From IMG/VR virus record IMGVR_UViG_3300009695_000004, positions 64,001 to 122,342 of that record: a stretch of DNA of 58,342 nt; one strand, written 5' to 3'. The position numbers and the translations under genes were made by a program. The notes beneath the pieces were generated by a model. That model was not told where the DNA came from. It made no database searches and saw only the letters and a list, made by a program, of their open reading frames with translations. The stretch comes from a virus. Below are positions 1 through 58,342 of this stretch, one piece after another (position 1 is the stretch's first letter; each line of letters starts with the position of its first letter).

Positions 1-2
1 TT

Positions 3-485
3 ATATGTTTAAAACATGAAAAAGAAGGAGAGCAAACATGTAATTCTAAAGCTGCTAGATATGAACGTGGCAATGGTTGTATATATTGTGTAAGAGAAAT
101 TCATATTGAAACCACTCCAAGAGGAAAAGATAGTCCTCATTATAATATAAATATGACCGATGAAGATAGGAAAAAACACAGAATTATAGAGGGTTATGAT
201 TCATGGAGACTCAATGTTTATAAAAGAGATAATTATTTATGTCAATGTTGCGGTAAGAAAGCCACAAGAAAACAAAAAATTCATGCTCATCACTTATATA
301 ACTACGCTGATAATGCAGATTTAAGAACAGATATAGATAATGGTATAACCCTATGTAGAGAATGTCATTATGGATTTCATTCAAAATATGGAAAGAAAGA
401 TAATACTCCAGAACAATATGAGGAATTTAAACTTTCTCAACAATTCAAAAATAATATAGTTCAACCAATTCAAGAAGTTATTTGA
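3..485 (+). CDS. HNH homing endonuclease, 5' end outside window
   Basis: The reading frame is open to the left edge, so the start lies outside the window; the first internal ATG is at 153 but zinc-type cysteines (GCIYC) are encoded upstream of it. The visible part has CQCCGKK, then HAHHLYNY, then GITLCRECHYGFH, which is the H-N-H nuclease core with its structural zinc cysteines. Free-standing HNH genes of this kind cut DNA to spread into phages that lack them. It lies directly before the prohead protease/scaffold gene, between structural genes. The tail of the protein (QQFKNNIVQPIQEVI) resembles the tail of the endonuclease at 7463-8614, and the last codons form the 5' arm of a terminator hairpin. 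Confidence 0.85.
   Translation: MCLKHEKEGEQTCNSKAARYERGNGCIYCVREIHIETTPRGKDSPHYNINMTDEDRKKHRIIEGYDSWRLNVYKRDNYLCQCCGKKATRKQKIHAHHLYNYADNADLRTDIDNGITLCRECHYGFHSKYGKKDNTPEQYEEFKLSQQFKNNIVQPIQEVI
441..457 (+). repeat. Gene-junction motif, perfect copy inside HNH gene
   Basis: CAATTCAAAAATAATAT, identical over 17 bases to copies at 2553 and 25485. Here it is translated as the QFKNNI part of the HNH tail, unlike the other plus-strand copies, which are intergenic. Confidence 0.7.
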
Positions 486-502
486 TTATAACTTCTTTTT
501 TT
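472..502 (+). terminator. Intrinsic terminator overlapping HNH stop
   Basis: A 10-bp stem (AAGAAGTTAT with ATAACTTCTT) with a six-base loop is followed by a T run. The stop codon of the HNH gene lies in the loop region, so the terminator travels with the endonuclease gene. Confidence 0.75.
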
Positions 503-524
503 ATTTATGTAAAGGAGGTGATAT

Positions 525-2060
525 ATGGTGAATAGAAAAACAATATGCCAAGCAAAGAGAATTATTTCTATAGCAGAAGAACAATCTAATTCAAATTTAT
601 ATATGGTTATAGATTTTGTACTTTTGGATACGCTTGTCAATCTTAATGATATTCAATATTCAGAAAAGTTTATTTTAAATATTGCCGATAATTCAGAAAT
701 ATATGCCGGAATACCTCTGAAGGTTGACTATAACAAACTTATAGCTGGAAAGACGGATAAACTTACACATAATTACGATCCTAAGACAAAGAAATTAAAA
801 AATCAAATGATTGGTTCTTTCTTTAAGTTTTATCACCAACATAATGAAGAAGGCGTATTGGAGTTATGTGGACAAGTTCGTATTCCAAAAGAGTTTGAAG
901 AAGCTTGCGCCGTAATTGAGCGACTATACGAAGATAACAATTTAAATGTATCATATGAAATTATAGTTGGAGAATCTACAAAAAATGGAAAAGTGACATT
1001 TGTTGATGCTAGCGAAGAAAACTATTTGTTTGCTTATTCAATTGTTTCTAATCCTGCTGTAACTTCTGCCACGGCAATACTTCTCGTAGCTGAATTACTA
1101 AATAATCAAAATATTGAAGAAGGTGAAATTGTGTCAATTGTAAGAACAAAAGACTTGACTCAAGAACAATTTTTCGCTAATACAAAAGTTCATTTGAGCA
1201 CACAAATTGCTGAGTTAGACATGTCGCAGGTGCAACGCAAGATATACAATGCTATGAGAGAATTTATCGTTGACGAATGGTATTATTTTGAAGTTGTAGA
1301 TATGACTATGACTTACGTAATCGCAAAGAAATATGAAGATGGAGACTACTACAAAATTGATTATTCTGTTGGAGAAAATGAAGTCCAACTTAGTAATATG
1401 AGAAAATGCACAAAAACATATACTGATATTCCAGAAGAAGGAGGAGATCCAGAAATGGCAGAAAAGAAAAAAATGTCAAAAGAAGAAATGTTAAAGAAAA
1501 TTGAAGCTATGTCAGAAGAAGATATGCAGAAAATGATGGAAAAATCAAAGATGGCTGAGGTGGCAGAAGTTGCTGAATTAGAGAATAAATTAATTGTTAA
1601 AGAAACAGAAATTGCTACTCTAACTGCAACAATTGAAACTAGCAAATTAGAACTAGCTTCAAAGGAAACAGAATTACTTGAGGTAAATGCAAAAGTTGTT
1701 ACACTTTCTGAATCAGTTATTGCAAAGGATGTTGAACTTGCTGAGTTAGTACCGTTAAAGGAAGCTCATGCAACAATGTTAGCAGAAAAAGAAGCAATAG
1801 AATTAGTAGCAAAACAGACTGCATTAAAAGAAAAATATGCAAAAGTATTAAGTGCAGAAATATTAGTAGAACTTGCAGAATCTATAGTTTCACTAGATGA
1901 AAGTAAATTAGTTGCAAGAGTTGTAGAAATTGCAATGGCAAGTGCTTCACAAGAAAAAACAGAAGTTAAACCAATAGTTACCCTAGCTTCAAGAATTACA
2001 GATAATGTAAAATTAAATGGAGCAGAATCAGGATCACTTAAAGAAAAGTATTCAATCTAA
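525..2060 (+). CDS. Putative prohead protease-scaffold fusion
   Basis: Encodes 511 residues and starts at an ATG eight bases or fewer after AAAGGAGGTGAT. Residues about 25-190 have the feel of a phage prohead protease (YAGIPLKVDY, SYEI, then SIVSNPAV, a turn typical of capsid maturation proteases). Residues about 205-310 are a separate beta-rich domain. Residues about 315-450 are a long E/K/A-rich coiled coil, as expected for an internal scaffold. The major capsid gene follows two genes later, the usual place for protease and scaffold. The catalytic residues could not be assigned by eye, so protease activity is inferred from context and partial motifs. It could instead be a pure scaffold protein. 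Confidence 0.6.
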   Translation: MVNRKTICQAKRIISIAEEQSNSNLYMVIDFVLLDTLVNLNDIQYSEKFILNIADNSEIYAGIPLKVDYNKLIAGKTDKLTHNYDPKTKKLKNQMIGSFFKFYHQHNEEGVLELCGQVRIPKEFEEACAVIERLYEDNNLNVSYEIIVGESTKNGKVTFVDASEENYLFAYSIVSNPAVTSATAILLVAELLNNQNIEEGEIVSIVRTKDLTQEQFFANTKVHLSTQIAELDMSQVQRKIYNAMREFIVDEWYYFEVVDMTMTYVIAKKYEDGDYYKIDYSVGENEVQLSNMRKCTKTYTDIPEEGGDPEMAEKKKMSKEEMLKKIEAMSEEDMQKMMEKSKMAEVAEVAELENKLIVKETEIATLTATIETSKLELASKETELLEVNAKVVTLSESVIAKDVELAELVPLKEAHATMLAEKEAIELVAKQTALKEKYAKVLSAEILVELAESIVSLDESKLVARVVEIAMASASQEKTEVKPIVTLASRITDNVKLNGAESGSLKEKYSI

Positions 2061-2077
2061 TACATACAAAATAATAC

Positions 2078-2101
2078 AAATACAGGAGGAATATTAAAAT
2101 G
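2078..2101 (+). promoter_or_regulatory. Duplicated ribosome-binding leader of capsid genes
   Basis: The 24 bases from 2078 to the start codon (core ATACAGGAGGAATATTAAAA) are repeated exactly at 2570-2593 in front of the major capsid gene. Both contain AGGAGG eight bases from the ATG. This suggests a matched high-efficiency translation leader for the two most abundant capsid proteins. Confidence 0.6.
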
Positions 2102-2539
2102 AACGGATTAGTTAAAAATGGTTTATATTCAACACAAGGTGGCTTTACAGCTAAAGTTGCAGGACTAGGAAGAGGTATATTTGTTAAACCCGACTACACA
2201 GACAAATCAGTTTCACTTCCAGGAGCAGATGCATTAGGAGATGTATATTTCGTACAATGTGATATAGATACTCCAGTAGAATTAGGACAGGCTGATAAGG
2301 ATTTTGTACTTCCTATAGGTACTGCTGTTAAAATGGAAAAACTACAGTTAGGTTGTAAATTTGTTTCAACTTCATTAGAAGCAGCTATCGGTACATATAC
2401 AGTTGGTGGAGTTGTAATGATTTCAGCTATTGGTAAATTAAAAGCAAACCTAGCAGGATTATTTCAAGCAACAGTTACAGAAATAATTGCAAGTTATGAT
2501 GGCGAAGCAGCTCTAGTTTGTATCGTAACCGCAGTTTAA
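2099..2539 (+). CDS. Probable capsid decoration/stabilisation protein
   Basis: Encodes 146 residues rich in glycine, valine and alanine with alternating beta-strand pattern and no signal peptide or membrane segment. It sits between scaffold and major capsid genes and uses the same 24-base ribosome leader as the capsid gene, which implies high expression. Small beta proteins at this place in siphovirus head modules usually decorate the capsid surface or act as head fibres. No family motif is recognised, so the call rests on position, size and leader. Confidence 0.55.
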   Translation: MNGLVKNGLYSTQGGFTAKVAGLGRGIFVKPDYTDKSVSLPGADALGDVYFVQCDIDTPVELGQADKDFVLPIGTAVKMEKLQLGCKFVSTSLEAAIGTYTVGGVVMISAIGKLKANLAGLFQATVTEIIASYDGEAALVCIVTAV

Positions 2540-2552
2540 TTAAAAGTATTAA

Positions 2553-2569
2553 CAATTCAAAAATAATAT
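2553..2569 (+). repeat. Gene-junction motif, perfect copy before capsid gene
   Basis: CAATTCAAAAATAATAT lies in the 51-base gap between decoration and capsid genes, ending seven bases before AGGAGG. Confidence 0.7.
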
Positions 2570-2590
2570 AAATACAGGAGGAATATTAAA

Positions 2591-3568
2591 ATGGCAACAG
2601 TTTATAAAGAAGTAGACATATTCATTGCTCAAGCTAAAGGAGAGGTAGACGTAAAATCCCCAGAATTAGCAGAAGCTCGTGGGGTCATGAAAGATTTATC
2701 CGCAAGATACATTGAAACAAAAGATAAAGCTATCAGAACAGAACTTGCAGAAATAACAACCGTTGTAACTAATCAGATATTAAGAAACAAAACCGCTTAT
2801 CTTGAAACTTTTGGTGACGTTGCAAGAACAGCAGTAGGTGTAAAACAACAGTTTGAAATTGAAGTAGATCTAACTTCCGCAGAGTTCACAGCCAAGGGCG
2901 TTGCCGGAGACAGAGGGACATTAACCAAGAAATATGTTGGTATGGATACAAAGCATGTAACCACAAGACCAAGTATTTCATGGTTGGACATGGCCTCTGG
3001 GAGAATCAATTTTGATAGAATTGCATTACTTTCTGCTGAGAAAATGGACAATGCAATAACTAAAGAATTAGAAACAGTTTTATTTAATGCTTTTTCAATT
3101 TTAGCATCCCCTAACTATGAAACTGGTACTGGAATTGATCAAACTCTTTTGAAAAATCAGATTAATACTTTTTCAGAATTTGGACAAGTTACTCTACTTG
3201 GAGATATTTCAAAATTATCTTTGCTTGATAATATTTCTGGATGGACTGCTAAATTACCTGAACAACTTGCTATCGAGCACAATGCTAATGGATTCATAGG
3301 AACTTTCAATACTGCTAATGTTATTAAATTAATAAACCCATTACTTAGAGGAAGTTTAGTTAATAGAACACTTAGAAAAGATCTTCTGTACATACTTTCT
3401 GGTGGAGACGCTTCACAAAGAGGACTTAAAGTTCAATTTGAGGGTGACGTTTATATGAGAGAGCAAGAAGATTTCAATTCAGGCGATTACGACCTAATGA
3501 TGGGATTAATAGTGGGCGCAAAAGTTGTAGGAAGCGAATTGTACATGGGTGTTTACAAAGCAAACTAA
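2591..3568 (+). CDS. Major capsid protein
   Basis: Encodes 325 residues. Position (after protease/scaffold and decoration genes, before connector genes), size and the strong AGGAGG leader support a major capsid protein. The first 55 residues are helical and charged (EVDIFIAQAKGEVDVKSPELAEARGVMKDL), like the scaffold-like delta region of some HK97-fold capsids. The body holds beta-rich segments such as FEIEVDLTSAEF, and the end (MMGLIVGAKVVGSELYMGVYKAN) is compatible with a P-domain strand. No exact family match is claimed. A weak hairpin terminator follows the stop. Confidence 0.75.
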   Translation: MATVYKEVDIFIAQAKGEVDVKSPELAEARGVMKDLSARYIETKDKAIRTELAEITTVVTNQILRNKTAYLETFGDVARTAVGVKQQFEIEVDLTSAEFTAKGVAGDRGTLTKKYVGMDTKHVTTRPSISWLDMASGRINFDRIALLSAEKMDNAITKELETVLFNAFSILASPNYETGTGIDQTLLKNQINTFSEFGQVTLLGDISKLSLLDNISGWTAKLPEQLAIEHNANGFIGTFNTANVIKLINPLLRGSLVNRTLRKDLLYILSGGDASQRGLKVQFEGDVYMREQEDFNSGDYDLMMGLIVGAKVVGSELYMGVYKAN

Positions 3569-3573
3569 TAATG

Positions 3574-3597
3574 AGAGGGGTAATTCCCTCTTTATCT
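3574..3597 (+). terminator. Weak terminator after capsid gene
   Basis: AGAGGG pairs with CCCTCT across a GTAATT loop, followed by TTATCTT. Partial termination here would lower expression of connector genes relative to capsid. Confidence 0.55.
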
Positions 3598-3621
3598 TAA
3601 TTAAAGGAGATAAGGATATTT

Positions 3622-4098
3622 ATGAAAGAAAGTATAAAAGTAATAAACAATAATCAATATAACATTGGTTTATTGTGTCAGAAGTGGAACAAACACAGAC
3701 AGGTAAAACCTAATTCTTTTATTTATTTGACAGAAGAAGAAGTTAGGGAATTAGATTCAGATTATGAATTTTTTAGTTCAGGAGAACTTTTAATCGATGA
3801 TACTGAAATAAATGTAGCTTTACATTATGCAGAAGTAAATCCTAATACTCTAACAGAAAAAGAAATAGAAGATATATTCAAATTATCTGCTAGTGATATT
3901 AAGGAAAAACTTTCAAATGTAACAGAAATGTTTGCACTTGGAAAAATTCATGATATTGCAAAGAGAACTGATTTAAGTGTAACAAGGTTGAAAGTTATTG
4001 AAGAAATAATCGGTAAGAAAATTGAACTAGAAGATATTAAGCCAGTTGAAGATATAAAACCTGTAGTTGAGATTAAAAAATCAACTAAGAAAAAGTAA
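3622..4098 (+). CDS. Head-region protein of unknown function
   Basis: Encodes 158 residues. The N-terminal 70 residues look like a small beta domain (KPNSFIYLTEEEVREL), then a helical region, ending in a lysine-rich tail with a repeated EDIKPV(V/E)EIK pattern. The gene follows the capsid gene and precedes the connector genes, a slot often used by a Rho-N-like or head-assembly accessory protein. GGAG lies 12 bases upstream of the ATG. No function is recognised. Confidence 0.6.
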   Translation: MKESIKVINNNQYNIGLLCQKWNKHRQVKPNSFIYLTEEEVRELDSDYEFFSSGELLIDDTEINVALHYAEVNPNTLTEKEIEDIFKLSASDIKEKLSNVTEMFALGKIHDIAKRTDLSVTRLKVIEEIIGKKIELEDIKPVEDIKPVVEIKKSTKKK

Positions 4099-4112
4099 AG
4101 GAGGAGTAAATC

Positions 4113-4517
4113 ATGACCTCCCTAACAACAATTCAAACTAGACTTACAGAAAAAGTTAAATATCAAGAAACTCCTATTCCTTTAGTGGCTGTCGATTATA
4201 AGCAATTCGTTATAGAAGGTGCTCAACGATTATATGTTGACGGTGGTTTAGATTCATGGGATTCAGATTATAATGCACTATCATTTGAAATTAATAGGAA
4301 ATCTGATTTAACTGAAACTGAATATATTTATATTGCTTCACAGATTGCTTTCTTTAATCAGATTAAAAATTATTGGACAACGATCGTAAGTTATACAACG
4401 GATGCAATTTCTGTAACTGGAGCAAATAACATATTCAAGACAATAAATGGAAATGTTACTGATTTAGAGTTACGTCTATCCCAATTAGCGTGGAAATTTT
4501 CTCATAGGTCGGTGTAA
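4113..4517 (+). CDS. Probable head-tail connector (adaptor) protein
   Basis: Encodes 134 residues, largely helical, starting after AAAGGAGGAGTAAATC. First of a run of five small genes between capsid and tail tube, where siphoviruses encode adaptor, stopper, tail-completion and tail-terminator proteins. The sequence (VIEGAQRLYVDGG, YIASQIAFFNQIKNYW) is compatible with the helical adaptor fold that plugs below the portal. The assignment comes from gene order, size and helical content, not from a diagnostic motif. Confidence 0.5.
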   Translation: MTSLTTIQTRLTEKVKYQETPIPLVAVDYKQFVIEGAQRLYVDGGLDSWDSDYNALSFEINRKSDLTETEYIYIASQIAFFNQIKNYWTTIVSYTTDAISVTGANNIFKTINGNVTDLELRLSQLAWKFSHRSV

Positions 4518-4519
4518 TT

Positions 4520-4762
4520 ATGAAAGTAAAAATAGAAATACGAAACAAGAACTTAGATTTAATTGAAGTTAAAAAATACGATTTCGATGATTATTTTGAT
4601 TACCTTTCTAATAAGACTACTTCCCTACTCTACTCAATAGAAGAATATAAACTTGATTTAATTGGACACGAAGTTTTACGTAATGCAGTATTAGACTTAG
4701 CAGGACACTTGAAAAGATTGCCTCAGAATTTAAGATTTCTTGATGATGAGGAGGATGATTAA
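4520..4762 (+). CDS. Small connector-region protein, unknown
   Basis: Encodes 80 acidic residues (ending DDEEDD). It starts two bases after the previous stop, with GTCGGTG as a weak ribosome site, so it is probably translated by coupling to the gene upstream. Its 3' end supplies the GAGGAGG ribosome site of the next gene. Confidence 0.6.
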   Translation: MKVKIEIRNKNLDLIEVKKYDFDDYFDYLSNKTTSLLYSIEEYKLDLIGHEVLRNAVLDLAGHLKRLPQNLRFLDDEEDD

Positions 4763-4764
4763 AA

Positions 4765-5397
4765 GTGAGATTTTATATACCTCCGAAAATGCAAAGTAAT
4801 TTTAGTGATTCTATTGCAGCGTTAGGAACTGACTGTATTTTGAATTTTGTAATAGGAAGTAAAGTTAGAGTTAGATTTGATAAAGTAAACTATCGCACAC
4901 GCAACGGGGTTGTGAATTCTGATGAAGTAATTTTCGCAGAGTTATCCTCTAATTTAAAAATGGGTGATTACTTACAATATAACGAAGAAATACTTCTCAT
5001 AAATCAAGTTAAGACAAATCAGTTTCCAGCTTGCTATGAAATTTATGCTAGTGCATGTAATACAAAGTTTAACATTACAAGATATTTTGCAGAAGAATAT
5101 AATTCAAGTGGTGTGATAACTAAAATAGCAGGAAATTATGCTGTAGTTAGTAATTTGTATTGTATTACAACTGTAGGAAGTTTTGAGTTTAATACATCTA
5201 ATGGAAGTCCTGGGATTATACCAAAAGATACCATTTCGTGTCAATGCCAAGTTAATACTCTAACTAAAACTATTACTGAAGGAGATAATTTTCTTTGGGT
5301 AAATGATAAGTATAAAGTTGTGAGCGTAGATTCAAGTCAGATTGATCTAGACGGTCTGGATGGTGTTTTAACTTTTAGTGCTGAGAAGGTAGTGTAG
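4765..5397 (+). CDS. Probable head closure (stopper) protein
   Basis: Encodes 210 residues from a GTG start; GAGGAGG lies ten bases upstream inside the previous gene. The protein is beta-rich, with two similar halves (KMGDYLQYNEEILLINQVKTN near residue 65 and EGDNFLWVNDKYKVVSVDS near 175), each like the barrel of head-closure proteins that read 'exposure of value, then interval'. Gene order adaptor-stopper-completion-terminator supports the role. The function is inferred. Confidence 0.5.
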   Translation: MRFYIPPKMQSNFSDSIAALGTDCILNFVIGSKVRVRFDKVNYRTRNGVVNSDEVIFAELSSNLKMGDYLQYNEEILLINQVKTNQFPACYEIYASACNTKFNITRYFAEEYNSSGVITKIAGNYAVVSNLYCITTVGSFEFNTSNGSPGIIPKDTISCQCQVNTLTKTITEGDNFLWVNDKYKVVSVDSSQIDLDGLDGVLTFSAEKVV

Positions 5398-5399
5398 TT

Positions 5400-5993
5400 A
5401 TGAAACTAGAGTTAGATGAGAAAAGGTTAATGAATGACATTGTAAAAGAGCTTAATGTTTCTATGGATGATGTGGCAAAAGTTTTAGTTGAGTTTATGAT
5501 TGGTGAAATTTCTATGTCCTCATCAACTAATGCTAGTTTTGAACAATGGAAGTTGGATGTTATTGATACATTACATTGGAGAGCTGTTGCTAGTGCAGGA
5601 CAATTAGTTAGAGAAGTAGGAATATTAGATCAATCTATGCCCTCTTTATATAAGGCTATGGCAGTGGAATTCGGAACAGGAAGTAGAATGTCTGGATCGG
5701 GCGTTAACCCTTGGTTGGGAGAATATTTATCTTCTGAATACTATCATACTAGCAGAAGCGGTATGGGTATTTATTCACTTCCTGGAGAAAAAATTTATGA
5801 TCCAGATTCGAATACATGGAAAGAAAGTAATGCTACAAAAAGAGAAGCCATGCCTTTCTTAGAAGAACGTGGTTCATTATATTGGACAAACATATTTGGA
5901 AACAGTTCAATAATGGCACAAACATATTTCGACAAAGGTATTGATAATGCAATTTCTAGAATTGATTTTAGTAAGTATTTAATTGTAAAGTAG
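5400..5993 (+). CDS. Tail completion protein, HK97 gp10-like
   Basis: Encodes 197 residues. The order helix, then VEFGTGSRMSGSGVNPW, then a C-terminal segment with AMPFLEERGSLYW resembles the HK97 gp10 / tail-completion family, in which the VEFGT motif follows an N-terminal helical domain and a proline-containing P-F-L segment lies near the end. It starts two bases after the preceding stop. It would act at the head-tail joint during assembly. Confidence 0.65.
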   Translation: MKLELDEKRLMNDIVKELNVSMDDVAKVLVEFMIGEISMSSSTNASFEQWKLDVIDTLHWRAVASAGQLVREVGILDQSMPSLYKAMAVEFGTGSRMSGSGVNPWLGEYLSSEYYHTSRSGMGIYSLPGEKIYDPDSNTWKESNATKREAMPFLEERGSLYWTNIFGNSSIMAQTYFDKGIDNAISRIDFSKYLIVK

Positions 5994-6001
5994 GTGATTA
6001 T

Positions 6002-6454
6002 ATGGGTGGAATTAGCTTAGATCAAGCACAGATGATGGCTATTATGACAAACGACATAATTTTGAAGCAACTTATGTTAGTTCCAACAAATGTGTTTACG
6101 AATTTTGCAGAGCTTAGAATTAATTATTTTGTTGAAGGGTACATAGCTGAGTCTATAGTGATTCCTAATGTGTGTAGATTGTTAATTAAATCAGCACATA
6201 TGTCACCTACCAACAATGAATTTGTTAAAGAAAATAACGTTATAATTGAAGTTTTTGTTCCTAGCTCACAAGATAGGATGACAGGATTTGAACGTAGAAC
6301 TAATATAATAATTGGAAGATTGATTAAATTATTTCATAATCAGATGATACATAATAGAAAATTTAAATTAGAAACAAGTAATGAATTATTTTCAAGTGAA
6401 GTTGGATTTAAAAGAGCGTTTGTAATGTTTAGTTTTAAAAGAGCTTTTTCATAA
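6002..6454 (+). CDS. Probable tail terminator protein
   Basis: Encodes 150 residues, starting after TAGGTGATTAT. It is the last gene before the major tail protein, the usual slot of the protein that caps the tail tube. The mixed alpha/beta pattern (VIIEVFVPSSQDRMTGFERRTNIIIGRLIKLFHN) fits the terminator fold. A GAAA-loop terminator follows, separating connector genes from the tail-tube gene. Confidence 0.55.
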   Translation: MGGISLDQAQMMAIMTNDIILKQLMLVPTNVFTNFAELRINYFVEGYIAESIVIPNVCRLLIKSAHMSPTNNEFVKENNVIIEVFVPSSQDRMTGFERRTNIIIGRLIKLFHNQMIHNRKFKLETSNELFSSEVGFKRAFVMFSFKRAFS

Positions 6455-6476
6455 AAATAAATAATACTGAAAATAG

Positions 6477-6502
6477 AGACTAGAAATAGTCTTTTTATTT
6501 TA
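6477..6502 (+). terminator. Intrinsic terminator with GAAA loop
   Basis: AGACTA and TAGTCT pair across a GAAA tetraloop, followed by TTTTATTTTAT. It lies 57 bases upstream of the major tail protein gene. Confidence 0.7.
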
Positions 6503-6534
6503 TACAAAATAATTAATATTAGGAGGAATTTTAA

Positions 6535-7305
6535 ATGGCAAAGGAAAATTTAGGATTCATAATCGATAGCCCGAATTGCCTCATTAAATCTAGTAAAGGC
6601 GATTTAATAATTGACAAGGCTTCATCTGGGACTGTCACGTTTACAGGAGATCAGATTGAAATTTCTGCGGGTCAGGGCTTCCTTGCTCTTGCAGCAATTC
6701 CAAAAACTACTAAGATAGAAGTAAAAATCACAAATGCTGAATTTAGTTTAGAGCAAATGGCTATGTCAGCAGGTTCTAGCGTAGTAGTTGGTGCTCAAGA
6801 ATTTACAAAGTTTGATACATCATTTGCTGTAGCTACTGGGAATACTTTCATTATTCCAGAAGTTGCAGTTATCGGTTCAATTAGGATAAATGGGTTCACC
6901 GAGGTGACTGCAATTCCTGCTACAGGAGAATTTAAAGTAGCTATATCTGCGACAGAAACTACGTTGACTTTCTTTACAGATGTTGAAGTTGGTACAATAT
7001 TAAAACCATCTTACAAAATATTAACTTCTGCAACTACAGTGTCTGTTAGGGTTAAGAACAATGAAGTACCTGGTAGTGCAGAGTGTATTTTGTCATGGCC
7101 TATATACGAAAGTGATACTGTCGAATCAGAAATATGGGGCACTGCACAACTTACCCTGTTCAAAGCAAAAATTAACCAAAGTTTTTCAATCGGTGGTTCA
7201 TATAAGACGGCCTCTGTTTTTGACCTCAACCTAACTGCATTAGATGCCAGACGTCCAGATCTTCTTGCCTGGAGCTTTGTTATTTTACCACTATTGGCAG
7301 AATAA
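6535..7305 (+). CDS. Major tail (tube) protein
   Basis: Encodes 256 residues. Placement after the terminator protein and ahead of the tail chaperone gene, plus AGGAGGAATTTTAA seven bases from the ATG, fits the abundant tail-tube subunit. The N-terminal half is strand-rich with FTGDQIEISAGQGFLALAAIP, and residues about 105-160 (VIPEVAVIGSIRINGFTEV) look like a small beta sandwich. It ends in TALDARRPDLLAWSF, a segment like that seen at the C-terminus of clostridial tail-tube proteins with an added Ig-like module. A strong promoter starts four bases after the stop. Confidence 0.75.
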   Translation: MAKENLGFIIDSPNCLIKSSKGDLIIDKASSGTVTFTGDQIEISAGQGFLALAAIPKTTKIEVKITNAEFSLEQMAMSAGSSVVVGAQEFTKFDTSFAVATGNTFIIPEVAVIGSIRINGFTEVTAIPATGEFKVAISATETTLTFFTDVEVGTILKPSYKILTSATTVSVRVKNNEVPGSAECILSWPIYESDTVESEIWGTAQLTLFKAKINQSFSIGGSYKTASVFDLNLTALDARRPDLLAWSFVILPLLAE

Positions 7306-7308
7306 TAC

Positions 7309-7337
7309 TTGACAATACTAATATAAAATAGTATAAT
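7309..7337 (+). promoter_or_regulatory. Consensus sigma-A promoter for endonuclease gene
   Basis: TTGACA (7309-7314), 17-base spacer, TATAAT (7332-7337): both boxes match consensus. The predicted start near 7343 coincides with the first paired base of the leader RNA described next. Confidence 0.85.
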
Positions 7338-7341
7338 TAAT

Positions 7342-7434
7342 GTATGGGATAGAGATAAATCTTGAGTCGACACTTGATTTATTCTCGACAAACACAATAT
7401 CCTAATTGTGCTTCCCTACTTTATAAATTAGGAT
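7342..7434 (+). ncRNA. Structured leader RNA, three-way junction with pseudoknot
   Basis: P1 pairs 7342-7349 (GTA, bulged T, GGGA) with 7413-7419. After a TA joint, P2 pairs 7352-7361 with 7376-7386. After the joint GACAAA, P3 pairs CACAAT (7393) with ATTGTG (7405). The P3 loop ATCCTA pairs with TAGGAT (7429-7434); with the flanking bases this becomes a nine-base match that also competes with P3. The RNA starts at the predicted transcript start and ends 29 bases before the endonuclease start. A similar layout lies at 19326-19404. The role is unknown. Confidence 0.45.
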
Positions 7435-7462
7435 AATAAATTCTATAGGAGGAATTATAAAA

Positions 7463-8614
7463 ATGGGATTAATAACTACAGAAATTGAAGTTATGGTGAA
7501 TGGAACTAATATTAAGCATCTTATAGAAATGGGTTATAAAATACCTATGTCAATAAGTAAAAAAGGTAAACCTTGCTATATTTGTGGTGCTCCAGTATTA
7601 GTAAAAGTTGAAGATTTATCGGATGGTAGTCATACGAAGGTTGAATGTCAATGCGATGTGTGTAATAAAATAGTTAGTCCTAAATGGAGTAGTTATAAAA
7701 GAAGTTTTGAAAATCATAAAAAATACTATTGTAATGAATGTGTGGAAAAAGTAAGAATAGATAATAGTTTAAAAACTAGAAGAAGTAAAGAAAATTCAAT
7801 CGCACAATATCTAATAAATACATATGGCGAAAATGCAATAGAGATATATTTGGATTGTAAGAAAAATAAACAGTTAGGACTTAATCCTTGGAAAATAAGT
7901 TGCGGAAGTAACGTTAAAATTTGGGCTAATTGTATCCACACAAATTATCATGAAAGTTATTCTATTGCAGCAAGTAGTATCAAAAGAGGAAGAGATTGCC
8001 CTTATTGTGCAGGCAGAAAAGTTCATCCTTTTGATTCTTTAGGTAAGATATTAGAAGATGAAGGATTGTTGAATATATGGTCTAAAAAGAACGAAAAATC
8101 ACCTTATGAATATCCTCGACATGGCAGGGAAAAAGTTTGGTTTATATGCATAGATGATACAACACATGAAGATTATTTTAGGAGTATAAGTAATGCAATT
8201 AGATATAAGTTTAGATGCCCTGAATGTCAATGGTCAAAGGGAGAAACATCTATAAGTATATATTTAAATAAAGCTAAAATAATATTTGAATCACAGAAGC
8301 CTTATATTGGATTAACGGGAATAAATGGTGGAAGTTTATCATATGATTTCTACTTACCTTTTCCTTATAACATTTTGATTGAATATCAAGGTGAACAACA
8401 TGAAAAACCTACAGATTTTAGAGGAGAAGGTATAGAAATTGCAAAAAAAAGATTTAAGAATCAAGAAATTCACGATAAGCTCAAAAAAGAATATTGTCGA
8501 TTAAACGATATTGAATTATTAGAAATTTGGTATTACGATTTTGATAATATTGATTTGATTTTATCACAACAGCTACAAAATAATATGATTACGTTAATTC
8601 AAGAAGCTATATAA
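7463..8614 (+). CDS. Homing endonuclease, zinc fingers plus Vsr-like nuclease domain
   Basis: Encodes 383 residues. The N-terminal two thirds carry several zinc-type pairs (CYICGAP, CQCDVCNK, YCNEC, CPYCAGRK, CPECQW). Residues about 265-375 (YDFYLPFPYNILIEYQGEQH) look like the PD-(D/E)xK/Vsr-type fold found in EDxHD homing endonucleases: an aspartate strand, then E-x-Q. It is free-standing between the major tail protein and tail chaperone genes and has its own consensus promoter, a 120-base structured leader and a private terminator. Its tail (QQLQNNMITLIQEAI) resembles that of the HNH protein at the left edge. It probably cuts phage DNA and spreads by homing. Confidence 0.75.
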   Translation: MGLITTEIEVMVNGTNIKHLIEMGYKIPMSISKKGKPCYICGAPVLVKVEDLSDGSHTKVECQCDVCNKIVSPKWSSYKRSFENHKKYYCNECVEKVRIDNSLKTRRSKENSIAQYLINTYGENAIEIYLDCKKNKQLGLNPWKISCGSNVKIWANCIHTNYHESYSIAASSIKRGRDCPYCAGRKVHPFDSLGKILEDEGLLNIWSKKNEKSPYEYPRHGREKVWFICIDDTTHEDYFRSISNAIRYKFRCPECQWSKGETSISIYLNKAKIIFESQKPYIGLTGINGGSLSYDFYLPFPYNILIEYQGEQHEKPTDFRGEGIEIAKKRFKNQEIHDKLKKEYCRLNDIELLEIWYYDFDNIDLILSQQLQNNMITLIQEAI

Positions 8615-8630
8615 CATGGCTTCTTTTTAT
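8602..8630 (+). terminator. Terminator overlapping endonuclease stop codon
   Basis: AGAAGCTAT pairs with ATGGCTTCT (one G-U) across ATAAC, then TTTTTATTT. The last codons and stop of the endonuclease gene lie inside the hairpin. Confidence 0.75.
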
Positions 8631-8667
8631 TTAATCAAATATAATCAATAAAAGGAGATAAGGGAAT

Positions 8668-8985
8668 ATGGTAGAGAAAAAACTTAAAGAAAACGAAATT
8701 ATAGTTGGTACAAAAACTTATATTATTCTTCCAATTAAAATTAAACATTTGAAAAACAACTTCTATTCGAATTATATGACTGTTAAAAAAATGGGATTAG
8801 TAAAACTTCTCAATTTCAATGATGGAGAACAATTCATAATAGATTTATTAGAAGCTATATTAGACAGTGAAGAATTAGCAAAAGAAGTTTTGGAAAATAT
8901 TGACGCACAAATTTTAAAAACCATTATGGAAATAACTAAAAAAATAAATGAGATCGACGATGAGCCAGACGAAAAAAACGCTTAA
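8668..8985 (+). CDS. Tail assembly chaperone, short form (gpG-like)
   Basis: Encodes 105 residues after AAAAGGAGATAAGGGAAT. Its place between tail-tube and tape-measure genes, its small acidic helical C-terminus and a slippery heptamer four codons before the end identify the short tail chaperone, analogous to lambda gpG. It would coat the tape measure during tail assembly and is not part of the virion. Zero-frame translation stops at 8983-8985. Confidence 0.85.
   Translation: MVEKKLKENEIIVGTKTYIILPIKIKHLKNNFYSNYMTVKKMGLVKLLNFNDGEQFIIDLLEAILDSEELAKEVLENIDAQILKTIMEITKKINEIDDEPDEKNA
8973..8979 (+). promoter_or_regulatory. Slippery heptamer A AAA AAC for -1 frameshift
   Basis: The zero frame reads GAA AAA AAC GCT TAA, so the heptamer is in exact X XXY YYZ register two codons before the stop. 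A -1 slip opens a frame of 102 codons. Confidence 0.85.
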
Positions 8986-9287
8986 AGGGTGAAAAAGGAC
9001 TGACGTTAAGAAGAGGTTTATCTCTCCTTTCAACCCATTGCTCGTTTACACCTAGCGAATTAAATGAGTTTACATATACTGAATATAAGGACTGTATTTT
9101 TGAATTAGGATTAAAGCTAAACTATTCTGCTATATCCCACATCTTAGGAAATTCAAATGTAGGAGAAGATGGTTCAGAAATGGTTAATAAAGCAAATCCA
9201 ATGAACTATGAGGATAAAACTAAGAACAACAAACCTCAAAGAATGACTAAGGAAATGGCATTAGCATTTTTAGGTCAGAAGCCCTAA
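8979..9287 (+). CDS. Frameshift extension of tail chaperone (gpGT-like)
   Basis: After a -1 slip at 8973-8979, translation reads CGC TTA AAG and stays open to TAA at 9285-9287, adding 102 residues to the first 104 for a 206-residue product. The extension includes FTPSELNEFTYTEYKDCIFE and ends MALAFLGQKP; it has no plausible start of its own, which is why it would be missed as a separate gene. In lambda and most siphoviruses the G-T fusion binds both tape measure and tail-tube subunits. The slippery site, frame and gene order agree, so this is well supported. Confidence 0.85.
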   Translation, partial: RLKGEKGLTLRRGLSLLSTHCSFTPSELNEFTYTEYKDCIFELGLKLNYSAISHILGNSNVGEDGSEMVNKANPMNYEDKTKNNKPQRMTKEMALAFLGQKP

Positions 9288-9301
9288 ATTAATAGCATCA
9301 G

Positions 9302-9338
9302 AAGTGAGGATTACATAATTTTCCTCACTTTATTTTTT
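9302..9338 (+). terminator. Strong intrinsic terminator after chaperone genes
   Basis: AAGTGAGGA pairs perfectly with TCCTCACTT, followed by TATTTTTT. On the minus strand no T run follows, so it acts on plus-strand transcripts. Confidence 0.8.
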
Positions 9339-9366
9339 AACTTTTTTATCCTATAAAATTTTCATT

Positions 9367-9630
9367 TTAAATTGTAGTTTCTTTCGCCTCAGCAGCCTCT
9401 TTTAATTCCCTATCACGTTTCATTCTATATTCTAAAGGAAGATTGTTTTCATGAAATTTATCCCAATCTATATTATTCCATGATTCTTCTATACGTTCAT
9501 CCTCCTTCTTCCTATCATTAACATATTTCATAAGATAAATCACGCTAAAAACAATCGCTAACCCAACCCCTATTATCCAAAATTGACCGAAAATCAATAT
9601 TACACACAATATTAATATAATAAAAAACAT
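9367..9630 (-). CDS. Small membrane protein, antisense moron in tail module
   Basis: Encodes 87 residues. Residues 2-36 form two close hydrophobic stretches (FFIILILCVILIFGQFW and IIGVGLAIVFSVIYL), followed by a charged cytoplasmic tail of about 50 residues (NDRKKEDERIEESWNNIDWDKFHENN). GAGGTGAT lies just upstream and a sigma-A promoter 20 bases further, so the gene is real although it runs against the late operon. Independently promoted, reversed genes inside structural modules ('morons') are often expressed by the prophage; membrane morons can block superinfection. That role is only inference here. Confidence 0.75.
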   Translation of the reverse strand: MFFIILILCVILIFGQFWIIGVGLAIVFSVIYLMKYVNDRKKEDERIEESWNNIDWDKFHENNLPLEYRMKRDRELKEAAEAKETTI

Positions 9631-9648
9631 TTAAATCACCTCAATTTA

Positions 9649-9677
9649 ATTATATAACAATTGGAAAGTTTATGCAA
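9649..9677 (-). promoter_or_regulatory. Sigma-A promoter for reversed membrane gene
   Basis: On the minus strand TTGCAT (9677-9672), 17 bases, TATAAT (9654-9649). The predicted start falls just upstream of the GAGGTGAT ribosome site. Confidence 0.8.
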
Positions 9678-9715
9678 GTTTAATTTAGAAAATTATTACT
9701 TAATGTAATTTACAT

Positions 9716-9729
9716 ATCAAATATAATAT
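9716..9729 (+). repeat. Gene-junction motif upstream of tape measure
   Basis: ATCAAATATAATAT, the TCAAATATAAT form of the motif; 60 bases ahead of the tape-measure start, with a hairpin between. Confidence 0.5.
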
Positions 9730-9735
9730 AAGTTA

Positions 9736-9766
9736 AGAGTAGAGACTTTCTACTCTTTTATCTTTA
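9736..9766 (+). terminator. Hairpin terminator in tape-measure leader
   Basis: AGAGTAGA pairs perfectly with TCTACTCT across GACTT, then TTTATCTTT. It precedes the ribosome site GAAAGGAAG, so it would limit entry of transcripts into the tape-measure gene. Confidence 0.65.
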
Positions 9767-9788
9767 AAAGAAAGGAAGTTTTGTAATT

Positions 9789-12700
9789 ATGGCAGATAAT
9801 GATAAGTTATTAACCTCCCTCCGTATAAATTTAAAGTCACTTCAGGAAGACGTAACTAAGGCAAATTCCATACTTAAAAGTCTAACAGATTTAGAATTAG
9901 AAGCGGTAAATATAGATAGTGGAAAAGAAGCTATTAAATTATTAAGACTTATTCAAGATGAATTTAAAAAGATAAATACAGTGAGTACAGTAAAAATCGA
10001 CACTAAATCAATTGATGATATGGAAAAGAAATTAAAAGGTCTAGGTGTCACCTTAAAAGAAACATTGCAGAGTACCACAAAATCGGTTACTACTGTTTTA
10101 GATGATGGTGGCAATCCAATTAAGAAAACAATAAAAGAAGAAATATCATTATTAGATGAATTAGGTAGAGAATATAAAAAGGTCAACTCTGAAATTACGG
10201 GAGCAGGAGATTCTACAACAAAAATAAATACTGAATCTGTAACTAATAATGTTGCAAAGCATGTAAAAGAAGAAGAAAAACTTGCTCTTGCAATCAGCAA
10301 AACAAGGGAAGAAATTGAGTTTAAAAATAAAGAAGCATTGAAATTTAATCCTAAAACAGCAATGACCTCCATAGAAACAAATTATAATAAATTATCATCT
10401 AGTGGTGTAGAAAAAATAGCAGATTTACAAGAATATACAACTAAAATTGAGACTTTGATAAAAGATTATAATTTAGAAGGGGATGCGTTAAAATCTGCAA
10501 CTGCCTTAAAAAAGAAATATAATGATGAATCTATAAAAATATCCGACAATTTAGATAAACAAGCAAAAGCTAGTTCTAAGAAATCTATTACTGATGAAAT
10601 AGGTAATATTAAAACTGCATATAATCAACTTAATACTTCTGGAAATGAAAGAGTCGAGAGTTTAAAAAGCTTAAATATTCAAACCGATAAATTACTAAAA
10701 AATGAAAATTTAGAAACAAGTAGTATTGTTACATTGACAGGACTACAGAAGACATATACCAAGGAAATAAATAATGTGGCTGAGGCTACCAAGAAACTAA
10801 ACCTTGAATCTCTAAAGCAATATACCCAAGAACAATTACAAGCTGGATATGGCGCAGGAAATAAGACAATGACTGATAGATTAGGTTCTATATCTGGTGC
10901 TTCAAAGAATCAAACTTTGGGTTCAGGAGACGTTAGAAACTCAACTTTCGTAGATAGATTCAATGTTGCTAAAGATTATGTTGTGTCTAGTAAAATATTC
11001 AATATGGCATTTAATTCGATGGATCAAGCGTATAACAGCATAGCGAAGTACGAAGAAGGACTCGTGGATTTGTCAAGGACACTTTCCAATGTTTCGGATA
11101 ATGATTTAAAGAATTTTGGAAAAGAAGCTATTCAAGCATCAAAAGATTTTGGAGTGCCTCTGGAACAGGTTCAGGCTGCTTATACTGAATTAGCAAGGGC
11201 TGGTGTAGATAATAAAGATGATTTAGCATCGATGGTAAAATCTGTTTTGACCGGAATCAACACAACCGAGATCAAGGATGCCGCAACTCTAACATCCTTT
11301 TTAGTAAGCACCGTCAAGCAGTTAGGAATGTCATATCAAGATACTAACAAAATAATTGATAGTTGGAATATGTTGTCAGATAAATATGCAGTAAAAAGCA
11401 ATGATTTTGCTGAAGCTATACAGAAGTCTGGAAGTGCTAGTAAAAGCCTAGGCCTCGGACTTAATGATCTTAATGCTATGGTTGTAGTTTTGGGTGAAGC
11501 TACACAAAAAAGTGGAAGTGAAGTAGGTTCGGCTGTAAAAACCCTAGAAACTAGATTATTGCGTCCGGAAACAGTGGCAACTCTCGAAGGAATGGGTATT
11601 GCAGTAAAAAAAGATGCTGAACATTTTAACTCATTTCAAACCATTATGGCTCAAGTAAATACAAAGATGGATGAGTTTGGGGAAGGTTCAATTAAAGCTA
11701 ATGAATTAATGGATAATCTTGGAGGAGCATGGAGACGCAACGATATCGCAATCCTAGCAAATGGTTGGGATCAAATAAATCAAATATCAAAAGAAAGCCT
11801 TGGTTCATCTGGTTACAGTATAGCTGAAAATGAAAAAGCAATGAAGACATTGACCAAACAAGTAGAAACACTAAAAAATGTATTTGCTGAATTATTCATT
11901 TCCTTTGGAGAAAGTGGCGTACTTGACCAATTAAAATTTATGGTTTCACAAGCAGCTAAAACCGTAAGTGCCTTTTCATCAATTCCACCTTCTGTAAAAA
12001 ATACAGTAATAGTTCTCGCTGAACTTGCAGTTGCATATAAGGCTATAAATTCTGTTCAAAAGATGATAACCGGACAAGATTTTAAACAATGGTTAGATAT
12101 GTTATTACCAAAAATTGGTGGATTTAGTAAAGTATTTGGTGATGGTAATGCATCGATGAGAGCATTTCAAATGGGAGCTAAAAGCCTAGGAGATAGTTTA
12201 TCAAGTGGAAATATTAATATAGATGAATATTCTACAATATTAGGGGAACTTGGGAAACAATGTGGAGTATCTGCTGTAGGAGTAGACCAATTAAAACTTT
12301 CAAAAGCGGCATTAGATAAACAATTAGATACTGGTAAAATTACCCAGGTACAATATAATGAACAATTAGAAAAACTAGCAACCACGACTAAGACTGCATC
12401 TATTGCAAATAAAGCACATGAATCATCTCAGAAAGCAGTAACAGCAGCGAAGAAAAGTACATTGGTTTCTACACTCGCATTAAACGTTGCAACCATAGCA
12501 TCTACCCTATTAATTTCTGCGGCAATAGCAGGAATATACAAACTTGCAGATGCCCTAATTATAACTAAAAAAGAATTAAAAGAGATGAACGAAGCTACAA
12601 AAAGTGCGATGGACGCAATAAGTAAAAATGCAACAACATCTCAATCATCATTAAATAGAAAAGTAGAAATTGAAGAACTTCTAAAAGGTAATCTTGCAAT

Positions 12701-15401
12701 AGATGAACAATCTAAATTAGAAAAAGAACTTTATGATATCAAAGTCAAACTTGGAGAAATGTTACCCGGAGCAGTATCTTCAATTAATGCTGAAGGTAAA
12801 GCTATTGCAGATAATAATGTTTTAATCCAAAAACAGATTGACTTAGAGAAAGAAAGGGTAAAAGCTAAAGCCGATGCTTATTTAAAAGATAATAGTAAGT
12901 TTAATATACTTGGAAACGATATAGGTAGCAAAGCTACAAAAACAGGTAATGATATTAGTAGATATGAGCAAATGAAAACAGCATCAGATCAAGGCAGAAG
13001 TAGTTATGATGAAATTCTTGGAACAAATGCTCAGGGTAAAGTCATGACAAAATCTGTAAAATTTGACCAAACTGATATGTCTAAGTTGAAAATAGCAATT
13101 GAGGATAATAAGTTAAGTTTAATGGAATGGGATATGATGTACTCTCAGGCTAGTGATAGTATGAAAGCACAATTACCAACATACGAAAGTGTTGTCACTA
13201 AAATTAATAGCATGAGCAGTTCAACAGACTCAAATACTAATTCAATAAAAGCTAATGCGTTAGCACAAGAAACTAACGTTATGACAGCAGAACAAATTAA
13301 AGCAGCACAGGAAGCACTTCAAAAATCCTTTCAAGATTCAACAGCCAAAATTGAAGATTATCAAAAAATACTTCATGACCTAAAAACCAATGATAGTGAA
13401 TTAAAATCTGCAACCATGAAGAATTTAGCCAAAGATCATATTGAACTCCTCCCCTATCTTAAAGATGAAAAGATGTTAATAGATAAAGTAACTGAAGCAT
13501 TAGAAACAGAAAAGAATACAGCAAATCAAGCTTATAGAGAAATGATGATGTCAAACAATGACTATTATAACTCTACTATTAAGGGAACAAATATAGTTAA
13601 AAATGCTTTAGGTGACTATTATAATCAGTTATCTGCAAGTCAAAAGAATGATTTAGCCAATGCTAAAAATCTTGCAGAAGCAAAAGTAATAATAGAAAGA
13701 GAACTCATTAGTCGCTTAGCTAAAGCGTGGGATTCTTATAATAGTGCGGTTGCTAGAACATTATCTAGACATGCTGATCTCGCTGCTCAAATGGATTCTG
13801 GAGATCCTTATGCAGAAGCACAACTATCAAAGTTTATAAACAATAACAGAGCAGTTCAAAACGCATTAACAGATGCTAGAAGTATTCAATCACAAATAGA
13901 TGGTATAAATACGAGTTTCAATAATATAGGCGCAAATATAAATAATCCATTTACTTATGGTAATACTTATGCAGGAAGCGACGCTAAAGCAGGTTCAAAA
14001 GATTCCAACACTGTAGATAATCTATCTCTAGAAATTGATCGTTATACAAGATTAAATGCAGTCATATCGACACTAAATAACACAATTGATATGAATAATA
14101 AACTCTATGACCAAGCATCATATGCTGATAAAATATCCCTTTTAAATCAGGAAATTGTTCTTCTCGACCAAAAGAAAATCGCTATAAAGAACTTAACTGC
14201 CGAACAAATAAAAGAAATGAATGAATTAAAGGCAAACCTAAGCGGAAATGGATTTGGTTTTGACTCAAGTGGTCAAGTAACAAATCAAAATGATAGACTT
14301 CTTCAATTTCAAAACTCAGCCAATTCAAAAAGCGGAGATTCTAAAACCGCTGCAATTGAAAATGTCAAAGCATTGCAAACAGAAGTTGAAAGGTATAATG
14401 AACTTGTTAATAGTTTAATTCCAGGATCTAATAGCAACTGGCAAGACGTAGCGAATGAAATTAATACTGTCAAACAATCAATAAAAGACTTAAATCGTGA
14501 ATCATTAGAAAATGTAAAAGAAGTTCAAAATCAAGTCATAGAAATGTTACAGAAACAAATTGAAGATAAAAAGAAATCACTTGATGACGATTTAAAACTT
14601 ACAGAAGATCACTTTGCAAAACTTAAAGAAATAGAAAGTCGTCAATATTCTGAACAGGATTACAATAAAGGACTTAAAAAAGAATTAGATGCTAAAAAGA
14701 AACTTCAAGCAGAAATTGAACAACTTGCAGATGATACATCTAGAGAAGCACAATCCAAACTTGAAGACTTAAAAGCACAACTTCTAGAACAACAAACTGC
14801 AATAGATGATATGCAAGAAGGTCACGCTAGAGATAGCAAAACCCAAGCTTATGATGACATGTTGAAATCTGCACAGGATAATGTTGAAGCTCAAAAGAAA
14901 GCATTAGATGATCAATATACAGATACAAATTTACAGAAAATTGCAGATGATGCAGTTAAGACAGGGGTGTTTAATAATCTAAATGGAGAAGTAGTAAATG
15001 TACAAACAGCTTTCACAACATTCTTTAATGCAACAGCAGAAGGTATGAGTGCAACAGGTAAACTTGTACAGGAGGAATTTATAGATAAACTTAAATTAGC
15101 AGAAGAAACCGCAATAAGATTAAGTGCTTTAATGCCTAACTTATCTGCTATGACAGTTTCTTCCATATTACCTTCATTACAATTACCATCATTAAGTATT
15201 CCTAAATTTGCAATGCCAGATATGTCTATGTTAAATAATAATCAAAATATACCTACTGTAAATAATTTCAGTTTTGACCATTTAGTTCAAATTGATGGAA
15301 ATGTTATGGATACAGGAAATATTAAAACATTAATTATAGAAGGAGTACAAACAGGACTTAACGGAATTCTAGGATATGCAACACCAAGTATAAATTATTA
15401 G
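9789..15401 (+). CDS. Tail tape measure protein
   Basis: Encodes 1870 residues, the largest gene. Residues about 400-660 match the TP901-type tape-measure core (SIAKYEEGLVDLSRTLSNVSD, then FGVPLEQVQAAYTELARAG). Residues about 890-925 form a strong hydrophobic stretch (LALNVATIASTLLISAAIAG), as usual for proteins that enter the membrane during DNA ejection. Residues about 1590-1720 are coiled coil. At roughly 1.5 angstrom per residue the tail should be near 280 nm, which marks a long-tailed siphovirus. It follows the chaperone genes and precedes Dit. No lytic transglycosylase motif is obvious. Confidence 0.95.
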   Translation: MADNDKLLTSLRINLKSLQEDVTKANSILKSLTDLELEAVNIDSGKEAIKLLRLIQDEFKKINTVSTVKIDTKSIDDMEKKLKGLGVTLKETLQSTTKSVTTVLDDGGNPIKKTIKEEISLLDELGREYKKVNSEITGAGDSTTKINTESVTNNVAKHVKEEEKLALAISKTREEIEFKNKEALKFNPKTAMTSIETNYNKLSSSGVEKIADLQEYTTKIETLIKDYNLEGDALKSATALKKKYNDESIKISDNLDKQAKASSKKSITDEIGNIKTAYNQLNTSGNERVESLKSLNIQTDKLLKNENLETSSIVTLTGLQKTYTKEINNVAEATKKLNLESLKQYTQEQLQAGYGAGNKTMTDRLGSISGASKNQTLGSGDVRNSTFVDRFNVAKDYVVSSKIFNMAFNSMDQAYNSIAKYEEGLVDLSRTLSNVSDNDLKNFGKEAIQASKDFGVPLEQVQAAYTELARAGVDNKDDLASMVKSVLTGINTTEIKDAATLTSFLVSTVKQLGMSYQDTNKIIDSWNMLSDKYAVKSNDFAEAIQKSGSASKSLGLGLNDLNAMVVVLGEATQKSGSEVGSAVKTLETRLLRPETVATLEGMGIAVKKDAEHFNSFQTIMAQVNTKMDEFGEGSIKANELMDNLGGAWRRNDIAILANGWDQINQISKESLGSSGYSIAENEKAMKTLTKQVETLKNVFAELFISFGESGVLDQLKFMVSQAAKTVSAFSSIPPSVKNTVIVLAELAVAYKAINSVQKMITGQDFKQWLDMLLPKIGGFSKVFGDGNASMRAFQMGAKSLGDSLSSGNINIDEYSTILGELGKQCGVSAVGVDQLKLSKAALDKQLDTGKITQVQYNEQLEKLATTTKTASIANKAHESSQKAVTAAKKSTLVSTLALNVATIASTLLISAAIAGIYKLADALIITKKELKEMNEATKSAMDAISKNATTSQSSLNRKVEIEELLKGNLAIDEQSKLEKELYDIKVKLGEMLPGAVSSINAEGKAIADNNVLIQKQIDLEKERVKAKADAYLKDNSKFNILGNDIGSKATKTGNDISRYEQMKTASDQGRSSYDEILGTNAQGKVMTKSVKFDQTDMSKLKIAIEDNKLSLMEWDMMYSQASDSMKAQLPTYESVVTKINSMSSSTDSNTNSIKANALAQETNVMTAEQIKAAQEALQKSFQDSTAKIEDYQKILHDLKTNDSELKSATMKNLAKDHIELLPYLKDEKMLIDKVTEALETEKNTANQAYREMMMSNNDYYNSTIKGTNIVKNALGDYYNQLSASQKNDLANAKNLAEAKVIIERELISRLAKAWDSYNSAVARTLSRHADLAAQMDSGDPYAEAQLSKFINNNRAVQNALTDARSIQSQIDGINTSFNNIGANINNPFTYGNTYAGSDAKAGSKDSNTVDNLSLEIDRYTRLNAVISTLNNTIDMNNKLYDQASYADKISLLNQEIVLLDQKKIAIKNLTAEQIKEMNELKANLSGNGFGFDSSGQVTNQNDRLLQFQNSANSKSGDSKTAAIENVKALQTEVERYNELVNSLIPGSNSNWQDVANEINTVKQSIKDLNRESLENVKEVQNQVIEMLQKQIEDKKKSLDDDLKLTEDHFAKLKEIESRQYSEQDYNKGLKKELDAKKKLQAEIEQLADDTSREAQSKLEDLKAQLLEQQTAIDDMQEGHARDSKTQAYDDMLKSAQDNVEAQKKALDDQYTDTNLQKIADDAVKTGVFNNLNGEVVNVQTAFTTFFNATAEGMSATGKLVQEEFIDKLKLAEETAIRLSALMPNLSAMTVSSILPSLQLPSLSIPKFAMPDMSMLNNNQNIPTVNNFSFDHLVQIDGNVMDTGNIKTLIIEGVQTGLNGILGYATPSINY

Positions 15402-15428
15402 AGGGGATTAATTTCCTCTCTTTTTATT
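15400..15428 (+). terminator. Hairpin terminator after tape measure
   Basis: AGAGG and CCTCT pair around GGATTAATTT, then a T run before the GGGAGG ribosome site of the next gene. Confidence 0.6.
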
Positions 15429-15450
15429 ATGTCAAGAAGGGAGGAAATTA

Positions 15451-16218
15451 ATGTTTTTTGATACAGATTTTATATATGACGGACAAGAAAGTATAAATAT
15501 GGGAGTTTCTATAATAAGACTTGAAGGTGGATTAATAGAAAGTTCTACATTAAAACAACAAATTATTGAAGAGAAAATAAATTCAAAAGATATACCAGTT
15601 TTCTATGGAGTTAGTAGAGATGTATTAACATTTCCTATTGTTATAACAAAACTTGATGAAGATGGAATATTCACATATGAAGATAGAGTGAGAATCCTAA
15701 GATGGTTATGTAAAGGAGAATATAAGGAATTTGCTTCTAAAGATTCTCCTATAGTTTATTATGTATTATTTGATGAAGTTAAGAAAACTTCTAATGTATT
15801 AAGTCAAGGATATATTACATTAAATGTAAGACTTAACGCTCCATATGGATTTTCCCCTATACAAATAGAGGAACATGATTTATATGATAATACTACTACA
15901 GAAATTATTGAGCTAGAAAATAATAGCAATATAATAGACTTTTATTATCCAGAAATCGAGTTTACCGTTACAGAGGGTACAAGTGTCACCTTTAGAAACT
16001 TAACGAATGGTGGTGAAATATTCACTATTAATGGCTTAATTCCGACAGAGGTTATTTACATAAATATGGAAACAGGAAGAATTAAAAGTAACATAGGTAT
16101 TTATCATTTAGGAGATTGTAATAAGAATTGGTTATATTTGGTATATGGAATTAACCGTATAGAAATTACAGGAAAAATTCAACTAAGTGTAAGAATGCAA
16201 TTTCCAATGATATTGTGA
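15451..16218 (+). CDS. Distal tail protein (Dit)
   Basis: Encodes 255 residues. The N-terminus (MFFDTDFIYDGQESINMGVSI) is typical of clostridial Dit proteins, which form the hexameric hub at the tail tip. Residues about 1-130 would make the ring, with a galectin-like C-terminal domain in 130-255 (IEFTVTEGTSVTFRNLTNGG). It lies between tape measure and Tal genes, the invariant siphovirus order, and is translated from GGGAGGAAATTA. Confidence 0.85.
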   Translation: MFFDTDFIYDGQESINMGVSIIRLEGGLIESSTLKQQIIEEKINSKDIPVFYGVSRDVLTFPIVITKLDEDGIFTYEDRVRILRWLCKGEYKEFASKDSPIVYYVLFDEVKKTSNVLSQGYITLNVRLNAPYGFSPIQIEEHDLYDNTTTEIIELENNSNIIDFYYPEIEFTVTEGTSVTFRNLTNGGEIFTINGLIPTEVIYINMETGRIKSNIGIYHLGDCNKNWLYLVYGINRIEITGKIQLSVRMQFPMIL

Positions 16219-16231
16219 AAGGAGGTAAACT

Positions 16232-18979
16232 ATGCTTGTTGATAATATAGATTATACGAAAAAATATGACATGAATTTAATATTATGCAGAAGTTATGAT
16301 AGAAAACAACTAGTACAATTAAATGATTATATAAATTTCAATACATTTCAACTTCATAAAGTCCTAGATAATTATAATGATATTACTTTTGAAGTTCCTT
16401 TTTATATAGTTGAAAATAACCAGACAATTGAGAATCCTTATTATGACTTAATCATGGACGGATATTTAATATTTCTAAATGAGACGGAATATTTCATTAT
16501 AGAATCTCCAGAAGAAGTAGGAGTAGATAGAGATAAGAAAATTATTAAAGCCTATGGATATGAGAAAACATTAAATAATAAAAGTTTAATTTCTTATGAA
16601 GATACCGCACAGATATATCATGATGTTGTCGAAACAGGATTAGGAGTATTGGATAGATTTATAGAAGATAATCCTGAATGGTCGATAGGTTATATAGATT
16701 CTATCGCAAGATTAGATGACTTATCAATTGGTCAAAATCATAATAAATATAGAAGTTTTACTATAGATGAGAAAGCTTGGCTATTATTTCTTCGAGAAGA
16801 TTTTAGTCAAGCTTTTCACTGTATCTGTGTATTTGATACTTTGAATATGACAATAAATATATATGACAAAGATACAATTGGAGAAGATAAAGGATTGTAT
16901 ATATCTGAGAAGAATTATCTAAAATCTATAAGAAAGAAATTAAATACAGAGAAAATTGTAAGTAGATTATTTTGTTATGGTAAGAATGGATTAATATTTA
17001 ATGACGTAAATTCTACTGGTTTAAGTTATGTATTTGATTATAGTTATTGGAGAAAACTTGAATATATGCCACAGGAACTACTCGACGCTTTTACTTCGTT
17101 CGACGCATTGATTACAAGTAAACAAGGTGAATTTGGTGCACTACTTGTTGAAGTAAATACAATTAATGGAAGTATAACAGATAGAGAAGCTGAACTTGTA
17201 GAATTAGAAAATGGGTTAAGTTTACTTAAAACTCAGAAAACTATATTTATAACATTAGGAACTTCTGATTTAAGTGTAATTAATACACAAATAAATAATA
17301 AGCAGATTGAAATTGATAATAAGAAAGTTGTTATTGCAAATTTGAATGTTGAGTTAGTTAATGTAAGAGCATTGAAATCTGCATTAGTTGTATTGTTATC
17401 TTTTGAGAGTAATTTTACATTAGAACATTTAAAAATAATAAATAGTTATGGACTTCATACCACCTGGAAAAATGATACTATAATTAATAATGCTGATTTG
17501 TTAGCAGAAGGTAAAAAAACTTTGACCGAATACAATACTCCTGTTATTGAAATTGATACAGATGTATTAGATTTTCTAAAGATGGCTAAATGTCAAGATG
17601 ATTGGAACTTTCAATTGGGAGATATTGTTAATTTAGAGTATAATAAATTAAAGATGAATGTTAAGGATAGATTAATTGAATATACTTATTCTCCTAGTGG
17701 AAATAGTTTAAAATTGATATTTAGTAATAAATTGTTTAAAGATGATCCACAAAGACAGTTAGGACAAGGAATTTCTAAAGCAATTTCGTCTGCAAATGTA
17801 ATCAGTAAGAAGAAATATATTTGGGATTTATCCGAAAGTAATATGCTGAGTATTGATGATATAATGACAAATAATTTTGACTTAATGAAACAAAGTGTTG
17901 CTACGAGTGATAATACTGTAAATATTGATAAGCATGGAATTGTGTTACAAGATAGAAATAATTTAGATAATATGCTGTATATGACAAGTGGGGTAATTGC
18001 AATGAGTACAGATGGAGGAGAAAATTTCAGATTGGGGATTACTCCTGGAGGAATTTTAACAGAAACTTTGATTGGTCAAATTTTGATTTCTGAAAATTTA
18101 TATATCGTGAACGAAGCTGGAAATTTTAGTATTGATAAAGATGGATTTACATTAAAAGATGAAAATTATAAAACATTAATAAGCCCAAAAGGAGTGGTTA
18201 ATTCAGACAATATAGGATTCCCAGAACAAGTCGATTCAACTCATCCTTATATGATGGACTTTTTCATTGATGATAACGTAAATGTGATTAGTCAAGTATT
18301 ATTAAAATTAAGCGTCCAGAATTTTAGAGCATATGAAACTGGCTCAGCAGCGGGAGGCTCTGGAACACAAACAAGTTCCAGTGGAGGTGGGTCTACGCAA
18401 ACAAGTTCTTCTGGAGGAGGAGGTTCTGTAACGAGTTCTGGAGGTTCTGGTCAAACAGCAGCTTCAGCAGGTTCTCATGAACACGATATATTCAGATTAG
18501 CAGACGTATACCCTTATCCTAGTTCCAATGTTTCCGATTTTTATAAATATTATATAAATGGAGTTGCTAATCTTGATTTTGCAATACTTCTACCAGAAGG
18601 ATATCAAACAACAAACTATGATGTCATTAAAACTTACGGAAGTTCTGGAAGTCATTCCCATTCAGTTTCATCACACCAACATTCTGTAAGTACTCCAGAT
18701 CACCAACATTCTGTAAGTACTCCAGATCACCAACATTCTGTAAGTACTCCAGATCACCAACATAGTTTAGTCTATGGAATTTATGAGAAACCATTAACAT
18801 TAGGCGCTATGAATATATATATAGATGGAATATTGAGAGCGAGCGCAATTAATCAGAAAAGTTTAGTTGATTTAACCTCAAGCATAACCGTGAAGGGGTG
18901 GCATCAGATTTTAATTACATCGCCTGATTTAAATAGATACTCGGTTTCCCTATCAATAAAAACATACATCGGTGCATAA
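16232..18979 (+). CDS. Tail-associated protein (Tal) with HxH-rich tip
   Basis: Encodes 915 residues. The first 380 match the phage tail protein/Gp37-like N-domain (LILCRSYDRKQLVQLNDY, IKAYGYEKTL) that sits below Dit. Coiled coil and strand-rich spacer follow. From about residue 705 there is a Gly/Ser/Thr-rich linker, then GSHEHDIF. From about 805 there is a run of HxH motifs: SHSH, SHQH and four HQHS in tandem repeats. The end (GAMNIYIDGILRASAI) is the standard tip domain of Gram-positive phage fibres. HxH pairs in phage tips bind iron in known structures. No peptidase motif was seen. Confidence 0.8.
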   Translation: MLVDNIDYTKKYDMNLILCRSYDRKQLVQLNDYINFNTFQLHKVLDNYNDITFEVPFYIVENNQTIENPYYDLIMDGYLIFLNETEYFIIESPEEVGVDRDKKIIKAYGYEKTLNNKSLISYEDTAQIYHDVVETGLGVLDRFIEDNPEWSIGYIDSIARLDDLSIGQNHNKYRSFTIDEKAWLLFLREDFSQAFHCICVFDTLNMTINIYDKDTIGEDKGLYISEKNYLKSIRKKLNTEKIVSRLFCYGKNGLIFNDVNSTGLSYVFDYSYWRKLEYMPQELLDAFTSFDALITSKQGEFGALLVEVNTINGSITDREAELVELENGLSLLKTQKTIFITLGTSDLSVINTQINNKQIEIDNKKVVIANLNVELVNVRALKSALVVLLSFESNFTLEHLKIINSYGLHTTWKNDTIINNADLLAEGKKTLTEYNTPVIEIDTDVLDFLKMAKCQDDWNFQLGDIVNLEYNKLKMNVKDRLIEYTYSPSGNSLKLIFSNKLFKDDPQRQLGQGISKAISSANVISKKKYIWDLSESNMLSIDDIMTNNFDLMKQSVATSDNTVNIDKHGIVLQDRNNLDNMLYMTSGVIAMSTDGGENFRLGITPGGILTETLIGQILISENLYIVNEAGNFSIDKDGFTLKDENYKTLISPKGVVNSDNIGFPEQVDSTHPYMMDFFIDDNVNVISQVLLKLSVQNFRAYETGSAAGGSGTQTSSSGGGSTQTSSSGGGGSVTSSGGSGQTAASAGSHEHDIFRLADVYPYPSSNVSDFYKYYINGVANLDFAILLPEGYQTTNYDVIKTYGSSGSHSHSVSSHQHSVSTPDHQHSVSTPDHQHSVSTPDHQHSLVYGIYEKPLTLGAMNIYIDGILRASAINQKSLVDLTSSITVKGWHQILITSPDLNRYSVSLSIKTYIGA
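18674..18764 (+). repeat. 27-base tandem repeats encoding HQHSVSTPD
   Basis: Three identical 27-base units (18674-18700, 18701-18727, 18728-18754) and the first ten bases of a fourth. The frame is kept, so unit gain or loss changes the number of HxH pairs without breaking the protein. Confidence 0.95.
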
Positions 18980-19001
18980 TAAAGTTTAAGGAGGAAATTT
19001 A

Positions 19002-19307
19002 ATGGCATATAATATAGATATAAAGACTAATTATGGTATAAACTGTAGTCATTGGAAAATATCTAAAATTGAAAAAGATTATGTTTCTCAATCTGCATAC
19101 ATAGTGCTGTATGGATATCCATCAAAAGAAATAAAAGATCAAAAAAATGAATGCCTCGAAAAAAGGTATATAAATATATATCCTGTCGATTTTGATGAGG
19201 TTTTTGGAATAGAAAAACTTAATCAAGAAGATATGAATGATATAAAATCTTTATATGAATTTATTAAAGAAAACTTTGATGAATTTAAGGATGCAGAAAT
19301 TTCTTAG
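19002..19307 (+). CDS. Small tail-region protein, unknown
   Basis: Encodes 101 residues after AAGGAGGAAATTTA. It has a mixed sequence with an acidic helical C-terminus (DMNDIKSLYEFIKENFDEF). It sits between Tal and fibre genes, a slot often used for a small baseplate or fibre-attachment protein. No motif is recognised. The structured leader of the GIY-YIG gene starts 18 bases after its stop. Confidence 0.7.
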   Translation: MAYNIDIKTNYGINCSHWKISKIEKDYVSQSAYIVLYGYPSKEIKDQKNECLEKRYINIYPVDFDEVFGIEKLNQEDMNDIKSLYEFIKENFDEFKDAEIS

Positions 19308-19325
19308 TCAAATAATGTTTACTCA

Positions 19326-19404
19326 ACGGTAGATAGGAACTCGAGATCCGACAAGATATAACCTCAATTATCTTCTACCGTATTTTTATATATTATAAAT
19401 GAGG
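19326..19404 (+). ncRNA. Structured leader RNA before GIY-YIG gene
   Basis: P1 pairs ACGGTAGA (19326-19333) with TCTACCGT (19374-19381). After a TA joint, a short P2 (GGA/TCC, 19336-19349) is followed by the joint GACAA and P3 (GATA/TATC, 19355-19372). The P3 loop holds CCTCA, which can pair with TGAGG at 19400-19404. Order, the TA joint, the GACAA joint and the loop pairing match the element at 7342-7434, though P2 and P3 are weaker. ATTTTTATAT follows P1, so it may also terminate transcription. Confidence 0.35.
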
Positions 19405-19415
19405 AAAATCATAGA

Positions 19416-19442
19416 ACAGAAGTTTATTTCTTCTGTCTTTTT
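19416..19442 (+). terminator. Hairpin terminator in GIY-YIG leader
   Basis: ACAGAAG pairs with CTTCTGT across TTTATTT, then CTTTTTG; 37 bases ahead of the start codon. Confidence 0.6.
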
Positions 19443-19478
19443 GTCGTCCAAAAATATATTATGAGGAAGGTGTATTAG

Positions 19479-20810
19479 ATGGTTTCTAAGAAAACAATTG
19501 GTATTTATAGTATAACCAATATAATAAATGGAAAAATCTATATAGGACAGAGTATAGAGATAGAAAAACGATGGAGAAGACATAAAAATGAATTGAAAAA
19601 TAATAAACATGACAATATTTATCTCCAGAGATCTGTAAATAAATATGGTTTTGATAATTTTCAATTTGAAATAATTGAAGAATGTAAAAAAGAATTATTA
19701 AATGAAAGAGAAATTTATTGGATATCCAATTATAACTCCAATAGTTTCATCAAAGGATATAATTCTGAATCTGGAGGTAGTTTGGGCAAAACATTAAGTG
19801 ATGCTACGAAAAAGAAGATAGGAAATAGATATTATCCAAAAGGAGAAGATAACGCAAATTCCTCTCTAACAAACCTTCAAGTTGTGAAAATAAAGAAACT
19901 ATTAAGTGAAAAGAATCTTGATTTTTCTCAAATAGGACATATGTTTAATGTTAAGGGTTATATAGTAGGAAACATTAAAGATAAGCGTTCATACAAAAAT
20001 GTTGAAACAGAATATGATGATATGATTGAAGAAAACTATCCTAAAAAATTTCTTAATATTAATCCCAAAAAGTTAAATGATAAAGAAATAATACAGATAA
20101 AACAATTACTAATTGCTAAAGAAAAACCAATCTATGAAATTGCTGATTATTTTAGTGTCGCAAAAGATGTAGTTAGTGCAATTAAAAATATTAGAAGTTA
20201 TAAATCTGTTGGGAAAGAATATAATGAATTACTTTCAGAGGATATTAAAATTAGAGTTGTTAATAAACAAATAGTTATGGAAATAAAATATCTATTATAC
20301 GAAGGCATTCTTAATTCAAGAGAAATAGGAGAAGCTTTTGGTATATCAATAGGATTAGTTCAAGATATTAAAAAAGGGAGAGCATGGAAAACTGTTATAA
20401 CAGAATGGGATGATATTATAAAGAATAAAGTAAGCGAACATTCAAAAGATCAACATAGTAAAATTCCTATAAATGATATTGTTAAAATAAAAACATTATT
20501 ATTTGAAAATAAATTAACGCAAGTTGAAATAGCTAAATTATTTAATATAGGAAGGGACGTTATATTGTCAATAAATACATTAGAATATAATGCTGATATT
20601 TCTCCAGAGTTAAACGAAACACTAAAAAGTCAAAATCGAAGAGAAAAATTAACAGAAATAGATGTTATAAAAATCAAACAAATGATTCAAGATGGTTTAA
20701 AGAATAAGGAAATAGTAAAAAGTTTTAATATTGATCCATCCACCATCTCAAATATTCGCACAGGTAAGATTTGGAAACATATACAAATCAAAAATAATAT
20801 ACCAGCATAA
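19479..20810 (+). CDS. GIY-YIG homing endonuclease with five HTH-like repeats
   Basis: Encodes 443 residues. Residues 7-95 are the nuclease: GIYSITN, KIYIGQS, the arginine of EKRWRRH, and NEREIYWI with the catalytic glutamate. From about residue 128 to 435 the protein is built of five similar helix-turn-helix-like units, each with a V/I-x-K-I-K start and an IRSYKSV or GRAWKTV-type end (KIKKLLSEKN..., QIKQLLIAKE..., EIKYLLYEGI..., KIKTLLFENK..., KIKQMIQDGL...). Known relatives usually have one to three DNA-binding modules. It is free-standing between a small tail gene and the fibre gene, with GAGGAAGGTG upstream. Confidence 0.85.
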   Translation: MVSKKTIGIYSITNIINGKIYIGQSIEIEKRWRRHKNELKNNKHDNIYLQRSVNKYGFDNFQFEIIEECKKELLNEREIYWISNYNSNSFIKGYNSESGGSLGKTLSDATKKKIGNRYYPKGEDNANSSLTNLQVVKIKKLLSEKNLDFSQIGHMFNVKGYIVGNIKDKRSYKNVETEYDDMIEENYPKKFLNINPKKLNDKEIIQIKQLLIAKEKPIYEIADYFSVAKDVVSAIKNIRSYKSVGKEYNELLSEDIKIRVVNKQIVMEIKYLLYEGILNSREIGEAFGISIGLVQDIKKGRAWKTVITEWDDIIKNKVSEHSKDQHSKIPINDIVKIKTLLFENKLTQVEIAKLFNIGRDVILSINTLEYNADISPELNETLKSQNRREKLTEIDVIKIKQMIQDGLKNKEIVKSFNIDPSTISNIRTGKIWKHIQIKNNIPA

Positions 20811-20839
20811 CCAATAATCAATTAAAGGAGGAAATACTT

Positions 20840-23800
20840 ATGGCTTTCGATAGTCCAATATTAATAAAGTGGAATGAAGAAATGCAACGAATACAAAATG
20901 AACAACAAGTAGTCACGACTGGAGCAATTATAACTTTATCACAGATTCCTTCAGAGTACCAAAAAGTTCAAATCGAAAATATGACAGAGATAAAAGAAAA
21001 CAAAGCTATTGCAGCCACTTCCCAATTTAAAGTTAATTACAGAAATGGAATTATTACTTTCCACGAAGATAAAATAGGTCAACAAATTACAATTCAACAA
21101 TACTATGGACGTGGGTATATATTATATTCCTCAGATCGAATATACGATTCATCTACAGGTCAAGATATAAACACTGTTAAAACTCTACAAGATTATATAG
21201 ACTCTATTCGTGCTTTAGGCTATAAGGGAGATTATTCTAATATAGAGACTTATTTACCTAATAGCATAATCTACTATCCTTTAGAAAAGGCAATATATAG
21301 ATGTATTAAACTTTCAGTGGGAAATCTTCCTACAAATCTGGAATATTGGCAGATAATGGTATCTGTTAAAACAGAAGCCGAATATGCAGTTATCCAAGGA
21401 GATTATGCGAAATTAGAGGGCGACTACGCTAACGATAAAGGAGATTATGCGAATGCTCAAGGCGCTCTGGCAAATACTGCTACAGCTAACGCAAATGCAA
21501 CAAGTAATGCAATAAAAGTATATGAAGTATACGATAATACACAACCCTATATACCCTTAAACAAAGTGTCTTTTAATCGTAATTCATATGTAAATATTGT
21601 AGCATGTACTGGAGTATCACCTTCATTAGATACAGATAACTCAAATTGGATACTTATGGCAAAACATGGTAGTGATGGATTTTCCTCAATGCTAGAATCC
21701 TCTTTCACAGCCACAACAGATAATACAACTCATATTCCACATAATTTAATCTATGATCCTACACATGACAAGTTACAAGTCAACGAAGATTATAGTGGTG
21801 GAGAACTTAAAATAGGCAGGAATTATAGTGAAAATGTAGACAATCTATCAATAGATTTATTAGGTTGGTCAATTAATATAGGAGAGATAATTAATTTTAC
21901 TCTCTATAAAAACTTAAACGAAGATACGCTTCAATCTGAAATTGCTCAGGCCATAATTAATAAAACTAATTTAGACGTTAGTAATACGACTGCAAATTCA
22001 ACTAAAGACGCTTTAGATTTAAGTATATCAAATGGACAATTAGGAGTAATTAGTAATCTACTAACAACAGATAAAAGTAGCCACGTAAATGCTATCAATG
22101 AGGTATTTAATAAAACTGGTGTTTTAACAACGCTAAATACCCAAAATAAGGATAATTTGGTAGGGGCGATTAATGAAACTGTTTCGTCATTGGCTGATAA
22201 GGCGCAACAATCAGACCTAGGAAATAAAGCAAATTTACCTACTACAGATAAAACAAGCTTTGAAAATTCTATTAAAGAATTATATTTATTATTGATTACA
22301 AAGTTATCACAGACACAAATTAATTTATTAATAGGATTTGCAGATATTAATAAAAACCTTAGTCAAATTGATGAAACAATGTTAACGAGTGGATTATTAG
22401 CAATGATAGCAGGAACAGCTGGGGTAAATGTAACACCATCGGCATTAAGTGTTCTAACGGGTATGTTGGCAGATAAAGCCATTACGCCAATAAAGTTATC
22501 ATTTACGCCAGTTGTAGGTATTCCAAGCAAAAATTTATTCAATAAAGATACGGTTGCGTTAGGATATTTACTGAATTATACTACAGGAACAATAGATGCA
22601 AATGCTAATTACTCGGTTAGTGATTGGATACCTGTATCATCTAGTACGGCATATATTAAAAATCAAAACAGACCAATTGCATTTTATACGTCTGCGAAAG
22701 CATATATAAGTGGATTACCTACCGCCACAACATTTACAACTCCTGCGAACTGTGTATATGTAAGAATTGGAGAACTTACTGCTAACATAGGGATTGACCA
22801 GTTAGAATTAGGAAGCGTTTCTACTTCTTATGAAAGCTATTACACCAAAATAAATCCACTAAATATTAAAGAAAAAACGATAGAACAAGTAATGCTGAAC
22901 TTTTTATCAATAACTGGTACAGCTAGTAAAAACTTGTTTGATAAAAGTGCGGCTATAAAGGATTTTTATGTAAGGTATGATACAGGAAATATTGAAGCTT
23001 TAGCTGGCTATTATGCAAGTTATTGGATACCTGTTTTACCAAGTACGGGATATGTAAGAGTTCAAAACACACACGTTGCATTTTATACGTCTGCGAAAGC
23101 ATATATAAGTGGATTACCTACCGCCACAACATTTACAACTCCTGCAAATTGCTATTATGTTAGGATTACTGTATCTTATGGTAATTTTGACGTTGAACAG
23201 CTAGAACTAGGAAGTATTTCAACTTCGTATGAAAGTTATGGAAACAAAATTGATAATTCATCGTTTCCTAAAGAATTACAAAATATAAACAATTATACTG
23301 ATTTTGGTTTTACATTGCCTGATGATATTTATTTAATAACAGGAGAGAATTTTAGTATATATTATAACAATATTATTAAATATTCACAAAAATTTAGAAA
23401 TGGTAATTATTATATTACGCATATTTTGCAAAACAGCACACCGACAGCTACGGTAAAAGGAGAAGGTTATCCTTACAAATGGACAATTACGCCAACAGTG
23501 GCAGAAACTTTTACAATGGAATTTGCCATTATAGAAACTTACACAGGATTAAAAATGGCTAGTAAAACGGTTACTTTTCATGTTGCAGATAGTTCATTAG
23601 CTGTAAATCATGGAAGAACTGCAAATATAATTTCTATCGGTGATAGTTTTTTTGAAAATGGCTTAATTGCAGAAGCATTAAACACTTTTGTAACAACAAA
23701 GGGTGGCATCAATAATATAAATCTTTTAGGTACGAGAGTAACAACGACAACCGGAGTTAAAACAGATGCTATACCTGGATGGAGTTACGATAATTATATC

Positions 23801-24385
23801 AACTATGCAACTGTAGGTGGGATTGTAAATCCGTTCTGGAACCCATCAACAAGCTTGTTTGACTTTACCTACTATATGACACAATACTATCCTACTTACA
23901 CTCCAGGTGGACAGGCAGGAGAGCATATAGATGTATTTGTATCTCTTTGTGGTATTAATGATTTAAGCACGCCTAGAACGAATATAGCTAATGAAACTTA
24001 TATACAAACTATAATTGATTCTATTCATGCTTTTGATCCTACCATAAAAGTACTTTTAGGGACAGTCACTCCTCAACCATTAGATGATAAGTGGTCGACA
24101 AATTATCAAAACGATGGTAGACATTATGAAAAATTTAAGTACAAGCAAGAATTATTCAACGAAATGATATTAACACTTGCGAATATATCAACCAATATTT
24201 ATTTACTTCCAGTTGCAGCACACTTCGATACTAGGAGTGCCATTAAAACACAATTGTATTATCCTGATAAATTTGACCCAACATACTCAGAAACACAAAC
24301 ACGTGATATTCATCCTACAGAAATTGGTGGAAAGTATATGGCAGATTCAGTTTATCAATTTTTGTATAGTATGGTATTAAGATAA
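20840..24385 (+). CDS. Tail fibre/receptor-binding protein with SGNH esterase domain
   Basis: Encodes 1181 residues. The N-terminus (about 1-175) resembles baseplate fibre proteins; GDYAKLEGDYANDKGDYANA near 195 is a typical fibre linker. Residues about 560-675 and 690-810 are two copies of one sandwich-like module. Residues about 925-1181 form an SGNH hydrolase: IISIGDSFFENG (block I serine), LCGINDL (block III GxND), and DIHPTEIGGKYM (block V Asp-x-x-His). Such domains remove acetyl groups from host surface sugars. It probably binds and deacetylates the cell-wall receptor. Confidence 0.85.
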   Translation: MAFDSPILIKWNEEMQRIQNEQQVVTTGAIITLSQIPSEYQKVQIENMTEIKENKAIAATSQFKVNYRNGIITFHEDKIGQQITIQQYYGRGYILYSSDRIYDSSTGQDINTVKTLQDYIDSIRALGYKGDYSNIETYLPNSIIYYPLEKAIYRCIKLSVGNLPTNLEYWQIMVSVKTEAEYAVIQGDYAKLEGDYANDKGDYANAQGALANTATANANATSNAIKVYEVYDNTQPYIPLNKVSFNRNSYVNIVACTGVSPSLDTDNSNWILMAKHGSDGFSSMLESSFTATTDNTTHIPHNLIYDPTHDKLQVNEDYSGGELKIGRNYSENVDNLSIDLLGWSINIGEIINFTLYKNLNEDTLQSEIAQAIINKTNLDVSNTTANSTKDALDLSISNGQLGVISNLLTTDKSSHVNAINEVFNKTGVLTTLNTQNKDNLVGAINETVSSLADKAQQSDLGNKANLPTTDKTSFENSIKELYLLLITKLSQTQINLLIGFADINKNLSQIDETMLTSGLLAMIAGTAGVNVTPSALSVLTGMLADKAITPIKLSFTPVVGIPSKNLFNKDTVALGYLLNYTTGTIDANANYSVSDWIPVSSSTAYIKNQNRPIAFYTSAKAYISGLPTATTFTTPANCVYVRIGELTANIGIDQLELGSVSTSYESYYTKINPLNIKEKTIEQVMLNFLSITGTASKNLFDKSAAIKDFYVRYDTGNIEALAGYYASYWIPVLPSTGYVRVQNTHVAFYTSAKAYISGLPTATTFTTPANCYYVRITVSYGNFDVEQLELGSISTSYESYGNKIDNSSFPKELQNINNYTDFGFTLPDDIYLITGENFSIYYNNIIKYSQKFRNGNYYITHILQNSTPTATVKGEGYPYKWTITPTVAETFTMEFAIIETYTGLKMASKTVTFHVADSSLAVNHGRTANIISIGDSFFENGLIAEALNTFVTTKGGINNINLLGTRVTTTTGVKTDAIPGWSYDNYINYATVGGIVNPFWNPSTSLFDFTYYMTQYYPTYTPGGQAGEHIDVFVSLCGINDLSTPRTNIANETYIQTIIDSIHAFDPTIKVLLGTVTPQPLDDKWSTNYQNDGRHYEKFKYKQELFNEMILTLANISTNIYLLPVAAHFDTRSAIKTQLYYPDKFDPTYSETQTRDIHPTEIGGKYMADSVYQFLYSMVLR
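22677..22746 (+). repeat. 70-base direct repeat, copy 1 in fibre gene
   Basis: Identical to 23076-23145 over 70 bases and encodes the centre of the first sandwich module (AFYTSAKAYISGLPTATTFT). Flanking parts of the two modules have diverged. Confidence 0.95.
23076..23145 (+). repeat. 70-base direct repeat, copy 2 in fibre gene
   Basis: Second copy, 399 bases (133 codons) after the first, so recombination between them would delete exactly one module in frame. Confidence 0.95.
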
Positions 24386-24455
24386 TGCACAATAGGATTC
24401 TACGTTTAAATAGTCAATAGAGTTTAGTGTATAATAAATTTAAGAGGTGATTTTA

Positions 24456-24623
24456 TTGTTTATGGGAGATAAAGAAAATCAAAGGTTAATGAATGAGGGT
24501 AAAAGAGTTTGTTTTGAATGTCATAAAGAATTTGTGCTAGAAGAAAATCTAAATAAAGATATTCGCAAAGGTGGATATAAGTGCCCTCATTGTGGAAAAA
24601 TACTTAATTTTACGTTTGATTAG
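24456..24623 (+). CDS. Small zinc-ribbon protein
   Basis: Encodes 55 residues from a TTG start seven bases after GAGGTGA; an ATG two codons later is the alternative. CFECHKEF and CPHCGKIL give a four-cysteine zinc site. TATAAT lies at 24430-24435 without a clear -35 box. First of three small genes between fibre and tailspike; likely a DNA- or protein-binding accessory factor, function unknown. Confidence 0.65.
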   Translation: MFMGDKENQRLMNEGKRVCFECHKEFVLEENLNKDIRKGGYKCPHCGKILNFTFD

Positions 24624-24647
24624 TTATTACGCAATAGGATAATAGTG

Positions 24648-24688
24648 TGACATAGTGTGTATTAGTATTTACTTATATGACAAAGTGT
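24648..24688 (+). promoter_or_regulatory. Direct-repeat operator candidate
   Basis: TGACATAGTGT (24648-24658) and TGACAAAGTGT (24678-24688) are 30 bases apart, about three helical turns. The second overlaps the -35 box of the promoter of the ribbon-helix-helix gene, which suggests autoregulation. Confidence 0.4.
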
Positions 24689-24705
24689 AAAATAAAATAT
24701 ATAAT
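24677..24705 (+). promoter_or_regulatory. Sigma-A promoter for ribbon-helix-helix gene
   Basis: ATGACA (24677-24682), 17-base spacer, TATAAT (24700-24705); the start codon follows 23 bases later. Confidence 0.75.
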
Positions 24706-24727
24706 CACTTTTAAGGGGTGGTTATAT

Positions 24728-24895
24728 ATGGCAGTAAAAAGACAAAACATGAGCATTGATCCAGTTGTTTATCAAGATTTTCTTAAGTATTCAGAGCTTA
24801 AAGGAATTAAAGTTTCTACATGGGTGACAATGAAAATGAAAGAGTTTGTAGAAGAAGAAAAAGCTCTGGAAGAATTAAAAAAGAATAAAAAATAA
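24728..24895 (+). CDS. Ribbon-helix-helix DNA-binding protein
   Basis: Encodes 55 residues. The start at 24728 follows AAGGGGTGG; a longer in-frame start at 24677 would lie in the promoter. RQNMSIDPVVYQDFLKYSEL followed by GIKVSTWVTMKMKEFVEEE has the pattern strand-helix-turn-helix of Arc/MetJ-type dimers. It has its own promoter and repeat operator, so it is probably an autoregulated transcription factor, or an antitoxin lacking an obvious toxin partner. Confidence 0.65.
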   Translation: MAVKRQNMSIDPVVYQDFLKYSELKGIKVSTWVTMKMKEFVEEEKALEELKKNKK

Positions 24896-24979
24896 GGGCA
24901 TCAAATTTCATATTGTTTTACACAAATAAAGGATTTTACTTTATTATAACGAATATGTAAAATTAAAGGTGGTGGCAGT

Positions 24980-25255
24980 ATGGATGAACAATTAAAACAA
25001 GAAATCAAACAAGAACTTTTAGATCTAAAAGAAGAAGTCTCAAACGGAGATATTAATGATAATTGGCGCAGGTGTTATAAATTATCATCAGAAGTACATC
25101 AAAAGGTTTTTAATAATCTTAATCATGATTTAAACAATTTCAGACTATCAAGCATAACGCATAAAATTATTCAGTATTTTTTTGTATCATTAAGAAATGA
25201 TTATGACAAGGAAATAGTCTTAATTGATATAGAAAAAGCTATTAGTTTAATGTAA
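24980..25255 (+). CDS. Small helical protein, unknown
   Basis: Encodes 91 residues starting after AAAGGTGGTGGCAGT. Sequence is almost wholly helical and charged (EQLKQEIKQELLDLKEEV) with no known motif. It follows the ribbon-helix-helix gene by 84 bases and is closed by its own terminator; it might be a partner of that regulator. Confidence 0.65.
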   Translation: MDEQLKQEIKQELLDLKEEVSNGDINDNWRRCYKLSSEVHQKVFNNLNHDLNNFRLSSITHKIIQYFFVSLRNDYDKEIVLIDIEKAISLM

Positions 25256-25262
25256 AAAATAA

Positions 25263-25285
25263 GGCACTCGAAAGGGTGTCTTTTG
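25263..25285 (+). terminator. Terminator with GAAA loop
   Basis: GGCACTC and GGGTGTC pair (two G-U) around GAAA, followed by TTTT. Confidence 0.7.
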
Positions 25286-25309
25286 CATTATTAAAGTTAA
25301 TACGCAATA

Positions 25310-25338
25310 GTTACAATTAGTAAATACTAGTGTAAACT
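25310..25338 (+). promoter_or_regulatory. Candidate promoter for tailspike leader
   Basis: GTTACA, 17 bases, TAAACT (four of six matches in each box). The same variant -10 TAAACT occurs at 51745-51750 on the minus strand. The predicted start adjoins a structured leader. Confidence 0.35.
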
Positions 25339-25349
25339 AAGTCATACCA

Positions 25350-25400
25350 ACGGTTGCAAGGATTTTAAAACCACATAGGATTCTATTCTTCATTAACCGT
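25350..25400 (+). ncRNA. Candidate structured leader RNA before tailspike
   Basis: ACGGTT (25350) pairs with AACCGT (25395) around an inner hairpin ATAG-GATT-CTAT (25375-25386). A strong terminator follows at 25410. Promoter, folded RNA and terminator in 135 bases suggest a short separate RNA or an attenuator for the tailspike gene. Confidence 0.3.
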
Positions 25401-25409
25401 CACAGAATA

Positions 25410-25451
25410 AAATGGGAATTAATTCACCAATTAGTTTCCATTTCTCTTTTA
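25410..25451 (+). terminator. Strong terminator, 15-bp stem
   Basis: AAATGGGAATTAATT pairs with AATTAGTTTCCATTT (two G-U pairs) across CACC, then CTCTTTT. Confidence 0.8.
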
Positions 25452-25484
25452 ATCAAATCAAATAAAATGGAATTTTTATTGCAA

Positions 25485-25501
25485 CAATTCAAAAATAATA
25501 T
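25485..25501 (+). repeat. Gene-junction motif, perfect copy before tailspike
   Basis: CAATTCAAAAATAATAT, 20 bases upstream of a 15-codon leader frame. Confidence 0.7.
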
Positions 25502-25521
25502 ATGAAAAGGAATGGTTCTTT

Positions 25522-25569
25522 ATGAATAAATATACACAAAATATGAATAATTATACGGAGGTTTTATAA
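25522..25569 (+). CDS. Possible 15-residue leader peptide
   Basis: A frame MNKYTQNMNNYTEVL starts 10 bases after AAAAGGAATGG and ends in TAA that overlaps the tailspike ATG by one base (TAATG). If translated it would couple tailspike translation to its own. It may also be chance. Confidence 0.3.
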   Translation: MNKYTQNMNNYTEVL

Positions 25570-27092
25570 TGGGATCATTGAAAATGACTCAAGATATAAA
25601 AACAATACAATCAGACTTGGCAAATATTGTGCAACAAGTAAACAATACAATGTCACAAGTTTCTATACAAAATATAATAAATACTTATAAACGAGTTAGA
25701 TTTAAAAGCGGTATTTATAATATAGATTTATCAAGTGGTGTAGGTCTTAATGTTAATACAGGTAATGTAATAGAATTTGAAAACGGTGCAATACTCCAAG
25801 CTATTGGAGGTAATTTAGGTAATTATAAGATTTTAGCTATTAATAATGTCAATAATGTAATTATTAAAAATCCAACTATAATAGGCGAAAGGGATACCCA
25901 TATAGGGACAACTGATGAATGGGGAATGGGTATTAGTATTCAAATTTCACAAAATATAAAAATTACTAATGCTTCATGTTCTAAATGTTGGGGCGATGGT
26001 ATTTATATAGGTGATTTAAACGAGAATTTAATATTTGAAAATACTATATGCGATAGCAATAGAAGACAAGGAATATCCCTTATAAGTTGCAAAAATTTAA
26101 CTATGAAAAATACTAAACTTACTAATACAAGCGGAACATTACCAAGTTGTGGACTAGATATTGAACCAAACCCAACAACAGTTTATGGTCTTGAAAATAT
26201 AAATATTGAAAATATATATACAGATAATAACAATAATGCTGGAATTGCAATATATTTAATGTATTCTAAAAATACTGATAAAATAATTTCTATAAATATT
26301 AAAAACCATATTGATAAAAATAGTATAAATGGTATGTATATCGGCTGTGCTGATAAGTTAATCGGTTCGATTAACATCGAAAAACCAATATGGAAAGATA
26401 ATAAAAGTCAAGCGTTAATCATTGAGGATTGGTCGTCAACCTCGCCTTTAGTTAATATTATAAATCCATTAATAATTAACCCTCATAGAACAACAACAAC
26501 CGCATTATTATCTAGTGCAAAAACAGGCTCGGCTATATCTATTTATAGGAGTTCAAATGATACTGTAGCAAGTTCATTCGGAAATGTTATAATTGATAAT
26601 CCGACAATTATAAACGATACTGTAAATATTTTTGCTAATATATCTATAGTTGATACGATTTCAAATAGACCATTAGAAAACATATTAATTAGAAATCCGA
26701 TATTTAGTGGTATCTATCAGAGAAATATGGCTTCCTTCGTAACAAATGATATGATGAAAGTTACTGACTATTATCAGCAACACATACTTTCAGCGGCATA
26801 CGCCATGCAAGATGGTGATGTGGTGAAATATTTTACAAATCAAAATGCTACTACCTCTTATTTAATTAACTTAGCTTCTGCCACTCAAATAGGTTGTAAA
26901 ATAATAATTGAAGTTAAAACAGCTCAAAATATTCAAATTTATCCAAATACACATCAAATAAACGGATATACAACGGGGACACAAAGGATGAATAGTAACA
27001 CAGTGGGAAGTAAATTAATAATAGAAAAAACATCTGCTACATTATGGGATGTTACTTATAAAACAGGAGTGTGGACAGTAGCACTACCATAA
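25569..27092 (+). CDS. Right-handed beta-helix tailspike
   Basis: Encodes 507 residues, start chosen by ACGGAGG eight bases upstream. Residues about 1-35 are a coiled-coil trimerisation stem (IKTIQSDLANIVQQVNN). Residues about 40-390 show the N- and I-rich ladder of a parallel beta helix (VIEFENGAILQAIGG, NVIIKNPTII, NLTMKNTKL), as in pectate-lyase-like tailspikes. The C-terminal 100 residues form a separate domain (IIIEVKTAQNIQIYPNTHQI). It probably binds and cleaves surface polysaccharide. Catalytic residues cannot be picked out by eye. Confidence 0.75.
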   Translation: MGSLKMTQDIKTIQSDLANIVQQVNNTMSQVSIQNIINTYKRVRFKSGIYNIDLSSGVGLNVNTGNVIEFENGAILQAIGGNLGNYKILAINNVNNVIIKNPTIIGERDTHIGTTDEWGMGISIQISQNIKITNASCSKCWGDGIYIGDLNENLIFENTICDSNRRQGISLISCKNLTMKNTKLTNTSGTLPSCGLDIEPNPTTVYGLENINIENIYTDNNNNAGIAIYLMYSKNTDKIISINIKNHIDKNSINGMYIGCADKLIGSINIEKPIWKDNKSQALIIEDWSSTSPLVNIINPLIINPHRTTTTALLSSAKTGSAISIYRSSNDTVASSFGNVIIDNPTIINDTVNIFANISIVDTISNRPLENILIRNPIFSGIYQRNMASFVTNDMMKVTDYYQQHILSAAYAMQDGDVVKYFTNQNATTSYLINLASATQIGCKIIIEVKTAQNIQIYPNTHQINGYTTGTQRMNSNTVGSKLIIEKTSATLWDVTYKTGVWTVALP

Positions 27093-27219
27093 ATTAAGTT
27101 ACTACACAATTGGATTATATGGCGCAACAAACCAATTAATTACCAATATAAAATACTGCACGTTTACAATAATATATAATGTATAAATATACAATATAAA
27201 AGGCTTGTTTTAAAGTTTG

Positions 27220-27254
27220 AGCACTTATTAATTAATTTTGGTAGGTGCTTTTAC
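27220..27254 (+). terminator. Terminator after tailspike
   Basis: AGCACTTA and TAGGTGCT pair (one G-U), then TTTTA. Confidence 0.6.
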
Positions 27255-27423
27255 TATACCCTAAAATAAACAAAGAAGAGAGGGAGACGGTCTCCCTCTT
27301 CTTACAAGTATTCTTTGGAATTGTTACATCCCAAAGATAGTATATGCGATTTAAATGAAATTGTAAATAGATAAATTAAATATGTGGTTTCTTAGTTGGA
27401 TTGCAAGCTTACTAAGAGTAATT

Positions 27424-27458
27424 AAAAGAGATTGTATTCCTTAAATATGATCTCTTTT
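27424..27458 (+). terminator. Terminator in HNH leader
   Basis: AAAAGAGAT pairs perfectly with ATCTCTTTT around a 17-base loop, 40 bases before the HNH start. Confidence 0.65.
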
Positions 27459-27497
27459 CCCATTCAACCTCTCATTAAGGAAGGAGAAATAATAATT

Positions 27498-28478
27498 ATG
27501 GAAACTAAAATTTGTAGTAAATGTAAAAAGGAATTAACATTAGATAAATTCGGAACAGATTTAAGTAAAAAAGATGAATTAACCTCAAATTGTAAAGAAT
27601 GTGGAAAAATAAGTCGGGATATATACAGAAAGAAAAAGAGATTGGGAACTTTGGAAATAAAGAAAGTCTCACATGAAGGTATGAAGATTTGTATTATATG
27701 TGACAAAGAATTGGCATTAAATATGTTTGGTAAAGATGTAAGTAGAAGTGATGGATTAAACCCATTATGTAAAAAATGTACAAACGAACAAAGTCACGCA
27801 TATAGAGAAATAAAGAAATTAGAAAAAGGAATTATAGTTAAAATTCCAAAAGAAGGAATGAGATTTTGTACGCATTGTGACAGGGAATTACCATTAGATA
27901 TGTTTGGAAAAGATAAAAGGATTTTAGATGGATTAAATATATATTGTAAAGAATGTGCAAGAGAGCTAGGAAAAAAGTTTAGAATTGATAATCCCGAAAA
28001 AAGGAGAATGGCTTCTAAATTATCTTATATTAATAACAAGGAACAAAAAAGGGAATATGGTAAAAAATACAATGAAGAAAATTCCGAAAAAAAGAAAGTA
28101 GCATGTAAGCGGTGGCTACAAAAAAATCCTGAAAAGAATCGCCAATATTCTCAGAGACGTAGATCAAAGAAACTTAAGTTACCTAATACCTTGACATTAA
28201 AACAATGGGAAGATACTAAACTATATTTTAATAATAAATGTTGCTATTGTGGTGAAGAGGCATCTCTACAACAAGAGCATTTCATACCATTGAATAAAGA
28301 TGGAGAATATACAGAAAAAAATATTATACCCTCCTGTGGAAGCTGCAACAGTAGTAAAAATGATAATAATTTTGAGGATTGGTATCCAAAGTATAAATTT
28401 TACAGTAAATATAGAGAAGATTATATAATTGACTTTATAAATCATAAAAATGAAGAACATAATTCAAATATAATATAG
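27498..28478 (+). CDS. HNH endonuclease with three zinc-knuckle repeats
   Basis: Encodes 326 residues; the ATG at 27498 is chosen because AAGGAAGGAG precedes it, whereas an upstream ATG lies in the terminator loop. Residues 3-40, about 62-100 and about 122-160 are three copies of a C-x2-C ... D-x-F-G-x-D ... L-x-x-x-C-x2-C module (CSKCKKELTLDKFG, CIICDKELALNMFG, CTHCDRELPLDMFG). A basic linker leads to an HNH core at about 245-300: CCYCGEE, QEHFIPL, CGSCNSSK. The modules probably read the target site. Free-standing between tailspike and tyrosine recombinase genes. Confidence 0.8.
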   Translation: METKICSKCKKELTLDKFGTDLSKKDELTSNCKECGKISRDIYRKKKRLGTLEIKKVSHEGMKICIICDKELALNMFGKDVSRSDGLNPLCKKCTNEQSHAYREIKKLEKGIIVKIPKEGMRFCTHCDRELPLDMFGKDKRILDGLNIYCKECARELGKKFRIDNPEKRRMASKLSYINNKEQKREYGKKYNEENSEKKKVACKRWLQKNPEKNRQYSQRRRSKKLKLPNTLTLKQWEDTKLYFNNKCCYCGEEASLQQEHFIPLNKDGEYTEKNIIPSCGSCNSSKNDNNFEDWYPKYKFYSKYREDYIIDFINHKNEEHNSNII

Positions 28479-28491
28479 AGGAGATACATAC

Positions 28492-29529
28492 ATGGCTCGA
28501 AAAACTTTCAGAAAACTGATAACTTCTCCAGAATTAATAGAGCAAATAAATCCCATCAACAAAGTATTAGTGAAGAAGTTTTTAAAATATAAAAATGCTA
28601 AATGTTCTGACACGACTATAGTTAATTACGAATCAGACCTAAATATATATTTTTGCTATAACATAGTTGAGAACGAAAATAAGTCTTTTATAAATACTAA
28701 AAAATTAGAAATGTCAGATTTTTTTGATTATGGATTATTGGAGTTAAAATGGAGTGGAAATAGATATCTTAGAATAAGAAGCTTAATGAATAGTTTTAGT
28801 GATTTTATAGTTAACTTTATGGATGAAGATTATCCTAATTTTAAAAATATAGTCAATAACTCTGTGACAAAAGTTGAAAAAATTCCAGTTAGAAAGAAAA
28901 CAATAATTTTACCAGAGCAAGTTTATAAGTTAAAAGATATTTTAATAGCAGACGATAAATTACAGGAAGCTGTATATTTAATGCTATTGGCAAGTTCCGG
29001 TTCAAGAATTAGCGAATCTTTTAGGATCGACATAGACATGATAGATGAAAATAATACAGCATTTGAGGGTTTATTTTTAGAAACCACATGTGATTTAAAA
29101 ACAAAAGGTCATGGTAAAACAGGTTTGATGATGACACGTTTTATTATAAAAGATGTATTTTTACCTATATTTAAACAATGGTTACCTGTAAGAGAAACTA
29201 TAATGAAAGAAAATGGAAAAGAACATAATAAGATGTTTATCAAGCCCAACGGAGAACCTTCTACAGATAATATAATAAGAGGCTGGATTAGTAAATGGGA
29301 GAAGATATTGGAAATAGATTTATACGCCCACGCATTTCGTCATTTTATTGTTAGTGATCTTACAAGAAAAGGTTGCTCAAGTGACTTTATTGTAGCAGTT
29401 ATGAAATGGAAAAGTGGAACAGTAATGTATAATATCTACAATGATATTGAGGATAAAGATAGAAAGTGGAAAGATATAGATAAATTAAAAGAGTCCATGC
29501 TCTTACAAAATTTAAATATAGCAGATTAA
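28492..29529 (+). CDS. Tyrosine recombinase
   Basis: Encodes 345 residues after AGAGGAGATACATAC. Residues about 15-120 resemble the core-binding SAM-like domain. The catalytic domain shows the first arginine in SSGSRISESFR, a lysine in KTKGHGKTG, HAFRH (H-x-x-R), tryptophan replacing the second histidine in MKWKSG, and the tyrosine in TVMYNIYND. All needed residues seem present, so it should be active. It lies in the late region, not near an obvious attachment site, so dimer resolution or inversion of nearby DNA is as likely as integration, which the serine integrase can serve. Confidence 0.8.
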   Translation: MARKTFRKLITSPELIEQINPINKVLVKKFLKYKNAKCSDTTIVNYESDLNIYFCYNIVENENKSFINTKKLEMSDFFDYGLLELKWSGNRYLRIRSLMNSFSDFIVNFMDEDYPNFKNIVNNSVTKVEKIPVRKKTIILPEQVYKLKDILIADDKLQEAVYLMLLASSGSRISESFRIDIDMIDENNTAFEGLFLETTCDLKTKGHGKTGLMMTRFIIKDVFLPIFKQWLPVRETIMKENGKEHNKMFIKPNGEPSTDNIIRGWISKWEKILEIDLYAHAFRHFIVSDLTRKGCSSDFIVAVMKWKSGTVMYNIYNDIEDKDRKWKDIDKLKESMLLQNLNIAD

Positions 29530-29584
29530 CAACAACACTAGGAAGGAAGGTTTACATGAGTTCAATTTGAAAGGGGAAATTATA

Positions 29585-30079
29585 ATGGCAGAAGAAAGAT
29601 GTAATGATTGTAAGCCATCAGTTTTGGTAATAGAACTAACAAAAAGGGTTGATAAGATAGAGGATAAATTTGAAAAGGTTGATACTAGATTTGAAAAAAT
29701 TGATGAAAAGATGGATGTAATTACCAAGGAAACTAATGCAAGTATATCAGGCTTAAAGGAATCATATGCTGAAACAAGAGCATATGCAAAAGCTACTCTT
29801 GAACAAATTTCAGATTTGAAAAGTCTCTTTAAAAATAACAATGAAAGTAATCTTGGATTAATTATGCAAATGATGAAAACAAATTCAGATGCAATAGTTA
29901 TGAATAATAAGACTAATTTAGAAGCTAATAAAATTACAGCGAATATTACTAAAGAAATTGAAATTGATAAGACTTCAGGACGCATAGAAGTTACTAAAAG
30001 TAAAGCTGCTCTCTTCGGTACGATAATCGCAGCAATAGTTACAGTTATTGCCGTTATTATAGAAAAAATATGGAAATAA
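29585..30079 (+). CDS. XhlA-like lysis accessory membrane protein
   Basis: Encodes 164 residues; the ATG at 29585 follows GAAAGGGG. Residues about 15-65 form a coiled coil (RVDKIEDKFEKVDTRFEKID), and residues about 140-160 a transmembrane helix (ALFGTIIAAIVTVIAVIIEK) near the C-terminus. The layout coiled coil plus terminal membrane anchor, directly before endolysin and holin, is that of the haemolysin XhlA family, which assists lysis at the membrane. It is longer than the usual 70-90 residues. Confidence 0.65.
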   Translation: MAEERCNDCKPSVLVIELTKRVDKIEDKFEKVDTRFEKIDEKMDVITKETNASISGLKESYAETRAYAKATLEQISDLKSLFKNNNESNLGLIMQMMKTNSDAIVMNNKTNLEANKITANITKEIEIDKTSGRIEVTKSKAALFGTIIAAIVTVIAVIIEKIWK

Positions 30080-30105
30080 AAAGGAATTAATAAGGAGGAA
30101 AATCA

Positions 30106-31203
30106 ATGTTTGAAATTATCACAATCGAGCAATTACTAATAAAATTAAACAATTATCATCACACAGAACTTCATGTGCATCATACTTGGAAACCGGAGCA
30201 CAAAGATTTCAATGGTTCAAATGGTTTACAATTACAACAAGGTATGAGAAATTATCATGTTAATTCTTTAGGATGGGCAGATATTGGACAACATGTGACA
30301 TTGTTACCTGATGGTAGTTTTGTAACAGGAAGAGATTTTGGTCAAACTCCTGCTTCAATATCTGGATATAACACTGGAGGATTTGCATGTGAAATGTTGG
30401 GCAATTTTGATATTGGGAATGACGTTTTAGAAGGCAAACAAAAAGATAGCATTTTAAGACTTGCTAAATACTTCAATGATAAAAATAGATATATACGATT
30501 CCACCGGGAAAACGCCGCAAAGACATGTCCCGGAACATCTATAGATAAAGCAGTATTTATGAATGAAGTTGTTAATTATGGAACTCAACCTGTCTCCCCT
30601 ACTACCTCACCATCAAGAGGAAATACACCGACCCCTACTCCACTACCTGTAGAAGAAACAGCATTAGAAAAAGCTAAAAAGTATGTAGGTGATAGATGCT
30701 TAGAATTACAGAAAAAGATAAATGTTTTAATAAGAGCGGGATTATTAAATATACCCCTACTTGTGGAGGACTCGGACTTCGGAGCGAAGAGTTATAATGC
30801 AGTCATACAAATACAACAGAAATATGGCCTAACACCAGACGGTTTAAGTGGATTTCAGACCTTCCAAAAACTCGATTCTATAATTGCCGAAATGAATAAG
30901 CCTAAAGAACAACCTAAGCCTTCATATGACTTCAAATCTCTTCAAAATTTTATTAACGCCGTAGAAGACAATATTCCTGGAAAAGAAACGCTTTCAAAAT
31001 GCCCTATAGTAAAGTATGGCTCAAGGGGTAACGTCGTTAAATGGGTTCAAAATAGGCTAGTTTACTTGGGATATAGTTGCGTATGTGATGGAATCTTTGG
31101 TAACGCCACTAAGTTAGTAGTTATCAAATGGCAAAATGCAAAGGGTTTGACGCCAGATGCAATAATTGGCAATATGTCATGGAGAAAGCTATTAAATCTA
31201 TAA
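30106..31203 (+). CDS. Endolysin, N-acetylmuramoyl-L-alanine amidase
   Basis: Encodes 365 residues. Residues about 15-155 are an Amidase_2/PGRP domain: HVHHTWKP with a zinc histidine, and IRFHRENAAKTCPG with the second histidine and the zinc cysteine. A P/T-rich linker (about 160-185) leads to two peptidoglycan-binding modules, about 195-270 (FGAKSYNAVIQIQQKYGL) and 290-365 (YLGYSCVCDGIFGNATK). There is no signal peptide, so release depends on the holin encoded downstream. It cuts the bond between muramic acid and the stem peptide. Confidence 0.92.
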   Translation: MFEIITIEQLLIKLNNYHHTELHVHHTWKPEHKDFNGSNGLQLQQGMRNYHVNSLGWADIGQHVTLLPDGSFVTGRDFGQTPASISGYNTGGFACEMLGNFDIGNDVLEGKQKDSILRLAKYFNDKNRYIRFHRENAAKTCPGTSIDKAVFMNEVVNYGTQPVSPTTSPSRGNTPTPTPLPVEETALEKAKKYVGDRCLELQKKINVLIRAGLLNIPLLVEDSDFGAKSYNAVIQIQQKYGLTPDGLSGFQTFQKLDSIIAEMNKPKEQPKPSYDFKSLQNFINAVEDNIPGKETLSKCPIVKYGSRGNVVKWVQNRLVYLGYSCVCDGIFGNATKLVVIKWQNAKGLTPDAIIGNMSWRKLLNL

Positions 31204-31217
31204 TTCAAATATAATAT
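31202..31217 (+). repeat. Gene-junction motif before holin
   Basis: AATTCAAATATAATAT begins at the endolysin stop and ends 12 bases before AAGGAG. Confidence 0.65.
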
Positions 31218-31242
31218 TAAAATTTAAGGAGATGTATTATTA

Positions 31243-31689
31243 ATGGAAAACCAATTATTAGACATGTTAATGAAATTTGTACTCAGTGCTTTAGGAGTGG
31301 TAGGAACTTATGCTCTTGCTAGACTTTCTTTATTCTTAGAAGCTAAGAAATTACAAGTAGTTGCTTCAGAAGGTGCAATCAATTATAACCACGCATTAGA
31401 TATTGCAAAGGGATTATATTTAGTCCTAGAACAAGAATTCGCTGGAATCGCACAAGCAGGATTCGATAAGAAAGCAGAAATGGATAATAGATTATTAGAA
31501 GTATTTCCTCAGATTACGGCAGTAGAATTATCTGCTATTAATAAAGAAATATGGAGTCAGATTAATGAGAAAATTATAACTCCTATAATCACTCCAGTTC
31601 CAGTTGTTGTAGAAGTAAAAGTTGTTCCTGTAGAAGATACTCCATCACCCACTATTGAATTAGGAGTGCCACAAGATTCTGACATTTAA
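31243..31689 (+). CDS. Holin, LL-H family-like
   Basis: Encodes 148 residues. A single N-terminal membrane helix (about 10-32, FVLSALGVVGTYALARLSLFL) is followed by a helical cytoplasmic domain (KKLQVVASEGAINYNHALDIAKGLYLV with a break), the pattern of phage holins of the LL-H type. The C-terminal 35 residues are a valine/proline-rich tail. Its place directly after the endolysin supports the call. Confidence 0.7.
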   Translation: MENQLLDMLMKFVLSALGVVGTYALARLSLFLEAKKLQVVASEGAINYNHALDIAKGLYLVLEQEFAGIAQAGFDKKAEMDNRLLEVFPQITAVELSAINKEIWSQINEKIITPIITPVPVVVEVKVVPVEDTPSPTIELGVPQDSDI

Positions 31690-31691
31690 TA

Positions 31692-31749
31692 TCTTTAATA
31701 ATCACATAACATTCTTTAAATATAACGATAAACGTACGATTATTAAAGA
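31692..31749 (+). repeat. 12-bp inverted repeat after holin
   Basis: TCTTTAATAATC (31692-31703) and GATTATTAAAGA (31738-31749) are perfect complements around 34 bases. A second hairpin ATTAAAAG/CTTTTAAT follows directly. No clean T run, so this is not a simple terminator. Confidence 0.7.
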
Positions 31750-31791
31750 AAATTAAAAGATGACTTTTAATGAAATGTAAAAATATCAATC

Positions 31792-31824
31792 AGAGATGGG
31801 TTAATTCCTATCTCTTCTATTCTA
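31792..31824 (+). terminator. Hairpin terminator after holin
   Basis: AGAGATGGG pairs with CCTATCTCT (one G-U) across TTAATT, then TCTATTCTAT. Confidence 0.55.
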
Positions 31825-31845
31825 TAAAGAAAGGAATGATTATTT

Positions 31846-32118
31846 ATGAGAACTTGTAGTGGCATCTTCCCATTGCAACAATGCCCATTGACTACAGTTG
31901 AAAATCAAGAAATATTAAAACCAATTTTAGATGCAAAGAAAGCAAGTGAAGCACAGCTTGTCGGATTCTTGCCTACAGTATCACCTTGTAGTATCTCTAT
32001 AAATTATGGAGATTTTATGCCAATTGAGTTTTTAGAAACTTCTGAGAATTCAGCGTCAATTTCTAGTATAAGAGTAGCTACGATAGGAACGTCATATATG
32101 CTGCAAGTGGAGTATTAG
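31846..32118 (+). CDS. Small protein of unknown function
   Basis: Encodes 90 residues after AAAGGAATGATTATTT. Three cysteines (TCSGIFPLQQCPL, SPCSI) and a strand-rich second half without charge clusters; no signal peptide or membrane helix. It lies after the lysis cassette between two terminators, so it is transcribed as a single gene unit. Not recognised. Confidence 0.6.
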   Translation: MRTCSGIFPLQQCPLTTVENQEILKPILDAKKASEAQLVGFLPTVSPCSISINYGDFMPIEFLETSENSASISSIRVATIGTSYMLQVEY

Positions 32119-32137
32119 AATACAGTTTTTATTGGAA

Positions 32138-32167
32138 GGCACATCTGAGATAGGTGTGTCTTTTTGT
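32138..32167 (+). terminator. Intrinsic terminator
   Basis: GGCACATCT pairs with AGGTGTGTC, with G-U pairs that are only favourable in the plus-strand RNA, followed by TTTTTG. Confidence 0.7.
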
Positions 32168-32226
32168 TATGTAAAAAATTAGGAATGTAAAAAACAGTAT
32201 GTTAAAAATGGTAAGGAGAGATGTAA

Positions 32227-32418
32227 ATGTATAAACAATTTAAAGGATATAAATGTTATAGCGTACCTCAAAAGGATTTTCTATTATCAAGAGGTCTAGA
32301 GTATATAACAGTTGCTTTAGATCCAACTACACGTTCTACTTTTTGGCTATTTCTCAGAAATGAAATTTTAGATAGTTCTCTTACTGAATGGCAAGAGAAT
32401 AAATCTAAATTACGCTAA
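32227..32418 (+). CDS. Small conserved-type protein, unknown
   Basis: Encodes 63 residues after AAGGAGAGATGTAA. The sequence (YSVPQKDFLLSRGLEYITVALDPTTRSTFWLF, split here) reads like the short DUF5659-type proteins common in clostridia, which pair a 'stop at the C-terminus of a one-domain strand-helix' pattern. The resemblance is from memory and weak. Its stop overlaps the ribosome site of the next gene. Confidence 0.6.
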   Translation: MYKQFKGYKCYSVPQKDFLLSRGLEYITVALDPTTRSTFWLFLRNEILDSSLTEWQENKSKLR

Positions 32419-32435
32419 GGAGTTGAATGTAGAAG

Positions 32436-33032
32436 ATGGTACTTGAAGAAATAACTCGACAAAGACAATTAGACGTATTGGAATTACTTTTTGAAGTTAA
32501 TAAAGAAATTGATAGTGAGTTTGAAGCTCATAGATTGATTACCGAAACATTCAAAAAGATAAAATTAGAAAATAATTTAGAACACTATAATATAACTGCA
32601 TATGTAAAGGATGATTTAAAACGGAAATGGAAAAATTCCAAAGGTGAAAGAAATGAGTTTATAAAAATATTCATGAATGAAATAGACGCTGCTACAGAAA
32701 ATTATGAAGTGTCTAGATCGGAAGTCCTGTTTTTATATTCATTATGTCCATATTTACTTTGGGAAGAAAATTTGCTTGTAGATAAAGATGGATTGCCTTT
32801 AAACCAGAAAAGACTTTGTGAGGAATTAGATTTAAATAGAAGAATTGTATCTGATAGAATGAAATCATTAGAACATAAGAAATGCCTAATTCGTATCTAT
32901 GCAGGAAGAGACGTATACTTTTTAGTCAATCCAAATCTGATGTTTAAAGGGCAGGAGATTAATAAAAGCTTGCCGAAACTGTTTGATATGATAGGTTATG
33001 AGTATAAGAATACTAAGATAAAAACTCCCTAA
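32436..33032 (+). CDS. Winged-helix DNA-binding protein, RepL-like or regulator
   Basis: Encodes 198 residues. Residues about 115-165 form a winged helix: NQKRLCEELDLNRRIVSDRM is a good helix-turn-helix, followed by KCLIRIYAGRDVYFLVNP as the wing. The N-terminal 110 residues are helical. Such proteins serve as plasmid RepL-type initiators or as phage regulators. It sits between lysis genes and the integrase region, which would suit a control gene. No way to choose between the options from sequence alone. Confidence 0.55.
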   Translation: MVLEEITRQRQLDVLELLFEVNKEIDSEFEAHRLITETFKKIKLENNLEHYNITAYVKDDLKRKWKNSKGERNEFIKIFMNEIDAATENYEVSRSEVLFLYSLCPYLLWEENLLVDKDGLPLNQKRLCEELDLNRRIVSDRMKSLEHKKCLIRIYAGRDVYFLVNPNLMFKGQEINKSLPKLFDMIGYEYKNTKIKTP

Positions 33033-33066
33033 TTTCGTTGAATATAGCGACTTTGAGGGAGTTTTT
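33020..33066 (+). terminator. Terminator overlapping winged-helix gene stop
   Basis: AAAAACTCCCT pairs perfectly with AGGGAGTTTTT (11 bp); the stop codon lies at the end of the left arm. Confidence 0.8.
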
Positions 33067-33127
33067 ATGTGCATTATTATTCACATGTCAAGTATTTTAA
33101 ACCTAGTGTTTTCAATGATTACTTTTT

Positions 33128-33153
33128 GATATGTGCACAAAAACTCACATATC
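33128..33153 (+). promoter_or_regulatory. Perfect dyad, operator or hairpin
   Basis: GATATGTG and CACATATC are perfect 8-base arms around a 10-base spacer. It lies in the leader of the HNH gene with no T run, so it could be a protein-binding site. Confidence 0.4.
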
Positions 33154-33169
33154 CGATTTTCAAAAGGTT

Positions 33170-33198
33170 ATAGAGGGCAGAGATACTCTCTATTTTTT
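33170..33198 (+). terminator. Terminator in HNH leader
   Basis: ATAGAGGG pairs with CTCTCTAT (one G-U), then TTTTTTA; 35 bases before the HNH start. Confidence 0.6.
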
Positions 33199-33232
33199 AT
33201 GTAGAAATATAGTAATCTAGGAGTGTGTATTG

Positions 33233-33892
33233 ATGGAGAATGAATTAATAGATAATAAAATATGTAATGGGTGTGGAGAAGAATTCCCTTTAACGGAAGA
33301 ATATTATTATAAGTTTAAAACTAATAAAGATGGCTTCAATAACAAGTGTAAGAATTGTTATAAAGAAGCACATAAGTATAATTCAGAAAAAAGTGCTGAC
33401 TATTATATTAGAAATAAAGATATGGTATTAAATAGACAAACTGAATTTTATAAAAACAACAAAGAAGAATACAGTAAGTATTATTTTGACAATAAAGAAG
33501 AAAAATTACAATATCAAAAGGAATATGTTGAGACTCATTATGATACACTTAAAGTATGCTGGGAAAGAGCACAGTCTAAAAGACAGGCATTATTGCTTGA
33601 ACAAGGAGGTTCTTACAATAAAAAAGAATGGCAAGAATGTTTAGATTTTTTTGATAATAAATGCTGTTATTCGGGTGAATGTTCAAGTAAAGGAAATCTT
33701 TCAACAGATCATATAATCCCGATAACCAAAGGAGGCACAAGTCATATATGGAATATTGCTTGTTGTGATGTAAGAATAAACACAAGCAAGGGAAATAAAG
33801 ATTTAGAACAATGGTATAGAAAACAACCATTTTTTAGTGAAGAAAGGTTGAATAGAATATATGAATGGATTAAATTAAAACAAATTACATAA
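33233..33892 (+). CDS. HNH endonuclease
   Basis: Encodes 219 residues from ATG 33233 (TTG at 33230 is the alternative; GGAG is 10 or 7 bases upstream). Residues about 8-45 are a zinc knuckle (CNGCGEEFPL ... CKNCYKEA) like the repeats in the 27498 gene. A charged helical linker leads to the HNH core at about 150-195: STDHIIPITKGGTSHIWNI with the catalytic histidine, then CCDVRINTSKGNKDL. It is flanked by its own terminators between the winged-helix and integrase genes. A homing role is likely. Confidence 0.8.
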   Translation: MENELIDNKICNGCGEEFPLTEEYYYKFKTNKDGFNNKCKNCYKEAHKYNSEKSADYYIRNKDMVLNRQTEFYKNNKEEYSKYYFDNKEEKLQYQKEYVETHYDTLKVCWERAQSKRQALLLEQGGSYNKKEWQECLDFFDNKCCYSGECSSKGNLSTDHIIPITKGGTSHIWNIACCDVRINTSKGNKDLEQWYRKQPFFSEERLNRIYEWIKLKQIT

Positions 33893-33895
33893 CCC

Positions 33896-33957
33896 AAAAT
33901 GAGATTATATAATATCGTAGATTAATTTCTACTTTACTATATAATCTCATTTTTTTA
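33896..33957 (+). terminator. Very strong terminator, 16-bp stem
   Basis: AAAATGAGATTATATA (33896-33911) pairs with its complement at 33938-33953, with inner GTAG/CTAC pairing, then a T run. It insulates the integrase gene from upstream transcription. Confidence 0.85.
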
Positions 33958-34029
33958 CATTTTCTAATCCAAACTTGTCAAATATATCTTACCCAATTTC
34001 AACAAATATCTATTCCCTACTATCAAACA

Positions 34030-34058
34030 TTGACTTATTATATCCCTTCATATATAAT
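34030..34058 (+). promoter_or_regulatory. Sigma-A promoter of the serine integrase
   Basis: TTGACT (34030-34035), 17-base spacer, TATAAT (34053-34058), 46 bases before the start codon. The region 33958-34100 is also the most likely place for the phage attachment site, since many large serine integrases have it just upstream; no dyad core could be assigned. Confidence 0.75.
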
Positions 34059-34103
34059 CTACAATTATAGGGTAGTATATTACATAACTAAGGAGATTAA
34101 ATT

Positions 34104-35924
34104 ATGGCATCCACAAATGAAGTTGTCGAAGTCAAAGAAAAAAGAGTTGCTTGTTTATACAGAGTTTCTACAAAAGGACAAATGGAAAAAGATGATATTC
34201 CAATGCAGAAGAGAGCATGTAGAGAATTTATTGAAAAGCAAGTTAAATGGAAACTTGTCAAGGAATATTCTGAAAAAGGAGTATCCGGATATCGTGTTGC
34301 AGCAAGTAAACGTGATGAATTACAGCGTGCAAAAGTTGATGCTGAAGCAGGATTATATGATGTGCTACTAGTATTCATGTTCGATAGATTAGGTAGACGT
34401 GAAGACGAAACTCCTTTTGTTGTTGAATGGTTTACTAGGCAAGGTGTAGAAGTATGGTCTACTCAAGAAGGTGAGCAAAGATTTGACACTCATGTTGATA
34501 AATTAATGAACTATATAAGATACTGGCAATCAAGTGGAGAAAGTCAAAAGACTTCAATGAGAGTTAGCGAGAAACACAGACAAATGGTTAAAGATGGGGA
34601 GTTCAGAGGTGGAAAGCCACCCTATGGTTTTCACTTAAGTAAAACTGGAGTAGTTAATAAAAAAGGTAAGGAACTTTTAGGTTTAGAAATAGATAAAGAT
34701 GAAAGTAAAGTTGTGAAGGAAATGTTTGATTTAGTATACTTACAAGGTTATGGCGGAGTGAGAATTGCTAAGTATTTAAATCAAAAAGATATTCCTCCTA
34801 GATATACAGATAAGTGGTCATTAGGAGTTGTTAATTATATACTTAGAAATCCTATTTATAAAGGTTATATGGCCTATGACAAAACTACTAGTCTAGAAAC
34901 TGGATTGTCAAAAAGATTAAAGCCTGAAGATTGGATTCTATCAGATAATCAAATCGAAAAACTTATTATCATAGAGGAAGACGTTTGGGATAAAGTTCAA
35001 GTTATCAGAGCTAGTAGAGCACCTAATATGACGGGTAAAAAAGGTACTATTGATGATTATAATTTAGAAAAGTCTACCGTTCCAAATGGTACTACTAAAA
35101 GCCCTTTATTGTTCGTAGGAAGGATTAAATGTGGTTACTGTGGTTCTCCCCTTACTACAACATATCACTATAAGAGTTGGACTAATAAGGATGGATCTGT
35201 TCATAAGAAACTAAGACCAAAGTATAGGTGCAGTGGTAAAGCTTTAGGCAAAGGTTGTGAAGGTCAAACCGTATACGCTCAAGATAGAATTGAAACTACT
35301 GTGTTAGATGAAGTTAAGAAGTACCTGGAGGAATTAAAAAAAGTTGATATGACTACACAAATTAATAAATTTAAAAAATCAAATATGGATGAAGATTCTA
35401 CGGAATTAAAAAATTTACACAAACAACTTGAAGATAATTATGAGGAATTAAACGCTTTAATGAAAGAAGTTTCTAAGTCAATTATGGGTAAAAGTTCTTT
35501 TAAGCCAGAACTATTACAAAGCATAATAGAAGAAAAAGAATCTGAAGTTCAGAAGTTGAATAATAAAATATCCATAATAGATGAAAAATTAAAAAGTAAA
35601 AATGTAGAAGTTGGCGAAATGCAATTGTTACAGAAATATATTCCTATATGGGAGAGCAACTTTGATGATGGTACAATTGAAAATAAAAAAGTTATGTTGA
35701 ATCTTATCATCAGCAAAGTCACTGTTTTCAAGGATTATATCGATGTTAGCTTTAAAATTAATATTTCTAACTTTGTATCAAACACTAAACTCTTGGGGTT
35801 GCAAAACAAGCGCAGCTGGGAGTACAACTACGTCAGTAACACGACCCCTAATTCTACTGTAATTGAGAAGTTGTCAAGGTTATTATTATGTGATATAATC
35901 AAGTCAACAACTAAGGGGCTGTAA
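34104..35924 (+). CDS. Large serine recombinase (integrase)
   Basis: Encodes 606 residues after AAGGAGATTAAATT. Residues about 13-160 are the resolvase-type catalytic domain: YRVSTKGQ with the nucleophile Ser22, then the arginine-containing MFDRLGRREDE. Residues about 175-270 are the recombinase domain (GGVRIAKYLNQKDIPP), about 330-390 the zinc ribbon (CGYCGSPL ... YRCSGKALGKGCEG), and about 400-500 the coiled coil that controls integration versus excision. It would integrate and excise the phage genome. The last codons include a promoter, and the stop codon lies inside a tRNA gene. Confidence 0.93.
   Translation: MASTNEVVEVKEKRVACLYRVSTKGQMEKDDIPMQKRACREFIEKQVKWKLVKEYSEKGVSGYRVAASKRDELQRAKVDAEAGLYDVLLVFMFDRLGRREDETPFVVEWFTRQGVEVWSTQEGEQRFDTHVDKLMNYIRYWQSSGESQKTSMRVSEKHRQMVKDGEFRGGKPPYGFHLSKTGVVNKKGKELLGLEIDKDESKVVKEMFDLVYLQGYGGVRIAKYLNQKDIPPRYTDKWSLGVVNYILRNPIYKGYMAYDKTTSLETGLSKRLKPEDWILSDNQIEKLIIIEEDVWDKVQVIRASRAPNMTGKKGTIDDYNLEKSTVPNGTTKSPLLFVGRIKCGYCGSPLTTTYHYKSWTNKDGSVHKKLRPKYRCSGKALGKGCEGQTVYAQDRIETTVLDEVKKYLEELKKVDMTTQINKFKKSNMDEDSTELKNLHKQLEDNYEELNALMKEVSKSIMGKSSFKPELLQSIIEEKESEVQKLNNKISIIDEKLKSKNVEVGEMQLLQKYIPIWESNFDDGTIENKKVMLNLIISKVTVFKDYIDVSFKINISNFVSNTKLLGLQNKRSWEYNYVSNTTPNSTVIEKLSRLLLCDIIKSTTKGL
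35871..35899 (+). promoter_or_regulatory. tRNA promoter inside integrase coding end
   Basis: TTGTCA (35871-35876), 17-base spacer, TATAAT (35894-35899). Transcription would start near 35906, nine bases before the tRNA. Confidence 0.75.
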
Positions 35925-35989
35925 CTCAGTGGGAGAGTGTTACGCTGGCAGTGTAGAAGTCGAGGGTTCGAATCCCTTCAGCTCCACCA
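35915..35989 (+). tRNA. tRNA-Ala (anticodon GGC)
   Basis: A full 75-base cloverleaf: acceptor GGGGCTG/CAGCTCC, D stem ACTC/GAGT, anticodon stem TTACG/TGTAG with loop CTGGCAG (anticodon GGC), T stem GAGGG/CCCTT with loop TTCGAAT, discriminator A and encoded CCA. The third acceptor pair is G-U, the main alanine identity signal. It overlaps the end of the integrase gene by ten bases. The anticodon stem has two G-U or U-G pairs. No second tRNA is seen in the window. Confidence 0.9.
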
Positions 35990-35995
35990 AATAAA

Positions 35996-36031
35996 GAAAA
36001 AGGTTACGAATGAACTCCAGTAACCTTTTTT
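35996..36031 (+). terminator. Two-way terminator between tRNA and minus-strand genes
   Basis: AAAAAGGTTAC and GTAACCTTTTT form an 11-bp stem with T runs on both sides, so it ends the tRNA transcript and the converging early operon. The right arm overlaps the last codons of the gene at 36004-36207. Confidence 0.85.
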
Positions 36032-36207
36032 ATATATATGCTAGATAATATTGATGTTAAAGTTTTTTCTATGTCGGGATCTTGTTCTGTTGCAAAGTTT
36101 AATTTAACCCACATCTTAGTTTTATGATTATATCTTTTTAAACTTATTGTTCCATCTTCATTATTAATTACCTCATAGTCATCACCCTTTATATTAATTA
36201 CTTCCAT
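36004..36207 (-). CDS. Small protein of unknown function
   Basis: Encodes 67 residues. The ATG at 36207 lies inside the end of the RusA-like gene and follows AGAGGTATATATA. The protein looks like a short beta barrel (DDYEVINNEDGTISLKRYNH). Last gene of the minus-strand operon, ending in the shared terminator. Confidence 0.6.
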   Translation of the reverse strand: MEVINIKGDDYEVINNEDGTISLKRYNHKTKMWVKLNFATEQDPDIEKTLTSILSSIYIKKVTGVHS

Positions 36208-36931
36208 TATATATACCTCTAAAATTCTCAATATGTATTCTCATCTTTTCATAGACATCTTTTAACTTATCATCGAAGACGCTTATCCTGATTTCTGTCC
36301 TTGGTTCGTCCTTATCGTAATTTCCAACTATCAGCAATGGATTTATATGATTGTAATTATCATCAATATAGAATCCACTTTTCACGCATAGCCCATCATT
36401 TAAGAACTTTATTCCGGCCGAGATATTATCTAAATCCCTATTGGCCTTTGTTTCTCCGTAGACACGATATTCCATCATTGAATTAGATAGGTTAAGTTTT
36501 GTTAAATTATATTTAGCAGCAATCCACTCTCCAAGTTCTCCCCAGGAAGTTTTCTTGCCATTCATTGTATTTCGATTCTGAATAATCAAGAGTTCGTTTA
36601 ATGACATTACGCCGTACATACAATCATCTATTGCATAATCATTTTTACTAATTGATCTTTTCTTAGTCTTTGGTTTTCCGCCTTTTGTAAGAGCAGGAGT
36701 ACCATCTTTGTTTAATACTTTTATGGTTTCAGGATTTGCAAAAGGTAGAGTTCTGCATCTAGGATGTTCTTTTAGATATTGTAAGTGGTATTCATGGATC
36801 AGCTCTTTATTGATTACTATTTTGTATGCAGTATCCCAATTTATAGGGATAACGTCTTTTAAAGATTCTTCCATACTAATTGTAATGATTTCTTTATTCT
36901 TTAACTTGTTTAAATCTAAACTTCTTTTCAT
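36194..36931 (-). CDS. RusA-like Holliday junction resolvase
   Basis: Encodes 245 residues after AAAGGAGTAATGT. The C-terminal half has the RusA signature: ANRDLDNISAGIKFLNDGL followed by FYIDDNYNHI, giving the acidic metal-binding residues (D-x-D-N and D-D) and the conserved lysine. RusA dimers cut four-way DNA junctions; phages use them to resolve replicating DNA before packaging. The N-terminal 90 residues (KVLNKDGTPALTKGGKPKTK) are an extension beyond the usual 120-residue RusA size. Confidence 0.7.
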   Translation of the reverse strand: MKRSLDLNKLKNKEIITISMEESLKDVIPINWDTAYKIVINKELIHEYHLQYLKEHPRCRTLPFANPETIKVLNKDGTPALTKGGKPKTKKRSISKNDYAIDDCMYGVMSLNELLIIQNRNTMNGKKTSWGELGEWIAAKYNLTKLNLSNSMMEYRVYGETKANRDLDNISAGIKFLNDGLCVKSGFYIDDNYNHINPLLIVGNYDKDEPRTEIRISVFDDKLKDVYEKMRIHIENFRGIYNGSN

Positions 36932-36946
36932 ACATTACTCCTTTGT

Positions 36947-36963
36947 ATATTATATTTGATTTG
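36947..36963 (-). repeat. Gene-junction motif, minus strand
   Basis: CAAATCAAATATAATAT in the coding direction, between the stop of the downstream-numbered gene and AAAGGAG of the RusA-like gene. Confidence 0.65.
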
Positions 36964-36966
36964 TAA

Positions 36967-37143
36967 TTATTTATCTTCTACTTCTTCCGCAAACATATCT
37001 GAAATCCAAAGTTCTTTTCCATTTTTATCATACACCATATAAAATAAATCACCATCATCTATAACTGTACGAATTACCTCGTGTTCCACAGTGATATCTA
37101 AATCAAATTTTTCAAATAGTTCCTCTAATATTCTTATCTTCAT
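36967..37143 (-). CDS. Small acidic protein, unknown
   Basis: Encodes 58 residues; start at 37143 chosen by AAAGGAGTAAAT. A small strand-rich domain (EVIRTVIDDGDLFYMVYDKN). A longer frame exists to 37206 but overlaps the neighbouring gene and has no ribosome site. Confidence 0.6.
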   Translation of the reverse strand: MKIRILEELFEKFDLDITVEHEVIRTVIDDGDLFYMVYDKNGKELWISDMFAEEVEDK

Positions 37144-37157
37144 ATTTACTCCTTTCA

Positions 37158-37174
37158 TTATTATATCTGATTTG
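37158..37174 (-). repeat. Gene-junction motif overlapping a stop codon
   Basis: CAAATCAGATATAATAA in the coding direction. It encodes the end (TNQI, stop) of the zinc protein upstream and precedes GAAAGGAG. Confidence 0.65.
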
Positions 37175-37370
37175 TCATATTTAAGTCTTCTCCACACATT
37201 GGACAAAAATTAATCTTTACTAATTGATAGTCTTCATGATAGTCTACTGTGCAATCGACGTTAAGCATACTTTTCTCCACACTCAACGAAACGTATGAAC
37301 TATAAAATATTCTCTCAATGTTTCCTACGAATTCTCCATTTTTCATTGGCCTTGAACAATATATACACAT
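37161..37370 (-). CDS. Zinc-binding small protein
   Basis: Encodes 69 residues after GGAGGGAAATATA. CIYCSRP at the start and CPMCGED near the end give a four-cysteine zinc site around a strand-rich middle. It ends in MTNQI, where the last codons are supplied by the gene-junction motif. Confidence 0.65.
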   Translation of the reverse strand: MCIYCSRPMKNGEFVGNIERIFYSSYVSLSVEKSMLNVDCTVDYHEDYQLVKINFCPMCGEDLNMTNQI

Positions 37371-37384
37371 TATATTTCCCTCCT

Positions 37385-37400
37385 TATTATATTTGATTTG
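37385..37400 (-). repeat. Gene-junction motif abutting a ribosome site
   Basis: CAAATCAAATATAATA in the coding direction runs straight into AGGAGGG. No room is left for a transcript start between the TATAAT-like part and the ribosome site. Confidence 0.65.
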
Positions 37401-37426
37401 TCCAATAAAAGTTGAATTTTAAAATG

Positions 37427-38233
37427 TCAATTATTATAAGATATAGTATGACTATGATTATAGTTACTTCTCATATTCTCCTTCAACGCATCAACTTTCT
37501 TTATTATATCCGGTATAGATTCTTCCATTAGTTCCTTGTAGAAATCTTCATAATTATATGTAATTTTCTCTGGCATAAATGTATAATATTCGATATCCTC
37601 ACAAGCCTTTTCTAGTAAGGCATAATCTCTTTCATATACATGATAAGAAAAAGCTGTATGTGAATATGATCCAACAATAACATTTAACTCTGCTGCTATC
37701 TTTACTTGTAATTGTATAAAGGCAAATGCATTCATAAAACTAGCTTTAATGCTATCATTAGATCTCATCATTACTTTCATATGTAGTTTTCCGTCTCTAA
37801 TGTAAAATCCCATAGATTGTAAGCAAGCAGGATGTTCGTTCTTACTATCAACCTCAAAATCTCTTATATTCATAACAGCTCGTCTAGATTCAGGATTCCT
37901 AGTTAGTTCTTCTATTATGAAAGGTAATTGTCTTACAAATCTATCGTGGTATGTATATTCCCAAAGTCCAGCTTTTGTGTCCATTAATTTAAAATCTAAC
38001 AAACCATCACAAATTTCCATAACATATTGTTGTAATTCCTCATAACCTCCAGGATATATCCTACTTATCATCGGTTCTTGTAATGCGTCTTTCACTTGAA
38101 AAGTAAGGCTTATTTCACGCATATTCGTGTTATAATCTGAGCAAGGGTATTCTATCCCATTTTCATTCAGACACAGTAGTGCGTTGTGGTAAGCTTCGGA
38201 TAGGGAGTTTCCTTCAACTAAGTAGTGTTTCAT
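37427..38233 (-). CDS. Thymidylate synthase family (archaeal type)
   Basis: Encodes 268 residues; start at 38233 follows GAGGAGGAATGTTAAT. NPESRRAV (phosphate-binding arginines), HPACLQ with the catalytic Cys137, KLHMKVMMRSND (Arg157-Asp160), Asn168, and HVY (His198, Tyr200) form the active site of ThyA enzymes. Asn168 is the residue that favours dUMP over dCMP. The closest style is the archaeal/phage form, not E. coli ThyA. It would make dTMP, or 5-hydroxymethyl-dUMP if it is a dUMP hydroxymethylase; the sequence does not decide this. Confidence 0.8.
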   Translation of the reverse strand: MKHYLVEGNSLSEAYHNALLCLNENGIEYPCSDYNTNMREISLTFQVKDALQEPMISRIYPGGYEELQQYVMEICDGLLDFKLMDTKAGLWEYTYHDRFVRQLPFIIEELTRNPESRRAVMNIRDFEVDSKNEHPACLQSMGFYIRDGKLHMKVMMRSNDSIKASFMNAFAFIQLQVKIAAELNVIVGSYSHTAFSYHVYERDYALLEKACEDIEYYTFMPEKITYNYEDFYKELMEESIPDIIKKVDALKENMRSNYNHSHTISYNN

Positions 38234-38234
38234 A

Positions 38235-38414
38235 TTAACATTCCTCCTCAACAATTTTTACTTTATCTTTAGGTATAAAATCCATAGTATCCTCATAAAC
38301 CCTTGCATAATCTTTCTTGAATCTTGCCATGTCAACAACTTCCAGTTCCTCACCAATGTCATACAGTGTTTCATTTCTAAAGTCATTAATACTTTCAGTT
38401 ACTATTACTTTCAT
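38235..38414 (-). CDS. Small protein of unknown function
   Basis: Encodes 59 residues (starts MKVIVTESINDFRNET, ends VKIVEEEC). AAGGAGG lies eight bases upstream of the ATG, and its stop is one base from the thymidylate synthase start, whose ribosome site it contains. Coupled translation with that gene is likely. No motif. Confidence 0.7.
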   Translation of the reverse strand: MKVIVTESINDFRNETLYDIGEELEVVDMARFKKDYARVYEDTMDFIPKDKVKIVEEEC

Positions 38415-38426
38415 GGATTAACCTCC

Positions 38427-38750
38427 TTAAAACCTAATATAATAAACTTCAAAAGATCCTCTTTTATTTTCGCAAAACGTGTATCCACCATCAATATCCA
38501 TTCCACTATCTTCAGCAAAGTGAGCGTAATATCTAACATAACCTTCACGAATATCATCTTCTGTAAACACAGGACGTTCCTCACCCTCTTTATAACAGTC
38601 AAAATGTGATTCATATTCTTCACTATCATTTAGCAGCCAGTGTACAAAATCCTCTTTACTTTTGAATAAAGACTTCTTACCAACTATATCTGTTAAACCT
38701 CCATCTCCGCCTTCATAGAATGACATTGTTTCAAATTTACATTTACTCAT
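38427..38750 (-). CDS. Acidic protein of unknown function
   Basis: Encodes 107 residues after GAGGAGGAAAACC. Very acidic and aromatic (HWLLNDSEEYESHFDCYKEG), in the style of small phage early proteins that bind host enzymes. It overlaps the previous gene by eight bases. Not recognised. Confidence 0.65.
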   Translation of the reverse strand: MSKCKFETMSFYEGGDGGLTDIVGKKSLFKSKEDFVHWLLNDSEEYESHFDCYKEGEERPVFTEDDIREGYVRYYAHFAEDSGMDIDGGYTFCENKRGSFEVYYIRF

Positions 38751-38928
38751 GGTTTTCCTCCTCTAAATATTCTTCTATAATTCTCTTATCTCTTTGTCTT
38801 CTGTGCTTATTAATATATCTCATAGTTTCTCTGTCGTAATAAGGATCAAATCTACAATCACCTGTAATGTAGAGCCATAACTTACAATTACAATCTAATT
38901 TATAATCTTTATTGCCTTTATAAGCCAT
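38743..38928 (-). CDS. Small protein of unknown function
   Basis: Encodes 61 residues; start at 38928 follows AAAGGAGATTAAC. Two nearby cysteines (LDCNCKLWL) and a basic then acidic helix (HRRQRDKRIIEEYLEEE). No family recognised. Confidence 0.6.
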   Translation of the reverse strand: MAYKGNKDYKLDCNCKLWLYITGDCRFDPYYDRETMRYINKHRRQRDKRIIEEYLEEENHE

Positions 38929-38964
38929 GTTAATCTCCTTTCGCATAATACTTTTGAATTGTAG

Positions 38965-39105
38965 TTAATCACTTTCTAGAATAGCAGTTCCTATAAATAG
39001 CATTGCTAATATTTTGGAAGTTTCCACGTCATTGTTATTTAACGATATTAAAGTGACAGTTAGCAGAATAAGACTTCCGAGTTTCAATTTCATGCTAAAT
39101 TTCAT
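38965..39105 (-). CDS. Small membrane protein
   Basis: Encodes 46 residues; the ATG at 39105 follows AAGGAGGATATC and overlaps the end of the preceding gene. Two hydrophobic stretches (LGSLILLTVTLISL and ILAMLFIGTAIL) should span the membrane. Unknown role. Confidence 0.55.
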   Translation of the reverse strand: MKFSMKLKLGSLILLTVTLISLNNNDVETSKILAMLFIGTAILESD

Positions 39106-39328
39106 GATATCCTCCTTTTGAGAGTTGTTCCTCTTCCCATTTATCAAAGCATAATTCTTCTTTAACTCTTGCAATAAGAAATCTAGTTCTTGTATAGATG
39201 TGCTTTCCACAATACTTACACTCATATACTGTTATAGCTCTATTTTCATTTTCAAAGTAGTCTGCTGTTAATTCGTCAAATCTCATTATTCTTTTGGGAT
39301 GTCCAAGTAAACATATTAGTTTTTTCAT
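39095..39328 (-). CDS. Small zinc-binding protein
   Basis: Encodes 77 residues from ATG 39328, two bases after the stop of the upstream gene, so probably coupled (only GAAGAG upstream). CLLGHP near the start and CKYCGKH at about 37-43 may bind zinc. Proteins opening with KLICLLGHP are seen in other Firmicute phages; function unknown. Confidence 0.6.
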   Translation of the reverse strand: MKKLICLLGHPKRIMRFDELTADYFENENRAITVYECKYCGKHIYTRTRFLIARVKEELCFDKWEEEQLSKGGYHEI

Positions 39329-39329
39329 A

Positions 39330-39653
39330 TTACTCTTCATCTTCATAGCCAATATATTTACAGAACTCATCTTCAGCACCCTCAAATATTTCCTGAAAAG
39401 CATTTTCAAAAGGTTCTCCCCAATTTACATTATTCTCATCATTTCTAGACTCATCCATTAAGAAATTAACAATAAACTCTGCAAATTCTTGTCTCTTACC
39501 CCTCCTTACTTTTACTCCAATACCTTCCCCATCGTCAGACATATTGTTAGGACTATTGTGAAATAGCCATACTAAATCCTTTAAAGACATTTCCATTTTT
39601 AACTTATCTTTTGTAATACTAAATTTCATTACTTGTTGATCGAATTTTTTCAT
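39330..39653 (-). CDS. Protein of unknown function
   Basis: Encodes 107 residues after AAGGAGGAATATTATT. Mixed basic core (KVRRGKRQEFAEFIVNFL) and acidic end. Not recognised. Confidence 0.6.
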   Translation of the reverse strand: MKKFDQQVMKFSITKDKLKMEMSLKDLVWLFHNSPNNMSDDGEGIGVKVRRGKRQEFAEFIVNFLMDESRNDENNVNWGEPFENAFQEIFEGAEDEFCKYIGYEDEE

Positions 39654-39693
39654 AATAATATTCCTCCTTATATATTTTATTTTTGAATTGTCT

Positions 39694-40161
39694 TTACATA
39701 CGATTAGCACCAATTAATTTGGCTGCCTTTTCATAAGTTCCATTCTCGCTGTAATAAACTAAAAATTCTGAATACCTATCCTGTGCAATCTTTTCTGCTT
39801 TCTCGCGTGATTCACAATTAAACTGAAATGAAATCCATCCATTAGAATTACGAAATGTGTTGTACGTTATTTTAGAACTTCTTTCTTCATTCCCTGTATA
39901 ATATTCATATCTCTTAGGTTCTTGTCTCATTCCACTATCAAAATCGAATACCACTTCATGATAACACTTTAACTTTACCCTACTTACATCTGCCATAATT
40001 TGTTCAAGGTTTATAACATAATACTTATCCCAACTATCTTTTGAACCTGAGTTTTTTATCGCACAATATTTTTCAGCTTCATCTAAAGTATTAAAGTATC
40101 CATGTCCGCTCCAGTCACTATAACATCCACTAAAAATTCCATATATTGTTTCACTCTCCAT
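39694..40161 (-). CDS. Protein of unknown function
   Basis: Encodes 155 residues after AAAGGAGGGAATATTATT. Contains GHGYFNTLDEAEKYCAIKN, a pattern seen in small phage proteins with an alpha/beta sandwich, and a second similar segment near the end (SREKAEKIAQDRYSEFL). It may contain two copies of one small fold. Role unknown. Confidence 0.6.
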   Translation of the reverse strand: MESETIYGIFSGCYSDWSGHGYFNTLDEAEKYCAIKNSGSKDSWDKYYVINLEQIMADVSRVKLKCYHEVVFDFDSGMRQEPKRYEYYTGNEERSSKITYNTFRNSNGWISFQFNCESREKAEKIAQDRYSEFLVYYSENGTYEKAAKLIGANRM

Positions 40162-40196
40162 AATAATATTCCCTCCTTTAAAATTGTGTTTTTAAA

Positions 40197-40613
40197 TTAA
40201 CTAAAATCCCAATGTTCATATCTTATTTCACCTTTTGTTTCAGATATTTTCTTTAGGAATTCATCTAATGTAAATATGGTTTCATACTCATCTTCTATAA
40301 GATATTTATCTTGATTAGCCTCATATAAAATAATAAACTGAGATAGATTTTTATAATGTTCATTTATCTGCCACGTTACTCTAGATGAGGTTTTACATAT
40401 ATGTATTTCTTCTGCATCAAATAATCCATAAGATAAACTAGCTTTACAGTCTTCTATTTTATCTTTTATTTCTTCCTCACAATCTAGCTCATACATATTG
40501 CTCGCATCAACCAAGATATCTTCAAGATGATCTATTGCTTGTTCTACGAATTTATTAAACCCTTTTAATTTATCTCGATCTGCTTTATTAATTAAGTAAT
40601 AATTTGTAGACAT
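40197..40613 (-). CDS. Protein of unknown function
   Basis: Encodes 138 residues; ATG 40613 follows AAGGAGGAATAT. The opening MSTNYYLINK followed by H-rich and W-containing segments (ICKTSSRVTWQINEHY) resembles small phage proteins of unknown function that start MSTNYY. No activity can be assigned. Confidence 0.6.
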   Translation of the reverse strand: MSTNYYLINKADRDKLKGFNKFVEQAIDHLEDILVDASNMYELDCEEEIKDKIEDCKASLSYGLFDAEEIHICKTSSRVTWQINEHYKNLSQFIILYEANQDKYLIEDEYETIFTLDEFLKKISETKGEIRYEHWDFS

Positions 40614-40626
40614 ATATTCCTCCTTC

Positions 40627-40643
40627 ATATTATACTTGATTTG
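40627..40643 (-). repeat. Gene-junction motif, one-base variant
   Basis: CAAATCAAGTATAATAT in the coding direction, followed by GAAGGAGG. Confidence 0.6.
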
Positions 40644-40650
40644 TGGTTAA

Positions 40651-40863
40651 TTATAATATTAATAGTGGATATCCACTAGGATGCTTTTCAGCGTTGACAT
40701 AAACTATCCAATTACTACCACTAATACACGGAAGTTTTTCATCTTTTTTCATTTGTTTTACTTCGTGCAGCACTTCAAACATATATTCTTTTTCAGTATT
40801 GTATATACCCTCTGTATAATACTTTCCATTAGGTGTAAAATATTGTAATTCTATTTCATACAT
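40651..40863 (-). CDS. Small protein of unknown function
   Basis: Encodes 70 residues after AAAGGAGGCGGACAGA. Short strand-rich protein (MYEIELQYFTPNGKYYTEG). No motif. Confidence 0.6.
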   Translation of the reverse strand: MYEIELQYFTPNGKYYTEGIYNTEKEYMFEVLHEVKQMKKDEKLPCISGSNWIVYVNAEKHPSGYPLLIL

Positions 40864-40895
40864 TCTGTCCGCCTCCTTTCATTTTTGTATTGTTC

Positions 40896-41087
40896 CTAAG
40901 AATGTAAATCATCTGTAAAAATAATTGCATCTTCTTTAATATCATCGACGGTTAAGTAATGTGGCACTGTTCCAAATACTGTTATTTTCTTACCGATTTC
41001 CAAAGTCTCTTTATTTAATTGATCTACTACTCTGTCATTATTGATTTGATAAGTTTCTTCATCCTTTTTCTTTACAAAATAATTCAT
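40896..41087 (-). CDS. Small protein of unknown function
   Basis: Encodes 63 residues after GAAGGAGGATATTAAT. Alternating strands and acidic end; no motif. Confidence 0.55.
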   Translation of the reverse strand: MNYFVKKKDEETYQINNDRVVDQLNKETLEIGKKITVFGTVPHYLTVDDIKEDAIIFTDDLHS

Positions 41088-41138
41088 ATTAATATCCTCC
41101 TTCCATTAAATTAGTTCCATTAAAACCACACTTTTAGG

Positions 41139-41348
41139 TTAGATATTTTCTTTTCTAAGCAGAGTATAAAATATAATCACTGGAGGTTTTATACTATCAT
41201 TAAGTTTTTGAATCTCATTAGTGATTGTTTGTAGTTCAGCTAAATGAGTTATAATTTTGTGTCGTCTACACTCGCAATAACTTTGTGCCATACCTCCTTT
41301 TATCTCATATTCATAAGCTACGTAATAATAGTAATCGTACTTTTTCAA
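41139..41348 (-). CDS. Small protein of unknown function
   Basis: Encodes 69 residues after GGAGGAGGAATATTAATT. A tyrosine-rich start (KYDYYYYVAYEYEIKGG) is followed by SYCECRRHKII. No family recognised. Confidence 0.55.
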   Translation of the reverse strand: MKKYDYYYYVAYEYEIKGGMAQSYCECRRHKIITHLAELQTITNEIQKLNDSIKPPVIIFYTLLRKENI

Positions 41349-41365
41349 TTAATATTCCTCCTCCA

Positions 41366-41620
41366 TTAAATTTGCTTATTTAATGTTTCTTTAATCTCTG
41401 CATATTTAGCTCTATTATGTTCGAGTCCATCTTCAGTGGTTGTATCAATACCATGTCTTGAAACTGAACCTACACTAAATAATTGATGTCCTAATGCTAC
41501 ATACAAACGGTTTAGCATATCAATATCTTTGTCACCTTTAATATTAATATGACAAGCTAATTCCTCTGAGTTATCATCATTCCATTCACCACTAACGTTT
41601 ATTTCTATCGTTTTTAACAT
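41366..41620 (-). CDS. Protein of unknown function
   Basis: Encodes 84 residues after AGAGGAGGAAATGTA. The first half looks like a strand pair (TIEINVSGEWNDDNSEELACHI), the second is helical. Not recognised. Confidence 0.55.
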   Translation of the reverse strand: MLKTIEINVSGEWNDDNSEELACHINIKGDKDIDMLNRLYVALGHQLFSVGSVSRHGIDTTTEDGLEHNRAKYAEIKETLNKQI

Positions 41621-41636
41621 TACATTTCCTCCTCTA

Positions 41637-41951
41637 TTAAATCACTATTTCAGCCCTATTTTCGCTCCATTTCACTAAGCTTAGCCATTCTACCTTTACA
41701 GCGTTATCTCTAGCATTTTGCCATGTTTCGTCGTCTATAGCCAAGTGTTTTTGCATTGTATATATGTAAGTCCACCATGCGGTTGAGTTTATCTGAATTA
41801 TTTGTTCTGTAGTTTCTTCAATTGGAATGCCCTTGTATTCATCTGGATTATCCTCAAGTCTTCTCGTAAATTTTTCAGTTTCATAGAAGTATTCCATCCA
41901 TATGCCATAAGCTAAATTATACTTTGGAGTTAATAATATATTATCTTCCAT
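41637..41951 (-). CDS. Protein of unknown function
   Basis: Encodes 104 helical residues after TAGGAGGTAAGT; the TAG of that ribosome site is the stop of the 28-residue gene upstream. Tryptophan-rich (NSTAWWTYIYTMQKHLAIDDE). No known family. Confidence 0.6.
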   Translation of the reverse strand: MEDNILLTPKYNLAYGIWMEYFYETEKFTRRLEDNPDEYKGIPIEETTEQIIQINSTAWWTYIYTMQKHLAIDDETWQNARDNAVKVEWLSLVKWSENRAEIVI

Positions 41952-41960
41952 ACTTACCTC

Positions 41961-42047
41961 CTATTTGATATTAGATATATTGAATTTCTTATGATGTATT
42001 CCATCGTTAAGTCCTGTTTTAAATGCAACAACTATTTGTTTTAACAT
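41961..42047 (-). CDS. 28-residue peptide gene
   Basis: Encodes MLKQIVVAFKTG followed by LNDGIHHKKFNISNIK. AAAGGAGGATATATC gives an excellent ribosome site, and its stop TAG is part of the next gene's TAGGAGG. This arrangement supports real, coupled translation. Function unknown. Confidence 0.55.
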   Translation of the reverse strand: MLKQIVVAFKTGLNDGIHHKKFNISNIK

Positions 42048-42073
42048 GATATATCCTCCTTTAGTAATTTTTT

Positions 42074-42301
42074 TTACTTCAATATCCATTTTGCAAATAT
42101 GCTATTATCTAATGTTTCGTATACCTTACAATCCATTATTTTGTACCCATCTTTTGAAACATTTATAGGAAAATTCAATGAACTAAGCATAATTTGCAAT
42201 GCTTCATAATTTACAAGGATTGCGTTTGGTTTAATCATATAATTTCCCATAAATATTCTAAAAGTACTTCTCAAACCCTCAAACATTTCATTATAATCCA
42301 T
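42074..42301 (-). CDS. Small protein of unknown function
   Basis: Encodes 75 residues after AAGGAGGATATCA. Contains KPNAILVNYEALQIMLSS, a helix-strand pattern. Not recognised. Confidence 0.55.
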   Translation of the reverse strand: MDYNEMFEGLRSTFRIFMGNYMIKPNAILVNYEALQIMLSSLNFPINVSKDGYKIMDCKVYETLDNSIFAKWILK

Positions 42302-42312
42302 TGATATCCTCC

Positions 42313-42573
42313 TTATTCTAATGGCATTTCAAAAACTACAATACATTGATTAGGATCAGCAGGATTAATGTATCTTAATTCACATATAATTTCTTCTAAG
42401 ACTTCAATTGCTCTTTCTATAGATTTGTAACTACCTAATACATATTCATATCTTCCAGTATGAGTAGTTATACTCCACATATTTTCTGGCTCTAGATTAA
42501 ATGCACTCTCAATATGAAATGATTTAGTATCGATATCGACTAGAAGTGTTTTAACTTGATTTCTTATCCACAT
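42313..42573 (-). CDS. Protein of unknown function
   Basis: Encodes 86 residues after GGGAGGAATGTATT. Strand-rich with one amphipathic helix (SIERAIEVLEEIICELRY), similar in shape to small phage proteins that carry a helix between two beta hairpins. Unknown. Confidence 0.55.
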   Translation of the reverse strand: MWIRNQVKTLLVDIDTKSFHIESAFNLEPENMWSITTHTGRYEYVLGSYKSIERAIEVLEEIICELRYINPADPNQCIVVFEMPLE

Positions 42574-42590
42574 AATACATTCCTCCCATT

Positions 42591-42923
42591 TTATATTTGA
42601 TTTATTATTTTTAATTGACTACATAAAGCTAATCGTTCATTATTAAGTTTATCAAGTTTAGTTTCATGTTGACATATTAGGGTGTTTATTTCTTCTTCAA
42701 TTCCCCGTAATGCTTCTTTGTAAATTACTTCATAATATTCTTCTTTTGTAATTTCTTCACATTTAAGTTTATCCTCTACTACATCTTTAGCTCTAAAAGA
42801 ATCAATTCTGCTAAAGCTACCTTCACCTATAAATTCGTGGTGCTCATACCATTCACTTTTATAATTTAGTCTTGCATACCACCATCCGTCATCAAATAGT
42901 ATTTTTACATATTCTGAGTACAT
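42591..42923 (-). CDS. Protein of unknown function, first gene after promoter
   Basis: Encodes 110 residues after TTAGGAGGGGAATA. The first half is strand-rich and aromatic (LFDDGWWYARLNYKSEWYEH), the second a coiled coil. It is the first gene downstream of a strong minus-strand promoter and a 5' stem-loop. It ends in INQI, where the final codons overlap a copy of the gene-junction motif. Confidence 0.6.
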   Translation of the reverse strand: MYSEYVKILFDDGWWYARLNYKSEWYEHHEFIGEGSFSRIDSFRAKDVVEDKLKCEEITKEEYYEVIYKEALRGIEEEINTLICQHETKLDKLNNERLALCSQLKIINQI

Positions 42924-42947
42924 TATTCCCCTCCTAATATAAAATTT

Positions 42948-42971
42948 TAGTAGTAGGTTGTCCCACTACTA
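42948..42971 (-). promoter_or_regulatory. 5' stem-loop of early transcript
   Basis: On the minus-strand RNA TAGTAGTGGG pairs with CCTACTACTA (one G-U) around ACAA. It starts within a few bases of the predicted transcript start, so it could protect the mRNA 5' end. Confidence 0.5.
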
Positions 42972-42973
42972 AT

Positions 42974-43002
42974 AGTATATAATATTATATTCTGATTGTC
43001 AA
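42974..43002 (-). promoter_or_regulatory. Sigma-A promoter for early sub-operon
   Basis: TTGACA (43002-42997), 17-base spacer, TATACT (42979-42974). The spacer (AATATAAT inside) is very like those at 7309 and 51745. Confidence 0.75.
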
Positions 43003-43039
43003 CCATATGAAAGGATATTTTTATTTTATTTTTGGATTG

Positions 43040-43438
43040 TTAATCTGCTGTAATATATCCAACTGCTTGTTTACATATATACTGAACATCACTTAATATT
43101 CTACGATCGATTCCTTCTTCACATAATACTAAATCTAGCTTTGTTTTACCTGGGCGTAATTCTTTTGCTATTATGACTTCTACGGCTTTATTAAAATGTC
43201 TCATGCTCATATGTTGAAGATAATCTCTTGATTTTTCATATTTAACGACTATTGGACATTTATATTTATGTGCCAGTTGTAACAAGGTGTATGTCTTGCC
43301 TATTCCTCTGGTATAAATATAAACAGGTTTAAAATAATCCTTACCTTTCTTGATGTAGTATAAAAGTTCATAATATAGTGCTTTTTGCTTTAGTTTGAAG
43401 GATAGTTTTTCTAAGAATTTACTTAGTTTTAATAACAT
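43040..43438 (-). CDS. Small P-loop ATPase-like protein
   Basis: Encodes 132 residues. Walker A is YTRGIGKTYT (about 44-53) and a Walker-B-like segment is LDLVLCEEG (about 104-112). The basic N-terminus and short length are unlike full helicases; a small phage ATPase or terminase-like fragment is possible. Its ATG overlaps the previous stop by one base (TAATG), so the two genes are coupled. Confidence 0.6.
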   Translation of the reverse strand: MLLKLSKFLEKLSFKLKQKALYYELLYYIKKGKDYFKPVYIYTRGIGKTYTLLQLAHKYKCPIVVKYEKSRDYLQHMSMRHFNKAVEVIIAKELRPGKTKLDLVLCEEGIDRRILSDVQYICKQAVGYITAD

Positions 43439-43632
43439 TAATAATTACCTTCTTCCATATCTTCATCTGATATTTCTCTTTCAACGACTTTAATTCCCGT
43501 TAAATCCTTGATTAAACCCATCCAACCCCACTCGGTTACTTCATGCCCTTCTGTCCATATATCTCCATCAACTTTTAACACTTCCCAATCTCCTTCTGGG
43601 CAAGTTATTAATTCTATTTTACGCATATCCAT
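43438..43632 (-). CDS. Small acidic protein, unknown
   Basis: Encodes 64 residues from ATG 43632 (a TTG directly before it is the alternative; GGAGG is eight bases upstream of the ATG). Contains CPEGDWEVLKVDGDIW. The start overlaps the preceding stop (TGATG). Confidence 0.6.
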   Translation of the reverse strand: MDMRKIELITCPEGDWEVLKVDGDIWTEGHEVTEWGWMGLIKDLTGIKVVEREISDEDMEEGNY

Positions 43633-43823
43633 CAATAATACCTCCGATCATTTATTTGTTTTTCGATTGCAACTAACCATTCCTTTTCCTCAATATTGAA
43701 TATATCCCTATTCATGTCTCTTCCTAAATTATATACAAGTTGTCCGAATCTTAAATCAGGACTTAGCAGCCATAACTCTTTAAATTTTTCTAGAAATGGT
43801 TTTATTCTTTCAGGGTCTCTCAT
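43632..43823 (-). CDS. DUF1040-like small protein
   Basis: Encodes 63 residues after AAGGAGGTAATATT. MRDPERIKPFLEKFKELWLL followed by SPDLRFGQLVYNLGRD matches the pattern of DUF1040 (YihD-like) proteins common in phages: an N-terminal 'RDPxRI' and an 'NPDLRLGQLI' core. The family function is unknown. Confidence 0.75.
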   Translation of the reverse strand: MRDPERIKPFLEKFKELWLLSPDLRFGQLVYNLGRDMNRDIFNIEEKEWLVAIEKQINDRRYY

Positions 43824-43835
43824 AATATTACCTCC

Positions 43836-44063
43836 TTAAAAATATATTGTGTTTTGAAATATTAAATTACCATTTTCATCCTTTTTATAATACAGCATAC
43901 AAGAACTATCTTTTGAATTACTAGAAGCTATATCAACTGCTATGACATATTTATCTTCGGCAAGGCACAACTCATTTATAGTGTCTTGTATAATTTCTGT
44001 TGAGATAAATTTATTTTTGTCTTCTTCTGAGGTCTGACTTTCTAAATAAATCTTTTTTATCAC
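43836..44063 (-). CDS. Protein of unknown function
   Basis: Encodes 75 residues after GGAGGAAATAACGTG. Contains VIAVDIASSNSKDSSCMLYY, which resembles a short actin- or RuvC-like strand with a DIA motif but is far too short for that fold. Unknown. Confidence 0.55.
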   Translation of the reverse strand: MIKKIYLESQTSEEDKNKFISTEIIQDTINELCLAEDKYVIAVDIASSNSKDSSCMLYYKKDENGNLIFQNTIYF

Positions 44064-44084
44064 GTTATTTCCTCCAAATAGAAT

Positions 44085-44285
44085 CTATAATTTAAAAACT
44101 ACATATAAACATATTCCGGCGTTTAGAAAACTAGAAAAGCTTGGATATATCATATTTGTGTATTGAATTTTAAATGGATAAATTGATCCTCGTTTTTCAT
44201 TAATTTTTCTAATAATTATTGTGACCGGTAAAATCAATCCAACTACAATCCAGATTATTCCAAATATTAAAAATACTATTTTCAT
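44085..44285 (-). CDS. Small membrane protein, two helices
   Basis: Encodes 66 residues after GGAGGTTTATTATGA. A long N-terminal hydrophobic segment (MKIVFLIFGIIWIVVGLI) and a second near the end (FLNAGICLYVVFKL) flank a basic loop. An inner-membrane early protein of unknown role. Confidence 0.6.
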   Translation of the reverse strand: MKIVFLIFGIIWIVVGLILPVTIIIRKINEKRGSIYPFKIQYTNMIYPSFSSFLNAGICLYVVFKL

Positions 44286-44314
44286 AATAAACCTCCTTTC
44301 AATAATATTATATT

Positions 44315-44518
44315 CTATTTGTTCATATCAACTAACACTAACTTAGGAAATCTCATTTTCATTATCGCCCCTGGATTAAGCCTACCATCAGATTCTTTAT
44401 CAATTACTATTGCACCACAATTTGGACACCATCTAATTACTTCAATACTCATGCCATCATGTGTTTTACTATCTATTACAATCAAATCATGATTACCATC
44501 TTTACACGATTGTTCCAC
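44315..44518 (-). CDS. Small zinc-binding protein, GTG start
   Basis: Encodes 67 residues from GTG 44518; AAAGGAAGTGATAGA precedes it and no ATG fits. SCKDGNHDL and CPNCGAIVI form a zinc site typical of short phage zinc ribbons. Role unknown. Confidence 0.6.
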   Translation of the reverse strand: MEQSCKDGNHDLIVIDSKTHDGMSIEVIRWCPNCGAIVIDKESDGRLNPGAIMKMRFPKLVLVDMNK

Positions 44519-44590
44519 TCTATCACTTCCTTTAATATTTATACAAGTCCTTTAAAAATGCTCTTTTATGTTATATTTTTGAATTGTGAA

Positions 44591-45112
44591 CTAACATATA
44601 CTTTTATCTAAATACTCAAAATTCAAACTATCATTAAAAATTCCACTACATAAATATCCACTCTGAAAAGGTACACCACTTGCTTTGTTTTCACCGTTTT
44701 TTATATAATTAACTCGTGGACTTAAATATAATAATTCTGTTTTGTTATTTTTAAACATTTCAAATCTTTCTCTATGGTCAAATATACCTTGAAAATTTAT
44801 AAGCATGGCAAACGGTTTTCCTATTTCATAAAGTTTTTTAAACACATCTCCTTTTAAACTATATGGAGGATTGCTTATTATATAATCACATTTTGGAATA
44901 GTTACTTTGAAAAAATCTTGTCCAGTTTCTATATGTCCAAAAATAACTTCAAACCCATGTTGTCTAAAGCATTTTACATAATTGCTTTCCTCTTTATCAA
45001 AAGGACACCAAATTATACTTTTAGGTTTTAGAAATTTTATCATTGGATAAACTCCATAAATAGGTGTAAAATATTCATCATTTTTATTAAATTCATATTG
45101 AAATTGTGCCAT
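44591..45112 (-). CDS. DNA N6-adenine methyltransferase-like protein
   Basis: Encodes 173 residues; ATG 45112 follows AAGGAGGGCAAT. NDEYFTP near the start and CDYIISNPPYSLKGDVF at 75-91 give the NPPY catalytic motif IV of amino-methyltransferases. The AdoMet motif is degenerate (SIIWCPFDKEESNYV), as in the short phage proteins that share the 'IIWCPFD' segment. It may be a true methyltransferase for phage DNA or an inactive relative. Confidence 0.65.
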   Translation of the reverse strand: MAQFQYEFNKNDEYFTPIYGVYPMIKFLKPKSIIWCPFDKEESNYVKCFRQHGFEVIFGHIETGQDFFKVTIPKCDYIISNPPYSLKGDVFKKLYEIGKPFAMLINFQGIFDHRERFEMFKNNKTELLYLSPRVNYIKNGENKASGVPFQSGYLCSGIFNDSLNFEYLDKSIC

Positions 45113-45171
45113 ATTGCCCTCCTTAATGTTATTGCGTTGTATATTCAAATATTTCATTTAAAACTCGAATT

Positions 45172-45594
45172 TTAATTGTTATCCTGTAAATACATACTCC
45201 AGATATAATCTAATGCCTCATCTAATTCATCAAATCGAATTGATATACTTTCAGTTATATGTGGCTGCACTCCATATAAATAATTATTATTGAAAGCTAT
45301 AACCGGAATATCGTGTAAAAAACTATAAAATATTTCAAATAAACTTCCTTGACTACACTCTAACTTATCTAGATTAAGTAGAACAATATCAGATTGTTTA
45401 AGATAGGCTAAGTTTTGCGTAACCACACCTTTAGTATTGAATTTTTTATTAATATCATAGTTAATGCAAGGATTAAATACTTTAAGATGAGTACCTTCAA
45501 ATTCTGTAGTAGCAGTTTCTCTCCATTCGGTAGCATCTTTAAAATATCCTAATCTATCGTGCTCAGACATACATCCTGCTAGATAAATTAACAT
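45172..45594 (-). CDS. Nucleoside 2-deoxyribosyltransferase-like protein
   Basis: Encodes 140 residues; the ATG follows GGGGAGTGAAGTAG, whose TAG ends the upstream gene. MLIYLAGCMS at the start, SDIVLLNLDK (about 85-94) and CSQGSLFEIFYSF (about 97-109, with the S-x-G-x-x-x-E catalytic glutamate) match the deoxyribosyltransferase fold. Such enzymes swap or remove bases of deoxynucleosides, useful for recycling host nucleotides. Confidence 0.7.
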   Translation of the reverse strand: MLIYLAGCMSEHDRLGYFKDATEWRETATTEFEGTHLKVFNPCINYDINKKFNTKGVVTQNLAYLKQSDIVLLNLDKLECSQGSLFEIFYSFLHDIPVIAFNNNYLYGVQPHITESISIRFDELDEALDYIWSMYLQDNN

Positions 45595-46119
45595 CTACTT
45601 CACTCCCCATAGTTTTAGATTTTCTACAATATTAAAAGTAGCGACCTTAATATTATTGTTCTGTATAACGTAATTAACTTCGTGCTCTACTCCTCTAAAG
45701 GTATCTCTATCAGAAATTATTCTTCTGCAAATTTCAGTTATGTCATCGCCTCTATTTGTTAATCTTAATAGCCTTTCACGTTCAGGAACTTCAATAAAGA
45801 AAGATATTATATTCACTATCTGTCTTTCTAAACTTCTTAACCCACAAGGATCAAGAACAACTATTCTATCACTATTACAATCTGATTTAGCCATTCCATA
45901 AAGCCAACCTCTATATCCACTTGTTTCAATAAAGAAATCATTAGATTTCATATCTTTGAACATTTCTTCCGATATAAAATTATAAGAAACTCCATTAATT
46001 TCACCATGACGAATTGGCCTTGTAGTATAGCTCACTACTGGTTTTAAACTTGTGAACTCTACTACCTTATTCATCAAAGTATCTTTGCCACTTCCGGAAT
46101 GTCCACACAATACTACCAT
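45595..46119 (-). CDS. Guanylate-kinase-like (d)NMP kinase
   Basis: Encodes 174 residues after GGAGGGTTTATATG. P-loop GHSGSGKDT at 6-14 and SYTTRPIRHGE at about 29-39 match the guanylate kinase family, in which SxTTRxxRxGE binds the base. Asp13 replaces the usual serine after the lysine, as in phage deoxynucleotide kinases. It would phosphorylate a (d)NMP for phage DNA synthesis; the base preference cannot be read. Confidence 0.75.
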   Translation of the reverse strand: MVVLCGHSGSGKDTLMNKVVEFTSLKPVVSYTTRPIRHGEINGVSYNFISEEMFKDMKSNDFFIETSGYRGWLYGMAKSDCNSDRIVVLDPCGLRSLERQIVNIISFFIEVPERERLLRLTNRGDDITEICRRIISDRDTFRGVEHEVNYVIQNNNIKVATFNIVENLKLWGVK

Positions 46120-46139
46120 ATAAACCCTCCTCTAAATTT

Positions 46140-46166
46140 AGGTAGAAGGAATTTAACCCTCTACCT
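46140..46166 (-). promoter_or_regulatory. Leader hairpin, functional on minus-strand RNA
   Basis: AGGTAGAGGG pairs with CCTTCTACCT around TTAAATT. One pair is G-U in the minus-strand RNA and would be A-C on the plus strand, which fits a role in the minus-strand transcript. No T run follows. Confidence 0.5.
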
Positions 46167-46172
46167 TTTGAA

Positions 46173-46604
46173 TTATTTAATTCCGTATTTAGCACATTGA
46201 AGTAAAAATCCTAAGTGATTCCAAACTCTATTGTAAATCGCATCACGACATATGCCACTTCCTATATCCATATTAAAGTTTGCAGGATCAACACATGAAG
46301 ATGATTCAGTAATTATAAATCCATTAGCTAAAGTTGCGTTTGCTATTGTAGTCTTTTTTCCCCATTTTGAGAACTTAATATCTTTTACAAAATCATGAAC
46401 ATTTGTTTCCATAATAGTATTGTTGTCTCCTACCTCCATATGAGTCTTTTCAAATTCTTCTTTAGGCTGCCATGAAATATATCCGTCTGGAGAAGTTATC
46501 TCATAACCCTCTCCTCCAACTACAGACATACCTGATTGCTCTGAATATTCAAATGCTGACATTGGTTTAGCTTCTACCATTTCAAATCCTATATATTTTT
46601 TCAT
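46173..46604 (-). CDS. Phage Gp49-like protein
   Basis: Encodes 143 residues after AAGGAGGAAATGTT. The second half, with KTTIANATLANGFIITESSS, CVDPANFNMDIGSGICRDAI and WNHLGFLLQCAKYG, matches the Gp49/Gp66 phage family found in many tailed phages. The family occurs near replication or metabolic genes; its biochemical role is not established. Confidence 0.8.
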   Translation of the reverse strand: MKKYIGFEMVEAKPMSAFEYSEQSGMSVVGGEGYEITSPDGYISWQPKEEFEKTHMEVGDNNTIMETNVHDFVKDIKFSKWGKKTTIANATLANGFIITESSSCVDPANFNMDIGSGICRDAIYNRVWNHLGFLLQCAKYGIK

Positions 46605-46673
46605 AACATTTCCTCCTTATATTTTACTTTTGATTTGTATTACTATTTTCAATTAAAATCAGAATTTATAGGT

Positions 46674-46967
46674 TTATATAGATTCAATAACTCCCTGAGT
46701 ATAATCAAACAATCTAAATTCCCCTACTTCCGTAGTAACGACAAGTACATCTTCATCTTCATCTAATTCCTTTTTTATATTTAAAATTGTGTCTCCAAAA
46801 TTGTCTACTAAAAGGTTTGCTATATTTATAGCTGTCTGCTCGGCATTTTGAATGGTTTTAAACATTGTCCCATAATTCTTGAAGTTGGTTAACCATAGAT
46901 ACTCTGACCCGTATTCAATAACCTTGTTTACAAAATCCTTAATTTCATCGACAAACTCTTTTTTCAT
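46674..46967 (-). CDS. Protein of unknown function
   Basis: Encodes 97 residues; ATG 46967 follows AGAAGGAGATATCCATT. Helical with a strand pair near the end (EDVLVVTTEVGEFRLF). Not recognised. Confidence 0.6.
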   Translation of the reverse strand: MKKEFVDEIKDFVNKVIEYGSEYLWLTNFKNYGTMFKTIQNAEQTAINIANLLVDNFGDTILNIKKELDEDEDVLVVTTEVGEFRLFDYTQGVIESI

Positions 46968-47006
46968 AATGGATATCTCCTTCTGCGTAAGTCGCAACCT
47001 TTATTT

Positions 47007-47408
47007 TTATTTATTAGATTGTCTATCAACTTCAATTACTAATTTAGGATGAGGATCTTCCCACCCTTCTGGCTTCATAACTTTCCCATCTTGTTTATAA
47101 TGAGCCTTACCATCACTCCATAATTTACCCATGTTTGCATTTTGTACAATATCAAACAACGGTTCAGGATTAACTCCCATTTCAACAAGAGTTCCCAATG
47201 CAAAATATATTACATCTATCATTGCATCAGCTTGTTCAACTATATCTCCCTCATGCACAGCCTCTAAAAATTCATCAATTTCCTCTAGCATCCATGAATA
47301 TCTTTTAGCTGCTCTATCCATCTCCATTGATTTTGGAGTTTCAGAAAATGGATGATTAAAAGCCTTGTGAAAATCCTTTACTAAATTGTACTCTTTATTT
47401 ATTCCCAT
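47007..47408 (-). CDS. MazG-like nucleotide pyrophosphohydrolase
   Basis: Encodes 133 residues; ATG 47408 follows GAAAGAAGGAATT. EEIDEFLEA (E-x2-E) and EQADAMIDVIYFALG (D-x3-D) are the metal-binding helices of the all-alpha NTP pyrophosphohydrolase family. MGKLWSDGKAHYKQDGKVMK at about 98-117 is the usual C-terminal segment of phage members. It hydrolyses (d)NTPs to monophosphates, and follows the ribonucleotide reductase gene, which fits nucleotide-pool control. Confidence 0.85.
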   Translation of the reverse strand: MGINKEYNLVKDFHKAFNHPFSETPKSMEMDRAAKRYSWMLEEIDEFLEAVHEGDIVEQADAMIDVIYFALGTLVEMGVNPEPLFDIVQNANMGKLWSDGKAHYKQDGKVMKPEGWEDPHPKLVIEVDRQSNK

Positions 47409-47434
47409 AATATAATTCCTTCTTTCCTTATTTT

Positions 47435-50400
47435 TTATGAACATCCGGTTGTCGTGCCACAGTCTTCGCAAACGAAACATGTTCCATTTTTTCTCATATG
47501 TGAACTTCCACATGAAGAGCATGATTTTCCATAAACCTTAGTTCCTTCTTTTGATTTTTTAATCTGATTAGGTGATTTTGATATTACTTCTATTATGTCA
47601 TGGTCAGTTTTTACATATCCTTCTGGTTTAATCTGACAACTAGAATAATCTCCTGTTTCAATTTCTAGTATCTTTGCCAGTAAATCACTTATACTATCGG
47701 CATACTTTATATATGGATGTTCGGTAACAAAACCATGAGGCTCATATTTCTGTCCTTTGAGTGATTTAATTACGTCTGTTATTGGTGCGTTATATTGAAG
47801 CATTTTTGATGTCTGTTTAGATAATGAATCTAATAATCCTTTAGCTAGAGTGCCTTCAGCATCAGCAGTAACATAAATCTCACAAATCTTATTTGTATCC
47901 TGGTATCTAAATAATTTAATCTGTAATTTCAATCCGTCAATTACCGCACAATGTTTATGTCCATCTAATATACCCTTTGGTTTATTTCTTACTGGCCTTT
48001 CTAACTTGGAAGATAAATCATAAGCAATCTTAACCAAATCCTTATATTTCATATCTTCAAACTTCAATTCACTATTTGTATCATCTGTACTATTTAACGG
48101 CTGACTTGCTTTACAATTATCTCTATATAATGCAATTCCCTTAACTCCTAATCTCCATGACTCAAGTTGAACTTGCTCAAAATCATTTACAGTAGCATTA
48201 TTAGGAAGATTAACTGTCTTAGATATTGCACCACTTACCATAGGAGTTAAAGCTGCCATCATTTTAACATGTCCCATTGGTTGAATATATCTAGTTCCAC
48301 TACCACATTTATTAGCAGTATCAAATATAGGTAAATGTTCTTCCTTTAATTGAGGACAAGATTCTATTTGTTGAGCAGTTATTTTATCATTTATAATATT
48401 AATGTCCTCTTCACTATATCCTAAATTCCTAAGTGCTAATGGAATCAATGGATTTACAATGCTCATTCCTCCACCGGAAGCAAGTTTCTTATAAATAATA
48501 TGTGCGAAGAATGGTTCAGTTGATGTGGCTTCACAATCCATTGCAAAAGCAATAGTGCCAGTAGGTGCAATTACTGTTGTTTGGCTATTCCTATATCCAT
48601 GCTCTTCACCTAACTTTATAGTGTTATTCCATATAGTTTTTACATTATCAGAAAGATATTTAAATCCTAATGTATTGAGTAGACTATGATTTAATTTAAT
48701 AGGTTTATAAGTAAGTCTTTCATATTTATCTTCTCTTGCTCCACTAACCCTTGCATGATTTCTAATTACTTCAAGCATATAAGATTTATTGATTTCATAT
48801 TTAGCAAAAGCTCCAATTTCTTTAGCCATTAAACTCGATGTGAAATATGAATAACCTGTGCATATAGACATTAAACTACTAGCTAAATTCCTAGATTCAT
48901 CACTGTCATAAGGTAATCCTAATACTAATAATAACCCTGCTAAATTAGCAATACCTAATCCAGTAGTCCTAAACAAATGAGTTCTTCTCGCCACATCTTC
49001 TGTAGGAAACTGGCCTTTATTAATTGTTGCTTCTAATATTAATTGTCCTAAGAGAATAGCTTGAAGATAACTTTCTACGTTAAATAATTTGGTTTCATTA
49101 TCATAAAATCTTAAAAGGTTTATAGATGCAAGATTACAAGAGGTATCATCTAAGAACGCATATTCCCCACATGGATTAGTAGAATTTATACTATTATGTT
49201 TTGCCCAAGTTTCTCCATCTTCTCCATTAGGACAAGTATGCCATTGATTGAAAATATCAGAGAATTGTAAAGCGGGATCGGCACATTCCCATGAACATCT
49301 ATTAAATTCATTCCATAATTCACTAACCTTTATAGTTTTATTTACAGAATCATCTTTTCTTCCTTTTAATAAATGGTCACTATCTTTTCCAGACTTCTTT
49401 AACTTATCTACCTTTATCATGAAGTCATTAGAAATTCTAATAGTATTATTTCCATTCTGACCTGAAACAGTTTCATAAGCTTCTCCATTAAAGCCAATGT
49501 CATAATTCATCTTTCCTAAATCTCTAACTTTTTGTTCTTCCTTGGCTTTCCATCTTATAAAGTCTAGAATCTCTGGATGATCTACATCAAGTTCTATCAT
49601 CTTTGCAGCTCTCCTTGAGTTGAAAACAACTATTCCACTACCAAAGTAATTATTTTCTCCTGTCCAAATCACAAAGTTATGACCTGAGTTGGCAGTTTTG
49701 TCGTCTAACGTTGGACACTCTACCCCAACATCATATACGTTCATATCTCCAATAGTTTCAATTGATTGGATTCTATGATTGTTAGCGCTTAGTTGCTTCA
49801 AATATCCAGCATACGAACCAAAATGATGAACAATTGCTTTCGTCAATTTATTAATAGAACCAACTTTTGCAATATTTTTTTCTCTAGCCTCCACATATTT
49901 ATCAAAAGTAGAAATATCAATTCCTCTATTTATTAATTTGTATCCAAGATTTATCATTCTCTGATGTGAGGCCAATTCTTGCATACTAGCAGCTCTCCCC
50001 GATTCAGAAAGGATCTTACTTTGTTTGTCTTTATATTTAGAGACTTTATCCTCGTCTTTCCAAAAGTCTGAATCACTATGCATTCCATTCAAACTTCCAC
50101 TATGGTCATATTTATTATTTAAGAATACATGTGTAAAATGTTCAACTTCATCATCCATATGCAATTTAGCGTGTTCGTCTTGATTGGTCAAAAATTCAAA
50201 ATTAGACGGACTATTATTAATTTTTGTTTTATCTTTATGATGTATGACTGTTTTACCTTCAGTATAACCTCCAAGTAAATCATTGGCAATCATTTGATGT
50301 AATCTCATCTTTCCTTTCTTGCCATCTTTGAGACCTATTCTTGGATATCCATCACTGTCGTCTATAGCACAATTAAATATTGATTGCCCAACTTTTAAAC

Positions 50401-51412
50401 TTCCGGCTTTCACTGATTCTTTTGAAGATAACAACACAGGATGGTCATATGATAAATCAAATTGTCCTTTATCTGTAGTTATTCTTACAACTTGTTTCTT
50501 TCCTGCTAACCATGCTGTCGCCCATTTAGCTTTGTATCTTTTTGCAGGAGGATCATACGACAATACTATGAACTTTTCATTACTATCTGCAAGATCTTTT
50601 ACGGCTATTGCACCTTTTTCTGTATAAACTTTTTGATAAGGTGCTAGACACGTCCCTCCTGATTTAATAGTTCCTGCGTTAGTATCAAACCCTTTTAGAA
50701 AACTAAGTACGCCACTTGAAGTTCCTCCGCCAGTAAGTTTTTCTCCCTTTGCTCTTAGAGTTGAAAAGTTAGTACCTGTTCCACTTCCATGTTTAAACAA
50801 TCTTGTTTCTGTTTCATATTGTCTACTTATAGATTTATCTCCTAAGAGCTTGTCCTCTATAGATAGTATAAAACATGCACTACCTTGAGTTCTGCTATAT
50901 TTATCTTTAGACAGAACTACTTTACCTTCCTTTTCATCAAAGTAATAGTGTCCATCTGATTCTTCACCTGTGTTATATAAATCTAATCCTGTATTAAACC
51001 ATTGTGGAGAATTTGGAGCTATCATCTGATTTAAAACTATGAAACATACTTCATCATAAAATATCTGAGAAGTTTCTTCATTTAATATATCTTCATCTAA
51101 TAGTGATCTTCTCCAGAAGTCTACCATTCTATGAGCAACTTGTTTCATTGAATATTCCTTACCTCTATCGTTAGGTACATTTGCCCTCTTAAAATATTTA
51201 CTTCCAATAATATCACACGCAGCCTGAGAATATTGAATAGGAAATTCCAAATTCCTTTCATCATATAGTGAAGCACCAGTTTTCCAATCTTTTAATATTA
51301 CATCAACACTTTTCCATTCGAATAAATCAAATACTGTTTTCTCAGGTTGAAGTTCTAATTCTTTTGTAAATTTTCTAACTATGAAATCTTTTAAGTTTAA
51401 ATCCTTTATCAT
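47435..51412 (-). CDS. nrdJ: Class II (B12-dependent) ribonucleotide reductase with intein
   Basis: Encodes 1325 residues, of which 255-598 are an intein; the mature enzyme would have 981. MIAPNSPQWFNTGLDLY, GSACFILSIED (a redox cysteine), HGSGTGTNFSTLR and NPCGEYAFLDDTSC (radical cysteine) are class II NrdJ motifs. APTGTIAFAMDCEATS binds substrate phosphate. A C-terminal TSCPD-like region (about 1130-1240) and a zinc-binding tail (CSSCGSSH ... CFVCEDCG) follow. It makes deoxynucleotides without oxygen using adenosylcobalamin, which fits an anaerobic host. Start ATG after GGAGGGATTACATG. Confidence 0.92.
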   Translation of the reverse strand: MIKDLNLKDFIVRKFTKELELQPEKTVFDLFEWKSVDVILKDWKTGASLYDERNLEFPIQYSQAACDIIGSKYFKRANVPNDRGKEYSMKQVAHRMVDFWRRSLLDEDILNEETSQIFYDEVCFIVLNQMIAPNSPQWFNTGLDLYNTGEESDGHYYFDEKEGKVVLSKDKYSRTQGSACFILSIEDKLLGDKSISRQYETETRLFKHGSGTGTNFSTLRAKGEKLTGGGTSSGVLSFLKGFDTNAGTIKSGGTCLAPYQKVYTEKGAIAVKDLADSNEKFIVLSYDPPAKRYKAKWATAWLAGKKQVVRITTDKGQFDLSYDHPVLLSSKESVKAGSLKVGQSIFNCAIDDSDGYPRIGLKDGKKGKMRLHQMIANDLLGGYTEGKTVIHHKDKTKINNSPSNFEFLTNQDEHAKLHMDDEVEHFTHVFLNNKYDHSGSLNGMHSDSDFWKDEDKVSKYKDKQSKILSESGRAASMQELASHQRMINLGYKLINRGIDISTFDKYVEAREKNIAKVGSINKLTKAIVHHFGSYAGYLKQLSANNHRIQSIETIGDMNVYDVGVECPTLDDKTANSGHNFVIWTGENNYFGSGIVVFNSRRAAKMIELDVDHPEILDFIRWKAKEEQKVRDLGKMNYDIGFNGEAYETVSGQNGNNTIRISNDFMIKVDKLKKSGKDSDHLLKGRKDDSVNKTIKVSELWNEFNRCSWECADPALQFSDIFNQWHTCPNGEDGETWAKHNSINSTNPCGEYAFLDDTSCNLASINLLRFYDNETKLFNVESYLQAILLGQLILEATINKGQFPTEDVARRTHLFRTTGLGIANLAGLLLVLGLPYDSDESRNLASSLMSICTGYSYFTSSLMAKEIGAFAKYEINKSYMLEVIRNHARVSGAREDKYERLTYKPIKLNHSLLNTLGFKYLSDNVKTIWNNTIKLGEEHGYRNSQTTVIAPTGTIAFAMDCEATSTEPFFAHIIYKKLASGGGMSIVNPLIPLALRNLGYSEEDINIINDKITAQQIESCPQLKEEHLPIFDTANKCGSGTRYIQPMGHVKMMAALTPMVSGAISKTVNLPNNATVNDFEQVQLESWRLGVKGIALYRDNCKASQPLNSTDDTNSELKFEDMKYKDLVKIAYDLSSKLERPVRNKPKGILDGHKHCAVIDGLKLQIKLFRYQDTNKICEIYVTADAEGTLAKGLLDSLSKQTSKMLQYNAPITDVIKSLKGQKYEPHGFVTEHPYIKYADSISDLLAKILEIETGDYSSCQIKPEGYVKTDHDIIEVISKSPNQIKKSKEGTKVYGKSCSSCGSSHMRKNGTCFVCEDCGTTTGCS
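49619..50650 (-). mobile_element. HNH-bearing intein in nrdJ
   Basis: 344 residues, from Cys255 (after KSGGT) to Asn598 (before SRRAAKM). Block A is CLAPYQKVYTEKGAI, block B FDLSYDHPVLL, and blocks F/G MNVYDVGVECPTL and SGIVVFN, with Ser as the +1 residue. The middle has HHKDKTKINNSPSNFEFLTN, an HNH homing nuclease. The penultimate residue is Phe, not the usual His. It is inserted in the conserved KSGGT/RRAAKM segment of the enzyme. Confidence 0.9.
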
Positions 51413-51456
51413 GTAATCCCTCCGTTGATTTTTATTTCACTATAAAACGCTTCATT

Positions 51457-51472
51457 TATTATATTTGATTTG
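51457..51472 (-). repeat. Gene-junction motif at stop codon before nrdJ
   Basis: CAAATCAAATATAATA in the coding direction; it encodes the TNQI-stop end of the upstream gene, 45 bases ahead of nrdJ. Confidence 0.65.
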
Positions 51473-51713
51473 TGGGTATATAATCTAACCGATATATTGA
51501 ATTTTTTGTAGTTACCCATACAACACAGTCATCTTCTTCATAATCTACCACATTAGTTGTGAGTAGTATTCCACACTCAGAATATTCAAATACCATACGT
51601 TCGTTGCGTTTGAGACTTACAATTGTTCCAGTTCTACCAACACGAAATTGATGTGACGCTTTAGGTGTAATTTCATCTCTTTCAAGAATTGCTCCTATTT
51701 TAAATGTATTCAT
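51459..51713 (-). CDS. Small protein of unknown function, first gene after promoter
   Basis: Encodes 84 residues from ATG 51713 (GGAGG eight bases upstream; a TTG two codons earlier is less likely). Strand-rich, SH3-like pattern (GRTGTIVSLKRNERMVFEY, then CVVWVTTKNSIYRLDYI). First gene of the nrdJ transcript. Confidence 0.65.
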   Translation of the reverse strand: MNTFKIGAILERDEITPKASHQFRVGRTGTIVSLKRNERMVFEYSECGILLTTNVVDYEEDDCVVWVTTKNSIYRLDYIPTNQI

Positions 51714-51744
51714 AGACAAAACCTCCGTTCATTAGTATGTATTA

Positions 51745-51773
51745 AGTTTACTATATTATATTCGTATTGTCAA
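51745..51773 (-). promoter_or_regulatory. Promoter of the nrdJ sub-operon
   Basis: TTGACA (51773-51768), 17-base spacer, TAAACT (51750-51745). TTGACAAT and AATATAATAT in the spacer match the promoter at 42974. Confidence 0.6.
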
Positions 51774-51780
51774 GAAATAC

Positions 51781-52344
51781 TTAAATTACTTTTACTTCTT
51801 GTTTCCCACTATTATTCCACACAAAGAATGAATAACTTGTAGCGTCTGTTCCATGTCCTGTAAATGATGGCCTTTGACTTAAAACATACAATCCATTAAT
51901 GGGATGTTTCTGCCAAAAATTATATCTCTTCTTACTTTCTAGAAATGCAGTTCTGAGCAGCATAATAATTTCAGTATCCTCATCTGCAATTTCAAAACAA
52001 TGTTCAATAAATTCTATATCTAAACTATAAGGTGGATTTCCTATAATTGTTCGATATGACCTTTCGGGTTTCCATTTTAGAAAGTCAATAATTGCAACCT
52101 CATTGCTAATTTGTTTTAAATTTTGTTCTTCTTCAGATCTCAGTTCAACTGCTGTGATAAAATTCTCTCTCTCTCTCTCTCTTATCGCTTTGATAAAGTT
52201 TCCATTTCCAGCAGAAGGTTCTAATATATTACCATTTTGTAATTTATGATGATTAAGAAAATTATTAATTACATTTCTTGGAGTAGCGTAAAAATCTGCT
52301 ACAATTCTTTCTGATCCTCTGTTTGTTGCTGATATAAAAATCAC
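51781..52344 (-). CDS. DNA N6-adenine methyltransferase with dinucleotide repeat
   Basis: Encodes 187 residues. LEPSAGNGNF (41-50) is the AdoMet-binding motif I and IIGNPPYSLD (100-109) the catalytic motif IV. The GTG start overlaps the stop of the radical SAM gene (GTGA), so translation is coupled; AAGGAGC is only one base upstream. A run of nine CT units (52165-52182 on the plus strand) encodes RERERE at 56-61, between motif I and the next strand; slippage would switch the gene off. It has no target-recognition domain of the usual size. Confidence 0.8.
   Translation of the reverse strand: MIFISATNRGSERIVADFYATPRNVINNFLNHHKLQNGNILEPSAGNGNFIKAIRERERENFITAVELRSEEEQNLKQISNEVAIIDFLKWKPERSYRTIIGNPPYSLDIEFIEHCFEIADEDTEIIMLLRTAFLESKKRYNFWQKHPINGLYVLSQRPSFTGHGTDATSYSFFVWNNSGKQEVKVI
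52165..52182. repeat. (CT)9 dinucleotide tract in methyltransferase gene
   Basis: Eighteen bases of perfect CT repeat. Gain or loss of one unit shifts the reading frame. Confidence 0.95.
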
Positions 52345-53462
52345 GCTCCTTGTAATATATTTTGTTTATATTGATTTAAACTCTCATACTTTAGATCATA
52401 ATATTGTGTTGCTATCTCAGGATATTCTTTTTCAAAATTATTCATATATTTTACTGTCGAACTCTTCTCACCGTTGATCAAACAATATTCTCTAAAACTT
52501 TTCTTCTTATAAAAACTTGGTTGATTACACCAACGAGCTAAGTTTATGTACATTCCTCTATGAGGACTTTTCTCGTAGTTCTCATGCCTCATTATATATG
52601 GTAAACATCCATACTCCATTAGAGTTTTAATTCTTTCAAACGTGTCAATCATGTCTTGTTTCCAAAAATTAGTATCATATATTTCTTTTCTATCAAAACC
52701 ACCGAACACATATAATTTAGTAGTTTTACTGCAATGTTTCTTCCATAGTTTTAGTTTTTCAATTATCTGAGGTCTATCTTCAATATTATCAAAAGCAAAT
52801 ATATAGTCTCCATGATATCTCATACTTGACAGCCTCTTAGCTTTTTCCTCAGTCACCAATCGAAGATCTAATCCTTGTCTAAATTGAAATGGTTTATTTG
52901 TTTCCTGTATTTCATCTAAGATTTCTTGCCACTTTGGATATGCGAGGAAATTATCATCCCACAAATAAATACCTTTTCTATTTGCATCATAAAATTCTTT
53001 AATGGGAGACCACTTTTCTACTTTAGTTTTATTATGATTTATACAAAATGTACATTTACGAATACAACCTCTTGTAGAGAACCCTATAGAATAATCTTTA
53101 TAGTCTTTAAAATAATTTGGTTTAATTCCACGTTCAATTTCTTTTTCAATATAAGTATCATATAAATTATAATCAGGCATATGATGTTCTATTTCATGAG
53201 ATAGTTGAGGAGAGTTGTCCCAATATAAACCTGTTCCTCCAGTTGTTAAATTTTTATAAATACTTATATCTATTTGAATTTTTGTGAAATTAAATACTTG
53301 AGATAAATATACTTGATCAAAATCATTTATATTGGCATAGTCATGAAGCAAAACTACATCATGTCCTTGCTCTTGCATGTGTCCACTAATTTTCATTAAT
53401 GCTAGGTTGGGATGTTTTGTCCCACCATCAAGTAAGTCTGCATCAATTATTCCTATATTCAT
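52341..53462 (-). CDS. Radical SAM enzyme
   Basis: Encodes 373 residues after AAGGAGGGTTATATG. STRGCIRKCTFC holds Cys133, Cys137 and Cys140, the C-x3-C-x2-C iron-sulphur site. IYLWDDNFL (about 165-173) and FRQGLDLRLVTEEKA (about 193-207) fit later strands of the barrel. The first 100 residues (IGIIDADLLDGGTKHPNLAL) resemble a B12-binding-type domain without its usual histidine motif. It overlaps the methyltransferase gene by four bases. A DNA or tRNA base-modifying role is inferred; the substrate is unknown. Confidence 0.85.
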   Translation of the reverse strand: MNIGIIDADLLDGGTKHPNLALMKISGHMQEQGHDVVLLHDYANINDFDQVYLSQVFNFTKIQIDISIYKNLTTGGTGLYWDNSPQLSHEIEHHMPDYNLYDTYIEKEIERGIKPNYFKDYKDYSIGFSTRGCIRKCTFCINHNKTKVEKWSPIKEFYDANRKGIYLWDDNFLAYPKWQEILDEIQETNKPFQFRQGLDLRLVTEEKAKRLSSMRYHGDYIFAFDNIEDRPQIIEKLKLWKKHCSKTTKLYVFGGFDRKEIYDTNFWKQDMIDTFERIKTLMEYGCLPYIMRHENYEKSPHRGMYINLARWCNQPSFYKKKSFREYCLINGEKSSTVKYMNNFEKEYPEIATQYYDLKYESLNQYKQNILQGA

Positions 53463-53477
53463 ATAACCCTCCTTATA

Positions 53478-53494
53478 ATATTATTTTTGATTTG
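53478..53494 (-). repeat. Gene-junction motif before radical SAM gene
   Basis: CAAATCAAAAATAATAT in the coding direction, one base different from the plus-strand copies; it also encodes the TNQK-stop end of the upstream zinc protein. Confidence 0.7.
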
Positions 53495-53669
53495 TCATTG
53501 TATCTAGTTGAGGCACTATTTTATTTTGCTTATAATCGCATTCACCGTAAGTTTCCTTAAACCACGCGACACATTCCTTGCTACAGAAATATCTACCGTT
53601 ATCAAAAATCATATCTTTCTTCTTACCTCTCTTAGAACACATTTCACAATAACTACCTTTACTAGCCAT
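53481..53669 (-). CDS. Small zinc-binding protein
   Basis: Encodes 62 residues. CEMCSKRG and CSKECVAWF form a C-x2-C, C-x3-C zinc site like MYM or TRASH fingers. Basic in the first half. Likely binds nucleic acid or protein; role unknown. Confidence 0.65.
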   Translation of the reverse strand: MASKGSYCEMCSKRGKKKDMIFDNGRYFCSKECVAWFKETYGECDYKQNKIVPQLDTMTNQK

Positions 53670-53672
53670 TAC

Positions 53673-53867
53673 CTATTCCTCCTCATCATATTCCATATCT
53701 TCCAATCTTTCCTCTTCACAATCTTCACATAATCCACCATGCGTAGATTCTCCAGTAGTTTCTTCCTCACAATGACTACACCACGTTCTACAAGATTCAC
53801 ATGCTCCTAGAAATATATGTTTTTTATTTTTTATTTCTTTTCCACAATATTTACAGAAATGTTTCAT
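53673..53867 (-). CDS. Cysteine-rich zinc protein
   Basis: Encodes 64 residues from ATG 53867, after AAGGGGAATAAATGTG. Four C-x2-C pairs (CKYCGKE, CESC, CSHCEEE, CEDCEEE) suggest two zinc sites, followed by an acidic tail. Confidence 0.65.
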   Translation of the reverse strand: MKHFCKYCGKEIKNKKHIFLGACESCRTWCSHCEEETTGESTHGGLCEDCEEERLEDMEYDEEE

Positions 53868-53890
53868 CACATTTATTCCCCTTATAATTG

Positions 53891-54118
53891 TTAAAATACT
53901 CCGCAGGCTCTTAATACATATCCTGCGATAGCTATTGGAATTGAAACTTCTGAAACAAATAAACCAATTGCAGCATTAGCAATAAATGGAATTGATTTAT
54001 CGAACCATGATAGTATTTCCATTACCGACCATGCTCCAACAGTAACATTTATTATTAAGATTATTATTATTGTAATGCACCCTGAATTTTCTGAACTTGA
54101 ATTTCTACTTCTTCTCAT
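53891..54118 (-). CDS. Small membrane protein, two helices
   Basis: Encodes 75 residues; its ATG overlaps the previous stop as ATGA. Basic serine-rich start, then CITIIIILIINVTVGAWSV and FIANAAIGLFVSEVSIPIAI as membrane helices. Role unknown. Confidence 0.6.
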   Translation of the reverse strand: MRRSRNSSSENSGCITIIIILIINVTVGAWSVMEILSWFDKSIPFIANAAIGLFVSEVSIPIAIAGYVLRACGVF

Positions 54119-54315
54119 AATAATATTTCCTCCTCAATTTTTATAATATCGTTAATTCTTTTAATACACTCCAAGCAAATATGTGTTGTATCCATATGAC
54201 CTCTTATGGTTTTAAAAACTATCATTTTCTCAGAATCTTTTTTTATTAACTTATCACATACTTTACAATGACAACTGCGTAAAGTGATTCTAAACTCAAT
54301 TTCTTTATAGTCCAT
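54115..54315 (-). CDS. Small zinc-binding protein
   Basis: Encodes 66 residues after AAAGGAGGAAAAT. CHCKVCDKLI and HICLECIKRI make a zinc site. A short, charged early protein of unknown role. Confidence 0.6.
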   Translation of the reverse strand: MDYKEIEFRITLRSCHCKVCDKLIKKDSEKMIVFKTIRGHMDTTHICLECIKRINDIIKIEEEILL

Positions 54316-54328
54316 ATTTTCCTCCTTT

Positions 54329-54802
54329 CTAAAATACTTCCCACCATAAATCATATAATTTTCTATAACTATTACCCTTTAACGCAAAATTGTTATTGTG
54401 CCTGACTCTTCTCTTAGAGCAGTATTTTGCATAACTTTTTCTTCCACTAACATAAAATCTTTCATAATAATTTTCTTTTTCATGGTGATAAGTTGTCCAC
54501 CAAGTATATATGCTAAGTTTCTTTAATTTTGTTTGAGTGATTTGTTTAGCTGCGTACCGATTTAACCTTCTTTTCTTTTTCTTTTTTATTTTCCTGTACT
54601 TTTCTTCAAAACTTAAATCAAGAAGTGAGTCTTCTAATGATTGAATTTTCATTTTGTAATAAGCATCCTCTGAACCAAAATCATATTCACCATCATTTCT
54701 CATAACGTAACCATTGAAATTAAATGTTTGGCTTTCTAATTCTCTGTATGCTTGCACTTCCAATAAATTTAATTCCAGTTCTTCTTTTAAGTTGTGTTTC
54801 AC
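54329..54802 (-). CDS. Basic protein of unknown function, GTG start
   Basis: Encodes 157 residues from GTG 54802, which is eight bases after AGGAGG; an upstream GTG at 54808 is too close. Acidic start, then a very basic middle (KIKKKKKRRLNRYAAKQI) and an R/Y/W-rich end. It looks nucleic-acid binding. It is preceded by a leader segment that is repeated at 55450. Confidence 0.6.
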   Translation of the reverse strand: MKHNLKEELELNLLEVQAYRELESQTFNFNGYVMRNDGEYDFGSEDAYYKMKIQSLEDSLLDLSFEEKYRKIKKKKKRRLNRYAAKQITQTKLKKLSIYTWWTTYHHEKENYYERFYVSGRKSYAKYCSKRRVRHNNNFALKGNSYRKLYDLWWEVF

Positions 54803-54845
54803 AATCACTTCCTCCTTTTAAAACGAGTCATTTAAGCCAATCTTT

Positions 54846-54866
54846 TAAAATCCGTCTAGCCTATAG
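54846..54866 (-). repeat. 21-base leader repeat, copy 1
   Basis: CTATAGGCTAGACGGATTTTA in part (first 19 bases CTATAGGCTAGACGGATTT) on the minus strand, GC-richer than its surroundings and 44 bases upstream of the next start. GTCTA-TAGGC-TAGAC can fold here. Confidence 0.75.
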
Positions 54867-54878
54867 ACTTATTCTCAA

Positions 54879-55109
54879 CTAGAGCTTATCAAAAGTAAGA
54901 TACCCTACCTGAACAAATAACCAACCAACTGATCTACCATGAGAATTATCCCACTTTTTAACAATCCTCTTAGGCTTCCACCAAATATTACTATCTGCTT
55001 GAATAAAATAAACTGTTCTTTTCTCAAAATGTATAATTTGAAGCATGAAGTCATATCTTTGTTTACTATTAATTAACTTTTTCTCTACACTAGGAATAAC
55101 TTTAATCAA
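54879..55109 (-). CDS. Protein of unknown function, TTG start
   Basis: Encodes 76 residues from TTG 55109, seven bases after AGGAGG. Basic, with SNIWWKPKRIVKKWDNSHGR in the middle. Not recognised. Confidence 0.55.
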   Translation of the reverse strand: MIKVIPSVEKKLINSKQRYDFMLQIIHFEKRTVYFIQADSNIWWKPKRIVKKWDNSHGRSVGWLFVQVGYLTFDKL

Positions 55110-55161
55110 ACTATCACCTCCTCCTTATAAAAGATTCCTTCTATCGTATAAAATGGCATGT

Positions 55162-55407
55162 TTATTTCAAATCATCATCTGTTAATGTAGCAATTTCAGA
55201 TCTTAAATCAGCAATAATTTCATCTTTATCTATCAATTGATATTCAAGATTTGATATTGTTTCTAATAATCCATCTCTCGATTCTTCTCCGCAATAAATG
55301 TCTGAATCAATCCAATTAAATACTTTTACCTTGTCATCATAATCAAGGTTATCTATCAAATTGATTATTGAACTCGACCATTCCTTTTGGCCTATATATT
55401 TTGGCAT
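55162..55407 (-). CDS. Acidic coiled-coil protein, unknown
   Basis: Encodes 81 residues from ATG 55407 after AGGAGGTAATATTG. The C-terminal half is a coiled coil (LEYQLIDKDEIIADLRSEIA). The first half contains IDNLDYDDKVKVFNWIDSD. Role unknown. Confidence 0.6.
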   Translation of the reverse strand: MPKYIGQKEWSSSIINLIDNLDYDDKVKVFNWIDSDIYCGEESRDGLLETISNLEYQLIDKDEIIADLRSEIATLTDDDLK

Positions 55408-55449
55408 CAATATTACCTCCTATAAAATTTGACATTTATACTAATTTTC

Positions 55450-55470
55450 TAAAATCCGTCTAGCCTATAG
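55450..55470 (-). repeat. 21-base leader repeat, copy 2
   Basis: Same 21 bases as at 54846. The 30 bases that follow towards the next ribosome site are also similar (ATTnGnnTAAATG), so the shared leader is about 50 bases. Confidence 0.75.
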
Positions 55471-55522
55471 CCCCATTGTTGAAATGGTATTTTGTGTTAT
55501 TTTCGCATAATTTATATTATAT

Positions 55523-55876
55523 TTATCTAAATCCTATTTCTTTTAAATAACTTCTAGTATCTTCAATATCCATTTTTCTACCAGTAAAACAAGGTAATTC
55601 AATAATAGTAATGCTACATTTAGCAGCACATTCTATTTCTGTAAATACTCCATGTGGAATCTTACTATAAGGTAATCCCCTAAAAACTAAAACGTCACAA
55701 CCTTGTACTATTTCTGTAAAATAACTCATGCCGCATAATTTATAACCTATTTCAGATTCTTTGCAATTAGGATTAACTACTTCTGCTCGTGGAAACAGTT
55801 TTTTAATAGTTTCAATATCCCTAGGTTCTTGTGATGTATTATAAATTCCCATGAAATGTGCATAATATATTTTCAT
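55523..55876 (-). CDS. Nucleoside deoxyribosyltransferase-like small protein
   Basis: Encodes 117 residues; ATG 55876 follows AGAAGTGATTAC. MKIYYAHFMGIYNTSQEPRD at the start, GCDVLVFRGLP (about 66-76) and GVFTEIECAAKCSITIIEL (about 83-101) give the Rossmann-like layout with a conserved glutamate, as in deoxyribosyltransferase-like phage proteins. Possible role in nucleotide salvage. A longer upstream reading frame exists but runs through the neighbouring small gene. Confidence 0.6.
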   Translation of the reverse strand: MKIYYAHFMGIYNTSQEPRDIETIKKLFPRAEVVNPNCKESEIGYKLCGMSYFTEIVQGCDVLVFRGLPYSKIPHGVFTEIECAAKCSITIIELPCFTGRKMDIEDTRSYLKEIGFR

Positions 55877-55880
55877 GTAA

Positions 55881-56018
55881 TCACTTCTTTTCTTTCTTTG
55901 GTGTCCATTTACAGTAATATCCTTGACAACCATCATCTCCACAGTTCCGACAATTCTTTTTTGGGTCATATCCTCTATATAAAAACTCAATCTACTTTAG
56001 CCAAAGTTTTTTAAACAT
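55881..56018 (-). pseudogene. Small zinc-protein gene with in-frame TAG
   Basis: GGGAG lies seven bases before ATG 56018. The frame reads MFKKLWLK, then TAG (55994-55992), then continues IEFLYRGYDPKK, then CRNCGDDGCQGYYCK to TGA at 55881. The part after the TAG is a plausible cysteine-rich zinc peptide that has no ATG, GTG or TTG start of its own with a ribosome site. Either a nonsense mutation, stop read-through, or use of a rare start. TAG ends other genes here, so the code is not altered. Confidence 0.5.
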
Positions 56019-56035
56019 ATGTGCTCCCTTCATTC

Positions 56036-56052
56036 ATATTATATTTGGTTTG
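56036..56052 (-). repeat. Gene-junction motif, one-base variant
   Basis: CAAACCAAATATAATAT in the coding direction, directly after the PP-loop gene stop and before the GGGAG of the small zinc gene. Confidence 0.65.
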
Positions 56053-57321
56053 TTAAAATAAATTACACCCTTGAGATTTAAAATCTTCAACCTTTTCTTT
56101 CCATTGTTCTTTTGTGAGATTTAAGTTTTTCATTAAACATTTTTTACAAAAGAATTTATTTATATTTCTGCCAAAGTATTTCATATTCATAGCAAGAACT
56201 TCTTTTGATTTTATTCTTTTACAACAATCTTCACAGATATGACTAAAGTATTTTTCTGCAATAATAATATCTAATTCATTTTCATCTGCAAATTCTTTAA
56301 TAACTTCTATTGTAGGAGTTGTTCTAAATACTCCACCATTCCAGGCTTTTAATTTATATTCACTTTTAGTACAATTCATAATTAAGGCTTTATGATTATC
56401 TGTAAAATCATTATCAAGTATTTTCTGCCATCTATTGTACATTGTAGGATACCAATATTTATCTAACACCCATGTTGATTTAGTATAGAAAGCACACGAT
56501 ATAGCGCAACCTACTCTGTGATAACCCTTTAGATATTTAGTATTTATATCTAAATCTTTCCATAGAATATATAGCCATATATCTTCTTCCGCCCATTTCC
56601 TAATAGGAAGTACTCCCTCCCAGTTTCTTTCTCCCCACTTATCATTTTTCCATTCATCTGTATAATTACTTCTTGCATTAGATTCTTCATTTCTCATTCC
56701 CATAAAGAATAAATAATTTTCAGATTTATCTAATACTTCCATCATTGATCCTTCTTTGAATTTAGTACAACAAGCTCTCGACATTCTATTACCGATAAAC
56801 TGCAATCTTTCTCTCCATTGATAAAAGCCCTCTTTAGGATTTATTATTCTAGTATTAGGTTGTTGCTTTATATATTTATATGTATCAGCACAATCTAAGG
56901 AAGTATTACTGAATATAACTTCTGTGTCAGGATTGACCAAATGAGTTAAGTAGGTTGTTACAATTGAGTCCTTACCTCCAGAAGATAATATTATTGGTAT
57001 ATGTGATTTATATTCTAAGGTTTTTCTAGATATCAGATTTAAACTTTCTATTTCTAATAATTCTAATTTGTCTCTCTCTCTCTCTATAGTTTCTAGCCAA
57101 GATTCTATTTCAAAAGGTTTATCTTTATAAATTGTTTTAATTGATAAATTTAAGTCATCGTCAATTGATAGCCTTAGTATTTTATGAATATTACCCTGTT
57201 TATCATAAGCTTTTATTATTTGGCTATCTAACCAATACATATTCTCACATAAATTAAAGTCTGATATATTTATCCCTTTATCTTTTAGAAATTTTATATA
57301 ATCATTAAATATAGGCGTCAT
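56053..57321 (-). CDS. PAPS-reductase-like PP-loop protein
   Basis: Encodes 422 residues after AGGAGGTAATAT. SGGKDS (about 113-118) is the PP-loop that binds ATP or PAPS. RACCTKFK (about 192-199), GCAISC (about 272-277), CEDCCK and CKKC (about 365-400) supply many cysteines for metal or iron-sulphur sites. The first 105 residues are an added domain. Relatives include CysH, DndC and phage proteins of unknown role. Sulphur transfer to DNA or tRNA is possible; no dnd or ssp partners are visible. A (CT)6 tract lies in the coding region. Confidence 0.75.
   Translation of the reverse strand: MTPIFNDYIKFLKDKGINISDFNLCENMYWLDSQIIKAYDKQGNIHKILRLSIDDDLNLSIKTIYKDKPFEIESWLETIERERDKLELLEIESLNLISRKTLEYKSHIPIILSSGGKDSIVTTYLTHLVNPDTEVIFSNTSLDCADTYKYIKQQPNTRIINPKEGFYQWRERLQFIGNRMSRACCTKFKEGSMMEVLDKSENYLFFMGMRNEESNARSNYTDEWKNDKWGERNWEGVLPIRKWAEEDIWLYILWKDLDINTKYLKGYHRVGCAISCAFYTKSTWVLDKYWYPTMYNRWQKILDNDFTDNHKALIMNCTKSEYKLKAWNGGVFRTTPTIEVIKEFADENELDIIIAEKYFSHICEDCCKRIKSKEVLAMNMKYFGRNINKFFCKKCLMKNLNLTKEQWKEKVEDFKSQGCNLF
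57072..57083. repeat. (CT)6 dinucleotide tract in PP-loop gene
   Basis: Twelve bases of perfect CT repeat, encoding ERER at about residues 80-83, upstream of the PP-loop. Confidence 0.9.
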
Positions 57322-57338
57322 ATATTACCTCCTAAAAT

Positions 57339-57355
57339 ATATTATATTTGGATTG
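57339..57355 (-). repeat. Gene-junction motif before PP-loop gene
   Basis: CAATCCAAATATAATAT in the coding direction, followed by ATTTTAGGAGG. It overlaps an inverted repeat GGATTGT/ACAATCC (57350-57381). Confidence 0.6.
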
Positions 57356-57391
57356 TCAAATTAATCACAACTCAACAATCCATTTTTGTTA

Positions 57392-57652
57392 TTATCTTTT
57401 ACCTTTTTTCTTCTTTGGTCGCTCTTTAATAACATCTGGTATAATTCCAAACTCGATTACTTTTTCCTCATTTAAAACATCTCTTTTAACCTCAATTTTC
57501 TCCAGGATACTATTACTATACCATTGCAGAACTTCCTTAATTTGACCGTCAATTGTTGCTCTGTGCTTGACTAAAACTTCTCCAGAACCTACTTCTACCA
57601 CTTCACCTTGATCTCCTGTAATTGTTACTGTTACTTTATCTTTTATGTTCAT
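57392..57652 (-). CDS. Protein of unknown function
   Basis: Encodes 86 residues after AAAGGAGCGGTATT. Strand-rich (VTVTITGDQGEVVEVGSGEV) with a lysine tail (KERPKKKKGKR). Possibly a small nucleic-acid-binding protein. Confidence 0.6.
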   Translation of the reverse strand: MNIKDKVTVTITGDQGEVVEVGSGEVLVKHRATIDGQIKEVLQWYSNSILEKIEVKRDVLNEEKVIEFGIIPDVIKERPKKKKGKR

Positions 57653-57664
57653 AATACCGCTCCT

Positions 57665-57895
57665 TTAACTCTTTAATTTTATAGTCTTTTTAAGTTGATT
57701 ATAAATCTTTTTTATTATCTTATCATTTTCGCTATCAGTAATACAACTTCCAAATAGTAGCATTAGTCTTGCATGATTTTGGTTTTTAAAACTTTCCATT
57801 GCCTTATCTGGTGAGTAAAATCCTTGCTTATCTAGTTGTTCTTCTATTGAATCTGCTAAAGCACCAAAGTGTACTGTAAATTCTTTTTTATCCAT
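57665..57895 (-). CDS. Small helical protein, unknown
   Basis: Encodes 76 residues; ATG 57895 follows GAAAGGAGAAAATTT. Amphipathic helices (FGALADSIEEQLDKQGF) and a basic end. No motif. Confidence 0.6.
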   Translation of the reverse strand: MDKKEFTVHFGALADSIEEQLDKQGFYSPDKAMESFKNQNHARLMLLFGSCITDSENDKIIKKIYNQLKKTIKLKS

Positions 57896-57952
57896 AAATT
57901 TTCTCCTTTCAGTAGTCAAGTAATCCTTGTCTACTTGCATAATATATTTGAA

Positions 57953-58342
57953 TTACGAGTTAACTATTTTCAGTTTATCTATAGCTTCAAGTGATAGGTC
58001 TACAATCCATTTGTGACCACAATCATCACATTCCAAACTTATACTTTGTTTATTATCTTTAAAATCATACTCCCTGTGGTTACACTTATTACATACAGGA
58101 CAATCCAACAAATCCGTATTCGCTAATTCATCCGAAAAATCTCCTAACTCTGATTCTGTCTTATCTCTGTAAATATCCATGAATGAAACGCATCTTTCAC
58201 ATAAATGATAATTATAAAAATCACCCTCGTATGTTCCAACTTCATTATTACATGTGCTACCAATAGGAATTAATGCACCACAATATTCACATCTGTGTAA
58301 TTTCCTAGTTTTCTTTATTTTTTTACTTTCCCAAAAACTCAT
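57953..58342 (-). CDS. Zinc-binding protein, start at window edge
   Basis: Encodes 129 residues if it begins at the ATG on the last three bases; its ribosome site lies outside, and a longer form cannot be excluded. CEYCGALIPIGSTC and CERC, then CPVCNKCNH and CDDCGHKW give two zinc sites. The second resembles transcription-factor-type ribbons. Function unknown. Confidence 0.65.
   Translation of the reverse strand: MSFWESKKIKKTRKLHRCEYCGALIPIGSTCNNEVGTYEGDFYNYHLCERCVSFMDIYRDKTESELGDFSDELANTDLLDCPVCNKCNHREYDFKDNKQSISLECDDCGHKWIVDLSLEAIDKLKIVNS

Follow-up and report, generated by a model that had tools for sequence, protein, structure and literature searches.

The stretch of DNA analysed here, hereafter called the window, comprises 58,342 nt of a virus, i.e., positions 64,001-122,342 of the IMG/VR record IMGVR_UViG_3300009695_000004, and carries two homing endonuclease genes unrelated to one another, on the one hand a gene of the DUF4379/HNH type, and on the other hand a GIY-YIG gene (Table 1). 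Both are preceded by a leader whose minimum-energy fold is the same three-way junction (z -3.3 and -2.3), namely P1-UA-P2-GACAA(A)-P3-(C)U-P1', and the order of parts read in the original prediction is thereby borne out, as are the consensus promoter at the start of copy 1 and, in both copies, the complementarity of the P3 loop (L3) to a segment lying downstream of P1, hereafter the proximal decoy. Beyond that prediction, the Shine-Dalgarno (SD) sequence of each gene is itself complementary to the same L3. The three segments read UAUCCUAA (L3), UUAGGAUA (decoy) and UAGGAgg (SD) in copy 1, and AACCUCA, UGAGG and UGAGGaagg in copy 2, where the SD repeats the decoy; the L3-SD match of copy 1 covers only 5 nt and, taken alone, is not significant.

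Table 1. Features of the two leaders and their genes, with positions in the window (R2, covariance model described in the text).
Feature	Position	Strand	Basis
Sigma-70 consensus promoter TTGACA-17-TATAAT before copy 1	7309..7337	+	12/12 matches
RNA copy 1, P1/UA/P2/GACAAA/P3/CU/P1', int-alpA-like	7342..7419	+	fold; R2 match
Copy 1 P1, GUA(U)GGGA with UCCCUAC, one bulged T	7342-7349/7413-7419		
Copy 1 joint UA	7350-7351		
Copy 1 P2, long	7352-7386		
Copy 1 joint GACAAA	7387-7392		
Copy 1 P3, CACAAU-AUCCUA-AUUGUG	7393-7410		
Copy 1 L3 (AUCCUA), putative anti-SD	7399..7404	+	sequence, complementarity
Copy 1 joint CU	7411-7412		
Copy 1 proximal decoy (UUAGGAUA), complementary to L3	7428..7435	+	L3:decoy -8.4 kcal/mol
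Copy 1 hairpin P4 (AAUUC/GAAUU), SD in loop	7439..7456	+	fold
Copy 1 SD segment UAGGA, complementary to L3	7446-7450		L3:SD -5.6 kcal/mol
Homing endonuclease gene, HNH/DUF4379 treble-clef, Vsr-like	7463..8614	+	Pfam PF14311, phrog_559, phrog_9084
RNA copy 2, P1/UA/P2/GACAA/P3/U/P1', int-alpA-like	19326..19381	+	fold; R2 match
Copy 2 P1, ACGGUAGA with UCUACCGU	19326-19333/19374-19381		
Copy 2 joint UA	19334-19335		
Copy 2 P2, GGA/UCC, 3 good pairs only, 8-nt loop	19336-19349		
Copy 2 joint GACAA	19350-19354		
Copy 2 P3, GAUA-UAACCUCAAU-UAUC	19355-19372		
Copy 2 L3 (UAACCUCAAU)	19359..19368	+	sequence, complementarity
Copy 2 joint U	19373		
Copy 2 proximal decoy (UGAGG)	19400..19404	+	L3:decoy -7.2 kcal/mol
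Terminator-like hairpin and U tail, between copy 2 decoy and SD	19416..19436	+	
SD of the GIY-YIG gene (UGAGGAAGG)	19462..19470	+	L3:SD -7.2 kcal/mol
UGAGG within this SD, complementary to L3	19462-19466		
GIY-YIG homing endonuclease gene	19479..20810	+	Pfam PF01541, phrog_7168
tRNA-Ala (GGC) gene of the same phage	35915-35989		

Scanned against Rfam at permissive thresholds, both leaders returned chance matches only, neither RNA being found, and BLAST of the copy 2 leader against phage records gave no match. A descriptor search of IMG/VR endonuclease loci recovered the same order of parts closely upstream of other endonuclease genes. Since MAFFT misaligned the raw leaders, sequences were aligned as structural blocks of fixed length, and 14 of the descriptor-found sequences treated in this way made up a covariance model (R1), which gave 30 matches (E <= 0.05), mostly before endonuclease-type genes, over 50 whole phage records chosen for holding such a gene. 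The exact pattern UA-P2-GAHAA was present in 55 phage stretches, and the pattern of a second P2 type in 36 phage stretches, with 21 from bacterial genomes; a parser fitted both P1 and P3, neither of which is part of the pattern, in 98 of the 104 pattern instances. When a model (R2) was built from 72 sequences, i.e., intermediates and Rfam-positive members with the window copies left out, its top match in the window was copy 2 (19327-19380, 27.9 bits, E 4.7e-5) and its second copy 1 (7343-7418, 18.0 bits, E 0.02), both E-values being rough; the modest score of copy 1 comes from its P2, which is much longer than that of the model. The same two copies still rank first over the whole 122-kb record, and no further copy of the RNA was found elsewhere in this phage genome, the third match (40678-40663) being a 16-nt mini-hairpin judged to arise by chance. 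Two IMG/VR records (G027 and G009, behind loci L050 and L018) hold four copies of the RNA each, before different genes that are mostly of endonuclease types.

The two RNAs of the window are best regarded as diverged relatives of int-alpA RNA (RF02996). Neither reaches the gathering cut-off of this family (35.8 bits), but an Rfam scan of 14 loci, 12 of them pattern loci, returned 12 matches at or above it; intermediates such as L056 (36.6 bits), L070, L161 and others pass it, so that a series of intermediates, from which together with Rfam-positive sequences R2 recovers both copies, joins the window to the Rfam members. The order P1-UA-P2-GAHAA-P3-(C)U-P1' is common to all, as are an L3 rich in C and, downstream, an AGG element able to pair with it, which in int-alpA lies within the 3' tail of the Rfam model. 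The differences concern P2, which in int-alpA has 4 pairs and a GACG loop but is long in copy 1 and formed by GGA/UCC around an 8-nt loop in copy 2, the second joint, i.e., GACAA in the window copies and GAAAA in int-alpA, and the inner P1 pair, which is A-U in the window copies, unlike in int-alpA. The int-alpA RNA has been named, with no function given (PMC12370729); its Rfam model ends before the SD and the family is typed as 'Gene; sRNA'. The original prediction of one RNA module standing before unrelated endonuclease genes is upheld, though the module is neither new nor endonuclease-specific, as it belongs with int-alpA and precedes other genes too. The int-alpA family is widened to members missed by the Rfam model.

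Homologues had been expected to display covarying pairs, and they do: among the 72 sequences, 93.9% of the pair cells are standard and the covariation score reaches 0.947, compared with 0.230 for shuffled sequences and no more than 0.19 when partners are slid. These figures should be read in the light of how the members were obtained: those of R1 and of the descriptor search had been selected partly for their pairing, and the parser takes the best register, while in most sequences P1 and P3 lay outside the search pattern. The bases of the junction, i.e., the set GAUA / GAHAA / YU, are conserved, GAUA and GAHAA being near-invariant across phyla.

The main new result is that L3 is complementary to both the decoy and the SD, with all three covarying. 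The decoy lies shortly after P1 (median 8 nt), and the second matching segment, which belongs to the SD region, precedes the start codon by a median of 10 nt. When the L3 sequences were redealt among members (83 distinct L3, 500 permutations), the mean longest match of 5.01 between L3 and decoy compared with a permuted mean of 2.95 and a maximum of 3.31, and that of 4.88 between L3 and SD with a mean of 3.60 and a maximum of 4.04. Both excesses recur in all three subsets that had been selected separately, where none of the permutations reaches the observed value, and the same is true of the 12 L3s that lack a CC core. In loci L272 and L276, the loop UCAACGA matches the decoy UCGUUGA together with a CGUUGA copy located 5' of the SD core GAGG; as this L3 is not SD-like and its second match flanks the SD, the match here is no by-product of an anti-SD sequence. 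In 56 of the 75 members, against 24 in shuffles, the SD is found in the loop of a hairpin. Binding of GGA by a protein of the CsrA type was considered for this arrangement and dropped, since the L3 pairing is kept in several members whose matched segment contains no GGA. The duplexes of L3 with decoy and SD have mean energies of -7.1 and -7.5 kcal/mol, and in 46 of 75 members the two lie within 2 kcal/mol of each other.

This comparison of about 100 relatives makes it rather probable that each leader is a divergent int-alpA-type RNA that opens the endonuclease mRNA and, acting in cis, switches its translation between two stable states. Comparison of sequences establishes the junction, the two L3 pairings and their covariation, the SD hairpin and the enrichment of promoters at the start of the RNA, from which we infer regulation itself and which of the two states is ON. 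The compact three-way junction (GAUA / GAHAA / YU) would present L3 as an anti-SD. In the ON state, L3 would form a pseudoknot with the proximal decoy just past P1, and the SD would stay accessible; in the OFF state, L3 would pair with the SD in its small hairpin loop, which would then be blocked. The pseudoknot would be expected to form first during transcription because the decoy is transcribed earlier and beside P1, and its stabilisation by the junction probably sets the balance between ON and OFF; the conserved junction may also hold a ligand or a protein that sets it. The original prediction had already read two exclusive states as in a switch, opposing P3 to the longer match in copy 1; that longer match is genuine, yet it is not the conserved feature, and a better account of the exclusive states opposes L3-decoy to L3-SD rather than P3 to a longer pairing.

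As in translational riboswitches, one segment has the SD and a competitor as alternative partners, and a conserved junction adjoins a pseudoknot; mutually exclusive SD and anti-SD pairing, as seen by comparison, is also present. Unlike in them, no ligand is known, the genes are non-metabolic and the competing segment almost repeats the SD. In phage T4, I-TevI and other homing endonuclease genes are translationally controlled by a hairpin sequestering the SD. In both instances, RNA structure at the SD would limit the expression of phage homing endonucleases, though T4 relies on a simple local hairpin, whereas the junction described here is conserved and common to several endonuclease classes and to other genes. 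The switch offers a testable cis mechanism for an RNA family filed by Rfam as a small RNA gene.

The main rival, which we regard as possible rather than probable, is a fixed tuner of translation, in which pairing with decoy and SD would hold a costly nuclease low and steady with neither switching nor signal. The near equality of the mean L3-decoy and L3-SD energies is what such a device could display, and the downstream genes have no metabolic theme, but in its simple version it needs neither near-invariant GAUA and GAHAA across phyla nor two exclusive partners. Much more tentatively than the switch itself, int-alpA-type RNAs could constitute one sensor family for a shared phage or infection signal, i.e., a ligand or a host protein, switching the translation of mobile genes and of genes for lysogeny control (homing endonucleases, antirepressors and genes next to integrases) through an anti-SD loop passed between decoy and SD.

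In 11% of the members, a promoter matching the consensus at 10 or more of 12 positions has its end 0-10 nt ahead of P1, the frequency elsewhere being about 0.5% per bin, so that the transcript tends to begin with the RNA; for copy 2, no clear promoter was found. Near-identical strong promoters (TTGACAATAC..AA.ATAATAT.GTATAAT) recur in the phage genome (L135-L138, L305-L307), copy 1 using one of them. In nearly all members, the RNA stands some 30-60 nt ahead of the start codon, which argues against a small RNA acting in trans, whose stable junction would expose the C-rich L3 as an anti-SD seed for other mRNAs; despite the type given by Rfam and the terminator-like hairpin located right behind the RNA in copy 2 only, this reading is unlikely, as L3, unusual loops included, covaries with the SD of the very gene that it precedes and no terminator was found between the RNA and the gene in copy 1. 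That same absence in copy 1 weighs against a transcription attenuator, where the pairing of L3 would decide on termination at a hairpin after the decoy. Copy 2 may act at the level of transcription, given its terminator-like hairpin between decoy and SD, but the terminator stem and the decoy have no bases in common, and no comparable hairpin was noticed among the further leaders that were read, so that attenuation ranks as slightly less credible still. Finally, a chance likeness of two AU-rich leaders, admitted by the original prediction in view of the three pairs of P2 in copy 2, is highly improbable and, for the two copies taken together, refuted by the ranking of both at the top by R2, by matches preceding other endonuclease genes in other phages and by the L3-decoy and L3-SD covariation, the case being weaker for copy 1 alone.

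Regarding the genes placed behind the RNA, 30 downstream proteins from phage contigs picked solely by the UA-P2-GAHAA pattern were classified with Pfam. Homing-endonuclease types (GIY-YIG, HNH_3, AP2, NUMOD) account for 13 of them and antirepressors (Rha, Bro-N, ORF6N) for five, the others including one methyltransferase and one tail-tube protein; in the background of 99 random ORFs from the same contigs, one HNH_3 appeared among the 25 families listed. The enrichment upstream of endonucleases that had been anticipated is therefore seen from the side of the RNA, although most endonuclease loci are without it. Few bacterial chromosomes carry the RNA, which was found in 1/398 and 8/398 genomes of two phyla (E <= 0.001, strict filters), before genes that, as read rather than classed one by one with Pfam, are not endonuclease-like in appearance. 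An association with endonucleases only is ruled out by these chromosomal genes, by the other phage genes bearing the RNA and by the endonuclease loci lacking it; altogether, the survey describes a module widespread in mobile elements, enriched at endonuclease genes but not limited to them, and ties the int-alpA family to homing endonucleases, antirepressors and integrase neighbours.

A stretch similar to the RNA occurs in 35 E. coli genomes. In the one E. coli copy inspected (L309, NZ_CP059917.1 4813913-4819966), the int-alpA RNA lies in an integrated element between an integrase gene and a hypothetical gene, and both decoy and SD match L3; an HTH regulator gene follows at about 1 kb. The design in which the decoy is a copy of the SD lends itself to a direct test by compensatory mutations, and the E. 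coli prophage copies are tractable in the laboratory. One exact P2 sequence, GUGAUUGCAACAY (L226-L261), precedes many unrelated genes, which suggests that the RNA module itself has been exchanged between genes. At two loci (L097:2914-2969 and L083:2316-2373), the RNA comes right after an apparent tRNA 3' end (CCA), and the GIY-YIG frame that follows it contains in-frame TAG codons, as in phages reading TAG as an amino acid.
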